Shown here: positions 1 through 55,259 of the stretch, piece after piece
Layout: each line of letters opens with the position of its first letter
Position numbering within the stretch: the first letter of the stretch is position 1
DNA from: Treponema sp.
GTDB lineage: Bacteria > Spirochaetota > Spirochaetia > Treponematales > Breznakiellaceae
Assembly: GCA_031266175.1 (NCBI GenBank)
Contig: JAISBN010000037.1
Coordinates: 1 to 55,259 of the forward strand
DNA length: 55,259 nucleotides
Reading direction: 5' to 3'
Notes under the pieces: model-generated
Databases searched by the model: none
What the model was told of the DNA's origin: nothing
Seen by the model: only the letters and a program-made list of their open reading frames with translations
Translations under genes and position numbers: made by a program

Positions 1-13
1 GAAGGAGAAGAAA

Positions 14-229
14 ATGATACATGATATTCAAAAACCCCAAATCAGTCCCCAATTCACCATTGAGGACATTCATAAAATCCGGGAATGGAATTATGAACGG
101 CTCAAAGACGCGACCATACAGGAACGTATTGACGAAATCAGGCGGCAGGCGGAGCCGGGTATAAGGGCAATAGAGAAACTCAAGGCGGAACAAAATACTA
201 TACAGGAGTCCCCGGCAAAGTTCCCATAA
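14..229 (+). CDS. Small hypothetical protein (71 aa)
   Basis: The ORF starts with ATG directly behind a strong Shine-Dalgarno (GAAGGAG), so it is probably translated. The product is short, charged and probably helical, with a conserved-looking core (TIEDIHKIREWNYE) followed by Arg/Glu-rich helix. I recall short proteins of this kind as recurrent orphans in termite-gut treponemes, but no function is known to me. There is no signal peptide, membrane segment or metal motif. The gene it might pair with lies outside the window on the left. An antitoxin-like role is possible but unsupported. Confidence 0.5.
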   Translation: MIHDIQKPQISPQFTIEDIHKIREWNYERLKDATIQERIDEIRRQAEPGIRAIEKLKAEQNTIQESPAKFP

Positions 230-290
230 CGGCATTGAACAACAAAGCCATCACAAAACTGCTTGCCGGTGGATGAAGCTGCGGAGCGCC
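230..290. other. Convergent intergenic gap
   Basis: This short gap separates the 71-aa ORF from the 3' end of the convergent LuxR-type regulator. I see no clear terminator hairpin or RNA gene. Confidence 0.4.
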
Positions 291-2909
291 TTAAATTCGA
301 AGGTAGCGGCCGTTTTCGCGGTCCTGTTTTTCGGTGCCCAGGAGGCCGGTTTCCAGGGCGATCCGTATGGCGTCGGCCTTGTTCAGGGCGCCCAGCTTGT
401 AGTAAATCCGCTTGATCACGCTTTTAACGGTGTTAATGGACCGATCCGTTTCCAGGGCTATTTCTTCCCCCGTGAGTCCCTGATAAAGTCCGACCAGGGT
501 TTTGCGTTCCCGGGGGGACAATTCTTCAAACCGGGATTTTGTCCGGGGCTCGAATTCTTTTTCTATCAGGGCCTGGCGTTTGGCATAGGCGGAAGCGGCG
601 GTATTGAGCCGCTCTATCAGTTCCCGGTCCACGACGTTTCCCGCCCCGCCGGCTTTGCCGCCGCTCCCGGGGTCTTTAAAAAAAACGGGATCGTCCAGGG
701 CCGCGGAGCTAAGGGTACGCATATCCCGGCCCAGTTCCGTAAAGGCCGTAAAGAAGCCGTTGGGTTTTGCCAGAACGCAGGCTTCCTTCAGGACGGCAAA
801 ACACTCTTCCCGGTTTCCGCTCTTGTAGCGGCAGACCGCTTCCAGGGCTTTGGTTTCTATCTTTCCCATAAGGAACGCATTGCAGCCGAACTGTTCATCG
901 TGGCTCTGGAGGCTCGCCAGGGCCTTGGGATATTCCAGGGAGGTAAAGTGGTACCGGGCCTTAACGATGACTTCCTGGCCGTAGAGGATGGAATTCAGAT
1001 CGCTTTCTTCAAAATCACTTTTGAGCCAGGGCGCGATTTTTTCGGGCTGGCCTATCTGGACATAAAACCAGCCGGTTACAATATCGTAGTAGATTTTGCG
1101 GTTCAGGAAATAGGTCTGGGCCAGCTGGTTTTCCAGTTCCTTAAGGATGATTTTTATTTGCCCCGCGTCCCCCCGGTGAAAGGCGAGCCGCAAAAGAAAA
1201 AAGAGAGCCCGGTTTTCCACTTCGTACTGGTTTTGTTCCCGGGCTTTTTTAATCGCCGTGTGGGAAAATTCTTCCGCCCCGGCAAAATCCCCCCGGTAAA
1301 AGGCCAGTTCCGCCCGGGCCAGGTCGTCCAGACCGTAGGCGCAGCCCCCCAGGGAAACGGAAACATAGGACACCGCGGCGGCAAGGGCATCCAGGTATTT
1401 TTCCATTTCTCCCCTGTCGGGGATGCTGACCCGGCACACGTAGGAACTGACGTTGTATACCGAGGTGGGCAGGCCGGGAAGAAAATGGGACACGGCAAAA
1501 TAGTCACAGGCCTTCCGCAGGTACCGGGGAAAGCCGTAATCCCTGGTTATCTGGCAGTTAAGGCTTTTCATCAAACCCAGGTTATTGTAGAGCCCCGCCA
1601 GGGCCCGGGCGATCTTCTGGTTGGTCATGGCGTCGTCCCGCTTTTCCAGCAGGGCGATGATTCCCAGTATCTCCTTTTCCGCCTCCTCAAAGCGGGCCAG
1701 GGTGATAAGAAGCCGGGTCTTCATGATATAGGCCGCGGGGTATTCGTCGTAGATCCGCTGCGGCGCCCGGAGGGTTATTCCCAGCAGGGTTTTAGCCGTT
1801 TCTCCTTTCAGGAGCATCGGCAGGGTGGCGATCATCTTAAACAGTTTCAGATAGTCGCCGGCCCGTTCATAGTAGCCGATGGCGCTCAGCTTGCTGCCGT
1901 TGTCAAAGCACCACCGGGCGGCTTTCATGTAGACTTCCCGCTTTTCCTCTTCGGAAAGCTCCTCCGTCAGGTTCTGTAGATACTGCAGCAGGAGGGGATG
2001 GAAATTATACACCCCCATATAGGTATCCAGGCTGATAAAGGAACCTACCCGGTCCAGCTCCTGCATGATATCCGGATTTCCCAGCTCCCTGAGCATATCA
2101 GCCTGCTGGACATCCACCAGGGACATCTTGATAAGGAATTTCCGCAGCTCCGGGGAAACGGTGGACAGGAGCTCTTCCTCGATCAGCTTGAAAATATTTT
2201 TCCGGAATGCCAGGGGGCCGTACCAGTTTATTTTTTCGGAATCCTCCCCGGCCCGGATAAGCACTTCCCCGGCCAGCCGGATGGCAAAAGCCCAGCCTTC
2301 TGTCCGGGCATAGACCCTGCCGGCGGTCTCTTCCGAAACACGGATACTGCGGATGCGAAAGTATTCCCGCATCTCCTGCTCGGAAAATTTAAGATCCTCC
2401 TGGGTGATCTTTGCCAGCAGCCCCCTAGACAGGAATCCCATAAGGTTGATAGGAATTTCGGTTCTGCTGAGAAGGACGGAGCTAATGTTGGGATAGGGGG
2501 AGGTGATGGACTGTTCCAGAAACCGGAGGACTTCCCTGTTGTGGATAAGGTGAAGATCGTCGTAGACAAAAATAAAACGCTCCTCCCTGTCGGGGATGCT
2601 CAGGTAGCGGACGAATTTCCGTTTTGTCGATGGAAAACCGGTTTCCGTCAGGGCCGCGGCGGTCTCTTTGTTCATAAGCCGGACCGCGGCCACGTAGTCC
2701 TCCCAAAACCGGCCCCCGTTGTTGTCCCGGTCATGAAGGCCTATCCAGACAAGCTTTGCCGGAAACCGGTGGACAAACGAGGATACCGCGTGACTTTTTC
2801 CGTAACCCGCTCCGGCAATCACCGTTACAATGGGGTTTTTAACGGCCTGCTCCAGAAGAGCGTCGATCTGGGGCCTTTCTATATAAAATTGCTGTAACGG
2901 GATATTCAT
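291..2909 (-). CDS. MalT-like LuxR family transcriptional regulator
   Basis: This 872-aa regulator has the architecture of the MalT/LAL family of STAND ATPases. An N-terminal NTPase carries a Walker A (GAGYGKS, about residues 33-39) and a Walker B-like stretch (FIFVYDDLH, near 115). A long helical TPR-like middle would sense a ligand or partner. A C-terminal LuxR helix-turn-helix (LSPRERKTL to NTVKSVIKRIYYKLG, about residues 805-860) binds DNA. Family members bind an inducer, oligomerise with ATP and activate transcription; the inducer here is unknown. The ATG has only a weak ribosome-binding site. The gene stands alone, with holA upstream on the same strand after about 125 bp. The 568-aa plus-strand ORF over it is a shadow. 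Confidence 0.9.
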   Translation of the reverse strand: MNIPLQQFYIERPQIDALLEQAVKNPIVTVIAGAGYGKSHAVSSFVHRFPAKLVWIGLHDRDNNGGRFWEDYVAAVRLMNKETAAALTETGFPSTKRKFVRYLSIPDREERFIFVYDDLHLIHNREVLRFLEQSITSPYPNISSVLLSRTEIPINLMGFLSRGLLAKITQEDLKFSEQEMREYFRIRSIRVSEETAGRVYARTEGWAFAIRLAGEVLIRAGEDSEKINWYGPLAFRKNIFKLIEEELLSTVSPELRKFLIKMSLVDVQQADMLRELGNPDIMQELDRVGSFISLDTYMGVYNFHPLLLQYLQNLTEELSEEEKREVYMKAARWCFDNGSKLSAIGYYERAGDYLKLFKMIATLPMLLKGETAKTLLGITLRAPQRIYDEYPAAYIMKTRLLITLARFEEAEKEILGIIALLEKRDDAMTNQKIARALAGLYNNLGLMKSLNCQITRDYGFPRYLRKACDYFAVSHFLPGLPTSVYNVSSYVCRVSIPDRGEMEKYLDALAAAVSYVSVSLGGCAYGLDDLARAELAFYRGDFAGAEEFSHTAIKKAREQNQYEVENRALFFLLRLAFHRGDAGQIKIILKELENQLAQTYFLNRKIYYDIVTGWFYVQIGQPEKIAPWLKSDFEESDLNSILYGQEVIVKARYHFTSLEYPKALASLQSHDEQFGCNAFLMGKIETKALEAVCRYKSGNREECFAVLKEACVLAKPNGFFTAFTELGRDMRTLSSAALDDPVFFKDPGSGGKAGGAGNVVDRELIERLNTAASAYAKRQALIEKEFEPRTKSRFEELSPRERKTLVGLYQGLTGEEIALETDRSINTVKSVIKRIYYKLGALNKADAIRIALETGLLGTEKQDRENGRYLRI

Positions 2910-3034
2910 GTATCATCATTGTACCGTAATTTTCTGTCATTGCAAGGAAATTTTTTAAGAAAATACGCAATAAATGCCCGGAGAAGCGTTTTTCCGGCCC
3001 CGGCCTGCCCGTTCTTTTTCAGGGCCCCCGTTCT

Positions 3035-4042
3035 TTAGGTGTTATTTACAGCGGACAGGCTGCCGGCGCCGGAAAGTTTCATGACAAGCCGGTCCATAAG
3101 GATTTCTTCCCAGGCGCTGCCGGAAGAGCGGAAGAGGTATTCGTACTCCCCCAGCAGGGCCAGCGCGCCGTCCGCCCGGGGCCAGCGGCTTGCCGCTTCC
3201 TGGTAATCGGCCCTGGTTTTGGAAGAACCCAGACCGATTTTTTTAAGTTCAAAATCATTGGCCGCCCCGGAAGCGCGGAGGCCAAGGTAATCCCGGAGTT
3301 TACGGAAACACCAGGCCAGGGTTCCCGTAATGGACTGAACGCTTTCCCTGGCCCTGGTAAGGGAACGCACGATTTCCAGGCTGCTTTGCAGATTACCCCG
3401 GGCAATGGCGGCAAAAAGGGTAAAGGCCGATTCTTCCCGGGCATGGGAAAGGCACCGTTCTACATCCGCTCCGGTGACCGTTTTATCTTTGTCCAGAAAC
3501 AGGATAAGCCGCCGGCATTCCCGGCGCAGGGCGTCGGTATTGTTTTCCACCATTTCCAGAATTGTTTCGATCCCGCTGTCGTCGATACGCCGCCCTTCCC
3601 GGCGGAAGAAAGAAGCAAGCCATTCGGTTTTTTTGTTTTCAAAGAGTTCCCAGAAGATGGTTTTATGTTCTCTGGGGACGGCGTCTTCAATGCGCTTGTC
3701 CAGTCTTATTTCTTCCGATACAAGGACGATGGCGGTGTTTTTCGGCGGCCGCCGGATGCAGGAAACCAGCAGTTCCACATCGTCTTTTTTTTTGATAAGC
3801 TCCGCGCTCTTGATGATAAAAAGCCGTTCGTCGGAAAAAAGGCTGCCGTTCTGCAGGACGGAGACTATCTCTTGCGGAGAGGTCTCTCCCGCGTAAAAAC
3901 TGGTTTCTTCGGTATGGGGGGGCAGGCCGGAACGAAGAGCCCCTAGCGCGTCGAGCTTTTCCCCCAGTTCGGGCCCCAGAAAACAGAATACGCCGCCCGG
4001 CCCTGTTTCCCCGGACCGGGCGGCGGTTTTGCCGGCGATCAT
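3035..4042 (-). CDS. holA: DNA polymerase III subunit delta
   Basis: The 335-aa protein matches the clamp-loader delta subunit, which opens the beta sliding clamp. It has the family's N-terminal AAA-like domain without a working P-loop (VFCFLGPELGEK), the stretch SLFSDERLFIIKSAELIKK typical of delta, and the C-terminal collar domain (SAFTLFAAIARGNLQSSLEIVRSL). The length is normal for HolA. The start codon lies 1 bp beyond the lexA stop on the same strand, so the two genes are almost certainly cotranscribed and translationally coupled. That would place a replisome subunit under SOS control. Confidence 0.88.
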   Translation of the reverse strand: MIAGKTAARSGETGPGGVFCFLGPELGEKLDALGALRSGLPPHTEETSFYAGETSPQEIVSVLQNGSLFSDERLFIIKSAELIKKKDDVELLVSCIRRPPKNTAIVLVSEEIRLDKRIEDAVPREHKTIFWELFENKKTEWLASFFRREGRRIDDSGIETILEMVENNTDALRRECRRLILFLDKDKTVTGADVERCLSHAREESAFTLFAAIARGNLQSSLEIVRSLTRARESVQSITGTLAWCFRKLRDYLGLRASGAANDFELKKIGLGSSKTRADYQEAASRWPRADGALALLGEYEYLFRSSGSAWEEILMDRLVMKLSGAGSLSAVNNT

Positions 4043-4043
4043 G

Positions 4044-4652
4044 TCAACAGGCGCGGATCACATAGGCCAGTTTGCCCAATATCCGTACATCCTGGCTGTA
4101 AATGGGGCTGTGGGCGGCATTCTCCGGCTGCAGCCGGATCCGGTTGGTTTCCCTGAAGAAGCGCTTCAAGGTAACCGCTTCCTCCACCACCGCCACCACA
4201 ATATCGCCGTTTCCGGCGGTGTTTTGTTTCTGGATCAGCGCGGTATCCTTGTCAAGGATGCCCGCGTCTTTCATGGAATCGCCCCGCACCTTAAGGGCAA
4301 AATACTGGCGGTTCTTTTTAAGGAACGATGAATGAACCGGAACGGTCCCGTCCCAGTTTTCTTCCGCCAGTATAGGACGGCCCGCCGCCACAACCCCCAG
4401 GAGGGGAATTTCCACAATGCCCAGATACTCCCGGTCTCCCTTGAAGTCAACCAGCTCCATGGTTCTGGACTGTTTGTTCTCCACCTTAATCCGGCCCTTC
4501 CGTTTAAGGGCCGATACATGATCATAGGCGCCTTTAACCGAAATGGCAAAATTATCCGCCACTTCCCGTATGGTAGGAGGGTATGAATGGGAATGAATGT
4601 ATTCAGCGATGAAGGTCAACACTTCCCTCTGGCGCAGGGTGAGTTCTTTCAT
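4044..4652 (-). CDS. lexA: LexA repressor (SOS regulator, self-cleaving)
   Basis: This is a canonical 202-aa LexA. Residues 1-65 form the winged helix-turn-helix (LTLRQREVLTFI, PPTIREVA). The self-cleavage site is Ala90-Gly91 (VVAAGRP). The catalytic serine is S126 (GDSM) and the catalytic lysine is K163 (TLKRF). RecA-stimulated autoproteolysis derepresses the SOS genes. It is the first gene of a lexA-holA unit behind a clear sigma-70 promoter. I could not identify a Gram-negative or Bacillus-type SOS box upstream, so the operator is probably clade-specific. Confidence 0.96.
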   Translation of the reverse strand: MKELTLRQREVLTFIAEYIHSHSYPPTIREVADNFAISVKGAYDHVSALKRKGRIKVENKQSRTMELVDFKGDREYLGIVEIPLLGVVAAGRPILAEENWDGTVPVHSSFLKKNRQYFALKVRGDSMKDAGILDKDTALIQKQNTAGNGDIVVAVVEEAVTLKRFFRETNRIRLQPENAAHSPIYSQDVRILGKLAYVIRAC

Positions 4653-4688
4653 CCGTTTTCCTTTTTACCGAAATTTAGGGCCGCCTCC

Positions 4689-4717
4689 ACTATAAACCAG
4701 CCCGGCTTTTTTTGCAA
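4689..4717 (-). promoter_or_regulatory. Sigma-70-type promoter of lexA-holA
   Basis: On the minus strand TTGCAA and TATAGT are separated by 17 bp, about 40 bp upstream of the lexA ATG. Both hexamers are close to consensus and the spacing is optimal. Confidence 0.65.
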
Positions 4718-4844
4718 TCCCGCAAAGACGGGAAATGTTGTTCCGCCGCGCCGCTACCAGGGCGTACTGCCCGCCATGGCGGGAATTGTACCGCCGTCCG
4801 CCCGTCTTGCCTGTTTATCCATGAATTGTCTACTATAAGGTACC

Positions 4845-6851
4845 ATGATAGTTGTGCTTTCCAGGGGTATTACTCCCCATGACAAGGAACTGGTCCGCAT
4901 CTACCTTAAGGACCGGGGTTTTGCTGTTCGGGATCAGCAGTTTGGCGAAGATGAAGTATTCGGCGCGTCGGGCAAGGGAGTGGTGGATCTGCGGGAACTG
5001 GGCCTTCTTCCCGGGGTGGAACGGGTTGCCGCGACCAGCAAGCCCTACGAACTGGCGTCCCGGGAAACCAGGGCGGAAGATTCGATTGTCACGGTCGGCG
5101 GCGATTCCTCCTGTCCGCCGGTAAAAATCGGCGGTTCCCGGATTACGGTGATTGCCGGGCCCTGCGCGGTGGAGAGCAGGGAACAGATCCGGGAAACCGC
5201 GGCCCTGGTCCGGGAATCCGGGGCGGTGATCCTCCGGGGAGGGGCCTACAAACCCAGGACCAGTCCCTATGCCTTCCAGGGGCTGGGGATGAAGGGCCTG
5301 GAATTGATGAAGGAAGCGGGAGAGGCCGAAGGCATGCCTATCGTAACCGAGGTGGTGTCCCCGGAACTGGCGGTGGACATGAAAGACTTAACCGACATGT
5401 TCCAGATCGGCGCCCGGAACATGCAGAACTTCGAACTCCTAAAAAAAGTCGGTTCCCTGGGTAAGCCCGTACTGTTAAAACGGGGGCCCTCCGCTACTAT
5501 AGAAGAATGGCTCCTTTCCGCGGAGTACCTGCTGGCCGCGGGAACCCGCGATGTTGTACTCTGCGAGCGGGGAATCCGTACCTTTGAAACCTATACCCGC
5601 AACACCCTGGATATTTCCGCCATTCCCGTGGTAAAGACCCTTTCCCACCTGCCGGTGATTGTGGATCCCAGCCACGCGGTGGGGATCCGGGCCAAGGTAG
5701 CTCCCGCGGCCCTGGCGGCCATCGCCGCCGGGGCCGGCGGGCTGACGGTCGAGGTGCATCCCCGGCCCGACGAGGCCCTTTCCGACGGCCCCCAGTCCCT
5801 GTATCCGGAGCAGTTTGAAAAACTGATGCGGGATATTGAAGCCCTGGCCCCGGTGGTGGGAAAGGAGCTGCTCCGGACCCCCCGGCCCCTGCACCTAACC
5901 GTACCGGCAGCTATGCTGGCGCCGGCGTCCGGCGCCGGCGAAGCCGGCGGTCCGGCGGGGGCGAAGTTTCCCCGGGAACAGGTTGCCTATAACGGGGAAA
6001 GCGGAGCCTTTGCCGAACAGGCGCTGACGCGCATCTTTGGAGAGGACGCCCCCCGCATGCAGGTTCAGTCCTTTAAAGGGGTTTTTGACTCCGTCCTGGA
6101 CGGTTCCGCCTGCGCCGGCATTGTTCCGGTGGAAAACAGCCTGGCGGGAAGCATCCACGAAAACTACGACCTTTTCCTGCGGTATCCGGACATCGCCATT
6201 GTGGGGGAAGTGAAACTCCGGATCGTCCACTGCCTGATCGGGGACGAGCGGGCCGCCATGGATTCCATCGCCATCGTCAGGAGTCACCCCCAGGGCTTTG
6301 CCCAGTGCCGGGAATTTCTTGGCAAGCATCCGGCCTGGCAGCTGGAAGCCTGTAACGATACCGCCGGCGCCGTAGCGTCCATTGCCAGGGAGGGGGCGGT
6401 TAAGGTCGCGGCCATCGCCGGAGCCGCCGCCGCCAAGGCCTACGGTCTTAGGATCCTCAAGGAAGGGATAGAAACCAATCCCCTGAACTATACCCGGTTT
6501 CTCGTCATCAGCCGGAAGATCGATTCAGGCCCTTCCCCGGACAGCCGCCGGATCGGCGGCGCGTGGGTTCCCCCCAGCCTTGGTTCGGAGCGGCCCAGCA
6601 AGGCAAGCATGGTATTTTCCGTGGCCGATAAACCGGGCTCCCTTTTTGCCTGCCTTAAAATTATGGCCGATCAGGGAATCAACCTTTCCAAACTGGAATC
6701 CCGTCCCATCCAGGGCAAGCCCTGGGAATACCAGTTTTATGTGGACGTGAGCATCCCCGAAAAGGAAGGGATCTTTGCCGCGGCCATGGAGGAACTGAAA
6801 CAGCATACCGAAGACTTTTATTTCCTCGGCGCTTACCGGGGTTCGCTGTAA
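4845..6851 (+). CDS. Fused DAHP synthase - prephenate dehydratase (with ACT domain)
   Basis: This 668-aa protein joins the first committed step of aromatic biosynthesis to a late step of phenylalanine synthesis. Residues 1-75 look like the ferredoxin-like regulatory domain of type I-beta DAHP synthases. About 95-345 is the DAHP synthase barrel (IAGPCAVES, RGGAYKPRTSPYAF, VLLKRG, DPSHAVG). After a low-complexity Ala/Gly linker, about 375-560 is prephenate dehydratase (AYNGESGAFAEQA, PVENSLAGS, and the catalytic NYTRFLVI). About 586-660 is an ACT domain with the ESRP phenylalanine-binding motif. No chorismate mutase domain is present. The ATG has AAGG 4 nt upstream. Phenylalanine feedback on both halves is a reasonable inference. 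Confidence 0.93.
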   Translation: MIVVLSRGITPHDKELVRIYLKDRGFAVRDQQFGEDEVFGASGKGVVDLRELGLLPGVERVAATSKPYELASRETRAEDSIVTVGGDSSCPPVKIGGSRITVIAGPCAVESREQIRETAALVRESGAVILRGGAYKPRTSPYAFQGLGMKGLELMKEAGEAEGMPIVTEVVSPELAVDMKDLTDMFQIGARNMQNFELLKKVGSLGKPVLLKRGPSATIEEWLLSAEYLLAAGTRDVVLCERGIRTFETYTRNTLDISAIPVVKTLSHLPVIVDPSHAVGIRAKVAPAALAAIAAGAGGLTVEVHPRPDEALSDGPQSLYPEQFEKLMRDIEALAPVVGKELLRTPRPLHLTVPAAMLAPASGAGEAGGPAGAKFPREQVAYNGESGAFAEQALTRIFGEDAPRMQVQSFKGVFDSVLDGSACAGIVPVENSLAGSIHENYDLFLRYPDIAIVGEVKLRIVHCLIGDERAAMDSIAIVRSHPQGFAQCREFLGKHPAWQLEACNDTAGAVASIAREGAVKVAAIAGAAAAKAYGLRILKEGIETNPLNYTRFLVISRKIDSGPSPDSRRIGGAWVPPSLGSERPSKASMVFSVADKPGSLFACLKIMADQGINLSKLESRPIQGKPWEYQFYVDVSIPEKEGIFAAAMEELKQHTEDFYFLGAYRGSL

Positions 6852-6896
6852 AACCCGGCCTGCAACTTTTTCCCGGGGCCCTGCGTCTAAGTTGTC

Positions 6897-7598
6897 GTGA
6901 ATATAAAACAGAAAAATGAAGAACCCGTAAGAAACGCCGGCGTCTTCGGCGATTCAATTTTGCGGGGCATCCAGCTGGACAGGGAAAACAAACGGTACCG
7001 GGTGGATAACCATATCGACCTTGCCGAAATAGGCCGGAAACATTCACTCGTCATCGACAATTTTTCCATGTTCGGCTGCACCATCCGCAAAGGCGTTTCG
7101 ATACTGCAGAAACGGCTGGAAAAGCGAAAGATGGACGTGGCCGTTATCGAATACGGCGGAAACGACTGTGACTTTAACTGGAAAGAAATCGCCGAACATC
7201 CCGGAGAAAAACATGAACCCCATACGCCGCTGAATATATTTGCCGCGGCGTACCATCAGATTATCCGCGCCCTTAAAGAAAAATACATCGTCCCCGTTCT
7301 GACTACCCTGCCGCCCCTGGAACCCCAGCGTTTTTTCGACTGGTTCTGCGGCGGCCTGAACAAGGACAATATCCTTTCCTGGCTGGGAAGCATCAACAAC
7401 ATTTACCGCTTCCAGGAAAACTATTCCAGGGTGATTGGAAAAATCGCCGCCGAAACAAAATCCCTTCTGGTGGATCTGCGGGGCGCTTTTCTGGAACACC
7501 GGCGGAGCGAAGACCTGCTCTGCGAAGACGGAATCCACCCCAATACCGCAGGCCAGGAAGTGATCACCGGAGCGTTCCTTAATTTTCAGGCGGTATAA
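6897..7598 (+). CDS. SGNH/GDSL-type hydrolase
   Basis: The 233-aa protein has all four SGNH blocks: the nucleophile serine in VFGDSILRG (block I), a glycine in the segment FSMFGCT (block II), GGND (block III, oxyanion Asn) and the catalytic Asp-His in EDGIHPN (block V). The family comprises esterases, lipases and acyl-hydrolases acting on lipids, polysaccharide acetyl groups or peptidoglycan. No signal peptide is visible, so it is probably cytoplasmic. Translation starts at GTG. It lies 45 bp after the DAHP synthase fusion, but no functional link is apparent. The substrate is unknown. Confidence 0.85.
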   Translation: MNIKQKNEEPVRNAGVFGDSILRGIQLDRENKRYRVDNHIDLAEIGRKHSLVIDNFSMFGCTIRKGVSILQKRLEKRKMDVAVIEYGGNDCDFNWKEIAEHPGEKHEPHTPLNIFAAAYHQIIRALKEKYIVPVLTTLPPLEPQRFFDWFCGGLNKDNILSWLGSINNIYRFQENYSRVIGKIAAETKSLLVDLRGAFLEHRRSEDLLCEDGIHPNTAGQEVITGAFLNFQAV

Positions 7599-7638
7599 AA
7601 ACCGCGGGGCAAAAGCGCTGCGTCCCGGATATAAGGCC

Positions 7639-7830
7639 TTACTTTAACCCATCCTTAAGCCGGAAGGCCGGGCAAAGCTGGCCGGCGGCGCGGAACACCT
7701 CCGCCGAAGGCATGGTCATACCCTTAAAGCCGAACATCCCGCAGGCCCGGGGAAATTCCGGATCCCAGGTAATCCTGTAATAGGCGCATTTGAGACAGTT
7801 CGGTTTTTTCCGCTCCCCGTCAGAGTTCAT
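7639..7830 (-). CDS. Small Cys-containing conserved protein (63 aa)
   Basis: The 63-aa product has CxxC at the N-terminus (NCLKCAYY) and two more cysteines (RACGMFGFKG, QLCPAF), a pattern that suggests binding of one zinc ion. The segments TWDPEFPRACGMFGFKG and MPSAEVF recall a short conserved family in spirochaetes and deltaproteobacteria whose role I do not know. It sits downstream of the M20 peptidase gene on the same strand after about 46 bp. The pattern of conserved Cys and aromatic residues argues for a real gene. Confidence 0.65.
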   Translation of the reverse strand: MNSDGERKKPNCLKCAYYRITWDPEFPRACGMFGFKGMTMPSAEVFRAAGQLCPAFRLKDGLK

Positions 7831-7876
7831 CTGTTTTACTTACTTATTCTATTCGTGTACAATAAGCTATAACGGG

Positions 7877-9139
7877 TCAAGGCTTCTCTGCCATAAGAAA
7901 AGCCATGACCTTGGCGTCTCCCAGGATGTTGGCCAGGAGGGCGTACTCGTTGGGCTGATGGGCGGTGTCGTCCATGCGGCTCCAGACGGCGCAGTGAATT
8001 CCCTCGTTGCGGAGGAACGCGCCTACGGTACCGCCGCCTATGCCGACGGGCCGGGTGGCAGCGCCGTACACCTCTTTAACCGCCCTGGAAAGCATCGCCA
8101 CCAGGGGGGAATCCGCCGGGGTAGCCTTGGATTCCACCCTCTGGGGCGCGGCATAACTGATGCTCACCTTGTGTTTGGCCTCGACTTCGCCCTTAATCCG
8201 ATCGATCTCCGCCAGTACGCTTGCAACGGGGTATTGGGGGAGGATCCGCATGTCCATGCAAAAAACGTCTTCGCCGGGGATCGTGTTGATGTTGGGCACA
8301 TTGGCGGTTTTCCTGGTGGGCTGGAAAGTGGAATAGTCCGGCTCAAAGAGGCTGTCCACGGCGTTAAACCGGGCGGACAGCCCGTCGTGGAGCCGGACCG
8401 CCAGTTCCGCCCCGGCAAGGTGGGCGTTGGCCCCCAGATCGGGCCGGGAACCGTGGGCCTGTTTTCCCCTGGTGGTAAATTCGATCCACAAAAGATTTTT
8501 TTCGGCAATTTCAATGGTCTCGCCCCGGCTGTCTCCCCCGTCGGGGATCAGGACCAGGTCGCTTTTACCAAAAATACCGGGCCGCTGTTTCAGAACCGCG
8601 TCAATGCCGTAGGCGCTGCCGCATTCCTCGTCGGCGCAGAAAAGGAGCTTGACCGGGAAAGCCGGAGCGGTTCCGGTTTCCCTCAGGGCCAGGGCGGCAA
8701 TAAGGGAAGATACCAGTCCCTGCTGGTTGTCTTCCACTCCCCGCCCGATAAGCCGCGGCCCCAGGGGACCGTCGTCCCTGCGGACCACAGTCCAGGGATC
8801 GCTTTCCCAGAGGGAAAGCTCCCCCGGCGGCACCACATCCAGGTGGCTCATGATCCACAGGCAGCTTTCGCCGCCGCCGCTTTCGCCGGAAACAGTGCTG
8901 TCTTCGATACTCACTATTAAATTGGGACGGACCCCGCCCTTGGCCCGCTCGTCTTTGATGTCTATCCGTTCACAGGAAAAGCCCCGGCCCTTAAGCCAGC
9001 CCTCCAGGTATTCGGCTTTATCAAATTCGCCGGAACCCCCGGAAGCGGGAGAAACCGCAGGCCGCCTGCAGAGTTCCGTTTCCAGTTCTACCGCCGTCTC
9101 CCCGGCCCGGTCGATATACGCAAAAACCGCTTCTTTCAA
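7877..9139 (-). CDS. M20 family metallopeptidase/deacylase
   Basis: The 420-aa protein belongs to the M20 dinuclear zinc family (dipeptidases, desuccinylases, aminoacylases). Visible metal and catalytic motifs are SHLDVVP, GRGVEDNQQG and ADEECGS, with GKQAHGSRPDLGANA as the dimerisation-domain histidine segment. Subfamily features (Sapep/PepV-like) suggest a dipeptidase or acyl-amino-acid hydrolase, but the substrate cannot be fixed. Translation begins at TTG with a strong AAGGAG 7 nt upstream. It lies 18 bp after galE on the same strand, so the two are likely cotranscribed. Confidence 0.85.
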   Translation of the reverse strand: MKEAVFAYIDRAGETAVELETELCRRPAVSPASGGSGEFDKAEYLEGWLKGRGFSCERIDIKDERAKGGVRPNLIVSIEDSTVSGESGGGESCLWIMSHLDVVPPGELSLWESDPWTVVRRDDGPLGPRLIGRGVEDNQQGLVSSLIAALALRETGTAPAFPVKLLFCADEECGSAYGIDAVLKQRPGIFGKSDLVLIPDGGDSRGETIEIAEKNLLWIEFTTRGKQAHGSRPDLGANAHLAGAELAVRLHDGLSARFNAVDSLFEPDYSTFQPTRKTANVPNINTIPGEDVFCMDMRILPQYPVASVLAEIDRIKGEVEAKHKVSISYAAPQRVESKATPADSPLVAMLSRAVKEVYGAATRPVGIGGGTVGAFLRNEGIHCAVWSRMDDTAHQPNEYALLANILGDAKVMAFLMAEKP

Positions 9140-9157
9140 AGTAAACTCCTTAGACCG

Positions 9158-10129
9158 TCAGGCTTTACGGTACGCATCCCAGCTGGTTTTGATAAGGGTT
9201 TCCAGGTCCGAATATTCCGGCTTCCAGCCCAGCAGTTTACGGGCCAGCGCCGCCGAGGCGGTAAGTTTTTCCGGGTCCCCCGGCCGGCGGTCTACAACTC
9301 GGGAAGGAATCGGCTTTCCGGTAATGCGGCGGGCGGTTTCCAGCACCTCCATCACCGAGGAACCGGTTTCACTTCCCAGGTTCACCGTCAGGCTTTTGTT
9401 GTTGGCGCCGATATAGTCCAGGGCCAGGGCATGGGCCGCGGCCAGATCGCTGACGTGGATATAGTCCCGGATACAGGTACCGTCGGGGGTACTGTAGTCG
9501 CCGCCGAAAATTTGAAGCTCCCGCCGCATGCCGCAGGCGGTTTCCATAATCACCGGGATAAGGTTGGCGGGGTTCTGTTCCAGCCCCCCAATCCGGCCCC
9601 GGGGATCGTAGCCCGCGGCGTTAAAGTACCGGAGGCTTGCGAAACGTATCCCCTTAAGCCTGTCGTACCAGCCGAGAAATTTTTCGATTTCCAGCTTGGT
9701 AAAACCGTAATAATTTTCCGGGTTAACGGGATGGTTTTCGTCAATGGGCAGATACTTGGGCTCGCCGAAGACCGCGGCGCTGGAAGAAAAGATAATGTAC
9801 TCCAGTCCCGTCTCACTGGCGGCGTTAAGCAGGTGTACGGCGCCGATGATATTGTTCACCGAGTACTTTTCCGGCTTTACCATGGATTCACCCACGGCCT
9901 TGAAGGCCGCCAGGTATACCGCGACCCTGCTTCCGGTTTCCCGCATGGCCCCCGTAAGCTGTTCATAGCGGAGTATGTCGCCGTGGATAAACGCCGCTTC
10001 GGGAAACAGGTTTTCCCGAAGCCCCGACGAAAGGTTGTCAAAGACCGTAACAGCGTGCCCCCGGTCCAGCAGTTCCCGGACTACATGGCTTCCGATATAG
10101 CCCGCGCCCCCAATAACCAGTATGTTCAT
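9158..10129 (-). CDS. galE: UDP-glucose 4-epimerase
   Basis: The 323-aa protein is an extended short-chain dehydrogenase: Rossmann motif GGAGYIG at the N-terminus, DNLSSG for NAD ribose binding, SSSAAVFG with the catalytic serine, and YYGFTKLEIEK with the Tyr-x3-Lys pair. It matches GalE in length and sequence (RYFNAAGYDP, GTCIRDYIHVSDLAAAH). It interconverts UDP-glucose and UDP-galactose for the Leloir pathway or for polysaccharide and glycolipid precursors. No other gal genes are nearby, so a surface-sugar role is as likely as galactose catabolism. It is the last core-like gene before the AT-rich island. Confidence 0.93.
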   Translation of the reverse strand: MNILVIGGAGYIGSHVVRELLDRGHAVTVFDNLSSGLRENLFPEAAFIHGDILRYEQLTGAMRETGSRVAVYLAAFKAVGESMVKPEKYSVNNIIGAVHLLNAASETGLEYIIFSSSAAVFGEPKYLPIDENHPVNPENYYGFTKLEIEKFLGWYDRLKGIRFASLRYFNAAGYDPRGRIGGLEQNPANLIPVIMETACGMRRELQIFGGDYSTPDGTCIRDYIHVSDLAAAHALALDYIGANNKSLTVNLGSETGSSVMEVLETARRITGKPIPSRVVDRRPGDPEKLTASAALARKLLGWKPEYSDLETLIKTSWDAYRKA

Positions 10130-10560
10130 GGGTACGAGTATAGCGGAAGGGAGGAAAAGAAACTATCCCTTAGTAATTTCCGCGAGGACCAAGCCGGGAG
10201 GATCTTGAAAACTGTCTCAAAACTGTCAAAAAGTCAATCATTTTGCTGACCTTTCGCGGGAAAATTGGTTTACCCTGAAGGGAAGTTTCAAATGCCCTTT
10301 CCGGCGGCGTGTAACAAACTTGTGTCGAAAACCGGAATACGGACAATTCGGCCGACCGGGCTTATCAGCATCCGCGAAGGCGGCGAAGCGGCGCCGCTTT
10401 GCTTTAAGCACCAAATAGTCCATCGTTTTTACTGTATACTACATTGTATTATCCATATACCGCGCTGTATATTCAAACAAGATTCTTCGAATAAGCCGTC
10501 GCAGCTGTTTCGGGATTTGCGATTTCCTTATTTAATTTTGAACTTATATCACGAAGGGAG
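10130..10560. other. Divergent intergenic region at the left edge of the island
   Basis: This 431-bp gap lies between the divergent galE and TIM-like genes. It contains a 9-bp direct repeat (AAAACTGTC at 10208 and 10219), the 11-mer GTCTCAAAACT (recurring inverted at 20803-20813), several AT-rich -10-like hexamers between 10435 and 10452, and an inverted repeat at 10455-10472. No convincing ORF, tRNA or recognised riboswitch was found. Base composition turns AT-rich from about 10420 onward. Confidence 0.5.
10455..10472. promoter_or_regulatory. Possible operator upstream of the TIM-like/yjbQ pair
   Basis: ATATAC and GTATAT are separated by 6 bp (CGCGCT). The arms equal the inner arms of the large palindrome at 19570-19619, where they are 8 bp apart. 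A shared regulator is possible, but the different spacing weakens this. Confidence 0.3.
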
Positions 10561-11277
10561 GTGTTTCAAATTAAGAGAAAAATCAGGCCTCCGTATTTTG
10601 AGGTGGGAGTAAAAAATTATATATACGGCGATGCGGTTTTTGAGATGGCAAAAGTTCTGGAAGCCTGTTCGAAAAAGTACGATATCGATGTACTTTATAT
10701 TGTGCCATATACCGAGATCCGAAGGGTAGCGGAAAATACAAATAATCTTGTTATTATCGCTCCTTATATGGACACACTGCGTCCTGGCCGCGGTATGGCA
10801 GATGTTTTGCCTGAAGCGATTCAGGCGGCGGGGGCACACGGCGTTCTTATGAACCATTCCGAACGTCCAATGTCACTTCATGCCATTAAGGAAACGATTA
10901 ACAGGGCAAACGAGCTGGATCTTTTGTCTTTTGCCTGTGCGGATTCCATCATGGAGGCAAAAGCGGTAGCCCAGCTGCATCCGGATATTATTAACCCTGA
11001 GCCAACCGAACTTATCGGATCGGGCACCGCAAGCGACATGGGTTACGTGAAAGAATCCATCAAGGCTGTTAAAGCTATTGATCCGCATATTTTGGTTGAA
11101 CAGGCGGCGGGAATCACCAAAGGGCAGCAGGTTTACGATTTTATTTATGCCGGTTCAGAAGGCGCCGGAGCCGGTTCCGGTATTTTTAACGCCGCCAATC
11201 CATATTCAACGGCGGAAGAAATGATTTACAGTGTCAGAAAAGCCTACAATGCCTTGAAAGATGAAGGCAAATTATAA
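10561..11277 (+). CDS. Triosephosphate isomerase-like sugar-phosphate isomerase
   Basis: The product is a TIM-barrel of about 235 residues that keeps the TIM catalytic set: Lys in FEVGVKNY, His in NHSERP (GHSER-like) and Glu in PEPTELIGSGTAS, with a phosphate-binding AGITKG. It belongs to the divergent TpiA-like group found in sugar and polyol clusters (EryH, LerI), whose members isomerise tetrulose phosphates, rather than to housekeeping TpiA. It forms a two-gene unit with yjbQ. The track start is GTG at 10561, but this overlaps the Shine-Dalgarno AAGGGAGG. The in-frame ATT at 10570 has ideal spacing and may be the true start. It is AT-richer than the flanking genes. Confidence 0.82.
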   Translation: MFQIKRKIRPPYFEVGVKNYIYGDAVFEMAKVLEACSKKYDIDVLYIVPYTEIRRVAENTNNLVIIAPYMDTLRPGRGMADVLPEAIQAAGAHGVLMNHSERPMSLHAIKETINRANELDLLSFACADSIMEAKAVAQLHPDIINPEPTELIGSGTASDMGYVKESIKAVKAIDPHILVEQAAGITKGQQVYDFIYAGSEGAGAGSGIFNAANPYSTAEEMIYSVRKAYNALKDEGKL

Positions 11278-11298
11278 GGGATATAAGGAGCTTTACCA

Positions 11299-11796
11299 AT
11301 GAAAGTATTCAGAGAGTCATTTAAAACACGTTCTACGGGATTGTATCCCACGTTTCACAAGGTTACAGAAACGGTCAGTGAAATCCTGAATCGTTCCGGG
11401 GTAAAAAATGGAATATGCGTGGTTTATTCACACCATACAACATGTTCCGTCTTTACGCAGGAATGTTCCATGGATAAGGCTTATAATGGGCTTGAGTATC
11501 TGCAGCAGGATCTAACGGATATTTTCGAAAAGATTATTCCCACCTGCCGGAAGGAAAACCAGTATATGCATCCCGGTCCTGAGCTTACGGAATATGCAAT
11601 CGGTATCGGTGAAAGCAAGCCGGATGCCCTTAATACGGACGCCCATTTAAGATCCGTATTTTTAGGAAGAAGTGAAAGCATAGTTATTGTAGACGGTAAG
11701 CTTGATCTTGGCCCGTTTGGACATATTTATTTCGTCGATTTTGACAAAACCCGTATACGTGAGCGTGAAGTGCAAGTACAGATCATTGGAGAATGA
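11299..11796 (+). CDS. yjbQ: YjbQ family protein (UPF0047)
   Basis: The 165-aa protein shows the UPF0047/YjbQ signature: YSHHTTCSVFTQE near residue 38, HLRSVFLGRSE, and GKLDLGPFGHIYFVDFDKTR at the C-terminus. E. coli YjbQ is annotated as a secondary thiamine-phosphate synthase from a weak in vivo activity, and its true role is unclear. It follows the TIM-like gene by 21 bp with a good AAGGAG-type site, so the two are cotranscribed. In a sugar locus a sugar-phosphate function is at least as plausible as thiamine synthesis. Confidence 0.88.
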   Translation: MKVFRESFKTRSTGLYPTFHKVTETVSEILNRSGVKNGICVVYSHHTTCSVFTQECSMDKAYNGLEYLQQDLTDIFEKIIPTCRKENQYMHPGPELTEYAIGIGESKPDALNTDAHLRSVFLGRSESIVIVDGKLDLGPFGHIYFVDFDKTRIREREVQVQIIGE

Positions 11797-11817
11797 CAAA
11801 AGCCGCCATGGAAATTG

Positions 11818-11862
11818 CCGGCCAAAGAGGGATTGCCTTACCGGTCAATCCCCCTTGGCCGG
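11818..11862 (+). terminator. Strong hairpin after yjbQ
   Basis: CCGGCCAA..GGGATTG pairs with CAATCC..TTGGCCGG across a loop of about 10 nt, with a small bulge and mismatch. It lies 22 bp after the yjbQ stop. No U-tract follows, so it may act as a 3' stabiliser or a factor-assisted terminator. Confidence 0.5.
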
Positions 11863-11995
11863 GATCTCTTGATACAAAATTTACAAACCCCAACCCCGGG
11901 CCGGATAATCCGCATACCGCCAGATTGACCTGACCAGACATGATATACTAAACTAATAAAACTATTTGAAGAAGCTGTATCCTGAGGTAAATCTG

Positions 11996-12868
11996 ATGGA
12001 CGATATTGTAAAAAATATTATATTCAATCTTAATGACACCAGAGCCTTTAATGGATGGGTTGGCTTTAATTCTCCCGGAGCCATCGAACAAAAATCGGGC
12101 CTCTGGATTACCAAAGCAGGGACACGATATTACGAATCAAAGGGTTTTGATTATGATCCCCGTAAACAGCTCCCCCATTTTGAATGGGGTGCGGTAGCCG
12201 ATGGCGAATTAAACCTCAACTATAACAATACTTCCACCGTGCTTAAAGAAGGCATGTATTATATCATGCCGGAGAATATCCAGTTAAAAGCCCGGGGATT
12301 TAAAAAAACGCTTTTGATTTGGTTTGAATTTACAGGCTGTCTATGCGATTCAATCTTTCCTGTTCTTGGAGGTTTTGAAAACGGAGTCGCTACCGGAAGA
12401 TATTCTTACGGACAGATAAAATCGGTGCTTCAAATGGCATATATCCTGCAATATCATCCTGTTATGTTTAATCTTAGGGCTCAAAGTTTTCTTTGGCAAT
12501 TTATCGCCGAGACTTCCGGTTCAATTTCTTATACCATTCAAAATTTCAGCCCCGAAATCAAACATGTCATAAACTATATACATAACATTTCCCCAGATCG
12601 TAAAGTTAGTGTTACGCAGCTCGCGGATGAATCCACTTTATCCGTGGAAACTTTCCGCAAACGCTTTCAAGCTGAAGTTGGGGAATCTCCCATACAGTAC
12701 CTGCTACATCACCGTATAACGAAAGCAAAAGAACTGCTCAGCGATAAAAATCTAACCATCAAGCAGATAGCATTTGAGTCGGGGTTTTCCGATCCCCTCT
12801 ATTTTTCACGCCTTTTCAAAAAATACGAAGGTGTTAACCCTCTCACTTTCCGCAGGGAAATATATTAG
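11996..12868 (+). CDS. AraC family transcriptional regulator
   Basis: The C-terminal third carries the two helix-turn-helices of AraC regulators (VSVTQLADESTLSVETFRKRF; LTIKQIAFESGFSDPLYFSRLFKKYEGVNPLTFR). The N-terminal part is a cupin-like sensing domain (LKEGMYYIMPENIQLKARG). The track begins at a TTG (11966), but the ATG at 11996 has GAGG at a good distance and is preferred, giving 290 aa. It converges on the ABC permease gene and lies within the sugar island, so it probably activates the transporter or catabolic genes in response to the substrate. Sequence and composition fit Firmicute-type relatives. Confidence 0.88.
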   Translation: MDDIVKNIIFNLNDTRAFNGWVGFNSPGAIEQKSGLWITKAGTRYYESKGFDYDPRKQLPHFEWGAVADGELNLNYNNTSTVLKEGMYYIMPENIQLKARGFKKTLLIWFEFTGCLCDSIFPVLGGFENGVATGRYSYGQIKSVLQMAYILQYHPVMFNLRAQSFLWQFIAETSGSISYTIQNFSPEIKHVINYIHNISPDRKVSVTQLADESTLSVETFRKRFQAEVGESPIQYLLHHRITKAKELLSDKNLTIKQIAFESGFSDPLYFSRLFKKYEGVNPLTFRREIY

Positions 12869-12895
12869 GCTTGTTCGGAAGCCCGTGAAGATGTA

Positions 12896-13870
12896 TCATG
12901 CCGTTTTTTTGCTGTGGGCCTCAAATGTCTGAAGCAGTACCGCAATAATAAGGACCAATCCTGTCGCGACAAACTGATAATACACAGGCATCTGTATCAT
13001 TATCAACCCGGTCTGTAGAGTACCCAATATTGCGATGCCAAGAAAGGACCCCAACATATTGCCTTTTCCGCCGGAAAGCGCCGTGCCGCCTAAAACAACC
13101 GCCGCTACCGAATCCAGCGCATAGGACCCTCCCGCGGTTGCTTGCGCTGCTCCCAGCCGGGACGCCAGCATCAGGCCCGCAAACGCTGCCAGAATAGAAC
13201 ATAATGTATATACAAGAATACGCACCCTGTCAATATTTACACCGGCGATACGGGCCGCCTCAGCATTACCGCCAATACAGTATACATATCTGCCAAATAC
13301 GGTATATTTCATCGTAATAAAAAATAGAATATACAACGCAAACAGTATGATTATGGGAAGGGGAACCGTAAATATTTTAGTTGTTCCCAGAAATGAAAAA
13401 GCAGGATCCCTGACCATAATTGAATTACCTTCACTCAGTATATATATACAGCCCTTATAGATGGACATAAATGCCAATGTGGTGATAAAGGCGTTGACCT
13501 TTAGTTTAGAAATCAAAAATCCGTTGAGCAGCCCGGCGGTTAATCCAAAAAGCATGGCTATGAGAAATACTAAAATATAATTCATGCCCATTTTTTCACT
13601 CAAATAAGCCGCCAATATTGCTGTAAACGCGGCAACCTCTCCTACCGAAAGATCAAATCCTCCCGTCAGAATACAGAGAGTTTGACCGATACATATGATA
13701 CCGATAACCGACAGGGTCATTCCGATGGAATAGAATGTTCTTATAGAGAAAAAATGCTCGTTTAATAATGAAAACACCAGAATTACCAATGCCAGAGCAA
13801 CCAATACGATCCACTTGTTAAGTTGAGCCATAATGATATTTCCGGGTAACAATTTGTCGTTATTCACCAT
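12896..13870 (-). CDS. Ribose/monosaccharide ABC transporter permease (RbsC-like)
   Basis: This hydrophobic protein of about 324 aa has eight or more membrane segments and family signatures (LTGGFDLSVGEVAAF, GGSYALDSVAAVVLGGTALSGGKGNMLGS). It forms the inner-membrane channel of a CUT2-type importer. The track starts at GTG 13879, overlapping the ATPase stop as GTGA. The ATG at 13870 gives a cleaner start and is used here; the difference is three residues. It is the last gene of the kinase-isomerase-transporter series. Confidence 0.92.
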   Translation of the reverse strand: MVNNDKLLPGNIIMAQLNKWIVLVALALVILVFSLLNEHFFSIRTFYSIGMTLSVIGIICIGQTLCILTGGFDLSVGEVAAFTAILAAYLSEKMGMNYILVFLIAMLFGLTAGLLNGFLISKLKVNAFITTLAFMSIYKGCIYILSEGNSIMVRDPAFSFLGTTKIFTVPLPIIILFALYILFFITMKYTVFGRYVYCIGGNAEAARIAGVNIDRVRILVYTLCSILAAFAGLMLASRLGAAQATAGGSYALDSVAAVVLGGTALSGGKGNMLGSFLGIAILGTLQTGLIMIQMPVYYQFVATGLVLIIAVLLQTFEAHSKKTA

Positions 13871-13875
13871 ACACC

Positions 13876-15384
13876 TCACCCAACAACCGCGAATTTAAGG
13901 AGATCTTCTTCCGTGATCGTAGCGGTATTCTCAATTTCCCCTTGAATGCCGCCGTCCCGGAAAATGTAAATTCTGTCGCTCATCCCTATTATTTCGGGCA
14001 ACTCCGAACTGATGAAGATAATCGCTTTACCCTCCACCGCAAGTCCCCGAATCAGCCTATATATTTCCGATTTCGTTCCCACATCTATGCCTCTTGTTGG
14101 TTCATCGAATATTAAAATATCCGCGTTAGCGCCAAGCCATCGGCCGATAATGATTTTTTGTTGATTGCCGCCGGAAAGATTATTTACGACAGTCATATCA
14201 TTCGGGGCTTTTATTTTAAGCGCCAACATTTGTTTGACTGACGCGGCAGTCTCATCTTTTTCATTTATAAAACCATTCTTTGACAATCTTTTTATAAAAG
14301 GTATTGTTATATTGGTACGTATTGACGAGATTAAAACAAGTCCCTGTTCATGCCTGTCTTCGGGTACAAAACCGATTCCCGCTTTAACCGCGTCATTCGT
14401 CTTCTGTATTTTGATTTCTTTGCCGTTTTTATAAATAACGCCGCTGTCTTTTTTATCTATTCCGAACATCGCCCGGACGGTTTCCGTTCTTCCCGAGCCT
14501 ACAATGCCAAAAAAACCAACGATTTCACCCTTATGCACCTCGAAATTTATGTTTTTTATACTATTTCCCGCATTAAGATCCTTTATCGCAAGGACGACTT
14601 CATTATCCCGTTTTGATTCGTACAAACGATTTTCAAAAAGTTTAACATCCCGTCCGACCATCATACTCACAATATCTTTCGTATCAATATCCCGTATATC
14701 CTTTGTATCAATATACTTTCCGTCTTTCAAAACCGTAATTCTGTCGCATATCCTTTGTATTTCGGTTAAACGATGGCTGACATATATAATGCTTATACCC
14801 CTGCCGGCCAGCGTTTTGATAAGTTTGAACAGTTGGTCCGTTTCCTCGTCTGAGAGTGATGATGTGGGTTCGTCCAGGGCAAGGATTTTTATGTCAAATG
14901 ATATTGCTTTTAGAATCTCAACTATCTGCTTCTGCCCCACTGATAAATTCCCCGCGTTTTGTTTCAGGTTTATACTTTCACCGGATGAGCCCAAAAGCCT
15001 TTGAATTGCCCCTGCTCTTCCGTACATTCCTTTCCAATCCACCGTTCCCAATTTTGTTTTTGGATATTGACCCATTAATATGTTTTCCATCACCGTTAAA
15101 TGGGGAGACAAAAAAACTTCCTGTGAAATAATTGAAATGCCTTCATTCCTGGCGTCTTTCGCGTTGTTAAATTTTACTTCATTGCCGCAAATCTTTATCG
15201 TTCCGCCGTAGTTTTTATAGAGGCCGTTCAGTATTTTGAGCATAGTTGATTTTCCCGCTCCGTTTTCTCCGCAAAGCGCGTGAACCTCGCCTTGTCTAAG
15301 TTCAAATTGAACATTATCCAGGGCGCGTACACCGGGAAATTCTTTTGTGATATGTTCCATAGATAAAACGATCGGCTGAGTCAT
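13876..15384 (-). CDS. Sugar ABC transporter ATP-binding protein (RbsA/MglA-like)
   Basis: The 502-aa protein contains two ABC cassettes in tandem, as in all CUT2 importers. The first has Walker A GENGAGKST, signature LSVGQKQ and Walker B ILALDEPTSSL. The second has the usual degenerate P-loop (GIVGSGRTE), signature LSGGNQQK and ILIFDEPTRGID. It powers uptake by the neighbouring permease. A good GGAG precedes the ATG. A strong hairpin separates it from the upstream binding-protein gene. Confidence 0.95.
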   Translation of the reverse strand: MTQPIVLSMEHITKEFPGVRALDNVQFELRQGEVHALCGENGAGKSTMLKILNGLYKNYGGTIKICGNEVKFNNAKDARNEGISIISQEVFLSPHLTVMENILMGQYPKTKLGTVDWKGMYGRAGAIQRLLGSSGESINLKQNAGNLSVGQKQIVEILKAISFDIKILALDEPTSSLSDEETDQLFKLIKTLAGRGISIIYVSHRLTEIQRICDRITVLKDGKYIDTKDIRDIDTKDIVSMMVGRDVKLFENRLYESKRDNEVVLAIKDLNAGNSIKNINFEVHKGEIVGFFGIVGSGRTETVRAMFGIDKKDSGVIYKNGKEIKIQKTNDAVKAGIGFVPEDRHEQGLVLISSIRTNITIPFIKRLSKNGFINEKDETAASVKQMLALKIKAPNDMTVVNNLSGGNQQKIIIGRWLGANADILIFDEPTRGIDVGTKSEIYRLIRGLAVEGKAIIFISSELPEIIGMSDRIYIFRDGGIQGEIENTATITEEDLLKFAVVG

Positions 15385-15404
15385 AATACTCCATCCTAAT
15401 ATTT

Positions 15405-15439
15405 AACCAATAACCCCGCCACAGACGGGGTTATTGGTT
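15405..15439 (-). terminator. Intercistronic 14-bp hairpin between the binding-protein and ATPase genes
   Basis: A perfect 14-bp stem (AACCAATAACCCCG) with a 7-nt loop lies between the binding-protein stop and the ATPase start. There is no U-tract on the minus strand. It probably acts as a partial terminator or mRNA stabiliser, raising binding-protein expression over the membrane components as in malE-malF. Confidence 0.6.
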
Positions 15440-15474
15440 TTATCTAATACGAGCACTCATATCATTTTCATCGT

Positions 15475-16515
15475 TCAGTAAGGCATTTTCCCGTCGGGAA
15501 ATTTTTCCCTCCAGTTGTCAATTGACACAACGCCTGCACCGACCAGGGTCTCCTGCGGCAGTTCTTTTCCGTTTACCAATAAGTCATAAAAGAACTGTAT
15601 CATTGTTTGGCCTTCAAGAAAAGGATCCATGTACATGGATATGTAACTATTGGCAATATCGCCGCCCATATTAAATACATCCAAACTGGGTTGATAACAT
15701 CCGGTTCCACTTACCAGGATTTTCTTGAAATCAAAACCTTTTTCGATAAAGGCTCTTACCGTTGCATACGCGGGAGTATCCTCACCACACGGAACTATCC
15801 AATGGGTAACGTTTGGATTAGCGTTAATCGTCGCTAGGGCCGCCGCTATGGAATCATCAAAAGTCCCCGTCTTACAATCGGTTTCGATAATGTCCGCCGG
15901 TTTTAACTCGGGGCAATTTTTCAGCAGTGCATCGCGAAAGCCGTCACAGGTTACTTTGACTGTCGGTACCGTATACATTCCCAGTACCATAACTTTGATA
16001 ACATTTCCTGGGGCAAAAAAATTACGCTCCTTAGCCCTAGCCGCAAGCGCTTCGCCGCCTTCATATCCAAAGTCGTAGGTCGGTACCCCGAGATAGGGCG
16101 CGGCATATCCCGTCCCGTCTTCCAGAATATCGTCAATCGCCAGCACAGGGATATTGGCCTCCCTAAAAGCCCTTATCACCGCCGGCCCAAGGCCCGCATC
16201 GGGGACACAGATAGCAACTGCGTCGACCCCCGCCGAAATAACGCTGTCCACAGCCTGCATGCATCGTTCATTGTTATAATCTACATCGATGCCCCCATAG
16301 TCTATCCCCAGTTCTTCCGCCTTTGATATGGCCCCTTTGTCCTCGGTCGAAAACCAGCTGTCGGATAGTTTTTTACATATGTAACGAACCGTAAACTGTT
16401 TTTTTTGTCCGCCAACATCAGCGGTTTTCCCGGCGGAACAACTTGAAAACACGGCAAATAATACGAATATCGCCGCCAATAAGAACAAAGCCAGCTTCCC
16501 TGTTTTTTTCCTCAT
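15475..16515 (-). CDS. Sugar ABC transporter substrate-binding lipoprotein
   Basis: This is a type I periplasmic binding protein of the LacI/RbsB fold. The start is set at the ATG at 16515, which follows GAGGGGG and opens a classical lipoprotein signal (MRKKTGKLALFLLAAIFVLF, lipobox FSSC). The longer track ORF (373 aa) would bury this signal. The mature protein shows two alpha/beta lobes (GVDAVAICVPDAGLGPAVIRAF, IPVLAIDDI). It is membrane-anchored and delivers the ligand to the RbsAC-like transporter. The ligand is unknown; genes next door suggest a monosaccharide or polyol. Confidence 0.92.
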   Translation of the reverse strand: MRKKTGKLALFLLAAIFVLFAVFSSCSAGKTADVGGQKKQFTVRYICKKLSDSWFSTEDKGAISKAEELGIDYGGIDVDYNNERCMQAVDSVISAGVDAVAICVPDAGLGPAVIRAFREANIPVLAIDDILEDGTGYAAPYLGVPTYDFGYEGGEALAARAKERNFFAPGNVIKVMVLGMYTVPTVKVTCDGFRDALLKNCPELKPADIIETDCKTGTFDDSIAAALATINANPNVTHWIVPCGEDTPAYATVRAFIEKGFDFKKILVSGTGCYQPSLDVFNMGGDIANSYISMYMDPFLEGQTMIQFFYDLLVNGKELPQETLVGAGVVSIDNWREKFPDGKMPY

Positions 16516-16638
16516 CTTTTTATCCCCCTCGTTCACGTATTTCGTGATTACTTTAGTGAAACAGTGTTTCATACTTCCTGTAATATTCCAATACACTGTA
16601 AGGTAAAAACGCTGGACGATTTGGTAAAGTCTCGTGCT

Positions 16639-18024
16639 TTACGAAATCACCTCTATGCCCATTAACGCGCATAAATCTTTCATGGCATCGAAACAATCCC
16701 CCCGGACAATTACGATATGCTGACCAGGACACTCCTCGACATATCTGTCCATGCCCATCTCCGGTTTAATTAAAAGGCTGGGAAAATCGGGCGTGGGCTC
16801 TTCCCAGCCCAGCTCAGTCCATTTCATGGGAGATACTGTCTCCGCTCTGGACAGAAACATCGCGTACCTATCGCCTTTCCTGAATAACCTGGCTAACGTG
16901 ACTGGTCCTGTTTTTACTTTGGAAACACAGCTTATGCCGATAAAAAAATCACCCAATCGGCTTGATTTAAACCTATGTTCCCCGTCAGCAAAGTCCTTTG
17001 GCAAAAAACCGCAAATACCCGCCAAGACCTGTTCGTCCAAAAACTCATAATTTTCCATAAATACCGATGTCTGGCCCGTCAAGGCGCTCAGCATGACGGT
17101 TGTAATCAGACCATGGGCGTCACACTCGCATATTACGGAAAAATTCCTGTCGGCCAGTAATGACTGGGCCATACAGGGATTTATCCCCATGAATTTTGTT
17201 GCTCCGGAAACGCATTTTATGGACAGGGCACTCAAGCCCCTGTCGTCCGCTTTGTTTTTCATGGCGTAATACAAGCGCGCCGCCCTGTCAAGCGCTGTAT
17301 CAGTTACCTCATTGATAAATACCGTCCGCGCTTTTATATCCGATTTCACGGCATCGATTTCACTTTGGGGAGCGTCGTCCATTACCTTGCCGATCTCATA
17401 GCTGAAATAGTCCTCTATTTCAACGCCGAGCTTTTTGAATACCTCCGTTTTATCGTATACACAGGTAAACAAGCCCATATCCGCATAGCCGATTAATCCA
17501 ATCCGGGCATTGGTAATTTGTTTATACGCATTTATTATTTGCGCATACTTCCCAATCTGGTTAAATTTATGCGGTTCGTTTGGTTTTTCGTAAATCACCT
17601 TAAACCGGTACCCCATGTCCTTAAGAACCGGCGTTAACGCGGTAAGCGCTGCTGGAGCGGCCGGTGAATGCAGTTTGCCTGAGGCATCCATCTTAGCTCC
17701 GGTGGAGTATATAAGCAGAGGTTTGTTCAGATAGTCTTTTAACACAGCCATAATATAAGGCGTAAGATGCCATGAAACAATGTTCACTATGATAAAATCA
17801 AAATTAAGCCTTTCTGTTCCGGATATGGCCTCATCTGTGGTCAAGCTATTTTTTAGCTCATAACTGCCGGCTACTTCTACGGAATCCAAAGAACGTATGC
17901 CGTTTTCCATTTCATTGATCACGGGTTTTAGCCATTCGGCCGGGTAAACCTCTTCAAAACAGTGTAATAACAACGCTCTCGCTTTCTTCATGGCTGGCCC
18001 CTTTTCAGTTTTGTTTTCTGTCAT
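16639..18024 (-). CDS. L-fucose/L-arabinose isomerase-like protein
   Basis: The 461-aa protein resembles the FucI/AraA-type isomerase superfamily: a Rossmann-like N-terminal half (FDFIIVNIVSWHLTPYIMAVL, ARIGLIGYADMGLF) and a C-terminal half with candidate metal-site residues (CECDAHGLITTVMLSALTG). It probably interconverts an aldose and a ketose before phosphorylation by the adjacent FGGY kinase. Members of this subgroup are mostly uncharacterised, so the substrate cannot be named. AGGAGGAA lies 7 nt before the ATG. The gene is 24 bp after the kinase stop on the same strand. Confidence 0.8.
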   Translation of the reverse strand: MTENKTEKGPAMKKARALLLHCFEEVYPAEWLKPVINEMENGIRSLDSVEVAGSYELKNSLTTDEAISGTERLNFDFIIVNIVSWHLTPYIMAVLKDYLNKPLLIYSTGAKMDASGKLHSPAAPAALTALTPVLKDMGYRFKVIYEKPNEPHKFNQIGKYAQIINAYKQITNARIGLIGYADMGLFTCVYDKTEVFKKLGVEIEDYFSYEIGKVMDDAPQSEIDAVKSDIKARTVFINEVTDTALDRAARLYYAMKNKADDRGLSALSIKCVSGATKFMGINPCMAQSLLADRNFSVICECDAHGLITTVMLSALTGQTSVFMENYEFLDEQVLAGICGFLPKDFADGEHRFKSSRLGDFFIGISCVSKVKTGPVTLARLFRKGDRYAMFLSRAETVSPMKWTELGWEEPTPDFPSLLIKPEMGMDRYVEECPGQHIVIVRGDCFDAMKDLCALMGIEVIS

Positions 18025-18048
18025 AATATGTTCCTCCTGGGTCGGATG

Positions 18049-19548
18049 CTAAAATATTCCGGATAAACACCGGTAGATAACAAGATATTTTTGATAAGCC
18101 GCGTCATATATTTTTCCCCGCGGCTCGTCGGGGTGATAAACCGCTTCCACTTTTAAAAACGCCGTCATTTCCTCAATGTTACGATAAAGTCCGGCAGCCA
18201 ATGCGCCCAGCATGGCGGCCCCCAGGGAAGTGGACTCGCTTTGCTGCATCACAAGTATATCCCTGCCGCAGATATCGGCTTTGATTGAATTCCAAAGCGC
18301 ACTTCGGGAACCCCCGCCTATGGAACGCAGCTCCTTCACCGGTATCCCGCATTGGACCAGGTATTCCAGGTTTTCCCGGAGCATATAACCCAAACCTTCA
18401 AGGATGGCCCGTATGATATGAGGGCGGCCCATTTCCAGTTTCAACCCAAACAGAACGCCCCGGGCGCGGGTATTTACCTCGCCCACCAGCTTACCTCCAA
18501 AATGGGGTATTAATAAAAGCCCGTCAGAGGCCGGCGGTACCGGCGCCGCCAGGTTATCCATCTCCCGGTAAACCACTGCTCCCCGTTCGGCACAGGAGAG
18601 GGCAAATTCCGGCATAAATTCGTCCCTGAACCATTTAAGGATAATAGCTCCCGCAGGATTATAAGCCAGACAGAGGTACAGATGGTTAAAATGCCGGTAT
18701 AAGGAAGGCCGAATCGGATTATCGTAATCAGGCTTTTCAACGGTAGCGGCGACAGCCAAACAGGTACCGGTGGTCTCGGTTACCATGCCGCTACAGATAT
18801 TCCCGCTTCCCAGGGCAGAGGCGACCTGATCCACGGCGCCGGTAGATACCGGGATACCCTGGACCAATCCGGTTTGCGCCGCGGCTTCAGCGTTTACCCT
18901 GGCGGCGGTAACGGCGCAGGGATACACCTCGGGCAGTTTTTTTTGATCAATCCCCGCGGCGTCCAGTATGGGGGAATAATAGGCGGTACGGTTAATATCA
19001 AAGTATCCCGAAGAGGACAATAATGCCGGATTTGATACGCAAAGCCCGGTTAGGCGCAGGATGAGATAATCTTCCAGTAAAAGGAACTTATGGGTTTTTT
19101 CATACACTTCCGGCAGGTTACGGGAAAACCATAGAAGTTTGGCAATCGGAACGGCGGGGGTCAATTCATTTAATCCCGTATGCCGGTAAAAAACAAGCGG
19201 GTCTATTTTTTCTTTAAGTTCTTCACATTCCCGGAAAGCCCGGGAATCCAGCCATACGACGGCATTCCCCAAAGCCCGGCCGGACTTATCCACCGGTATG
19301 ATAGTTTCACCCTGGGTAGTAACGGTAAGCATCCGTATATCCCCGGGATTGGGACAGGCCCGTACCACAGCGGCGGAACCGGTACACAAGGCTGTCCAAT
19401 AGACTTCCGGATCAAGCTCTACAAAATTTTCCGCGGGAGTTAAAAGATTATATTCAACAGAGTGACTGGCTATAAGAGAAAGCTGCCGGTTAAACAGGCA
19501 GACTTTTATCGCCGTAGTACCAGCATCAACAGTCAATAAATAACACAA
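18049..19548 (-). CDS. FGGY family carbohydrate kinase (xylulokinase-like)
   Basis: The 499-aa protein has the sugar-kinase/actin fold: N-terminal phosphate-binding DAGTTAIKV, VDQVASALGSGNICSGMVTETTGT in the middle, and the FGGY signature region GIPVKELRSIGGGSRSALWNSIKADICG. Members phosphorylate ketoses or polyols such as xylulose, erythrulose and glycerol. Translation starts at TTG with GGAGGAA 6 nt upstream. An overlapping ATG three bases before it is in another frame and closed at once. It is the first gene behind the palindromic operator and directly downstream of the GntR/AraR-type regulator. Confidence 0.92.
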   Translation of the reverse strand: MCYLLTVDAGTTAIKVCLFNRQLSLIASHSVEYNLLTPAENFVELDPEVYWTALCTGSAAVVRACPNPGDIRMLTVTTQGETIIPVDKSGRALGNAVVWLDSRAFRECEELKEKIDPLVFYRHTGLNELTPAVPIAKLLWFSRNLPEVYEKTHKFLLLEDYLILRLTGLCVSNPALLSSSGYFDINRTAYYSPILDAAGIDQKKLPEVYPCAVTAARVNAEAAAQTGLVQGIPVSTGAVDQVASALGSGNICSGMVTETTGTCLAVAATVEKPDYDNPIRPSLYRHFNHLYLCLAYNPAGAIILKWFRDEFMPEFALSCAERGAVVYREMDNLAAPVPPASDGLLLIPHFGGKLVGEVNTRARGVLFGLKLEMGRPHIIRAILEGLGYMLRENLEYLVQCGIPVKELRSIGGGSRSALWNSIKADICGRDILVMQQSESTSLGAAMLGALAAGLYRNIEEMTAFLKVEAVYHPDEPRGKIYDAAYQKYLVIYRCLSGIF

Positions 19549-19569
19549 GCCATATTCCTCCGGAAACCG

Positions 19570-19619
19570 TTAATATGCCGTAACATATACGCATATGCGT
19601 ATATGTTACGGCATATTAA
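19570..19619. promoter_or_regulatory. 50-bp perfect palindrome, probable operator
   Basis: Positions 19570-19619 form an uninterrupted perfect inverted repeat with no loop, centred on ATACGCATATGCGTAT. It covers the -10 element of the kinase promoter and lies directly downstream of the GntR/AraR-type repressor gene. AraR-type operators are short palindromes around a TACGTA-like core, so this resembles one or two nested binding sites rather than a terminator. Confidence 0.75.
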
Positions 19620-19631
19620 TTACCTTGTCAA
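19603..19631 (-). promoter_or_regulatory. Promoter of the kinase-isomerase-transporter operon
   Basis: TTGACA (19626-19631) and TAACAT (19603-19608) are separated by 17 bp on the minus strand, about 55 bp before the kinase start. The -10 lies inside the palindrome, so a bound repressor would block polymerase. Confidence 0.65.
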
Positions 19632-19658
19632 CAAAAATTTTTTAAACCGCCGGGTTTT

Positions 19659-20762
19659 TTAAAACTTCAGCTTTGAAAAAAGCCTCTGTTTATCTGTTTT
19701 TTTACCACAGCTATTCCGTTTAACCAGCTGTGGTTCAAAGATATTGATATACGGCCAGGGCCGTTTCTGATGGATCAAGTCTAACAAGGCCCGGGCAGCC
19801 ATTTCTCCCAAAACTTGCTTTGGGTGAGCAATTGAGGTAAGAGAAGGCTCTACCGCGGAAGCCAGAACAGTATCATCAAAGCCGATAATGGATATTTCAT
19901 CAGGAATACGGATACCGGCTTTCTTTATATAATGCATACTCTCCAGCGCCACTTCATCGTTATAACAGAAAAGGGCGCTGATCTGTGAGCCGTACACCTT
20001 TTTCACCAAATGCGCTTCCAGGTCCGGCCCGCAGGGGATAAGCAGCGGTTTTTCAAGCCCCAGGGCGGCGCATTTCTCGGTGAATCCCTGTTGCCTCAGA
20101 AGGGAATCTTTATACTGGTCCATATAAACGACGGCCATATTGGTATGCCCCAGTTCATGAAAATATTGGGCTGCAAGACTCCCTCCCTTCTGTTCATCTA
20201 GCATCGTATAAGAAGTTTCAATTCCTTCGTAACGGCTATCAATCATGATATAAGGAATACCGGCGGCCCGCAGCCGGCGGAAAGCTTCCCGGAGGCGATC
20301 CGAAACCGTACCGCAGCGATGGCTGGGCTCTACAATAATTCCGGAAGAGCCTTTTTGGAGGATCTCCTCCAGAATTTCGCAGATACGAACGGAATCGTCC
20401 CGGCTGTCGCTAATAATGAAGTTGCAATTATGCTCCGTGAGGACCTTGGAAGTACCCTTAATATAATAGGGAACAAAATACGTATAGGCCATGTCCAGAA
20501 TAACATCAATATTTAATTTTTTAGCGGCAAGGCTGGAAGCGATGCAAAAGGTCCCTTTCCCATGTATTTTCCGGAGATACCCGGCGTTTACCAGCCGGGA
20601 CAAGGCGTTTCTTACCGTAAGACGTCCTATACCATAGGATTCCACCATTTCCGACTCACTGGGCAGCTTGTCGCCAACTTTAATCTCCCCGGACTCAATT
20701 TGTGCCTTGATCCGCTCCGAGAGCTGATAATAGAGAGGGTTGGGATCATTTCGATATAACAC
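19659..20762 (-). CDS. GntR/LacI-type transcriptional repressor (AraR-like)
   Basis: The N-terminal 70 residues are a GntR winged helix (PLYYQLSERIKAQIESGEIKVGDKLPSESEMVESYGIGRLTVRNAL). The remainder is a LacI-type ligand-binding domain (SSGIIVEPSH, GGSLAAQYFHELGH, SALFCYNDEVALESMHYIKKAGIRIPDEISIIGFDD). This is the AraR architecture, in which sugar binding releases operator DNA. The track starts at a TTG (20795); the GTG at 20762 follows CGGAG and matches the usual family start (xYRNDPNPLYYQL), so it is preferred. It probably controls the kinase-to-permease operon through the palindrome 40 bp downstream of its stop, and may autoregulate through an imperfect repeat at 20789-20813. Confidence 0.9.
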   Translation of the reverse strand: MLYRNDPNPLYYQLSERIKAQIESGEIKVGDKLPSESEMVESYGIGRLTVRNALSRLVNAGYLRKIHGKGTFCIASSLAAKKLNIDVILDMAYTYFVPYYIKGTSKVLTEHNCNFIISDSRDDSVRICEILEEILQKGSSGIIVEPSHRCGTVSDRLREAFRRLRAAGIPYIMIDSRYEGIETSYTMLDEQKGGSLAAQYFHELGHTNMAVVYMDQYKDSLLRQQGFTEKCAALGLEKPLLIPCGPDLEAHLVKKVYGSQISALFCYNDEVALESMHYIKKAGIRIPDEISIIGFDDTVLASAVEPSLTSIAHPKQVLGEMAARALLDLIHQKRPWPYINIFEPQLVKRNSCGKKTDKQRLFSKLKF

Positions 20763-20924
20763 AAACGCAACTCCGATCTTGTGGGGCTGTTTCAAAAGCT
20801 AAAGTTTTGAGACGGGCTTTATAATAACACGAAAGAACCGCCCGGAAAAGGTATCGGCAGCGCCGGAATTTTAAAATGCGAAATGCGGCTGTTTTGAATT
20901 TATTTTCCCTTTGGACCAGGATAT

Positions 20925-20954
20925 TTGACAGAATTCTTATGCCGGTGTTATTAT
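20925..20954 (+). promoter_or_regulatory. Near-consensus promoter in front of the decayed SIS gene
   Basis: TTGACA and TATTAT are separated by 18 bp on the plus strand, 8 bp before the ATG at 20962. The promoter looks intact although the genes behind it are broken. Confidence 0.55.
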
Positions 20955-20961
20955 CCCTATC

Positions 20962-21333
20962 ATGAAAACCGAAAGCTGGAAACAGGCAAAAGCGGCGTTT
21001 GGAATTGAGTTCAATCCGGGGATATCATGCTGCTGGCTTCCCGGGGCGGCAAGACAGCGGAGCTGCTTCCCATTTTACAGATATGCAGGCATAAAAAAGC
21101 CGTCGTTATTTCGATAACTGAAAATCTTGAATCGCCCATGGCGCGGGAGTCGGACATCGTTCTCAAAATGAATGTCCCTAGGGAAACGGACCGGTATAAC
21201 ACCCGGGGAACCACCAGTTTTGTGGTGTTGTGCGCGCTTTTTGATGCCTTACAGGCAGCATTATAGAAGAAACGGATTATCAAAATGAAAAATTCGCCTT
21301 GGTACGTCCCGGCGGCGCTGTGGGTAAACGGTT
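20962..21333 (+). pseudogene. Decayed SIS-domain sugar isomerase gene
   Basis: The open piece at 21027-21266 reads LASRGGKTAELLPI...SDIVLKMNV...DRYNTRGTTSFVVLCALFDALQAAL, clearly the core of a SIS-domain sugar-phosphate isomerase/binding protein. Upstream in that frame GDI precedes it, as in intact relatives (GDVVIAISRGGKT). The original start (ATG 20962, MKTESWKQAKAAF) is in another frame and most of the N-terminal domain is missing. After a stop at 21264, the next frame continues the C-terminus (IEETDYQNEKFALVRPGGAVGKRLN). At least two frameshifts and an internal deletion are needed, so no full product can be made. Confidence 0.8.
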
Positions 21334-21544
21334 AAATCCCGAACAGCCCCTTTACGATTGAGGAAATGGCCGAGGCGGAGGCAAAACGATTCGGCAAAAC
21401 CGGCTTTGTTGTCATTGTTACCCCGAATGCCGCCCATTACCCGGCGGTGAAAGCGTTCCTGAACGGGGGAAATCCACATCGTATACGACAAACCCCTCTG
21501 TTTTGAGGAATCCGAAACCGCGGAGCTGGCAAAAAAACAGCAAC
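21334..21544 (+). pseudogene. Fragment of a Gfo/Idh/MocA-family oxidoreductase gene
   Basis: One frame reads EEMAEAEAKRFGKTGFVVIVTPNAAHYPAVKAFLNG. A single-base shift in a G-run then gives GEIHIVYDKPLCFEESETAELAKKQQ. Together they match the middle of the NAD-binding domain of Gfo/Idh/MocA dehydrogenases (VTPNxxH, GIHVxxDKPL). The nucleotide-binding N-terminus and the whole C-terminal domain are absent. The fragment runs into the terminator of the convergent tRNA-Asn gene. It is probably debris of the same sugar locus as the SIS gene. Confidence 0.8.
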
Positions 21545-21574
21545 AAAAAAGCCTGTCCGAAGACAGGCTTTTTT
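21545..21574 (-). terminator. Rho-independent terminator of tRNA-Asn
   Basis: GCCTGTC-TTCG-GACAGGC with a UUCG-type tetraloop is flanked by A and T runs. On the minus strand it follows the tRNA directly and ends in six T residues. Confidence 0.88.
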
Positions 21575-21575
21575 A

Positions 21576-21648
21576 CTCCCCCGCGCGGGTTCGAACCACG
21601 GACCCAGTGGTTAACAGCCACTTGCTCTGCCAGCTGAGCTACAGGGGA
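21576..21648 (-). tRNA. tRNA-Asn (anticodon GTT)
   Basis: On the minus strand the sequence folds as a full cloverleaf of 73 nt: acceptor TCCCCTG/CGGGGGA, D-arm GCTCAGCTGGCAGAGC, anticodon stem AGTGG/CCACT around loop CTGTTAA (anticodon GTT, Asn), and T-arm with TTCGAAC. CCA is not encoded. The island and its pseudogene debris abut the 3' end, a common integration side for mobile DNA. Confidence 0.95.
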
Positions 21649-21684
21649 ATGTTGTTTCAATATACTTCAAGGGGCTTTTTTGTG

Positions 21685-22686
21685 TCAAGCCCTTTCGTAC
21701 AATTCAACCCTGTTCCGGCCCAGTCCTTTTGCCTTTCTCAGGGCCGTATCGGCGGCAAAGGACAAGTCCCGTACATTGTCCGCGTGCTGGGGGGCTACGG
21801 CAATGCCCATACTGGTCCGGATGTGCAGTTCATCGGTTTCCGAAGACCCCGGCCTGGTAACGGTGACCACCTGGTTTGCCACTTTTTCCCGGATCTTCTC
21901 GGCTACGGTAACGGCATCCTGTCCCGCCGTATCAGGGAGCAGGACGGCAAACTCGTCTCCCGAAAGCCGGGCGGCAATATCCCCGGGGCGGCCCAGGTGC
22001 TTAAGCACCTCCGCCGTGGCAATAATCACCTTGTCCCCGCCGGCGGGCCCGTAACGGTCATTGATGGCATGGACCTTGTCCAGGTCCATCATGATAAGAG
22101 ACATTTCCCGAACGCCCACGGCGCCGGTTTTAAACCGGTCCTTAATGGTTTCTTCCAGAAAACTCCGGTTATAAAGGCCGGTTAATTCATCGGTAATGGC
22201 CCGGCGCCGGGCGGTTTCGCCCCACTGAACCAAATCCCGCAGGTGCTTGGAAGACTGGTTAAGCCAGCTGTTCTGGACCGCTCCGATGGAATTGAGCATT
22301 TTAATGCCCATCATGGGATGGTCAAAAATGATCCGGTAAAAATCTATGCCCTGAAGGACCATAAGATCCGAATCTTCCCTGGCGGTGATGGTGGCCGACC
22401 GGGGTTCGCCGGCAATAACCGACATTTCCCCCAGAAAGGCGCCGGGAACAATGTCGAACATCCAGCGCATGGTTCCGTCGGACTGCTTTTTATGGGCGCT
22501 TAAGGAACCGGAAAGGAGGATAAACATATCTTCCCCGTGATCCCCTTCGTTAAAGATCGCCTCCCCCGCGGCAAAATGGCGGCGCTCCATAAAAGCGGTA
22601 ACGGCATTGAATTCCAGGCTGCTCATGGAAGCAAAAAGCGGGCTGTTGATCAGTACCGGATCCTGGATCGGGGGCAGAATGCTCAT
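21685..22686 (-). CDS. Cyclic-nucleotide-binding domain + GGDEF diguanylate cyclase
   Basis: The 333-aa protein has an N-terminal CRP-type cyclic-nucleotide-binding domain (FNEGDHGEDMFILLSGSL, GAFLGEMSVIAGEPRSATI; about residues 20-140). A C-terminal GGDEF domain follows (DELTGLYNRSFLEE, LIMMDLDKVHAINDRYGPAGGDKVI, LSGDEFAVLL). The active-site loop is SGDEF, a functional variant of GGDEF, and the metal Asp and nucleotide residues are in place, so c-di-GMP synthesis is likely. No RxxD inhibitory site is obvious. It has no signal peptide or membrane segment. Its ATG overlaps the stop of the upstream paralogue as ATGA. Confidence 0.92.
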   Translation of the reverse strand: MSILPPIQDPVLINSPLFASMSSLEFNAVTAFMERRHFAAGEAIFNEGDHGEDMFILLSGSLSAHKKQSDGTMRWMFDIVPGAFLGEMSVIAGEPRSATITAREDSDLMVLQGIDFYRIIFDHPMMGIKMLNSIGAVQNSWLNQSSKHLRDLVQWGETARRRAITDELTGLYNRSFLEETIKDRFKTGAVGVREMSLIMMDLDKVHAINDRYGPAGGDKVIIATAEVLKHLGRPGDIAARLSGDEFAVLLPDTAGQDAVTVAEKIREKVANQVVTVTRPGSSETDELHIRTSMGIAVAPQHADNVRDLSFAADTALRKAKGLGRNRVELYERA

Positions 22687-23708
22687 AGCCCTTCCCTGCG
22701 GACAGGCTGAGGATCCGATCTGTATTCGCTTATTTTTCCGCCGCCGCCGTTTTTCCAGGTATCCAGGAGCAGGGCATAGGTTCCCTTAAACAGATCATCC
22801 CAGACCTGGCCGTCTTCGGGCCAGATCGAATAGGCGATGGTTCCGGTAAAGGAAAAGGCCGGCATATCCCCCCGGGCGGGAACCGGCTCCAGCGCCTGGA
22901 TGGAACGGAACAACTCCCTGACCACCTTTTCCGCCAGCGGACGGGGACACTTGTTGATCAAAAGCCCCGTCTCGTTGCTTTTAAAACGCATGGCCCAGCC
23001 CCGGCGCAGCCGGCGGGTCAAGGCTCTAAGAATCTTCGCCAGCCGGATCATCGCTTCGTCCCCGGCTTCGTGGCCCCGGGAATCTACCAGGATCTTAAAC
23101 CGGTCCGGCTTAAGCATGATAAGGGCCGTGGGGATTTCCAGGATATGGTTGATTTCATCCGTCAGGTAGGTCTGCTTCCAGAGTCCCGTACCGGGATCCT
23201 CATAGGCCCGGCGCTGGAGTTCGTTCACCCAGGAAAGGTTTTCCAGCAGTATGTTCTGGGTGGATTTGATGCGGCTGGTCATCATCACGATGGAATTAAG
23301 CAGTATCCGGGAAACAATGTGGGGTTCTTCGGTAACAAAATCGTCCATGGTCAGGCCCATCGCGGGAAACATGACCAGTACCGATTCTTCCACGGCCTCC
23401 GCGACGGCATCGTATTCCGCCTTGCGGGCAAAGTCAAAGTCGCCGATGGTATCCCCCGGGGCATACTGGGCAAGCTGGTCATCGTCCTCGTCGTCCCGGG
23501 GTTTGTAGATCCGGATAGCCCCTTCCAGGAGGATATAAAAATGTTCCGCTTTCTGGCCTATGGAAAAGAGCTTTGCCTTTTTACGAAGGTTGATGATACA
23601 GGACCGCTCAACAATATAATCGTAATCTTTATCAAGAAGGGAGGTAAACAGCTCTGCTTTTTTAATGGGAGCGGGATCCAGCATCTGCTTTAGCGATTGT
23701 TCCAACAA
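22683..23708 (-). CDS. Cyclic-nucleotide-binding domain + degenerate GGDEF-like domain
   Basis: The 341-aa protein has the same domain order as its downstream neighbour: a CRP-type sensor (LFSIGQKAEHFYILLEGAIRIYKP, YAPGDTIGDFDF) and a GGDEF-like fold (EDPGTGLWKQTYLTDEI, LIMLKPDRFKILVDSRGHEAGDEAMIRL). The catalytic loop is replaced: RYGGDEFxxL becomes RFKSNETGLLI. It cannot be an ordinary diguanylate cyclase and may regulate or heterodimerise with the active paralogue. The start is a TTG behind AAGGGG. The 4-bp overlap with the next gene implies coupled, roughly equimolar translation. Confidence 0.85.
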   Translation of the reverse strand: MLEQSLKQMLDPAPIKKAELFTSLLDKDYDYIVERSCIINLRKKAKLFSIGQKAEHFYILLEGAIRIYKPRDDEDDDQLAQYAPGDTIGDFDFARKAEYDAVAEAVEESVLVMFPAMGLTMDDFVTEEPHIVSRILLNSIVMMTSRIKSTQNILLENLSWVNELQRRAYEDPGTGLWKQTYLTDEINHILEIPTALIMLKPDRFKILVDSRGHEAGDEAMIRLAKILRALTRRLRRGWAMRFKSNETGLLINKCPRPLAEKVVRELFRSIQALEPVPARGDMPAFSFTGTIAYSIWPEDGQVWDDLFKGTYALLLDTWKNGGGGKISEYRSDPQPVRREGL

Positions 23709-23777
23709 ATACCCCTTCCAAAGAATAATAGTTCTTTTTGCCCTTTTTTACTACTGCCCTTGACATTCAAACCGGAG

Positions 23778-25271
23778 CTATTTTTCCCAATACCGGAGGA
23801 AAATCCTAAACACCTCCGGCAGGGCCGCAAGCCGCCGGCCGGGACCGCCGGTCAGCACCCGGATCAGGGCTTTAAGTCCGGCGGAAACTTTTTCCGAATA
23901 GGGATGCCAGAAAATGTTCCGCCCTACGGCGGGGAGTATGTCGTCTACCACCACCTGGACTTTTACCATTTCTTTAAACCCCGCTTCTCCGTGGGTTCTT
24001 CCCAGCCCCGAATCCCCGAAGCCTCCCCAGGGAGTCTCCGCCAGTCCGTGGGACATCAGGTGATCGTTTATCATCACCGCCCCCGCGTTGATCCGCGCCG
24101 CCAGCTCCCGGGCCCTGCGGCGGTTCCGGGACCAGACCGATCCTGTTAAACCGTAGGAAGAAGCGTTGGCTATGCGGAGGGCCTCTTCGTCGTCCGAAGC
24201 GGGGATCACCGCCGCGACGGGGCCGAAAATTTCTTCGTTCATCACCGGCATGTCCGGCGTTACGCCGGTAAGCGCCAGAGCCGGAACCGCGGCTGCCGCC
24301 GCGTCCTGAAAAAAGGCCCCTTCGCTTTTGGCGGCAATCTGCGCGCCCTTCGCCAGGCAGGCTTCTATCTGCCTGCACACCGTCTGTTTTTGTTTAAGGC
24401 TTGCCATGGGTCCCAGATCAATACCCTGGCGCAGGCCCCGGATGAGGGCGCAGAATTTTTCCAGAAAAGCATCGTAGACCTTCCGGTGAACGATAATCCG
24501 CTGAACACCCCCGCAGGACTGGCCGGCGTTGGAAAAGGCCGCCCAGACCAGGCCCCTGGCGGCCCGGTCCGGCGCGGCGTCTTCCCGGACGATAGCCGCG
24601 TCCGCTCCGCCCAGTTCCAGCACCAGGGGAAGAAGCCGGGGAGCGGCCAGGGCCATCAGTTCCCGGCCGGTGGCGGTAGAACCGGTAAAGAAGAGTTTAT
24701 CCACCCCCGGAGCGGCGGCGGATCCGATAAAGGCGGGGCCCGCTTCCCTGCCGGGCAGTTCCACATAGGTAAAAAGCCCTTCCGGCAGTTCCGCGGCCCT
24801 GAAAAGCTCCTCCAAAGAGCAGCCCACGCCGGGGGTAAGGGATGCGGTTTTAAGGAGGACCGCGTTCCCCGCCAGCAGGGCCATGACCACTTCCGAAAAG
24901 GGTATGGCAAAGGGATAATTCCAGGGGGAAATGATCCCCACCACTCCCCAGGGTTTATATATCAGGGAACTGCGCTTGTTAAACATCAGCAGGCTGCCCA
25001 TCCCTACGGGAGCCTCGGCAAGAAAACGCCGCCCCATCCTCCGGTAATAGCCCAGGGCCATGACCGCGGGAACCAGTTCCGCCGCCAGGGCGTCCAGGGG
25101 GAGCTTTCCGTTTTCCCGGTGGATGGTTTCGCTGATGTCGTCAACATGGGCGGCCAGATACGAAGCGGCCTTTTTCAGATGGGCGGAACGCTTCCCGTAG
25201 GGCAGTACGGCCCAGGCCTTTTGGGCTTCCCGGGCCCGGACAATAATCGAAGCCAGCTCTTCACGCTTCAT
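23778..25271 (-). CDS. Aldehyde dehydrogenase family protein
   Basis: The 497-aa enzyme is a full-length NAD(P)-dependent ALDH: VGIISPWNYPFAIPF at the cofactor site, FTGSTATGREL, the catalytic Glu in LELGGADAAI and catalytic Cys in NAGQSCGGVQR. The final 50 residues form a basic, hydrophobic tail (LKALIRVLTGGPGRRLAALPEVFRIFLRYW), as in long-chain or membrane-associated ALDHs. It overlaps the SDR gene as ATGA, so the two probably oxidise an alcohol to an acid in sequence. The substrate is inferred to be hydrophobic, not shown. Confidence 0.9.
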   Translation of the reverse strand: MKREELASIIVRAREAQKAWAVLPYGKRSAHLKKAASYLAAHVDDISETIHRENGKLPLDALAAELVPAVMALGYYRRMGRRFLAEAPVGMGSLLMFNKRSSLIYKPWGVVGIISPWNYPFAIPFSEVVMALLAGNAVLLKTASLTPGVGCSLEELFRAAELPEGLFTYVELPGREAGPAFIGSAAAPGVDKLFFTGSTATGRELMALAAPRLLPLVLELGGADAAIVREDAAPDRAARGLVWAAFSNAGQSCGGVQRIIVHRKVYDAFLEKFCALIRGLRQGIDLGPMASLKQKQTVCRQIEACLAKGAQIAAKSEGAFFQDAAAAAVPALALTGVTPDMPVMNEEIFGPVAAVIPASDDEEALRIANASSYGLTGSVWSRNRRRARELAARINAGAVMINDHLMSHGLAETPWGGFGDSGLGRTHGEAGFKEMVKVQVVVDDILPAVGRNIFWHPYSEKVSAGLKALIRVLTGGPGRRLAALPEVFRIFLRYWEK

Positions 25272-26089
25272 CCCTTACCTCCGTTTCTTCCCTTAAACTC
25301 GTCCATGGCGTGGCTTATGCCGAAAAAGTCCGCCACCGCGTCAAGAAAACCCAGAGGAAACAGGCGGAGCAGGAGGATCGTGCCAGCAAAGGGTGGTATG
25401 ATAAGACGCTTGCGCTTATTCAGTACGGCTTTGACAATGCGCCGTACCGCGTACCGGGGCTGCATGACCGGCAGCAGCAGGGGAAACCGGGTTTTGACCC
25501 CGGCGAACATCCCCGTATCGATAAAGAAGGGACAGATCACCGTGGTTTTAACGGCGCTCTTCATGCGGCGCAGTTCCATCCGCAGGGATTCGTCAAAACC
25601 CACCGCGGCAAATTTGGAAGCGCAGTAATCCGCCAGGCCCCGGACGCCGATAAGCCCCGCGGCGGAGGCGACGGTAACGATATGGCCGCTGTTCCGTTCC
25701 AGCATGGAAGGAAGAAAAGCCTTGGCGGTCCAGAACAGGGGAAGCACGTTAACCTGTATGGTTTTTTCAATTTTTTCGTCGGGGGTTTCCAGCAGGGTTT
25801 TACCCGAAACGACGCCCGCGTTGTTCACCAGAATGTCCACGGGCCCCAGCTTTTTAACAAGCGCCTTTGCCCGGCGGTACACCGCGTCCCTGCCGGATAT
25901 GTCGCAGCCCATGCCGGTTATGGAAAGGCCCTCCGCCGCGGCTTCCTTTTCCAGGGCCCGTAAGGCCGGGGCGGAAATATCCCACACCGCCACCCGGCCG
26001 CCCCGCCGGGCAAAGTCCAGGGCCATAAGCCGGCCTATGCCCGAGGCCCCGCCGGTCACCAGTACCAGTTTGCCGCTTATATCCTTCAT
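25268..26089 (-). CDS. Short-chain dehydrogenase/reductase (SDR)
   Basis: This classical SDR of 273 aa has TGGASGIG for cofactor binding, NNAG, catalytic Ser in VTVASAAG and YxxxK in YCASK. The C-terminus (LFPLGFLDAVADFFGISHAMDEFKGR) resembles the SDR16C group that includes retinol and long-chain alcohol dehydrogenases. The ATG at 26089 with GGGGG upstream is preferred to the preceding TTG of the track. It is translationally coupled to the downstream ALDH, forming a two-step alcohol-aldehyde-acid module. Confidence 0.88.
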   Translation of the reverse strand: MKDISGKLVLVTGGASGIGRLMALDFARRGGRVAVWDISAPALRALEKEAAAEGLSITGMGCDISGRDAVYRRAKALVKKLGPVDILVNNAGVVSGKTLLETPDEKIEKTIQVNVLPLFWTAKAFLPSMLERNSGHIVTVASAAGLIGVRGLADYCASKFAAVGFDESLRMELRRMKSAVKTTVICPFFIDTGMFAGVKTRFPLLLPVMQPRYAVRRIVKAVLNKRKRLIIPPFAGTILLLRLFPLGFLDAVADFFGISHAMDEFKGRNGGKG

Positions 26090-26143
26090 CAAAAAACCCC
26101 CTTTACGTCAAAATGTCAAAACCCGGCGCCTTATAAAAGGCCT

Positions 26144-26554
26144 TTACAAAAGGCTTTCTATTCCCGCCTTTAAACAGGCCGCTTTTAATTTGCCGTCCAG
26201 CGTACCCAATGCGGCGTTCTTGCGGACCGCCAGTTCCAGGTACGCCGCCTCCCGGGCGCTCAGGCCGTAGAGCCCCGCCAGGTCAAGAAGCCGCCCGGTA
26301 TAATCCCCGGAAAAGAAAACTTCGGTACTAAAGTGATACATCGTAAGAAAGCGGTTGATTTCCAGGGCGTCGGCATGCTTGAACCGGCCCCGTTTTAACG
26401 CCGTTAAAAGCAGTTCCGTCATTTCGTCCCAGAACTGAACCGGCACCAGCGTTTCTTCATTGGCAAATTTACGGAACTGATCCTTTACCAAAACGGATCT
26501 TTCGTGGGGCAAAAAAAGGGCCGCGCAAAAACTGCAGTCCACCACGCAGATCAT
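26144..26554 (-). CDS. PIN domain toxin (VapC-like)
   Basis: The 136-aa protein has the PIN-domain pattern of acidic residues: Asp in CVVDCSFCAA near residue 6, Glu in QFWDEMTELL, and further acidic residues in SAREAAYLELAV and LGTLDGKLKAAC. VapC toxins are Mg-dependent RNases that cut tRNA or rRNA. It overlaps the upstream antitoxin gene by 4 bp (ATGA), the usual type II toxin-antitoxin layout. Confidence 0.87.
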   Translation of the reverse strand: MICVVDCSFCAALFLPHERSVLVKDQFRKFANEETLVPVQFWDEMTELLLTALKRGRFKHADALEINRFLTMYHFSTEVFFSGDYTGRLLDLAGLYGLSAREAAYLELAVRKNAALGTLDGKLKAACLKAGIESLL

Positions 26555-26736
26555 TTTAGTGTCTGGTAGCTGAAAAGCCGTTCCACGATTTCTTCCCTGG
26601 ACAGGGTATCCTCTTTTACGGGAACAATCTGGGCAATAGGTTTACCCTGTCGGAGGATAAAGTACTCGTGGCCTTTGACTACCTCTTCTATCATCTCCAT
26701 AAAATAATTTTTGGCGCTGGCGATGTTGATATTCAT
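26551..26736 (-). CDS. Phd/YefM family antitoxin (VapB-like)
   Basis: The start is set at the ATG at 26736, which gives the family N-terminus MNINIASAKNYFMEMIEEV. The track's 12-residue extension is unlike the family. FILRQGKPIAQIVPV is the characteristic beta-strand segment of Phd/YefM DNA-binding domains, and the acidic tail would wrap the toxin. The product is about 61 aa. It neutralises the PIN toxin downstream and probably represses its own promoter, in the 65-bp divergent gap facing the symporter gene. Confidence 0.85.
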   Translation of the reverse strand: MNINIASAKNYFMEMIEEVVKGHEYFILRQGKPIAQIVPVKEDTLSREEIVERLFSYQTLK

Positions 26737-26801
26737 TGCCCCAGTATATCGTATAATAAGCGCCCTTGTCATGAATCTTTCAATAAAGTATTATTTTTTT
26801 T

Positions 26802-28031
26802 ATGAAAATCTGGATCAAACTGCTCATCGGTTCGGTACTGGGCATAGTGCTGGGCTTTTTGCTGCCCTATGAAAATCAATCCGTACTTTCCGCCATGGCC
26901 TGGCTTGAGCAAATGGCCCTGCATATAGGACGTTATACCGCAATTCCCCTGTTGTTTTTTTCGCTGCTTATCGCCGTTTACGAACTGCGGCAGGACCGGG
27001 AATTCTGGCCCCTCATCGGCAGGACCTTTCTGGTTATGCTGATAGGGGCGCTTTTTATTATTCCCGCGGGGATCATCGTGACGCTCCTCTTTCCCCCGGC
27101 CCGGATCCCCATCCTTATCGAAGAACAGTTTGAAGCCGTATCCCTCCACATTCCCGATATGGTACTCAACCTTTTTCCATCCAACCTTTTTTCCGCCCTC
27201 TTAAACGATCTGTACCTGCTGCCGGCCTGGTTCCTTGCCTTTTTCATTGCCATGGGTCTGGGACTGGACCGGAACTATTCCAAACCGGTCCTTGCCCTGG
27301 GCGATTCCCTTTCCAGAATTTTTTATCATATCGCGTCCTTTTTTTCCGAAATCCTGGCGCTGATGATCATCGTTCTGGCGGCGTACTGGGCAGTCCGTTA
27401 CCACGCGGCCCTGCGGGCCGATGTCTTCAGGGACCTGATCCTGCTTCTGGGGATCTTCGGCGTCATCCTGGGCTTCGGAATATTCCCCCTCTTTCTGTTT
27501 ATCCTGCAGCCAAAAAACAATCCCTGGGTTACCCTCTACGGCCTTTTGGGGCCCGCCTTCGCCGGCTTCTTTTCCGGGGACATCAACTTTACCCTGCCGG
27601 TGATGTACCGCCACGTAAAGGAGAACCTTGGGGTCCGGCGAAGATCCAATGCCGTCACGGTAAGCCTTTTTGCCATATTCGGCAGGGCGGGCAGCGCCAT
27701 GGTAGCGGCGGTGTCCTTTATCGTGATCATCAAATCCTATTCAAGCCTGGGAATTTCCATGCCGGATGTCTGTATCATAGGCCTGCGGGCTTTCCTGATA
27801 TCCTTTCTTCTGGCGGGACATCCCGGCAGCGGAGCCTTTACCGCCCTGGCGGTCCTGGGAATGAGCTACGGCAGGGGCTTTGAAGCGGGCTACCTTATCC
27901 TGAAACCCCTGGCCTTTTACCTGGTGGCGGTAGGCGCTTTTCTGGATGTCATGTTCTGTTCCTTTGCCTCCTATGTGGCGGGCAAATGGAGCGGTTTCCA
28001 GGAAGACAAAGACATACGCCACTTTATTTAG
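26802..28031 (+). CDS. Dicarboxylate/amino acid:cation symporter (DAACS)
   Basis: The 409-aa integral membrane protein has about eight hydrophobic segments and two re-entrant-like regions as in GltP/DctA (AIPLLFFSLLIAVYEL; FGRAGSAMVAAVSFIVII; GHPGSGAFTALAVLGMSYG). The serine-rich SSAATLP hairpin of classical members is altered, so substrate preference (glutamate, aspartate, C4-dicarboxylate) is uncertain. It sits alone between the toxin-antitoxin pair and the convergent envelope operon and ends at a strong bidirectional hairpin. Confidence 0.82.
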   Translation: MKIWIKLLIGSVLGIVLGFLLPYENQSVLSAMAWLEQMALHIGRYTAIPLLFFSLLIAVYELRQDREFWPLIGRTFLVMLIGALFIIPAGIIVTLLFPPARIPILIEEQFEAVSLHIPDMVLNLFPSNLFSALLNDLYLLPAWFLAFFIAMGLGLDRNYSKPVLALGDSLSRIFYHIASFFSEILALMIIVLAAYWAVRYHAALRADVFRDLILLLGIFGVILGFGIFPLFLFILQPKNNPWVTLYGLLGPAFAGFFSGDINFTLPVMYRHVKENLGVRRRSNAVTVSLFAIFGRAGSAMVAAVSFIVIIKSYSSLGISMPDVCIIGLRAFLISFLLAGHPGSGAFTALAVLGMSYGRGFEAGYLILKPLAFYLVAVGAFLDVMFCSFASYVAGKWSGFQEDKDIRHFI

Positions 28032-28052
28032 CCCCGGTATACGGTTTTAGCC

Positions 28053-28091
28053 GCCGGAACAGCGGCCGGTTTTGCCGGCCGCTGTTCCGGC
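28053..28091. terminator. Bidirectional 17-bp hairpin terminator
   Basis: GCCGGAACAGCGGCCGG pairs perfectly with its complement across a 5-nt loop in the 67-bp convergent gap between the symporter and OmpA-domain genes. It probably stops transcription from both sides, although U-tracts are short. Confidence 0.8.
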
Positions 28092-28098
28092 CCGCCAA

Positions 28099-29016
28099 TC
28101 AGGGAACGCCGGAGGGGGCTTTTTCCGCCCTGAAGGTGACCCGCCTGTTCCGGGCGGCGTTGTCCGGCAGGGCTTCCAGCCCCCCCTCGCCCAGGGAAAC
28201 CAGCCGTTCGCCTTCAATCCCAAGCTCAATAAGTTTGCCCCGGACATAGTCCGCCCGCCGGCGGGACAGGGGCTGCAATATACCGCTTTCTTCCGCGTTG
28301 GTCCGGGTTACGGGATTTGCCCGCCCGACAATATACAGGGTATAGCCCGGATTGTCCTTCAGGAAGCGGACAAGCCTGTCCAGCACATAGAAGTTGTGGT
28401 CCCTAAGGGCCTGGTATTCCGGCCCCCGGGAATCAAAGTCCGCCTGGTTGGGGGGAAAGATCACTTCCATGTTTGTAATCCCCGCCAGGAATTCCGGATC
28501 CTTTTCTTCCGGCGGAGCATGGGCAGACCGCGGTTTTTTCAGGTCAAAACGGTAACCGATAACCAGTCCGAACCCGAAGCCCGTAGGCCAGCCAAAACGG
28601 ACGTACTGCTCGGTGTAGAATTTTTTTATGGGGAACCGGATCCCCAGGCTGCCGTCGGCCAGGACCGATGAAACACGCCTGTCCCCCTCAAAAAGGGTAA
28701 TAAGCCCCGCCCCCGCCTGGACAAACAGGGGAAAGGGCAGGGTCTTTAAAAAATAATACCGGGCAAAGCCCAGGGCTTCAAAACTTGACACATCGTAAAA
28801 ATCGCTGCCGTAGTCAAGTTTTATTCCCGCGGCCAGGGCGCCGGTAATGCCGTAGTCCCCGGTAAGCCCCCCCGCCAGACCGTAGCCGTGGCGGGTGTTG
28901 GCGTTGGCCTCTACCAGAAGCCCCGCGGAAACGGTCTTTTGTTCCTGGCCGAAGGCAAAAGAAACAAGGCCCAGCGCCAAGAGGGGGATAAGGGATTTTC
29001 CGCCGAACCGAACCAT
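28099..29016 (-). CDS. OmpA-domain outer-membrane/peptidoglycan-associated protein
   Basis: The 305-aa protein starts best at the ATG at 29016, which opens a signal peptide (MVRFGGKSLIPLLALGLVSFAFG). The track's GTG start overlaps the preceding gene. Residues 30-180 are rich in Gly and alternating aromatics (ARYYFLKTLPFPLFVQAGAGLI, VRFGWPTGFGFGLVIGYRF), fitting a small beta-barrel. About 195-300 is an OmpA-like peptidoglycan-binding domain (LVRFLKDNPGYTLYIVGRANPV, LSRRRADYVRGKLIELGI, NRRV). It would tie the outer membrane to the cell wall. It is the last gene of the envelope operon. A (GCCT)3 repeat lies between its start and the upstream stop. Confidence 0.8.
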   Translation of the reverse strand: MVRFGGKSLIPLLALGLVSFAFGQEQKTVSAGLLVEANANTRHGYGLAGGLTGDYGITGALAAGIKLDYGSDFYDVSSFEALGFARYYFLKTLPFPLFVQAGAGLITLFEGDRRVSSVLADGSLGIRFPIKKFYTEQYVRFGWPTGFGFGLVIGYRFDLKKPRSAHAPPEEKDPEFLAGITNMEVIFPPNQADFDSRGPEYQALRDHNFYVLDRLVRFLKDNPGYTLYIVGRANPVTRTNAEESGILQPLSRRRADYVRGKLIELGIEGERLVSLGEGGLEALPDNAARNRRVTFRAEKAPSGVP

Positions 29017-29026
29017 GCCTGCCTGC

Positions 29027-30985
29027 CTAGGGGTGCAGTTTTCCGTCTGCACCGATGGTGTGTGAAGGCGCTGTAAAATGCGCGCTGTTAAAGGAACCGG
29101 TTAACACCTGACAGCTGGAAAATGTATAATCGTCCATGGTGATCTCCACCGGTCCCGGCGAATGACCCGGAACAAAGCCCGTTATGTCTATCAACACAGG
29201 ATTAAACACATCTAGCGGATGGTAATGCAGATTCACGTCATTATTAACAATCCGGGCCGTTCCACCCATTTTAAAGACCGGCGGATAAAGTGCCCTTATG
29301 TGGTCTATTACTATACCATGACCGTAAGGACGTCCAATACTCCTGTTATCGCTGATTCTCCCACCTCGCATGATAAATGTCGTTTTATTTGATGTGGAGT
29401 TGTTCGCGATAAAAATACCCCCGCCGTACCCCAGATACTGGGAAAACAAACCATCTATTCCCCTGGCTCTGTTACCGGTAATTTCACCGCCATCCATGGT
29501 AAGTATAACATTTCCAGAGCGATCCAGGGCAATACCTCCACCGCTAAGGGCGGCGTCATTCCCTGTTATTACTCCCGACTCTATAGTATGGCTCGAAGTA
29601 CCTGACGATAATGTAACACCCCCCAGATATACGGCCCCGCCATTACCCTCGGTCCTGTTGTTTTTGATAACGCCGCCGGTCATGCGGAAAAGGCCGCCCG
29701 ATGTTTGTATGGCACCACCATCGCCGGATGTTTTATCATTATTTTGAAGCACCACCCCGCTTTTCAACCTGAACTGACCCGGACTGTCAAGGATACCATG
29801 CACATAAACCAGCGCCGATGATGAAGTAAAGCCGCTATTTGACCAGCCTATATTGGGATCTCCGGACCATACCGCGCCGCCGTCTATAATAAGATTTGAA
29901 TTACCCGGTGTCTCCAATTCAAGAATGCTCCCATAGACAACATAAAATACCGGGGCGGTAGCGGATCCGGCATTTCGTCGTATGACATAGGCAGCACCCG
30001 GCGGAACAGTCAAACGCGTATAATGTCCGGTTCCAACAAGTATCTGCTCAGCAGCCGCAAGATCAACATTGGCAAGAAGGGTCACCTCATCCAGAACCTC
30101 GGGAAAGAAGGTACCGGTTGACGCAGTAAAAGCGGTCTGGAGGGCGGCGGCATCGGAAAGGCCCGCCGCGTCGGGGTAGTAGGTAAAGACACCCCCCACG
30201 GTCCGGCGGGCTACCACAGGAAACAGTAATCCGCTGTTGTCCACCCGCCAGTGGCGGCTGCTCTGCCAGCCCGGGGGCGGAGCTTCGGGGGTTACGTCAA
30301 ATTTTTCGTTATTGCCATCAATGTCACCGGCGATGGTTTCGCCCAGTACCTGTACGGCGACGGTATAGTTTTCCGGGGTAATCCGGGCCGCGGGATTGGA
30401 ACCGAGGAGCCCGGTTACCGTAATCATCGCGCCGTTTTCAAGGTAGACATCGGTATCCGCCACCCGGGCAGTACCGGACATGGTAAATACGCCCCCCACC
30501 TCGATATACACCCCCCGGGCGTCCGCGGCGATACCCCTGCCCCGGATGGTTATACCGTCGTCTATGGCTAGGGAAGCCCCGTTTCTAAGGGTAAAGAGAT
30601 CCGTACCGGCCTGCCAGCGCTGTATGGTTACCGACGAAGTTTCCGCCGGATAGGGCATCAGCCGTATGTGCTTGCCGGAAACAAGCTCGATACCGGCGGC
30701 TCCCATGGCCAGGGGCCGGGCTATATCCCGGCGGATATAAATATCTTCGGGACTGACGGCGGAAATTCCGGCCGCGTCGTCTACCGCGGCCTGGAGGGAA
30801 TAATACCAGACATACTCCCCCGCTAACGCATCCCAAAGGGCGGCCACCGGGGAGCTGTCTTCTTTTTCACCGCCGGGAACGGCTTCCCCGTCTTCCCGCA
30901 GCAGGTACTCCACCATGGGGTTGGTACAGGCCGCCGCCAGCAGTACAAACAATCCGGCAAGCAGCGCCGGTACCGGTTTACGCAC
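29027..30985 (-). CDS. Beta-helix surface lipoprotein (652 aa)
   Basis: The signal MRKPVPALLAGLFVLLAAAC ends in a lipobox (LAAC). The C-terminal two thirds are made of short repeats such as NNRTEGNGGAVYLGG, GGEITGNRA and MRGGRISDN, typical of a right-handed parallel beta-helix as in Pmp-like adhesins and pectate-lyase-fold proteins. The N-terminal part repeats EIVSG- and IEVGG-like beta-strand units. Start is GTG with a weak site 6 bp after the preceding stop. It is probably anchored in the outer membrane facing outward. Its ligand is unknown. It is a smaller relative of the two giant lipoproteins at the head of the operon. Confidence 0.75.
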   Translation of the reverse strand: MRKPVPALLAGLFVLLAAACTNPMVEYLLREDGEAVPGGEKEDSSPVAALWDALAGEYVWYYSLQAAVDDAAGISAVSPEDIYIRRDIARPLAMGAAGIELVSGKHIRLMPYPAETSSVTIQRWQAGTDLFTLRNGASLAIDDGITIRGRGIAADARGVYIEVGGVFTMSGTARVADTDVYLENGAMITVTGLLGSNPAARITPENYTVAVQVLGETIAGDIDGNNEKFDVTPEAPPPGWQSSRHWRVDNSGLLFPVVARRTVGGVFTYYPDAAGLSDAAALQTAFTASTGTFFPEVLDEVTLLANVDLAAAEQILVGTGHYTRLTVPPGAAYVIRRNAGSATAPVFYVVYGSILELETPGNSNLIIDGGAVWSGDPNIGWSNSGFTSSSALVYVHGILDSPGQFRLKSGVVLQNNDKTSGDGGAIQTSGGLFRMTGGVIKNNRTEGNGGAVYLGGVTLSSGTSSHTIESGVITGNDAALSGGGIALDRSGNVILTMDGGEITGNRARGIDGLFSQYLGYGGGIFIANNSTSNKTTFIMRGGRISDNRSIGRPYGHGIVIDHIRALYPPVFKMGGTARIVNNDVNLHYHPLDVFNPVLIDITGFVPGHSPGPVEITMDDYTFSSCQVLTGSFNSAHFTAPSHTIGADGKLHP

Positions 30986-30991
30986 CCTGTC

Positions 30992-31996
30992 TTACCAGAC
31001 CCAGTTTATACCCAGATAGGGCGAAAAAGCGGCGTAGTCGCCGATACCGGTAACGTCACATCCCATGCGGAAGGTAAATTTGGTAAAGCGGTACCGGAGT
31101 TCAGGATTTACGGAAAAGGTTTTAAAGGTTCCCTGGGCGGCAAGATCCAGAACAGCGGAAAAATCAAGCCAGGTATAGCTTAGGATCAATTCCGTTTCCT
31201 TATATTCAAAGGAGGGTACAAACACAAGTTTGGAACCAAGGTCCGCCTTAATGCCGATGCCGTAGCCGTCGGTATAACCCAGGGTAAAATTTATGCCGAA
31301 TCCCAGATCTTCGCTGTACCGGTTGAGATAATACAGGGGAAACCCCAGCGCGGCCCGCAGTTCCCCGATGGAAAAACCGTCGTAGGAATAGGCCGCCCCC
31401 GGTTCCAGGATACCGTCCAGTTTGTTCCCCGCCATGGGCGCGGTGGGGGGATTCTCGGGAAATTCCGGCGCAATATAAAAATGATTTTCATGGTGCAAAA
31501 ACACCCGCAGCAGGCCGGGAAAATTAACCTTCGTATCAAAGAGATGGGACACGGGATAGTCAAAATCCTGCTCCGCCAAAAGGGTAAACCAGGGTTTCCG
31601 GGCCGCCTCTTCCGCGCTCCGGCCCCAGAGTCCCGGCCGGGGATCCGGCGCTCCCAGATCCGCGGTAAATTCAAAATTCAGAATACCGGTTACCTCCGCG
31701 ATAGTCTTACCGTAGGCAATGCGGGGTTTAAGGTAAAAGGAACGGATGCTGTACCCCTCTCCCTGGGTATACCGCCCCGGGTACCAGATTTCCAGGGGAT
31801 ATTCATGACTTCCCGCTTCAAGATCCAGGGTAAGCCCCTCCATCCATTCCTTCCAGGTTTTGGGAAGTGAATCTTTCCACGCGCCGGAAGAATCCGCCGT
31901 TTCGGGGGCCGGAAGCTCCGGGGACGCTTCCTGGGCAAAAAGGGAAAGACCAGCGCACAGTAAAAAAGCTGTTAATAGTTTTTTCAGGTTTTCCAT
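30992..31996 (-). CDS. Probable outer-membrane beta-barrel protein (334 aa)
   Basis: A signal peptide is clear (MENLKKLLTAFLLCAGLSLFAQ). The mature part is rich in alternating aromatic and polar residues (FGINFTLGYTDGYGIGIKADLGSKLVFVPSFEYKETELILSYTW) and ends in an aromatic residue (YLGINWVW), as expected of proteins inserted by BamA. I do not recognise a named family. It lies 12 bp after the 181-aa barrel gene and 6 bp before the 652-aa lipoprotein gene, so it belongs to the same transcript. It may anchor or export the beta-helix lipoproteins, which is inference only. Confidence 0.68.
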   Translation of the reverse strand: MENLKKLLTAFLLCAGLSLFAQEASPELPAPETADSSGAWKDSLPKTWKEWMEGLTLDLEAGSHEYPLEIWYPGRYTQGEGYSIRSFYLKPRIAYGKTIAEVTGILNFEFTADLGAPDPRPGLWGRSAEEAARKPWFTLLAEQDFDYPVSHLFDTKVNFPGLLRVFLHHENHFYIAPEFPENPPTAPMAGNKLDGILEPGAAYSYDGFSIGELRAALGFPLYYLNRYSEDLGFGINFTLGYTDGYGIGIKADLGSKLVFVPSFEYKETELILSYTWLDFSAVLDLAAQGTFKTFSVNPELRYRFTKFTFRMGCDVTGIGDYAAFSPYLGINWVW

Positions 31997-32008
31997 CTAT
32001 TGGTCTCC

Positions 32009-32554
32009 TTAGGGCAGGAAGCTGTGCCCAAAGCTAAGGCCAAAGGCAAAACGGAAGGGGCGGCCGTACCTGACGACCGCTTCCAGAAACCAGCCTTTCC
32101 AGTGGGCCCTGACCCCCCCGGCGGTTTCCCCCAGAACATCGGTATACTCGTAGTCCTGTTCACTGTCGATGCTTATCCCGATACCGGCCTGGATAAACGG
32201 ACGGATCCAGCCGAAGTCGTAGACATAAAAACGGCCGTACACCACCCCTTCCATCACCGATACCAGGGAATGTTCCGGCTCCCTAGAACCGAAGGTCAGG
32301 CCCCCCCGGACGCCGAATCCGAAATACCGGGACAGCTCGTAATCGGCAATGACCACCAGCTCGGGCAAAAAACGCTCCCGGTCGTTCTGGGTGTATTCAA
32401 TCCCCGCGGCCACCGAAAAGGGCTTGTGGATCTGGGGGGTAAAAAGTACTTCCACAAAGGTATTCCAGAACCGCTTGAAAAAATTCTCCTTCTCCTGGGT
32501 CCATGCCGAGGCGGCAAGGACGCACAATAACATACACAGTACAAAACGTTTCAA
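32009..32554 (-). CDS. Small outer-membrane barrel-like protein (181 aa)
   Basis: The N-terminus MKRFVLCMLLCVLAASAWTQ is a cleavable signal. The rest has short amphipathic strands (FSVAAGIEYTQ, YFGFGVRGGLTFGS, VVYGRFYVYDFGWIRPFIQAGIGISI, FRFAFGLSFGHSFLP) fitting an eight-stranded OmpW/OmpX-like barrel. No named family is recognised. It lies 12 bp after the 1519-aa lipoprotein gene within the envelope operon. Similarity in layout to the barrel half of the OmpA-domain protein suggests a common origin, untested. Confidence 0.65.
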   Translation of the reverse strand: MKRFVLCMLLCVLAASAWTQEKENFFKRFWNTFVEVLFTPQIHKPFSVAAGIEYTQNDRERFLPELVVIADYELSRYFGFGVRGGLTFGSREPEHSLVSVMEGVVYGRFYVYDFGWIRPFIQAGIGISIDSEQDYEYTDVLGETAGGVRAHWKGWFLEAVVRYGRPFRFAFGLSFGHSFLP

Positions 32555-32566
32555 CTGTTCCTCCGG

Positions 32567-35500
32567 TTATGGTTCATAGGCCCCTATGGCCAGCTTTCCC
32601 GCCTGGGGCCGTGATTTCCCCGCCGCCGGGCCGCCGGGCCGAAAATCCCCCTTGTTAAAGCTGTTGTCTTTGGTCAAAAAGTAATCACCGATATTGGGAA
32701 ATCCCAGATACCCCCCTGTATATACCGGAATGGCCATCAGGTTATTCAGGGAACTTCGTAAACCGGACAAATTACCATAACCCCCCAGGTTCCAGTAGAT
32801 CTGATCCAACACGTTGCCGGAACTTTGGGGATACAGGGAAAGATCGGCAGCGTTAACCAAAGAACTGCCAGGACGATAATCGGAGGTAAAACCCGGACTG
32901 GTCGTGTCCGACAGATTGTGATTCGTCTCCCAATCTTTATACGCATCGATGGCATCCATCCCCGACAACAACGAATACTTGTACCATTCCCGGCTACTGC
33001 GAAAAATATTGGTATCCGCATCAAAACCTGTAAACCCGGTATAGTCCCACTGGCTGGCAGCACCGGGATTGTTATACGCTACGGTATTATGAAAACGGAC
33101 GTACACGGGGAATTCTCCGAGATAGCCGCTGTGGCCGTTCCACTTCCTGGAATAAACGCCGGCCCCCGTATTACCCGCGATGGTTGTGTTGGCCAGGGTA
33201 AGGTTGATCCCTTTGCCGCCGTAAAAATAGTACCGGTTATAAATACCCGCACCCTGATTGCCGGTAATACGGACATTGGTAAGGAGGACATTCACGGAAC
33301 CGGTGGTCTTGCCGCTTACCGCGTAGCCTTCATAATCGTTCAGGATACCCCCGCCAAAACCGCTGGCAGCCCCCGTGTTTCCGTCCAGGGTCACGTTCAC
33401 CAGAACCGCGGAAACGTCCCCCCCTTCCCTGGCATAATTGACCATGCCGCTGCCGGAACCTGCGTTATTACTGGTAATGCACACGTTAGCCAGGACCATG
33501 GTCCCGCCGTTATATACGCCCCCGCCGGAACCCGCGCTGTTCCCCGTGACGGTACTGTTTGACATCCGGACCGTACCCCCCTCCGCGTTATAGAATCCCC
33601 CACCCGAGGCGCCCCCGGTGGGCCTGTTGTTGGACAGGGTTACATTGGTCATGGTAGCAAAGCCGCTGTTATACATGCCGATGCCGCTGCCGCCGATAGA
33701 CACATTGTTATTTACCGTGAGGTTCCTAAAACTCGCGGTACTGGCATTATAGATTCCCGACCCGCTGCCGGAAGTCCAGTTATTTTCAACGACCACCCCT
33801 GTAAAAGACGCTGTATCTCCCCCGGAAGACACCGTTCCGCCGGATGTAAAAATTCCCCCCCCCTCCCTGGCGGAATTGGAAATAAACGTCGTATCAACCA
33901 AGACAGGCCTGCTGTTCCCCCCCCTGTTAAAGAATCCCCCCCCTTGGTCGGAAGATTTATTGTCCTGAAAAAGGCTCTTTCGAATTTCGGGAGTACAGTT
34001 ATTGCTCAGAGCTACCACATACATACCCCCGCCGCTTTGCAGGGCGGTATTGCTGAAAAATTCCACCTCCTCCAGGATGGGATGAATATCCGTACCATTG
34101 GAAACAATATATATCCCCGCCCCCATGGTGGATTTGTTATTTCGGATAATCACATTTTTCAGCCGCAGTTCGCTGTTGACGTTGTAAATGCCCCCGCCGT
34201 GCTGCCGGGAAACTGTTTTGGCAGCACGACCGTTCCCTTGTACGGTGATGGATGTGGGAGATTCGGGCCCTATGGCCCCGGCGACGGTAAGGGTATCCAA
34301 AGTCGGAGCGGCGGCGTCTACCGCCAGCACCACATGGTGGGCCCGCTGGCCGTCGGAAAATTCTCCGGAAAGGATCGTTTTCTTCGCCACATCGGAGTGA
34401 CTTGTTTCGACTCCGGTAAACCGGTCATCCAGGCTGTCGTGGGTTTCTTCAAAACCGCCGTAAATTCTTAAGTCCTGCTGCAGGACAAAGGCTATGTCTT
34501 TTTTGTCCATAATACCGCCCAGGGTATAGGTACCTTTTCCCCCGGCGTTGTACTGAGAAGGAGAAGCATTATCCGAGGGGAAGGGGTTATGGGGAGAACC
34601 CCCGGTACCGGGATATACTGTCCAGACATCCGGGTCCGGCGGGGTGTAGGTACCCTTGTGGACCCAGATTTCCGTAAAGTTATTCCCCGTCCAGCTGTTA
34701 ATCACCGCCTGGAGGTCGTTACTGGCGGTTCCCCAGCTTTTGCCGGTCCTGCCGTCCCCGGAACCGTAACCGCCGCCCCGGCGGGCTTCCGCGGCCACAT
34801 AGGCGATATTATCCAGGGATGTGACGGTTGGCCGGTACCGTACCTCGAACTGGACGTTTTCATCGGGCATATAAAACTGGTATTCCCGGTGTTTCCAGTC
34901 CGTGGGACTCGATATCAACTTTACCCCGGTGCTCCCCATGGTCAGAGTGGATGCCGCGCAGATAACCCCGCCGTCGGTCCCGCCGGGGACGGCATAGGCG
35001 TTGACCGACCAGTCCACATAGTAGCCCAGATTGGCATCCACGGTAAGCCGGACCAGTTCTCCTGGCAGGACGTACCGGGCGGTCATCCCCGCGTTCTCCG
35101 TCCCCGGCGCGAAGACCGCCTTGACCCGGCCGTCGCTTGCCTCGTCCAGGGGCAGGACAATCTCGTTGGTGTTTTTGCTTAACAGGTTAAGGGTATATTC
35201 ATTGGCGGTAAAAGCCAGGGGGTCTTCAATATGAACGCTTACCGCCGTATTGCGGCCCTTCAGTTCCACATTGACATAGGGATGGGAACTAAAAGATGTA
35301 TTGTTCTGGTCCCTCCACTCGGTGTAGGCAGGCGGAGCTTTTGTAAAAACAACCGTCTGGGAACCGGCGGTGACGGTAATAACCCTGGCAGTGGTACCGA
35401 AAGCGGTACCGCCGTCATTATCCAGGGTTACCCTGGCGTGGGTTCTGCCGGCGTTCACCGGAACCGTATAGGTAACCACATGGGGATTAAATTTGCTGGT

Positions 35501-37126
35501 AACCCCGTCGTCCTTAAGGAATACATTGCCGTCTCCGGGGTGCGGTATGTTCGGAACCGCGTAGGGCTCCACGGTAATACCGTGGAGCACGGCGCTTTCA
35601 AGCTGGCGGCGGATCATAATCCGGTAGGTCTTGGGAATATAGCCGCCGCCGGTGTCCTTCGAGATAATAACCACTTCCATGCTGACGAATTTAAGTCCCG
35701 GCCCGGGAGGAACAAACCCGCTCTCGGTAACGTCAAAGTAAAAATTTTCAAGACCGGTCCCGCCCGGGGCGAGGAAGCTGCGGGAGGTAAAGGTCGGGGC
35801 CTGTTCAAAGGGAAGCGGATCCGCCATCCCCTGGGCGGGATGCTCCTTAAAGGTTCCGTCAGCATTATCCACATACCAGCGCTTCCCGTTCTGATCGTAG
35901 TACCAGGGGATATACGTGTACTCTGGAGACGGAACCCGGTAATCCGGCTTGGGCTTTATCTGGACGGCCTTGGCGCTTTCCGGCAGGACTGCGTCGTAGC
36001 TTATCCCGGTCCGGGAAAAATTCCCCACCAGCCTGTTTTTGGCCGTATCCACATCAGAGGGAGATACATTGGCTTTGGGATTGTCCACCGAAGACGGAAG
36101 GAGAACCGTCCCGTTCACGGCAAATATTTCCAGCCCTTCCAGATAGGCAGAACCCGGCTCCCGCTGAATTTCGATGGTATAGCGTTTCTGCGACAGGGTG
36201 TCGGAGGAGGTGATAACTTCGATAACGGCAAACTTGCCGGGCCCCTTGGGATTTTCATCGATCACAAAGTCCGCTATTTCCGCGCCGAACCACGCTTTGC
36301 CGTCCTGGCCCCCCGCGTAAACCTCTACATGGCCCCAGTTAATCACCGGGGGATCGTACCAGGAAGGAAGGGGCCCCTGGTGATAGGCCCCGGCGATTCC
36401 GGTCCGCAGGTATCCGGGAGCGGGAGTTTTACCGTCCGCCCCCAGCACGTTCCCCAGGTGATCCTTAAAGGTATAGGTAACGGTTTTAACCTTGCTGCTT
36501 TCCACCGCGTGAAAAGAGCGGAGCATCAGGGCTATGTTGTTAGTAAACGCGGGAACCGTGATAACGTATTTTTCCCGCTGGGGAACAAAATCAAGAATAT
36601 AATTGTCCCGCTCGTATTTTTCAAAATTTTCCGGGTCGATATATGCGTCGGACGGATCGTTGATACCGCTTACATAGAGTTCCAGGCCCATCAGAACCGC
36701 TTCGGGCAGGCCCCGGAGGACCCGCACCGTATAGACGGTACTCTCCCGGTGCTCCTTATGCACCGTTATGGTAAAGACCGTTTCCTGTTCCCCCGCAAAG
36801 CCTTTGGTTCCCGCGCCGCTTACTCCCGCCCCTTCTTCGGGAATCCCGGTGACGGTAACGCTTTCCGTGGTATAGGGAACCGTGACGGTATAGCTGGTCC
36901 GGGTATTCTGAAATACCTGGTTTAAAGGATGGGAAGGATCGTCGTCTCCCAGCTGATCCGAGCGGACCTCCAGGCCCGTGAGGTATACGGGCCGGTTAAG
37001 GTCGTGGATTATATAGGGGTTCTTGCAGGCGGCCAGGGAAAAAACGCCCAGAACCGGAAGCAGCGCCGCCGCCTGAAACAGCGTTTTCCAAAACACCACT
37101 TCCCGGAGAAATCCGCGAAAAGTCAT
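32567..37126 (-). CDS. Giant beta-helix surface lipoprotein (1519 aa)
   Basis: The start is set at the ATG at 37126, which has GGGAGGT upstream and opens a lipoprotein signal ending in LAAC-KNP. The track's extra 26 residues come from reading through a poly-C/CA tract. From about residue 30 to 700 there are several cadherin-like beta-sandwich units (TSYTVTVPYTTESVTVTGIPEEGAGV, YTVRVLRG). A transition segment (SWGTASNDLQAVINSW...EIWVHKGTYTPPD) then leads to a long beta-helix of NNxSxxGGGIYN-type rungs. The C-terminus KLAIGAYEP matches choice-of-anchor Q-type endings. It is a paralogue of the upstream 1757-aa protein and probably a surface adhesin or glycan-binding protein. Confidence 0.82.
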   Translation of the reverse strand: MTFRGFLREVVFWKTLFQAAALLPVLGVFSLAACKNPYIIHDLNRPVYLTGLEVRSDQLGDDDPSHPLNQVFQNTRTSYTVTVPYTTESVTVTGIPEEGAGVSGAGTKGFAGEQETVFTITVHKEHRESTVYTVRVLRGLPEAVLMGLELYVSGINDPSDAYIDPENFEKYERDNYILDFVPQREKYVITVPAFTNNIALMLRSFHAVESSKVKTVTYTFKDHLGNVLGADGKTPAPGYLRTGIAGAYHQGPLPSWYDPPVINWGHVEVYAGGQDGKAWFGAEIADFVIDENPKGPGKFAVIEVITSSDTLSQKRYTIEIQREPGSAYLEGLEIFAVNGTVLLPSSVDNPKANVSPSDVDTAKNRLVGNFSRTGISYDAVLPESAKAVQIKPKPDYRVPSPEYTYIPWYYDQNGKRWYVDNADGTFKEHPAQGMADPLPFEQAPTFTSRSFLAPGGTGLENFYFDVTESGFVPPGPGLKFVSMEVVIISKDTGGGYIPKTYRIMIRRQLESAVLHGITVEPYAVPNIPHPGDGNVFLKDDGVTSKFNPHVVTYTVPVNAGRTHARVTLDNDGGTAFGTTARVITVTAGSQTVVFTKAPPAYTEWRDQNNTSFSSHPYVNVELKGRNTAVSVHIEDPLAFTANEYTLNLLSKNTNEIVLPLDEASDGRVKAVFAPGTENAGMTARYVLPGELVRLTVDANLGYYVDWSVNAYAVPGGTDGGVICAASTLTMGSTGVKLISSPTDWKHREYQFYMPDENVQFEVRYRPTVTSLDNIAYVAAEARRGGGYGSGDGRTGKSWGTASNDLQAVINSWTGNNFTEIWVHKGTYTPPDPDVWTVYPGTGGSPHNPFPSDNASPSQYNAGGKGTYTLGGIMDKKDIAFVLQQDLRIYGGFEETHDSLDDRFTGVETSHSDVAKKTILSGEFSDGQRAHHVVLAVDAAAPTLDTLTVAGAIGPESPTSITVQGNGRAAKTVSRQHGGGIYNVNSELRLKNVIIRNNKSTMGAGIYIVSNGTDIHPILEEVEFFSNTALQSGGGMYVVALSNNCTPEIRKSLFQDNKSSDQGGGFFNRGGNSRPVLVDTTFISNSAREGGGIFTSGGTVSSGGDTASFTGVVVENNWTSGSGSGIYNASTASFRNLTVNNNVSIGGSGIGMYNSGFATMTNVTLSNNRPTGGASGGGFYNAEGGTVRMSNSTVTGNSAGSGGGVYNGGTMVLANVCITSNNAGSGSGMVNYAREGGDVSAVLVNVTLDGNTGAASGFGGGILNDYEGYAVSGKTTGSVNVLLTNVRITGNQGAGIYNRYYFYGGKGINLTLANTTIAGNTGAGVYSRKWNGHSGYLGEFPVYVRFHNTVAYNNPGAASQWDYTGFTGFDADTNIFRSSREWYKYSLLSGMDAIDAYKDWETNHNLSDTTSPGFTSDYRPGSSLVNAADLSLYPQSSGNVLDQIYWNLGGYGNLSGLRSSLNNLMAIPVYTGGYLGFPNIGDYFLTKDNSFNKGDFRPGGPAAGKSRPQAGKLAIGAYEP

Positions 37127-37141
37127 AGGACCTCCCGCGCA

Positions 37142-37168
37142 TGTGTGTGTGTGTGGGGGGGGGGGGGG
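37142..37168. repeat. (TG)7-G14 simple-sequence tract between two surface genes
   Basis: A (TG)7 run is followed by 14 G residues on the plus strand (C14 then CA repeats in the sense of the genes). It lies between the stop of the 1757-aa gene and the ribosome-binding site of the 1519-aa gene. Such tracts change length by slipped-strand mispairing, and poly-G tracts upstream of tpr genes modulate expression in T. pallidum. Confidence 0.9.
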
Positions 37169-37200
37169 TAGTTCAGGCAGAATTATCACCGTTCCGTTCC

Positions 37201-40200
37201 TCATTGTTCGTAGGCTCCCACGTCAATCTCGCCCCCCACTTTCCGGTTCTGGGGCAGGTTAATTGATGTCGATACACGCGGATCTCCCGCATTAAACCCA
37301 TTGTCCTTTTGAAGGAAAACCGTTATATCCACCGGGGCGGAAAGGTTCCCCGTCCCCTCCGGACCGTTCCAGACAAAGAGGTTGTTCTCAAAGAGGGATC
37401 TCAAAAAGTTCCGCAAATCAGTCGTAGGATTACCACCCCAGGCGTCATCACAGCGTTTAAAGCACTGGTTAAGTAAAGCCGTAATGGCCGCCGTTTCGGA
37501 ACCGTAATCGGGATAGGCGGCGCCGCTTCCCTTGTCCTTTAAGTCGGCGCCGGGGCGGTAGTTGCCCGTAAATACAGCCCCGGTGGAGGGCAGCAAATCG
37601 TCCCAGCCGATAGGACCGGCAAGATCTGCCAGCGGCGCTTTGTCCACGCCCCCTACCAGGCTCTTGAGCCAGCTGACGTTCCCCGGCAGGTACACGCTCC
37701 TGCTGCCGCCGCCGTCAATGTCGTTTATCCGCAGCTCATGGGTATTGGGGCCAAAGCTTCCGCCTGCGCTGGCGGTAAAGGTTATTTGCCACATCTTCCG
37801 AATAGTGGTGTTGATCCAAACCGTACCGTTATAACGCCAGAGGGTTTGCGTATCCCGGTTAAAGGCCCAGTCCCTGTTTTGGAGATCCGACAGAGTATTC
37901 AGGGCCGACAGATCATCCACTTCGCCCCGGTCCCTGGCGTTTGACGGTATAGGGGGCACAACTTTTTCGGAACTTTTGGCGGTGACTACATTAACCGAGG
38001 ATCCCGCCGTCCCGTCGGAAATTCTGAAGAGCTTAAACACCTTGCCTACCGTAAGATCGCCCAGGTTCGGGCTGTCGTTCATATACAGAATCCGGCCGGG
38101 TCCGGCGCTAAACCCGCCCTGAAGTCCGGCGGAACCTATGGGCCGGTACACGGTTTTAACAATGTAGTCCGAAGCCGTATAGGTTACGGAACCTCCGTTT
38201 AGGTGGGGTCCCCCGCTTGCGTTCACCGCAAACGACGGGGATACCCCGGTAACGGTATATACCGCGGAATTCTTCCAGGACGCCGTATCCGGGGGCGGCG
38301 CGGTTGGGCTTCCCTGGACAACGCGGAAGGTGTCGCCCAGGGCAAACAGGGCCGCTTTGTCCGGCGTCATGTTCAGCGTCTGGTTCCCCGCGGAAAGCGT
38401 AACGTTACCGCCGAATCTGCCGATAATCCGTCTGCTGTTGGTTCCCGTATTGACGGTATTTCCGAAGAGCACACTGTTCCGCATCCGCAGATCCAGCATG
38501 TCATATTTGGACTGCTCGGGAACCGCGATATTCGCGCTGGAACTTGTAAGCCCCGTACCCGCCGGGCCGGTAACGGTAACGTTATTGGCGGTAACGTAGA
38601 TGCCGTTCTTGCCGTCAAACGCTTCAGGAACGGCGCCGTTGGTGATACTTATTCCCGTACCGCCTCCCCGGATAAACACGCTGTTCAAAAGCAAATTGGC
38701 CGCGCCATGGTGGAAATCATAGGAGGACCTATAGGACGCGCTGATGCCGGTACCGTTATTAATAAAACTGGCGTTGGTAACGATGCAGCCCCCAAGGGCA
38801 GTACCGCCCGGTTCCTTTTCCCCCTGGGAAACGCTAAAGACAAGACCCGTGCCGGTATTATTTTCAAAGACCACGTTGGTCAGGACCGAAGGGCCGGAAG
38901 CCGAAACCCCCGTGCCGTTGTCTTTAATCAGGGAATTGACCAGAGCCAGGCGGCTGCTGTTGCTTATGCCCCCGCCGCTGTTCCGAACCGTCAGATTCGT
39001 TCCCGTCAGGGTACCGCCGTTATTATCAATACCCCAGTTATTGTTTTCCGTTCCCGAATCGTTCAGCCCCCCGTTGTTGTTGTTCACCGTTACGTTGACC
39101 AGGTAGAGGTTCCCCGACTGGCCTATGGCCCCTCCCGCGCCGTAGGCGGTATTGTGGTGGAACGTACTTTGATAAACCCAGGTTTCCGCTGCGTTGTAGA
39201 GGCCCCCGCCGGAGGTGGCGGTATTGTACCGGAACTCGGCCCGCCGGAGCAAAACCTTGCTGCCCCCCGCGGCATAGAGCCCCGCTCCGTTGCCGCCGAC
39301 GGTCGCGTTATTTTCAAAGAGGCAGTCCAGGACGCCCGGCAGGCCGCCGGCGGCGTAAAGACCCCCGCCGTCCCCCGTGACATCGTTAAAGCCGGTGACG
39401 TCGTTGTTGTTAAAGGTTACGCTCTGTAAAACAGGATAGCTGGTTCCCTCGGTGTACATGCCGCCGCCCTTGACCGCGGTATTGTCGGAGAAAACCACGT
39501 TCCGCAGATAGGGGCTGGCGTCCGTGTTGTAGAGCCCCGCGCCGTTATTATTGTCCACCTGTTTGCCCCGGATGGTTAAGGGCCCGCCCTCTTTGGTACG
39601 CAGGCCGTCCCGGATGGTCAGGGTGTCCAGCAGGGTAACGCCGGCTCCGCCAAAAATACCCGCGCCGTCTTCCGCCGGTTTAAAGTTATAGGCCGTGGAA
39701 GTTCGCAGTTCCGGAGAACCGGCCAGGACGTTTCCGCCGGATGGGATAATACCGGCGGCCACCACCACGTGGCGGACATGGCCGCCGTTCCGCAGGGTCC
39801 CGCTTAAAATAGTCCTCAGGGCCGCGGCCTTGTCGCTGTTCCGCGATGCCCGGGCGGCCTGTACTAAAGCGGGGTTAATGTTACCTTCGGTTCCCTTAAA
39901 GCCGCCGTAGATCCGCAGGCCGGGTTTTAACACAAAGGACCGGTTTAAGTCAGAGCCGCGCTCGGTAATATCCTCCGACCACCAGCTGTCCGTAGTGGAA
40001 GCTCCCGAAGGCGGATCAAGCCGGTAGGTTCCTTCCATAACCCAGATTTCATCAAAGGAACCGGAACCGAAGGTAAATTTATTGATAACCCCCTGAAGGT
40101 TACTGGTGGCATAGGCCCAGGCGGTACCGGTCAGGGTGTCTATACTATTCCCCTCATTCTGGCCGTAGTACCCGGTGCGGCCGGCCTTCCCTTCCGGGGC

Positions 40201-42474
40201 CACATAGGCGACCCTGTCTATTTTACCGGTAACGTATTTATAGGTTGCCACCAGCTTAACCGCCTCGTTGGGCATGGGAAAGCTTCCCTCCCAGACGCCG
40301 GGGCTGAAAGGAGGGGCCGTCGCGCCCGGCAGCGCGTTAAAGGGTTCCAGCGTACGGGGAGTAACCGTTTCTTTGATAAACCAAAGCTTATCAAGCTGCC
40401 ATCCCAGTTTCGGCGTTATCCTTACCGTTACCGTAGAGCCGGGCATGGCGTTATTCACCACCCTGCTTCCCACAATGGTCTGGAACGTTCCCCGGTCACT
40501 GTTGTTAAGCCTGATCTGGTTATTGACGGGATCCGGTTCGTTAATGGCAGGATTGCCGGTAATCGAATCGCCGTTTGAAGGCGGAGCGCGCGTGTCGGTC
40601 CAGGTTTCCAGCACCTGGGCCCCGGCCCGGATAATGGTAAAGGCATAGACCCGGTCCCGCATATCCGGTTCCTTGGTGGTAATGGTAACCCCCAGCCCGC
40701 CGTTAAAATCGGTCTCCTGTTTTGCCGGGGGCCAGGCGGGATCATCCCCTACATTGTAGGTCACGCTTCCCCGCTTGGCCGGATTGGGATCCGCCGCCGC
40801 GCTGGGTACGCCGGTAAAACGCAGTCTGGTTACCTGGGTTCCCTCCACCTCCAGGGTAAAGTTGTTTACCGTTTCCAGGTCCAGGTCCGCAGATGACGGC
40901 GGAACCGGATCTTTCAGGGAAGAATAGGGGGTACTCGTCACCTGGGGCTTCCACACGCCGGATAGGCTTTTGTCGTACACAAACAGTTCTACCCAGCGGT
41001 TCGCCGCGGGCAGGGCGGGGACATAGCCTTCTATAATAATATTGACCAGCTTTGTAGGGGCCTCGGACCGGCGGACGTTCACCCAGTAGGTGATCTTTCC
41101 CCACTCGTTCCCCGCGTTAAAGCTGGGGTGGGGAGTGGCCGGCGGCCACTGGACGGTAATCCTCACGGCCCGTACCTTTTCGGGGAAGGGGAAAGTTGCC
41201 GCCCCCCCTGTTTGGGTAGCCAGGGGAACGGAGGTGTTTTCCATGGAGGAAAAAAGCTCGTATTTAACCTCCGCCCCTCCATCCCGGGGTTCAGCGCTGA
41301 CGGTAAAATTCACCGCGCCGCGGTCAAGTTCCGCCTCATAACCCGTGTTGGCCGGAAAGAAACTTCCGATCCGCCGTTCCGTCGCCGGAGCAACGTCGTC
41401 CTTCACCGACAGGTTATTCAGGTAGGCGTAGGTTTTTTCCCAGACAAGCTTAAGCTTATAATCCTGGGGATAGTACAGGTTCCCGGTTCCCGGATCCTTC
41501 ATGATCGTATGGAGGATCACGTAGGAAACCCCCTGGCCCGTCACGGCGTCGGGAACGGGGGGATCCACATACAGATACCGGGACTTCTGCGGATCCTGGT
41601 AATAATGTTCGCCGCCATAATCCCCCTGCCGGCAGCCGGTATAATCAATATCCTGGGGTACGGTTGAGTTTTCCCACTTCAGGTCCGCGGCGGTTTCGGG
41701 ATAGTAATCGGGATTTCCGGGATAAACGGTATACCGTACCAGAATATCCTGGGTTTTTACCGGTTCCAGGATCACCTTCCGGGAATAGTAGGGAATGGTT
41801 ATGGTATATTCCGTTCCCGCCGGATCAAAATACAGCAGATAGTTATTGGGATCGGGCTTCCACCCCGGATCGGCGGGATCTTCGGGACGGTAAACAGGAT
41901 TGGAAACGCCGGGCGAGGTTTCTTTGGGGATGGTGTAATCCGCGACGGTCACGGACAGGCCGCTCAACCTGGCGGGATCGGGACGGCGCATCACCAGCAC
42001 CTTATACACGCCGTCCAGCCGGTGGTCTTTATACACCCGGAAGACCACCTCTAACCGGGTCACCGCCGGGGGAAAAGGATAGCCGCCGTTTGCCGGGTAG
42101 ACCGTCACGGGCCCGCCGTCCGGAAGGATATAGCTGCATTCCCCGAATTCCACCGACGCCCCCTCTTCCGGGTGCCCGATGGGATAAATGAATTCCGCCT
42201 TTTCATGGACATAGGCGGCATAGTCCGTTACGGCGGAAGCGAAAACCGGCTTTAAGGGGTACGCCGGAGTATCGGCCAAATCTTTGTCGGTCCGGAATTC
42301 TATGGCGGTAAGCACCACCGGCCGGGCCAGGTTGTGGATCATATAGGGATTTTTACAGGCGCTGAACGCGGCGCCCAGGAAGACCGCCGCGCAGCAGAGA
42401 CCGGCCGTCAAAGCTGCCGGATAAATCTTTCCGTTTTTTCCGGAAAACTTTATATCAGAAAAACGCTTGCGCAC
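37201..42474 (-). CDS. Giant beta-helix surface lipoprotein (1757 aa)
   Basis: This is the first gene of the envelope operon. The signal ends in the lipobox FSAC, followed by KNPYMIHNLARPVVLTAIEFRTD, almost the same as in the 1519-aa paralogue. Roughly residues 40-750 contain cadherin-like beta-sandwich units. A linker (TGTAWAYATSNLQGVINKFTFGSGSFDEIWVMEGTYRLDP) leads into a beta-helix of repeats such as VFSDNTAVKGGGMYTEG. The C-terminus EIDVGAYEQ is choice-of-anchor Q-like. Translation starts at GTG behind GGGG. Its stop overlaps an ATG (ATGA) that opens a frame through the poly-C tract. A role in adhesion or surface shielding is inferred. Confidence 0.82.
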   Translation of the reverse strand: MRKRFSDIKFSGKNGKIYPAALTAGLCCAAVFLGAAFSACKNPYMIHNLARPVVLTAIEFRTDKDLADTPAYPLKPVFASAVTDYAAYVHEKAEFIYPIGHPEEGASVEFGECSYILPDGGPVTVYPANGGYPFPPAVTRLEVVFRVYKDHRLDGVYKVLVMRRPDPARLSGLSVTVADYTIPKETSPGVSNPVYRPEDPADPGWKPDPNNYLLYFDPAGTEYTITIPYYSRKVILEPVKTQDILVRYTVYPGNPDYYPETAADLKWENSTVPQDIDYTGCRQGDYGGEHYYQDPQKSRYLYVDPPVPDAVTGQGVSYVILHTIMKDPGTGNLYYPQDYKLKLVWEKTYAYLNNLSVKDDVAPATERRIGSFFPANTGYEAELDRGAVNFTVSAEPRDGGAEVKYELFSSMENTSVPLATQTGGAATFPFPEKVRAVRITVQWPPATPHPSFNAGNEWGKITYWVNVRRSEAPTKLVNIIIEGYVPALPAANRWVELFVYDKSLSGVWKPQVTSTPYSSLKDPVPPSSADLDLETVNNFTLEVEGTQVTRLRFTGVPSAAADPNPAKRGSVTYNVGDDPAWPPAKQETDFNGGLGVTITTKEPDMRDRVYAFTIIRAGAQVLETWTDTRAPPSNGDSITGNPAINEPDPVNNQIRLNNSDRGTFQTIVGSRVVNNAMPGSTVTVRITPKLGWQLDKLWFIKETVTPRTLEPFNALPGATAPPFSPGVWEGSFPMPNEAVKLVATYKYVTGKIDRVAYVAPEGKAGRTGYYGQNEGNSIDTLTGTAWAYATSNLQGVINKFTFGSGSFDEIWVMEGTYRLDPPSGASTTDSWWSEDITERGSDLNRSFVLKPGLRIYGGFKGTEGNINPALVQAARASRNSDKAAALRTILSGTLRNGGHVRHVVVAAGIIPSGGNVLAGSPELRTSTAYNFKPAEDGAGIFGGAGVTLLDTLTIRDGLRTKEGGPLTIRGKQVDNNNGAGLYNTDASPYLRNVVFSDNTAVKGGGMYTEGTSYPVLQSVTFNNNDVTGFNDVTGDGGGLYAAGGLPGVLDCLFENNATVGGNGAGLYAAGGSKVLLRRAEFRYNTATSGGGLYNAAETWVYQSTFHHNTAYGAGGAIGQSGNLYLVNVTVNNNNGGLNDSGTENNNWGIDNNGGTLTGTNLTVRNSGGGISNSSRLALVNSLIKDNGTGVSASGPSVLTNVVFENNTGTGLVFSVSQGEKEPGGTALGGCIVTNASFINNGTGISASYRSSYDFHHGAANLLLNSVFIRGGGTGISITNGAVPEAFDGKNGIYVTANNVTVTGPAGTGLTSSSANIAVPEQSKYDMLDLRMRNSVLFGNTVNTGTNSRRIIGRFGGNVTLSAGNQTLNMTPDKAALFALGDTFRVVQGSPTAPPPDTASWKNSAVYTVTGVSPSFAVNASGGPHLNGGSVTYTASDYIVKTVYRPIGSAGLQGGFSAGPGRILYMNDSPNLGDLTVGKVFKLFRISDGTAGSSVNVVTAKSSEKVVPPIPSNARDRGEVDDLSALNTLSDLQNRDWAFNRDTQTLWRYNGTVWINTTIRKMWQITFTASAGGSFGPNTHELRINDIDGGGSRSVYLPGNVSWLKSLVGGVDKAPLADLAGPIGWDDLLPSTGAVFTGNYRPGADLKDKGSGAAYPDYGSETAAITALLNQCFKRCDDAWGGNPTTDLRNFLRSLFENNLFVWNGPEGTGNLSAPVDITVFLQKDNGFNAGDPRVSTSINLPQNRKVGGEIDVGAYEQ

Positions 42475-42500
42475 ACCTTACCCCGCAAGAATCATTATTT

Positions 42501-42528
42501 GAGATATCATATATAACACTATCGTCAA
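42501..42528 (-). promoter_or_regulatory. Putative promoter of the envelope operon
   Basis: TTGACG and TATCTC are separated by 16 bp on the minus strand, about 30 bp upstream of the 1757-aa gene. The -10 is weak. The rest of the 186-bp gap is AT-rich and holds no gene. Confidence 0.4.
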
Positions 42529-42660
42529 ATCTAAAAAAAAACTAGGTTTTTCTTGCTATAATATTTTTTATTGTTCTATGCCGGAAGCGCCGGTACTCTG
42601 CAAGATATTTATTTTCCCAAAGAGAGTTTTTATCAAAGGCCTTTCAGAGTTTTGGCAGAG

Positions 42661-45315
42661 TCACCTGTTTCCGCTTTTTTTAAAGGCGAGTCCCTGATCT
42701 TTGTCCCCGGCTTTATCCACGGAAACCGTATCCCCCTCCCCGATCTTTCCGGCGATGATCGCCTTGGCCAGGGGGTTTTCCAGTTCCGCCTGGATAGTCC
42801 GCTTGAGGGGCCTGGCCCCAAAGAGGGGATCGTAACCCCGATTTGCCAGGTACGCTTTGGCTCCGGCCGTCAGCCGCAGGGTGATCTTCCGCTCGGCCAG
42901 CCGGGCCGCCAGCCGGGTCAGCTGGATCTCCACAATTTTGCCGATCTCTTCCTTACCCAGCCGGTTAAAAATCACCGTCTCGTCAATCCGGTTAAGGAAC
43001 TCCGGGCGGAAACTCTGCTTTAGCAGTTCCAGCAGGGCGGCCCTTAGCTCTTCCTGTCTTTTTGCACCCAGGATCAAATCGGAACCAAGATTGCTGGTCA
43101 TGATGATGATCACGTTCTTAAAGTCCACCACCCTTCCCTGCCCGTCGGTCAGCCGGCCGTCGTCAAGAATTTGCAGGAACACGTTAAACACTTCCGCATG
43201 GGCCTTTTCGATTTCATCGAAAAGGATCACGCCGTAGGGCCGGCGGCGGACCGCTTCGGTCAGCTGGCCCCCCTGCTCGTAGCCCACATAGCCCGGGGGC
43301 GCGCCGATAAGCCGGCTTACCGAGTGTTTCTCCCCGTACTCGCTCATGTCGATCCGGGTCAGGGCCTTTTCGTCGTTAAACAAAAAGTCCGCCAGGGTTT
43401 TTGCCAGCTCCGTCTTGCCCACGCCGGTGGGGCCCAGAAAGAGGAAGCTTCCCAGAGGCCTGGCGGCGTCGGAAAGCCCCGCCTTGTTCCGCCGGATCGC
43501 GTCCGCCACCGCCGCCACCGCGGGGCTCTGGCCCACCACCCGCTGTTCCAGAACTTTTTCAAGCTCCAGGTACTTTTGCAGTTCCCCCGTCAGCATCTTC
43601 GACACGGGGATTCCCGTCCAGACGCTTACCACCTGGGCGATGTCTTCCTCGCTCACCTCTTCCCGGAGCAGCGGCATCTTCAGGGATTTCCCGGACGGAA
43701 CGGCGCTTCCCGGCGCTTCCCCTTCGGAAGCGTCCCGGGCGGAGCGTTTTTTCTCCATCTGGTCCGTCAGGAGTTTAAGCTTTTTCCGGGCTTCGGGAAT
43801 TTTGCCGTGTTTAACCTCCGCGGCTTTGGACAGGTTCCCCTCCCGTTCCCAGCGGGTTTCCTCTATCCTAAGTTCCTCTATTTGCTGCTTGATCTCCCGG
43901 ATGCTCTGGATGTCTTTCTTTTCACCCTCCCAGCGGGCTTTCATCGCGTCCCGTTCCGCGGTGATGTCGGCGATTTCCTTTTCCAGTTTCACCAGTCTGT
44001 CCCTGGACGCGGGGTCCTCTTCCCGGGCCAGGGCCTGCTTTTCTATGGAAAGCTGCAGCAGCTTCCGCTCCAGTTTGTCCAGTTCCGTGGGCCGGGAATC
44101 CAGTTCCATTTTAAGGCGGCTTGCCGCTTCGTCCACCAAGTCGATGGCCTTGTCGGGAAGGAAACGGCTGGTGATATACCGGTCCGACAGAGTGGCCGCG
44201 GCCACCAGGGCCTCGTCCTTGATCCGCACACCGTGGTGTACCTCGTACCGCTCCTGGAGGCCCCGGAGTATGGCGATGGTGTCCTCCACGCTGGGCTCGG
44301 AGGTATAGATCTGCTGAAAGCGCCGTTCCAGCGCGGCGTCCTTTTCGATATGTTTGCGGTATTCGTCCAGGGTCGTGGCTCCGATACAGCGCAGTTCCCC
44401 CCGGGCCAGGGCGGGCTTGAGCAGGTTGCTCGCGTCGGTGGCCCCCTCGGCGGCCCCGGCCCCCACCAGGGTATGGAGCTCGTCGATAAAGAGGATGATC
44501 TTCCCGTCGGCGGCCTGGACTTCGTGGATCACCGCCTTGAGCCGTTCCTCGAACTCTCCCCGGAACTTTGCCCCCGCCACCAGGGCTCCCAGATCGAGGG
44601 CCAGGAGCTTTTTCCCCTTAAGGCCCTCCGGCACGTCCCCGGCAACGATACGCCGGGCCAGGCCCTCGGCGATGGCGGTTTTCCCGACCCCCGGCTCGCC
44701 GATCAGCACGGGGTTGTTTTTGGTCCTTCGGGACAGGACCTGCATAACCCGGCGGATCTCCTCGTCCCGGCCGATAACCGGATCAAGCTTTTCCTGCCGG
44801 GCCAGAGCGGTCAGGTCCCGGCAGTACTTGTCCAGTACCCGGTACTTTTCTTCCGGATTCTGGTCGGTAACCCGCTGGTTGCCCCGGACCGCCTTGAGCG
44901 CTCCCAGGATCGCCTGCTTGTTGACCCCGGCCCGCTTGAGGATATCCCCGGCCTTCCCGTCCGAGACGGCGGCGGCGATCAGGATATGCTCCGCGGAAAC
45001 ATACTCGTCCTTCAGGGCCGCGGCTTCGGCTTCGGCCTTGGCCAGGACTTTTCCGGCGGCGCTTGAAAAATAAAGCTGGGCGGCCTCCCCGTAAACCTTG
45101 GGAACCGCCGAAACCAGCAGATCCGTTTCCTGCAAAAGCTGGGCGGGATTGGCCCCAATCCGCTCGATCACGGGCCCGACAATGCCGTCGTCCTGTTCCA
45201 GCAGGGCTTTAAGGACATGCTCGGTCTCAACCTGGGCGTGATCGTTTCTCTGGGCTATGGAAGTAGCCTCGTTCAGGGCTTCCTGGGCTTTAATTGTAAA
45301 TTTTTCATAATCCAT
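42661..45315 (-). CDS. clpB: ATP-dependent disaggregase ClpB
   Basis: The 884-aa Hsp100 protein has the N-terminal Clp repeat domain ([35 protein letters not shown]), AAA1 with GEPGVGKT and IILFIDELH, a long coiled-coil middle domain (about residues 410-530), AAA2 with GPTGVGKT and [11 protein letters not shown], and a C-terminal domain. With DnaK it resolves protein aggregates. The ATG at 45315 ([11 protein letters not shown]) is the family start; the track's TTG adds five residues. It has no CIRCE element. Its leader contains a strong 9-bp inverted repeat. The tail ([13 protein letters not shown]) is slightly longer than usual. Confidence 0.96.
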
Positions 45316-45337
45316 ACGGCGGAGCTCCAAAGGCGCC

Positions 45338-45356
45338 GGAAACCCCGGGGGTTTCC
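45338..45356 (-). promoter_or_regulatory. Hairpin in the clpB 5' leader
   Basis: GGAAACCCC and GGGGTTTCC are perfect 9-bp arms around one central base, 23-41 bp upstream of the clpB ATG. It could be a regulatory stem-loop or protein-binding site. An AT-rich -10-like element (TATAAC) lies further upstream. Confidence 0.45.
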
Positions 45357-45553
45357 GAAATCGCCCGCATCGTCTTGTTATAGTTATATCTGATAATTAA
45401 AAAATACAAAAAAAAAGGCTGCTATGCAAGTTTGGCGACCGGTATTCATTGGCAAACACCGTCACCCCGGGAGATATAAGGCATTTATGGCAATTTCTTT
45501 TACAGCCCGTGTCCGCCCGCGGCTACTTTCGTCAGCGAACGACCGCCCGGGAA

Positions 45554-46222
45554 TCAGCCGAAAAGCGCCGCCGCTTCCGACAGATCGGCGCAGCGCCGCC
45601 ACACGGTCTTAAGGACTTCTTCAGAAGGCTCAGCCTGATCTTTGATAAAAACCGAAGGGATTCCCGCGGCGGCCAGGGCTTTAAGGCCCGCGGGGGAATC
45701 TTCAAAACCCACACAGTCCGCCGCCTGTTCCCCCAGCCGTTCAAGGGCCAGCAGGAACACGTCCGGCGCGGGCTTGCTGGCCGGGACTTCGTCGCCGCAG
45801 GCCAGAAAGCGGAACCGGTCCAGGATGCCGGCCTTTTCCAGCTTCCACCGGGCCCGTTCCCTGTTTGCCGAAGTAGCCACCGCCAGGGGTATTCCCAGCC
45901 GCCCAAGATGATCCAGCAGGGTCAGAAGGCCCGGGCGGTGGGGAATCCCCTCCGTTTCCCCCAGCTCGGTAATCCGCCGCCGGGTCCTGTCCCAAATCTC
46001 CCGGTAGGGATAATCCCTGCCGTATTCGGCAAGGTACAGCTCTTCCGACGCGTCATCGGTAATCCCGATGGTACTGCGGAGCATTGCTTCAGAAATAGGC
46101 TGGGCCATCTCTCCGCAGACCCCGATAAAGGCCCCTATCTCAAGCCGTTCGGTGTCCAGCATCAGGCCGTCCATGTCCAGGATAACTCCCTTCGGCATAC
46201 AAGGGGTCTGCCGGCCGGTCAT
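45554..46222 (-). CDS. HAD-superfamily phosphatase (beta-phosphoglucomutase-like)
   Basis: The 222-aa protein has all HAD motifs: nucleophile LDMDGLMLDTE, motif II AVATSANR, motif III Lys in EVPASKPAPDVF and acidic motif IV GFEDSPAGLKA. An alpha-helical cap lies between motifs I and II, as in phosphoglucomutase/phosphoglycolate phosphatase subfamily I. The substrate is probably a small sugar phosphate. Its ATG overlaps the stop of the sigma factor gene (ATGA), so its expression follows the sigma factor. Confidence 0.88.
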   Translation of the reverse strand: MTGRQTPCMPKGVILDMDGLMLDTERLEIGAFIGVCGEMAQPISEAMLRSTIGITDDASEELYLAEYGRDYPYREIWDRTRRRITELGETEGIPHRPGLLTLLDHLGRLGIPLAVATSANRERARWKLEKAGILDRFRFLACGDEVPASKPAPDVFLLALERLGEQAADCVGFEDSPAGLKALAAAGIPSVFIKDQAEPSEEVLKTVWRRCADLSEAAALFG

Positions 46223-47067
46223 GCTACATAAATCTCCAAAACTTTGCGGGCCGCGGGATGCTGGAGCCGTTTAAGGGCCTTCTTTTCAATCTGCCTGATC
46301 CGTTCCTTGGTCAGGTTAAAGCGATCGCCGATTTCCTTAAGGGAAAGGGGCGCTTTGTTTCCCAGTCCGTACCGGAACCGGATAACGTCCGCTTCTTTCT
46401 TTTCCAGCTTGTTCAGGACCTGTTCAATGTCGTTATGCAGGGCCGCGTCCATGGCCAGGGCTTCCGGCGCCTGGTAATTTGAAGCTTCCACAAAATCCCC
46501 CAGGGTGGAAGAATCCCGTTCGTTGTACAGGGGATTTTCCAAGGATATCATATCCCGGGAAATACTTAAGAGATCCTCCACGTGTCCGGGCTCCAGGTCC
46601 AGAAGCCGGGCCACTTCCTTAACTTCCGATTTTCCTTCCGGCACGAAGCGCTTTGCCTTTTCAATCTGTACCAGTTCATTGGCCCTGTTCAGGGGCAGCC
46701 GGATCATCCTGGACTTTTCACAGATAGCCTTTAAAACAGCCTGCCGGATCCACCAGACGGCGTAGGAAATAAAATGATACCCCTTTTCCACGTCGTAATG
46801 CTTGATTGCGTTGAGCAGTCCCAGGTTTCCTTCGCTGATCAGGTCTTCCAGGGCTATTCCCTGTCCCTGATATTTTTTTGCCACGTTTACCACAAAGCGC
46901 AGGTTCGCGTTTGCCAATTTCTCCCGGGCGGCTTGGCTTCCCTTTGCCGCTTCCCGGGCGCAGGATTCTTCTTCTTCCCGGGTTAACAGGGGAATCCGGT
47001 TGATTTCCTTCAGATACATGGCGAGAACGTTCTCGTCGTTTCCGGTTTTCTTCTTTGTCGCGATCAA
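46219..47067 (-). CDS. RNA polymerase sigma-70 family factor (RpoS-like)
   Basis: The 282-aa factor contains regions 1.2-4.2 without region 1.1: YLKEINRIPLLTREEE (1.2), NLRFVVNVAKKYQGQGIALEDLISEGNLGLLNAIKHYD and SYAVWWIRQAV (2.1-2.4), RLPLNRANEL and the region-3 segment, and SLKEIGDRFNLTKERIRQIEKKALKRLQ (4.2). It fits group 2 alternative sigma factors, and I recall an RpoS-annotated gene at this position in T. pallidum. The start is TTG behind GGAGGT. Upstream is an excellent sigma-54-type promoter. A HAD phosphatase is translationally coupled downstream and groES lies upstream. Confidence 0.93.
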   Translation of the reverse strand: MIATKKKTGNDENVLAMYLKEINRIPLLTREEEESCAREAAKGSQAAREKLANANLRFVVNVAKKYQGQGIALEDLISEGNLGLLNAIKHYDVEKGYHFISYAVWWIRQAVLKAICEKSRMIRLPLNRANELVQIEKAKRFVPEGKSEVKEVARLLDLEPGHVEDLLSISRDMISLENPLYNERDSSTLGDFVEASNYQAPEALAMDAALHNDIEQVLNKLEKKEADVIRFRYGLGNKAPLSLKEIGDRFNLTKERIRQIEKKALKRLQHPAARKVLEIYVA

Positions 47068-47105
47068 TTACCTACCTCCAAATGATTTATTCTTGCCAAT
47101 AGAAT

Positions 47106-47121
47106 AGCAAATTCCATGCCA
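47106..47121 (-). promoter_or_regulatory. Sigma-54 (RpoN)-type -24/-12 promoter of the sigma factor gene
   Basis: The minus strand reads TTGGCATGGAATTTGCTA: TGGCA and TTGCT with the invariant GG and GC exactly 10 bp apart. The start of transcription would fall about 28 nt before the TTG start codon. An AT-rich TATAAT further upstream lacks a convincing -35. Confidence 0.75.
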
Positions 47122-47295
47122 AGAAGGGGGGATAGGGAAAAAATTCTGTAAGTCTTTATATTATAAGGAATTAGCGGTAAAAGGGAGTTTTTTCCCGGAC
47201 CGTGCCAGACTTTCCGCCCTTAAAGAACGGGTTCGAAATGACACAGTACGGGAAAAAACGCTTATTGACGGGCCATTATGATACACCCCGGGGTG

Positions 47296-47568
47296 TTATT
47301 CGATAACCGCTACCACATCCTGCATCTTCAGGATCAGGTGTTCCACACCGTCAATTTTAATCTGGGTACCGGCATACTTATCGTACATAACCTTGTCACC
47401 GGGTTTTACGGTGATTTTTTCCTTTTCGGTACCCGGTCCCACTTCTACAATGGTACCCTGCTGGGTTTTCTCCTGGGCGGTATCGGGGATAATGATCCCT
47501 CCGGCTGTTTTGGCTTCATTCTTTTCAAGCTTCACAATAACCCGGTCTGCCAAGGGTTTAACCTTCAT
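47296..47568 (-). CDS. groES: Co-chaperonin GroES
   Basis: The 90-aa protein is a typical GroES: VKPLADRVIVKLEKNE, the mobile loop KTAGGIIIPDTAQEK, and KPGDKVMYDKYAGTQIKIDGVEHLILKMQDVVAVIE. It caps GroEL during folding. AGGAGG lies 7 nt before the ATG. groEL is not adjacent, as I recall for T. pallidum where groES and groEL are apart. It is monocistronic with its own promoter. Confidence 0.97.
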   Translation of the reverse strand: MKVKPLADRVIVKLEKNEAKTAGGIIIPDTAQEKTQQGTIVEVGPGTEKEKITVKPGDKVMYDKYAGTQIKIDGVEHLILKMQDVVAVIE

Positions 47569-47614
47569 ATAGGCCTCCTGATGAATAATAATAAATTTGG
47601 ATTGATTCTAATTT

Positions 47615-47643
47615 AATATAAAGAAAGCGGGCTATATCGTCAA
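47615..47643 (-). promoter_or_regulatory. Sigma-70-type promoter of groES
   Basis: TTGACG and TATATT are separated by 17 bp on the minus strand, about 45 bp upstream of the groES ATG. No CIRCE repeat is visible. Confidence 0.65.
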
Positions 47644-47674
47644 GCCTTGGGAGAATTTTTTCGGATTCCCCCGC

Positions 47675-49531
47675 CTATTCCCTGCCGGCATCCAGGCGGC
47701 TCAGTTCCAGCCGGGCTTCAAGGTTTTCAGGATCCAAATCCAGGGCATATTCCAGGGGACGGCGGCTTTCCGGGCCCCTGCCCAGAGAACGGAGGAGCCC
47801 GGCGATGCGGACCTGTATCCTGGCGGCGTCCCGTCTTTCCGGGGCAGCTCCCGCGGCGGAAATACCGGAATCTTCCGGGAGAATTCCCCCCGCGGCCAGC
47901 AGGCCCGCGGCGGTTTCGCAGCATTCCAGGGCTTCCCGGAAATTGCCCCGCCTTTCCAGTAGCAGCCCCAGGCAGGCCGGAGCCTGCCACAGGGGCTGCC
48001 GCCTCCGGTGAAGTCCCCCTTCACCGGGGGACTTCACAATGCTCCGCAGGGTCTTTTCCGCCTCATCAAGATCGCCGGCCCTGAGCTGGGCAAAGGCCCG
48101 GTGCAGGCCTGACCAGGGGCCTTCCGCCCGGTTAATGGCCGCATTACGCAGGACCAGGGGAGTTTCATCGTACCGGCGCTGAAAGTCAAAGTACCAGGCG
48201 GCCCACTCAAAAAGCCGGGGATCGCCGGAGTGGCGGTTCAGGAGATTCCAGGTTTCCGCCACCGTACGATCCACGGTCCAGCTTTCGCTTTTTCGCCGCA
48301 GCAGTTCCAGATCAAAGAGGCCTTCGGCCGGATCGGTCCCTTCCAGGATAACCAAAGCCTGATTCAGGGGAACAAGCCGGGAATACCTGATAACCCCGAA
48401 GACCCGTCCCGGCAGGCCTTCCGAATCAGCGGCAAAAAGCCGTTCCAGCCACCGGCCCGCCTCCCCGGCGTCCGGGGCGGTCGCCGCCAGATTGTAGAAC
48501 GCCCGGACTCTAAGGGAAGCGGCCGCGCCGGCCTCCGAAACGCCGGAGAAACCGTCCGCCGCCCCGGCAGAACCGCCCGGCGCTCCGGCAGCGACCGGGC
48601 CGGAAACCACCGCCTGCCATAAAATCCGGGCCTGATCGACAAAATTGCCGAGCCACAGGGCGTCGCCCTGCCGGGCCAGGCCCCGGTCGTCGGTAAATAC
48701 CGAAAAGAGTTCCGCCGCCCGGAGAAAATTGCCGTGGTCGTAAAAAAATTCCCCGCCGAACAGGGAGGTTTCAGCCAGCAAAGGGGGCGAATCAAAGAGC
48801 GCGTTAACCATAGCCGCGGCCTGGCGGCCCCCGCCGGTATTTCCAGCGTCACCGCTTACGGCGCCAACGGCGCCGTCTTCCTCAAGCAGGGTCCTGATAC
48901 AGGCGTTAACGAGGTACCGCTCCCGTTCCCCGCCGTCTGCAAGGGAACAGAGCAGGGTAAACAGTTCCCGGGGAAGGAAACGGGCGGAAGCGGGATCCCC
49001 CATAACCCCCGAAAAAACCGAACAGGCCAGGGAAAGATCCTGCAGCGCCCCGCCGGACATCAGAACCGCCAGTTCCCGCAGTTCCGCGGCCTCTTCTTCC
49101 GAAAGCGGCCGTCCCGCGGCATTGAGGACCAGGGCCTCCGCGGCCAGGGCCCCGATTTGGGCGGAATGGGGATAGAGCCGCCGGACCCGTTCCGCGGCCC
49201 GGACATACGCTTCAAGGTAGGAGTCCCCGCCGGGAATATCCCGCAGAACAGGAAAGCGGCGGCGCTTTAAGACTGAAAGGACCTGTTCGGTATCCAGGGC
49301 TTTTTTTTCCAGGGAATCCAGCAGGCCGTTCCGCTGCCGGAAAGAAAGGCCGGGATCCTCCAGCAGAGCTTCATCGTAGTCCCTGAGGGCCTGGGCAAAG
49401 GTTCCGGAAGCGGAAAGAAACAGGGGAATGCCCCCCAGCAGCGAAAGCAGCGCCAGCGCCCCCGCAAGGCACAGAAAAACAACAAGCCCCAGCAGGCATA
49501 CGCCCCGCAGAAGATTGGACTGCTTGCTCAT
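47675..49531 (-). CDS. TPR-like membrane-anchored protein (618 aa)
   Basis: An N-terminal hydrophobic segment (LLRGVCLLGLVVFLCLAGALALLSLLGGIPLFL) anchors or exports the protein. The rest is Ala/Leu-rich helix with repeated TPR-type pairs (FRQRNGLLDSLEKKALDTEQVLSVL, WSGLHRAFAQLRAGDLDEAEKTLRSIV, and a clear C-terminal TPR in RPLEYALDLDPENLEARLELSRLDA). TPR proteins are scaffolds, here probably in the periplasm. It overlaps nusB by ATGA and occupies the position of a conserved hypothetical gene next to nusB in T. pallidum. The function is unknown. Confidence 0.72.
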   Translation of the reverse strand: MSKQSNLLRGVCLLGLVVFLCLAGALALLSLLGGIPLFLSASGTFAQALRDYDEALLEDPGLSFRQRNGLLDSLEKKALDTEQVLSVLKRRRFPVLRDIPGGDSYLEAYVRAAERVRRLYPHSAQIGALAAEALVLNAAGRPLSEEEAAELRELAVLMSGGALQDLSLACSVFSGVMGDPASARFLPRELFTLLCSLADGGERERYLVNACIRTLLEEDGAVGAVSGDAGNTGGGRQAAAMVNALFDSPPLLAETSLFGGEFFYDHGNFLRAAELFSVFTDDRGLARQGDALWLGNFVDQARILWQAVVSGPVAAGAPGGSAGAADGFSGVSEAGAAASLRVRAFYNLAATAPDAGEAGRWLERLFAADSEGLPGRVFGVIRYSRLVPLNQALVILEGTDPAEGLFDLELLRRKSESWTVDRTVAETWNLLNRHSGDPRLFEWAAWYFDFQRRYDETPLVLRNAAINRAEGPWSGLHRAFAQLRAGDLDEAEKTLRSIVKSPGEGGLHRRRQPLWQAPACLGLLLERRGNFREALECCETAAGLLAAGGILPEDSGISAAGAAPERRDAARIQVRIAGLLRSLGRGPESRRPLEYALDLDPENLEARLELSRLDAGRE

Positions 49532-49965
49532 GATCCCTTATTTTGAACGGTTTTCCGCACCCCGTCCAGTACTCCGTTGATAAAACGGTACGAATCATCG
49601 GTACCGTATTCCCGGGAAATATCAATGGCTTCATCAATTACCACGGAAGGGGGCAGGTCCTGGAACATCAGCTCATACACGCTTAAGCGGAGCAGCGCCC
49701 GGTCAACCAGCGTCAGCCGGGAAAAATCCCAATGGGCCAGATGGCTGCGGATCATCGCGTCCACCGCAGCAATATTTTCCACCGTTCCGGTAACGAGGAG
49801 CCTGGAAAAATCCGCGGCTTCCCCCAGCAAAGCCCTCTTGCCGTCTTCCAGCCAGGGGAAGGTAACCAGATCCGCCAGTTCCCGTTCCCTGTCCGCCGCA
49901 TCCGTCACATCCCATGCAAACAGGGTCTGAAAGGCCAGTATCCGTCCCTTGCGCCGCGACCCCAT
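49528..49965 (-). CDS. nusB: Transcription antitermination factor NusB
   Basis: The 145-aa all-helical protein matches NusB: MGSRRKGRILAFQTLFAWDVT at the N-terminus, and DRALLRLSVYELMFQDLPPSVVIDEAIDISREYGTDDSYRFINGVLDGV at the C-terminus. With NusE it binds boxA in rRNA leaders to prevent premature termination. It overlaps the PPIase gene as TAATG and the TPR gene as ATGA, in one operon. Confidence 0.95.
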   Translation of the reverse strand: MGSRRKGRILAFQTLFAWDVTDAADRERELADLVTFPWLEDGKRALLGEAADFSRLLVTGTVENIAAVDAMIRSHLAHWDFSRLTLVDRALLRLSVYELMFQDLPPSVVIDEAIDISREYGTDDSYRFINGVLDGVRKTVQNKGS

Positions 49966-51068
49966 TACCAGGTTATTTTACTGTAGGTGTCGTCCATCAC
50001 CTGGACGCTGCCCCTTTTCCGCAGATCGGTAACCAGCTCTTCCGAAGCCTGCTGCAGGGTTGTCATAAAACGCCGCTGTACTTCCGCGTCGGAAATGGTT
50101 TTCCGTACCGTGGGGGACCGGGGATCTTCCAGATTATAGATGTCGTCCAGGGAAAGGGTTTTTGCCCGGTAGGTTTCGATAATTTTAATAATGAAAAAAC
50201 CGTCGGGCCTTTCCACCAGCCTGGAAATCTCGCCCTGCTTAAGGGCAAAAACAGCGTCGACAAAAGAAGCGCCCATGGCCTGGCGTATTCTGTCGTGCCT
50301 GTACACAAAGCCGTCGCCGCTTAAATAGCCCGAATCGGGCCGGCGGAAATCCCTGATCGCCTCGTCGAATTTTGCGGGGTCCCCGCCTATCTGCCTGAGC
50401 AGATTATTCGCCGTGGTCTGGGCGGCGGCCTTTTCGCCGGGATTACGGATGGGAACCATGAGCATCCGGACCCGGACCGCGTCGGGCCGGGCAAAACCGT
50501 TGTCAAAAATACTCTTGGCCCTGGCGTCGGTGTAAATCGTTTGGATTTCCGCGTCCGTGGGGTTCTTGATGCCTTCGAACAGGGGCTGTTTCTTGACCTT
50601 AAGATAATTTTCCGTTAACAGGGTCCGCTTCATCAGCTCCTTGTAGGATGCCCGGCTCATTCCCGTTCTGTTCCGGAGTTCCGTATCAATTTCCGCGTCC
50701 GTGGGGGTATGTCCCAGCACCCTGGCAAGACCTTCGGAAAAGCCCTTGATGCTCTGATCAAAGTACTGGTTTATTTCCCGGTCGGTGACGGTAACCTTTT
50801 CCTGTTCCGCCGCCTGACAGGCCAGAAACTGGTTTCCCAACTCGTCCAGGGCCTGCCGTTTTTCCGTATCCGTCAGATGGGCATTGCTGTCCTGGGTGCT
50901 CATGGCCTTGGTTATGGTAAGCCAGCTGATATATTCCTTAAACTGCTTAACGGTAATCTGCTCAGTTTTGGAAAGCCGGACTACGGCCACGGGCTGAAGA
51001 TCGATTTGGGCAAAAGCCAGGGCCGAAACAGCGCAAAAACTACATAAAAACAGGATATAACGTTTCAT
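49965..51068 (-). CDS. SurA/parvulin-like peptidyl-prolyl isomerase (Tpn39b-like)
   Basis: The 367-aa exported protein has a signal peptide (MKRYILFLCSFCAVSALAFA) and a SurA-N-like domain (KQFKEYISWLTITKAM, ALDELGNQFLACQAAEQEKVTVTDREINQYFDQS). A parvulin-like region follows (DAVRVRMLMVPIRNPGEKAAAQTTANNLLRQIGGDPAKFDEAIRDF; GASFVDAVFALKQGEISRLVERPDGFFIIKIIE). It probably chaperones outer-membrane proteins in the periplasm, such as those of the 28-42 kb operon. AAGGTGA precedes the ATG. Gene order suggests identity with T. pallidum Tpn39b (TP1016). Confidence 0.85.
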   Translation of the reverse strand: MKRYILFLCSFCAVSALAFAQIDLQPVAVVRLSKTEQITVKQFKEYISWLTITKAMSTQDSNAHLTDTEKRQALDELGNQFLACQAAEQEKVTVTDREINQYFDQSIKGFSEGLARVLGHTPTDAEIDTELRNRTGMSRASYKELMKRTLLTENYLKVKKQPLFEGIKNPTDAEIQTIYTDARAKSIFDNGFARPDAVRVRMLMVPIRNPGEKAAAQTTANNLLRQIGGDPAKFDEAIRDFRRPDSGYLSGDGFVYRHDRIRQAMGASFVDAVFALKQGEISRLVERPDGFFIIKIIETYRAKTLSLDDIYNLEDPRSPTVRKTISDAEVQRRFMTTLQQASEELVTDLRKRGSVQVMDDTYSKITW

Positions 51069-51102
51069 TTTATCACCTTACCATTAAAGTTATAGTACAT
51101 AT

Positions 51103-51135
51103 CAAAAAAAATAAACAGGCTGAAAAGTAACAGCC
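51103..51135 (-). terminator. Possible weak terminator after alaS
   Basis: On the minus strand GGCTG and CAGCC (5 bp, 8-nt loop) are followed by TGTTTATTTTTTTT. The stem is short, so some read-through into the PPIase-nusB genes is likely. Confidence 0.4.
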
Positions 51136-51143
51136 CGGTCTTT

Positions 51144-52952
51144 TTAAGTTAAAATTGCCCGGATACGCCGGATGCCGGCGGAGGACGATTGTTCCTTCTG
51201 TATGGTGAACGTGCCCATGGTTCCCGTATGTTCCACATGGGGGCCCCCGCAGACTTCTCTGGAAAAGAAGTCCGGGGGGCTGCCCACGGTGTACACCTTG
51301 ACCTGGGATTCGTACTTTTCCCCGAAAAGGGCGACGGCCCCGGAGGCCTTCGCTTCTTCCAGGGACATTACCGCCATGGTCACCGGCAGATCCCCGCGGA
51401 TCTGTTCGTTGACGATGTTCTGGACCGTTTTGATCTCCTCCGCCGTCATGGGCGAGGGATGGGAAAAGTCAAAACGCATCCGCTCCGCGGTGATGTTGGA
51501 ACCCTTCTGGGCAACATGATCCCCCAGCACCATGCGCAGGGCCCTATGGAGCAGGTGGGTGGCGGTATGGTACTTCACCGCCATTTCCCCCTGGTCCACA
51601 AGCCCTCCCTTAAAGACCTGCCCCCCCTGGGAGCGGGACAATTCCTGGTGCTTTTTAAAGGCCTCGTCAAATTCCTCCCGGTTTACCGTCATGCCCTGTT
51701 CACGGGCCAGCTCTTCGGTCAGCTCAATGGGAAAGCCGTAGGTGTCGTAGAGCTTAAAAGCCAGCCGGCCGGACATGATCTTCCGGGGATCTTTTAACAG
51801 ATTGGGAAGGAGTTTTTCAAATTCATGTTCGCCCTTCTGGAGGGTTTCCAGAAATTTTTGCTCCTCCCGCCTAAGTTCTTCCTTAATAAAAGCGGCGTTG
51901 GCCCTAAGTTCCGGATAGGAGGCGGCAAACTTTTCCACCACCGCTTCGGACACGGGCAGGAGGCTTTCGATGCCGAGCTTCCGGCCGTGCCGTACCGCCC
52001 GGCGGACAAGGCGGCGGAGTACATAACCCGCCCCCACATTGGAGGGACTCACCGCCCTGGGATCCCCCAGCACAAAGGTAGCGGACCGCACATGATCGCA
52101 GATGATCCGGACGGAGCTGTCCCTGTCGGGATCGCTCCCGTATACATAGCCGGGATCGTCCATCGCGGCGGTAACCGCGGCGATGATCGGGGCGAATATC
52201 TCCGTATCGTAGACGGACTTTTTGCCGTTAAGGATCGTGACGGTCCGCTCGATGCCCATGCCGGTATCGACACATTTACGGGCCAGGGGCTCGTAGGTTC
52301 CCGCTTCGGTTTTATTGTACTGCATGAACACGTCGTTCCAGATTTCAAGCCATTTGCCGCAGGAACAGCCGGGGCCGCAGTCAGGGCCGCAGGGCTCTTT
52401 CCCGATGTCGTAAAACATCTCCGAATCGGGACCGCAGGGGCCGGTGCTTCCCGCGGGGCCCCACCAGTTGTCTTCCTTGGGCCGGCAGCTGATCCTGTCT
52501 TCGGGGATCCCCAGCTCTTTCCAGACCGCCGCGGATTCCTCGTCCCGGGGGGCGTTTTCGTCCCCCTCAAAAACCGTTACCCCCAGCTTTTCCACGGGAA
52601 TTCCCAGCCATTGGGGCGAGGTAAGAAATTCAAAACTCATCCTGATGGCCCCGTCTTTAAAGTAGTCCCCCAAAGACCAGTTCCCCAGCATTTCAAAAAA
52701 AGTCAGGTGGCTGGGATCCCCCACGCTGTCTATGTCGCCGGTCCTGATGCACTTCTGGTAGTCCACCAGCCGCTTTCCCGCGGGATGGGGTTCCCCCAAA
52801 AGGTAGGGTACCAGGGGATGCATCCCCGCGGTGGTAAAAAGCACCGTGGGGTCATTTTCCGGAATCAGGGACTTTCCCTCGATTTGGGCGTGACCGTGCT
52901 GCACAAAGAATTCGATGTATTTGGAGCGCAGTTCATCGGAGTTCATGGACAT
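51144..52952 (-). CDS. alaS: Alanyl-tRNA synthetase, short form
   Basis: The protein of about 602 aa charges tRNA-Ala. It has the class II core (FTTAGMHPLVPYLLGEPHPAGKRLVDYQKCIRTGDIDSVG, FEMLGNWSLGDYFK) and the tRNA-recognition and editing regions (TATHLLHRAL, CGGPHVEHTG). It ends right after the editing motif and lacks the C-Ala domain of the usual roughly 875-aa enzymes; I recall the same short form in Borrelia. The track start at 53048 adds a spurious 32-residue leader. The ATG at 52952 (MSMNSDELRSKYIEFF) or 52946 fits the family. GGAGG lies 15 nt upstream. Confidence 0.94.
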   Translation of the reverse strand: MSMNSDELRSKYIEFFVQHGHAQIEGKSLIPENDPTVLFTTAGMHPLVPYLLGEPHPAGKRLVDYQKCIRTGDIDSVGDPSHLTFFEMLGNWSLGDYFKDGAIRMSFEFLTSPQWLGIPVEKLGVTVFEGDENAPRDEESAAVWKELGIPEDRISCRPKEDNWWGPAGSTGPCGPDSEMFYDIGKEPCGPDCGPGCSCGKWLEIWNDVFMQYNKTEAGTYEPLARKCVDTGMGIERTVTILNGKKSVYDTEIFAPIIAAVTAAMDDPGYVYGSDPDRDSSVRIICDHVRSATFVLGDPRAVSPSNVGAGYVLRRLVRRAVRHGRKLGIESLLPVSEAVVEKFAASYPELRANAAFIKEELRREEQKFLETLQKGEHEFEKLLPNLLKDPRKIMSGRLAFKLYDTYGFPIELTEELAREQGMTVNREEFDEAFKKHQELSRSQGGQVFKGGLVDQGEMAVKYHTATHLLHRALRMVLGDHVAQKGSNITAERMRFDFSHPSPMTAEEIKTVQNIVNEQIRGDLPVTMAVMSLEEAKASGAVALFGEKYESQVKVYTVGSPPDFFSREVCGGPHVEHTGTMGTFTIQKEQSSSAGIRRIRAILT

Positions 52953-53142
52953 ATGATAGTAAAAAATCCTCCGAGGGACAAGGGTTACAGGGGACCATCC
53001 GCATAGTACTGATAATCCGGCGGCAAGAAACCGCCGGCCGGGAACCAATCGACCATTTTCTACAAAAATGATACGCTAAAGCCTGTTCGGCGGTCCGCCG
53101 GTTAGTTCTCGTCTACCGGTCCGGATAAAAAAAGGAGACAGG

Positions 53143-53679
53143 ATGATCCCGGCAGAATTACAGACCCTGGTTAGTAATTTTCACGACCAGATAGAAAGCT
53201 ACAACGAAACCCAGCTCCGCCGTGATTTTCTTGACAAGTTTATCAAAATCCTTGGCTGGGACGTGGATAACGAAAAAGCCTATGCGGAATCATTCCGGGA
53301 GGTAATCCACGAAGACCGTATCCGCATAGCCGGACAGGCAAAAGCCCCCGACTACTGTATCCGGAGCAACGGAGGCCGGCTGTTTTATATCGAGGCGAAG
53401 AAGCCGTCGGTAAACATCCATGACGAGCCCGCCCCGGCCTTTCAGATACGGCGCTACGGCTGGACCGCAAAAATACCGGTCTGCCTTCTGACCGGTTTCC
53501 ATGAATTTTCCGTGTATGATACCGGTATAAAACCGAAAGATACCGATGATCCGGGTGTCGCCCGGATATTTTACTGCCGGTATGATGAACTGGACGCGCA
53601 TAATCCCAAACATCCCAATATTCCGGCCAACTGGCTGACGGAGGAGGAGATTGGGGTTGTGGAGGGGGAAGACGGATGA
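53143..53679 (+). CDS. Stand-alone restriction-type PD-(D/E)xK nuclease domain (178 aa)
   Basis: The protein matches the N-terminal nuclease domain of type I HsdR-like or type IIG restriction-modification enzymes: RRDFLDKFIKILGWDV, VIHEDRIRIAGQAKAPDYCIR, and the catalytic PD...EAK in APDY / YIEAKKPSVNI, followed by FQIRRYGWTAKIPVCLLTGFHEFSVYD. The usual methyltransferase or helicase domains are absent; the ORF stops after a diverged end. It has a strong AAGGAGACAGG site before the ATG, so it is probably expressed. It could be a remnant of a larger enzyme or a solitary nuclease linked to the ATPase pair 68 bp downstream. Confidence 0.75.
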   Translation: MIPAELQTLVSNFHDQIESYNETQLRRDFLDKFIKILGWDVDNEKAYAESFREVIHEDRIRIAGQAKAPDYCIRSNGGRLFYIEAKKPSVNIHDEPAPAFQIRRYGWTAKIPVCLLTGFHEFSVYDTGIKPKDTDDPGVARIFYCRYDELDAHNPKHPNIPANWLTEEEIGVVEGEDG

Positions 53680-53746
53680 GTAGAAATTTCTGCGAACTTG
53701 AATGGCCGACAACATCATTTAGAATAATAGAGCGAGGAAAAAAACT

Positions 53747-54925
53747 ATGAAAATTGAAACCTTGGAGATACATAATTATAAGGTCCTCCAGAATGTAAAG
53801 ATTGACAACCTTGGTTCTATGGCAGTTTTTCTGGGTGAAAATGGCGTTGGAAAAACAACCTTGTTTGATGTTTTTGGTTTCATGAAATCCTGTCTGACGG
53901 AAAATGTCCGGTCTGCCCTGCAAGCCCGGGGCGGCTATGCCGAAGTACATTCTCGTGATGCGCAAGGGGATATACAGATTATCTTTAAATACCGTATATT
54001 GCCAGACAAACCCCTGTGCAGCTACGAACTGCATATAGGGTTAAAAGGAAAAAAGAACCCTGTTATTAACCGGGAAAGGTTGAGTTATAGACGAGGTTCC
54101 GGGGGCAGACCGTGGAATTTCATTGATTTTTCCATGGGAAAGGGAGAAGCGATAACAAACGAAGGTGCTTTGCAGGAAAATATCGAAGATGCCGAACGGG
54201 AAATTTTTAATTTGGCTGCCCCCGATATTTTGGCTATTAAATCCCTTGGACAAATGCAAAAATTTAGTGCGGCGGTAGAATTTCGTAAATTCCTAGAAGA
54301 TTGGTTCGTCTCGGATTTTCAAATAGATAAAATGAAACTGACCCAGGATGTGTCATACAATGAAAGCCTTACCAGAAAAGGTGATAATATTGCCAACGTT
54401 GCCCAATTTTTATTTGATCAGCACCCGGATCGTTTTAATAAGATATTGGAAAAGATAAAAAAAAGAATCCCCGGTGTTACCAAGGTTGAAGCTAAAACAA
54501 ATGAAGAAGGCGGTATTTTACTCAAATTTCAGGATGGTCGTTTTAAAGACCCCTTTGCTTCCCGGTATGTCTCTGATGGTACGATAAAAATGTTTGCCTA
54601 CCTTGTGATGCTTGCGGACCCCAATCCCCATATGCTTTTATGTATAGAAGAGCCGGAAAATCAATTGTATCCCCGGTTGCTGGAAATACTTGCCGAAGAA
54701 TTCAAGGAATACGCTTCTGCCGGCGGACAGGTATTTATTTCGACCCATTCACCCGATCTGGTAAATGCCCTTGAGCCCGGGGAATTGTTTTTTATAAAAA
54801 AGCAGGACTCAGGATACTCTGAAATAAAATCAATAGGAGAGAATGAATTAATAAACCGCATGTACAGCGCAGGGGATAAGCTGGGATATTTATGGAAAGA
54901 AGGTCTTTTTGAGGACAAAGTATGA
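53747..54925 (+). CDS. AAA/ABC-type ATPase (AAA_21-like)
   Basis: The 392-aa protein resembles RecF/OLD/SMC-like ATPases: Walker A FLGENGVGKTTLF (about residue 28), signature-like YVSDGTIKMFAYLVML, Walker B LLCIEEPENQLYPRL and switch ISTHSPDLVNAL. The middle is an insertion of helical and strand segments without a TOPRIM domain. A GAGG site lies before the ATG. Its stop overlaps the start of the DUF4276 gene (ATGA), so the two make a coupled pair. ATPases of this type paired with TOPRIM-like proteins act in antiphage systems such as OLD, Gabija and PARIS; a defence role here is inferred. Confidence 0.85.
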   Translation: MKIETLEIHNYKVLQNVKIDNLGSMAVFLGENGVGKTTLFDVFGFMKSCLTENVRSALQARGGYAEVHSRDAQGDIQIIFKYRILPDKPLCSYELHIGLKGKKNPVINRERLSYRRGSGGRPWNFIDFSMGKGEAITNEGALQENIEDAEREIFNLAAPDILAIKSLGQMQKFSAAVEFRKFLEDWFVSDFQIDKMKLTQDVSYNESLTRKGDNIANVAQFLFDQHPDRFNKILEKIKKRIPGVTKVEAKTNEEGGILLKFQDGRFKDPFASRYVSDGTIKMFAYLVMLADPNPHMLLCIEEPENQLYPRLLEILAEEFKEYASAGGQVFISTHSPDLVNALEPGELFFIKKQDSGYSEIKSIGENELINRMYSAGDKLGYLWKEGLFEDKV

Positions 54926-55259
54926 CGAAAATCGTTTTTCTCCTTGAAGAGCCTTCCGCCAAAGAAGTTCTGTTGGTTTTACTGCCCCAAATAATACCGC
55001 TTGAAAAAGTTGCTTTCCAATGTTTGCCCCATGAGGGAAAATCGGCTTTACAAAAGTCAATTCCCCGGAAAATTCGGGCATGGAATGAGCCTGACGTACA
55101 TTTTGTTATCCTTCATGATCAGGATTCCGCGGACTGTGTTGCTCTTAAAAAAGAACTTTGCAAACTGGCAGAAAATGATAATCATCCTGATACTTTGGTA
55201 AGAATTGCGTGTTCAGAGCTTGAATCATGGTTTTTAGGCGATTTAAGCGCGGTCGAGAA
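54922..55259 (+). CDS. DUF4276 family protein, TOPRIM-like (partial, cut by window end)
   Basis: The reading frame begins at ATG 54922 and runs off the window after about 112 codons. It reads MTKIVFLLEEPSAKEVL, CLPHEGKSALQKSIPRKIRAWNE, FVILHDQDSADCVALKKELC and IACSELESWFLGD. This is the pattern of DUF4276 (VEGxSE-like start, hxGKxxLxxxLP, hDQDxxDC, ELExWFLGD), whose Glu and DxD residues fit a TOPRIM-type metal site. It overlaps the ATPase gene by 4 bp. The ORF track lists only an out-of-frame piece here. It is probably the effector or nuclease partner of the ATPase. Confidence 0.83.
   Translation, partial: MTKIVFLLEEPSAKEVLLVLLPQIIPLEKVAFQCLPHEGKSALQKSIPRKIRAWNEPDVHFVILHDQDSADCVALKKELCKLAENDNHPDTLVRIACSELESWFLGDLSAVE

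Follow-up and report, generated by a model that had tools for sequence, protein, structure and literature searches.

The window, the whole stretch of 55,259 nucleotides of Treponema sp. DNA that was analysed (contig JAISBN010000037.1, positions 1 to 55,259), contains a sugar operon on the minus strand, preceded by the gene for a repressor of the AraR type. A perfect palindrome lies between the repressor gene and the first gene of the operon. The features of the locus are as follows.

12896-13879, minus strand: sugar ABC transporter permease, AraH/RbsC type
13876-15384, minus strand: sugar ABC transporter ATPase, RbsA/AraG type
15475-16596, minus strand: sugar ABC transporter substrate-binding protein
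16639-18024, minus strand: fucose/arabinose/sulfoquinovose-isomerase-like protein
18049-19548, minus strand: xylulokinase-like sugar kinase of the FGGY family, encoded by the operon's first gene, TTG start at 19548
19556-19561, minus strand: Shine-Dalgarno GGAGGA of the kinase gene, read from the sequence
19570-19619, no strand: 50-bp perfect loop-free palindrome, proposed operator
19583-19606, no strand: central 24 bp of the palindrome, ACATATACGCATATGCGTATATGT, with strict alternation of purines and pyrimidines
19603-19608, minus strand: -10 hexamer TAACAT, wholly within the palindrome
19626-19631, minus strand: -35 hexamer TTGACA, not part of the palindrome, in the promoter of the kinase operon
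19659-20762, minus strand: AraR-type repressor, GntR winged helix-turn-helix with a LacI/RbsR-type sugar sensor

The kinase (300 bits against the xylulokinase family, cut-off 380) and the isomerase-like protein (75 bits against sulfoquinovose isomerase, cut-off 700) resemble the named families only distantly. The region from 10000 to 20000, which holds the sugar operon, had a G+C content of 42-49% as opposed to 53-62% elsewhere in the window, and this low G+C, together with the finding of no close relatives, suggests that the operon was acquired horizontally. An inverted repeat, AACCAATAACCCCGCCACAGACGGGGTTATTGGTT, was located at 15405-15439 between the genes for the substrate-binding protein and the ABC ATPase, where it is likely to form an mRNA-stabilising or attenuating hairpin that permits an excess of the binding protein.

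The palindrome and the kinase operon promoter

The sequence at 19570-19619 was an exact palindrome, its two 25-nt arms, TTAATATGCCGTAACATATACGCAT and ATGCGTATATGTTACGGCATATTAA, being 100% complementary and meeting with a loop of 0 nt. The number of palindromes with 25-bp arms expected by chance in the whole window was 6e-11 to 2e-10, and no other perfect palindrome without a loop exceeded 16 bp in the window. It was also the longest in the 1.94 Mb of loci examined, where the runner-up was 36 bp. Palindromes reaching a score of 13 numbered 16 in 634 kb of DNA sampled from this genome and from two related ones, and mostly resembled ordinary hairpins. The strictly alternating run of 24 bp at the centre was noticed after the fact and was matched in length by 6 of 5000 shuffled palindromes.

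No second copy of the arm or the core was found in the source genome (160 contigs, 83.7% complete) when up to 3 mismatches were allowed; one weak match to an 18-mer, with 3 mismatches, was present on C23. A single genomic copy is consistent with a local regulator that has just one target.

The palindrome spans the -10 hexamer, which is separated from TTGACA by a spacer of 17 bp on the minus strand, and extends to the leader of the kinase, isomerase and ABC transporter operon. Promoter-like matches at the scan threshold were equally common in shuffled sequence, so it is the location of the hexamers, and not their scan score, that supports the promoter call. Transcription is predicted to start approximately 7 nt past the -10 hexamer, near 19596 and almost at the dyad axis, so that the leader would carry one arm of the palindrome.

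The earlier note, whose range of 19570-19631 was the palindrome extended to include the -35 hexamer, had described a loop-free, exact 50-bp inverted repeat that overlaps a TTGACA-17-TAACAT promoter and follows an AraR-like repressor gene, and the analysis bore out all of these elements. Its remark that the repeat is far longer than a usual operator also held when the 50 bp were set against the 16 bp of B. subtilis AraR boxes (PMC4218819) and the 16-22 bp of LacI-family sites (PMC4052901).

The AraR-type regulator and the motifs within the palindrome

The repressor open reading frame was listed from 20795, but a GTG start with a Shine-Dalgarno sequence at 20762 is likelier. The N-terminus is a GntR winged helix-turn-helix (PF00392, E=6.8e-19) that matches the NagR/YvoA and AraR DNA-binding domains in the PDB, and the C-terminus is a LacI/GalR-type sugar-binding domain (Peripla_BP_3, PF13377, E=1.1e-29) whose best solved relative was the effector domain of B. 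subtilis AraR (3tb6, E=3.9e-36). Judged from its sequence, the protein has the domain plan of AraR, that is, of the AraR subfamily of GntR regulators. In AraR, E30, R41 and R45 dock the recognition helix (PMC4218819); the corresponding residues of the repressor, E36, R47 and R51, were invariant in 5 aligned AraR-type proteins. The search for repressor orthologues that could give a phylogenetic footprint of the palindrome found no close one, full-length identity reaching at most 35%.

Several minor features surround the start of the repressor gene. An inverted repeat, CTGTTTCAAAAGCTAAAGTTTTGAGACGG, at 20787-20815, immediately before the likely start, was dissimilar to the 50-bp palindrome and is possibly a site for the repressor's own promoter. 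Partial copies of the palindrome near the same start (14/20 at 20756) were unconvincing. Remnants of a SIS-type sugar-phosphate isomerase gene with broken frames, recognised by eye, occupied 20960-21400 on the plus strand, divergent from the repressor gene.

The likeness to B. subtilis AraR extends beyond the conserved residues, since AraR is likewise a sugar-gene repressor that joins a GntR-type helix-turn-helix to a LacI-type sensor and its operators are palindromic and located in promoters. However, AraR binds separate 16-bp boxes as cooperative pairs with a DNA loop (PMC4218819), whereas the palindrome is one continuous stretch of 50 bp that does not match the ara-box consensus. When the 16-bp consensus, AtWtGTaCGTAcaaWT (PMC4218819), was sought in the palindrome, the best match was 10/16, a value with 106 equal matches in the window, and this candidate was rejected. 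The canonical GT-N4-AC core of the GntR family was not found in the palindrome; relative to the family operator NyGTNxACNy, whose central GT and AC are separated by a short spacer, it had only GT-N1-AC and GT-N7-AC, both off-centre.

The earlier note had also suggested that the repeat may hold nested or overlapping dimer sites, a proposal to which the sequence gave no support. Within the 50 bp, no pair of boxes was found at a spacing of 13, 22 or 32 bp, the off-centre boxes being 8 and 28 bp apart only, and the best off-centre box, with 6 of 8 pairs, was equalled by 22% of shuffled palindromes. The internal boxes were thus not above chance.

Palindromes at related loci

Overlapping LacI-family sites about 13 bp apart have been reported at 110 operons, together with a functional case in E. 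coli (PMC4052901). Such operators, as those of E. coli GntR at gntKU, resemble the palindrome in that they are long palindromes composed of overlapping sites at sugar operons (PMC4052901), and differ from it in that the 50 bp lack a recognisable pair at 13, 22 or 32 bp. The limited literature set yielded no account of overlapping-operator palindromes beyond the papers already named.

The 13-bp spacing was present in the palindromes of two groups of loci from related spirochaetes, all of them shorter than 50 bp. At L007, from another genus of the same family, an AraR-type regulator faces an endo-galactanase-like gene with the promoter TTGACA-17-TACCAT. This promoter leads into CCATCAATTTACACGTGTAAATAACACGTGTAAATTGATGG, a palindrome of 41 bp that has a single mismatch and a centre of one base, covers the -10 hexamer and reaches the Shine-Dalgarno sequence. 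It contains two ACACGTGT boxes 13 bp apart, and its symmetry runs about 6 bp per side past them. L014 and L167, which encode LacI regulators in two genera, have in common a 31-bp palindrome, TGAGTAACCGGTTTACTAAACCGGTTACTCA, directly before the start of the regulator gene. The full symmetry of these 31 bp looks selected because the sequence is identical in the two genera and fits two 18-bp sites 13 bp apart. Two further palindromes, also shorter than 50 bp, are associated with TTGACA hexamers: at the LacI locus L044, a 41-bp palindrome follows TTGACA and covers the regulator gene's -10, and at L042, a 45-bp palindrome stands between TTGACA, which it directly follows, and an isomerase-like gene preceded by an open frame judged by eye, not by family search, to be ROK-like.

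These loci serve as examples and not as statistics because promoter palindromes near regulators were only weakly enriched over background (2/11 versus 1/16 palindromes). A survey of 42 AraR-type loci of Lachnospiraceae and Spirochaetia found no such palindrome at a target gene of the regulator, and the idea that long palindromes are a general trait of AraR was rejected. The sole match in the Lachnospiraceae survey, L086 (Eubacterium uniforme), was discarded as it lay upstream of a Fic-domain-like gene and not a sugar gene; here TTTAGGGAACTTTT occurred four times within 3515-3616, its orientation alternating from copy to copy, and no further copies occurred elsewhere in the 13-kb locus.

Two other observations concern palindromes in the surveyed loci. 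A 36-bp loop-free perfect palindrome, CAATGATATAGTCTGACTAGTCAGACTATATCATTG, was located upstream of the thrS region at L203 (4146-4181), where it was dropped as a promoter element since no promoter could be tied to it. An identical 20-bp palindrome, AAACGTTTACGTAAACGTTT, adjoins TTGACA promoters at the regulator loci of one genus (L153, 2661-2680; L155, 2663-2682; L157, 1074-1093).

A putative operator and the competing explanations

The palindrome is dyad-symmetric DNA that lies over a promoter and beside a repressor gene, as is generally the case for a repressor operator. We consider it probable (about 0.77) that the AraR-type repressor, whose gene lies just upstream, uses it as its operator. 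The domain plan and docking residues of the repressor, the single genomic copy and the parallels at L007, L044, L014/L167 and L042 speak for this reading; the poor match to the ara box, the lack of a canonical GntR core and the absence of such palindromes from the 42 surveyed loci speak against it. As long as inducer is absent, at least one repressor dimer would bind symmetrically over the -10 hexamer and the start site, keeping RNA polymerase off the TTGACA-17-TAACAT promoter. Two dimers would be the probable number, since 50 bp are available and each dimer takes up about 16-20 bp. The inducer may be a sugar or sugar phosphate, either imported or made by the operon, that binds the LacI-type sensor and frees the repressor from the DNA, so that the genes of the kinase, the isomerase and the ABC transporter would be turned on. 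A comparable extended promoter site for several dimers of a GntR-type repressor of sugar catabolism is that of E. coli NanR on (GGTATA)3 (PMC8012715). NanR, however, uses direct repeats, three in number, and has a sensor of the FadR type, in contrast to the inverted repeat of the present system and the LacI-type sensor of its repressor.

The recognition unit may be either the entire dyad or a shorter operator at its centre that template switching extended into a perfect palindrome. One version of the former, in which all 50 bp form a single functional dyad occupied by a repressor tetramer or a pair of dimers, arranged in a way undescribed for the family and without separable 16-18-bp boxes, is unlikely; the alternating core might then assist by local melting or a cruciform at the start of transcription. 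Extrusion of a cruciform, which the earlier note had also raised, is possible at 50 bp but drew no support from the analysis. Extended palindromes at sugar promoters are already known, and this one, most likely the docking site of the repressor, is unusual in its length and perfection and not in its function.

The alternative that fares best is compatible with an operator. Template switching during replication may have lengthened an ordinary, shorter operator into a perfect palindrome whose outer arms have no function. Internal boxes no better than chance inside a symmetry that is perfect over 50 bp speak for such a mutational product, as does the L007 symmetry that exceeds its two boxes, whereas the 31 bp of L014 and L167, identical in two genera and accounted for by two sites, argue against it. 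Overall, this origin is somewhat unlikely.

That another regulator binds the palindrome, either a distant LacI or GntR protein or a global factor, while the adjacent AraR-type protein acts elsewhere, is quite improbable. The lack of a canonical GntR-type core and the presence of an AraC-type gene at the far end of the operon point in this direction. However, AraC-type proteins bind direct repeats and not perfect palindromes. Moreover, a single genomic site is ill-suited to a global factor and the adjacent repressor gene is the obvious local candidate.

The palindrome could also act in RNA, since the repressor and kinase genes have the same orientation and are not separated by a strong terminator. 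In read-through transcripts that continue past the repressor gene, the palindrome would fold into a long stem (-49.6 kcal/mol, z = -6.25, 23-bp stem) open to cleavage by RNase III or serving to uncouple the repressor and kinase mRNAs. The same fold is, however, expected of any perfect palindrome, and the leader transcribed from the operon's own promoter, which would begin inside the palindrome, had no unusual fold (z = 0.17). The stem is A+T-rich, not G+C-rich, and is followed by CGGUUUCCGG, with no U-tract, and an intrinsic terminator was therefore ruled out; the reading as a terminator only, which the earlier note had named as evidence against an operator, proved weak. An RNA element also leaves the exact placement on the -10 hexamer unexplained. 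Action at the RNA level is very doubtful and less likely than a repressor operator.

As an example of an extended operator, the 50-bp dyad on the -10 hexamer is clean and testable, with shorter counterparts at promoters associated with AraR-type, LacI and possibly ROK regulators in related spirochaetes. It could reveal how GntR/LacI hybrid repressors fill more than one site at the start point of transcription and could tell whether long perfect promoter palindromes reflect selection or arise as by-products of template switching.

Finally, an assembly artefact, conceivable in a genome in 160 contigs that is 83.7% complete, is scarcely credible, since chimeric inversions duplicate their flanks and here there is no flank duplication, the flanks differ in sequence, the genes and signals are intact and 50 bp is shorter than an ordinary sequencing read.
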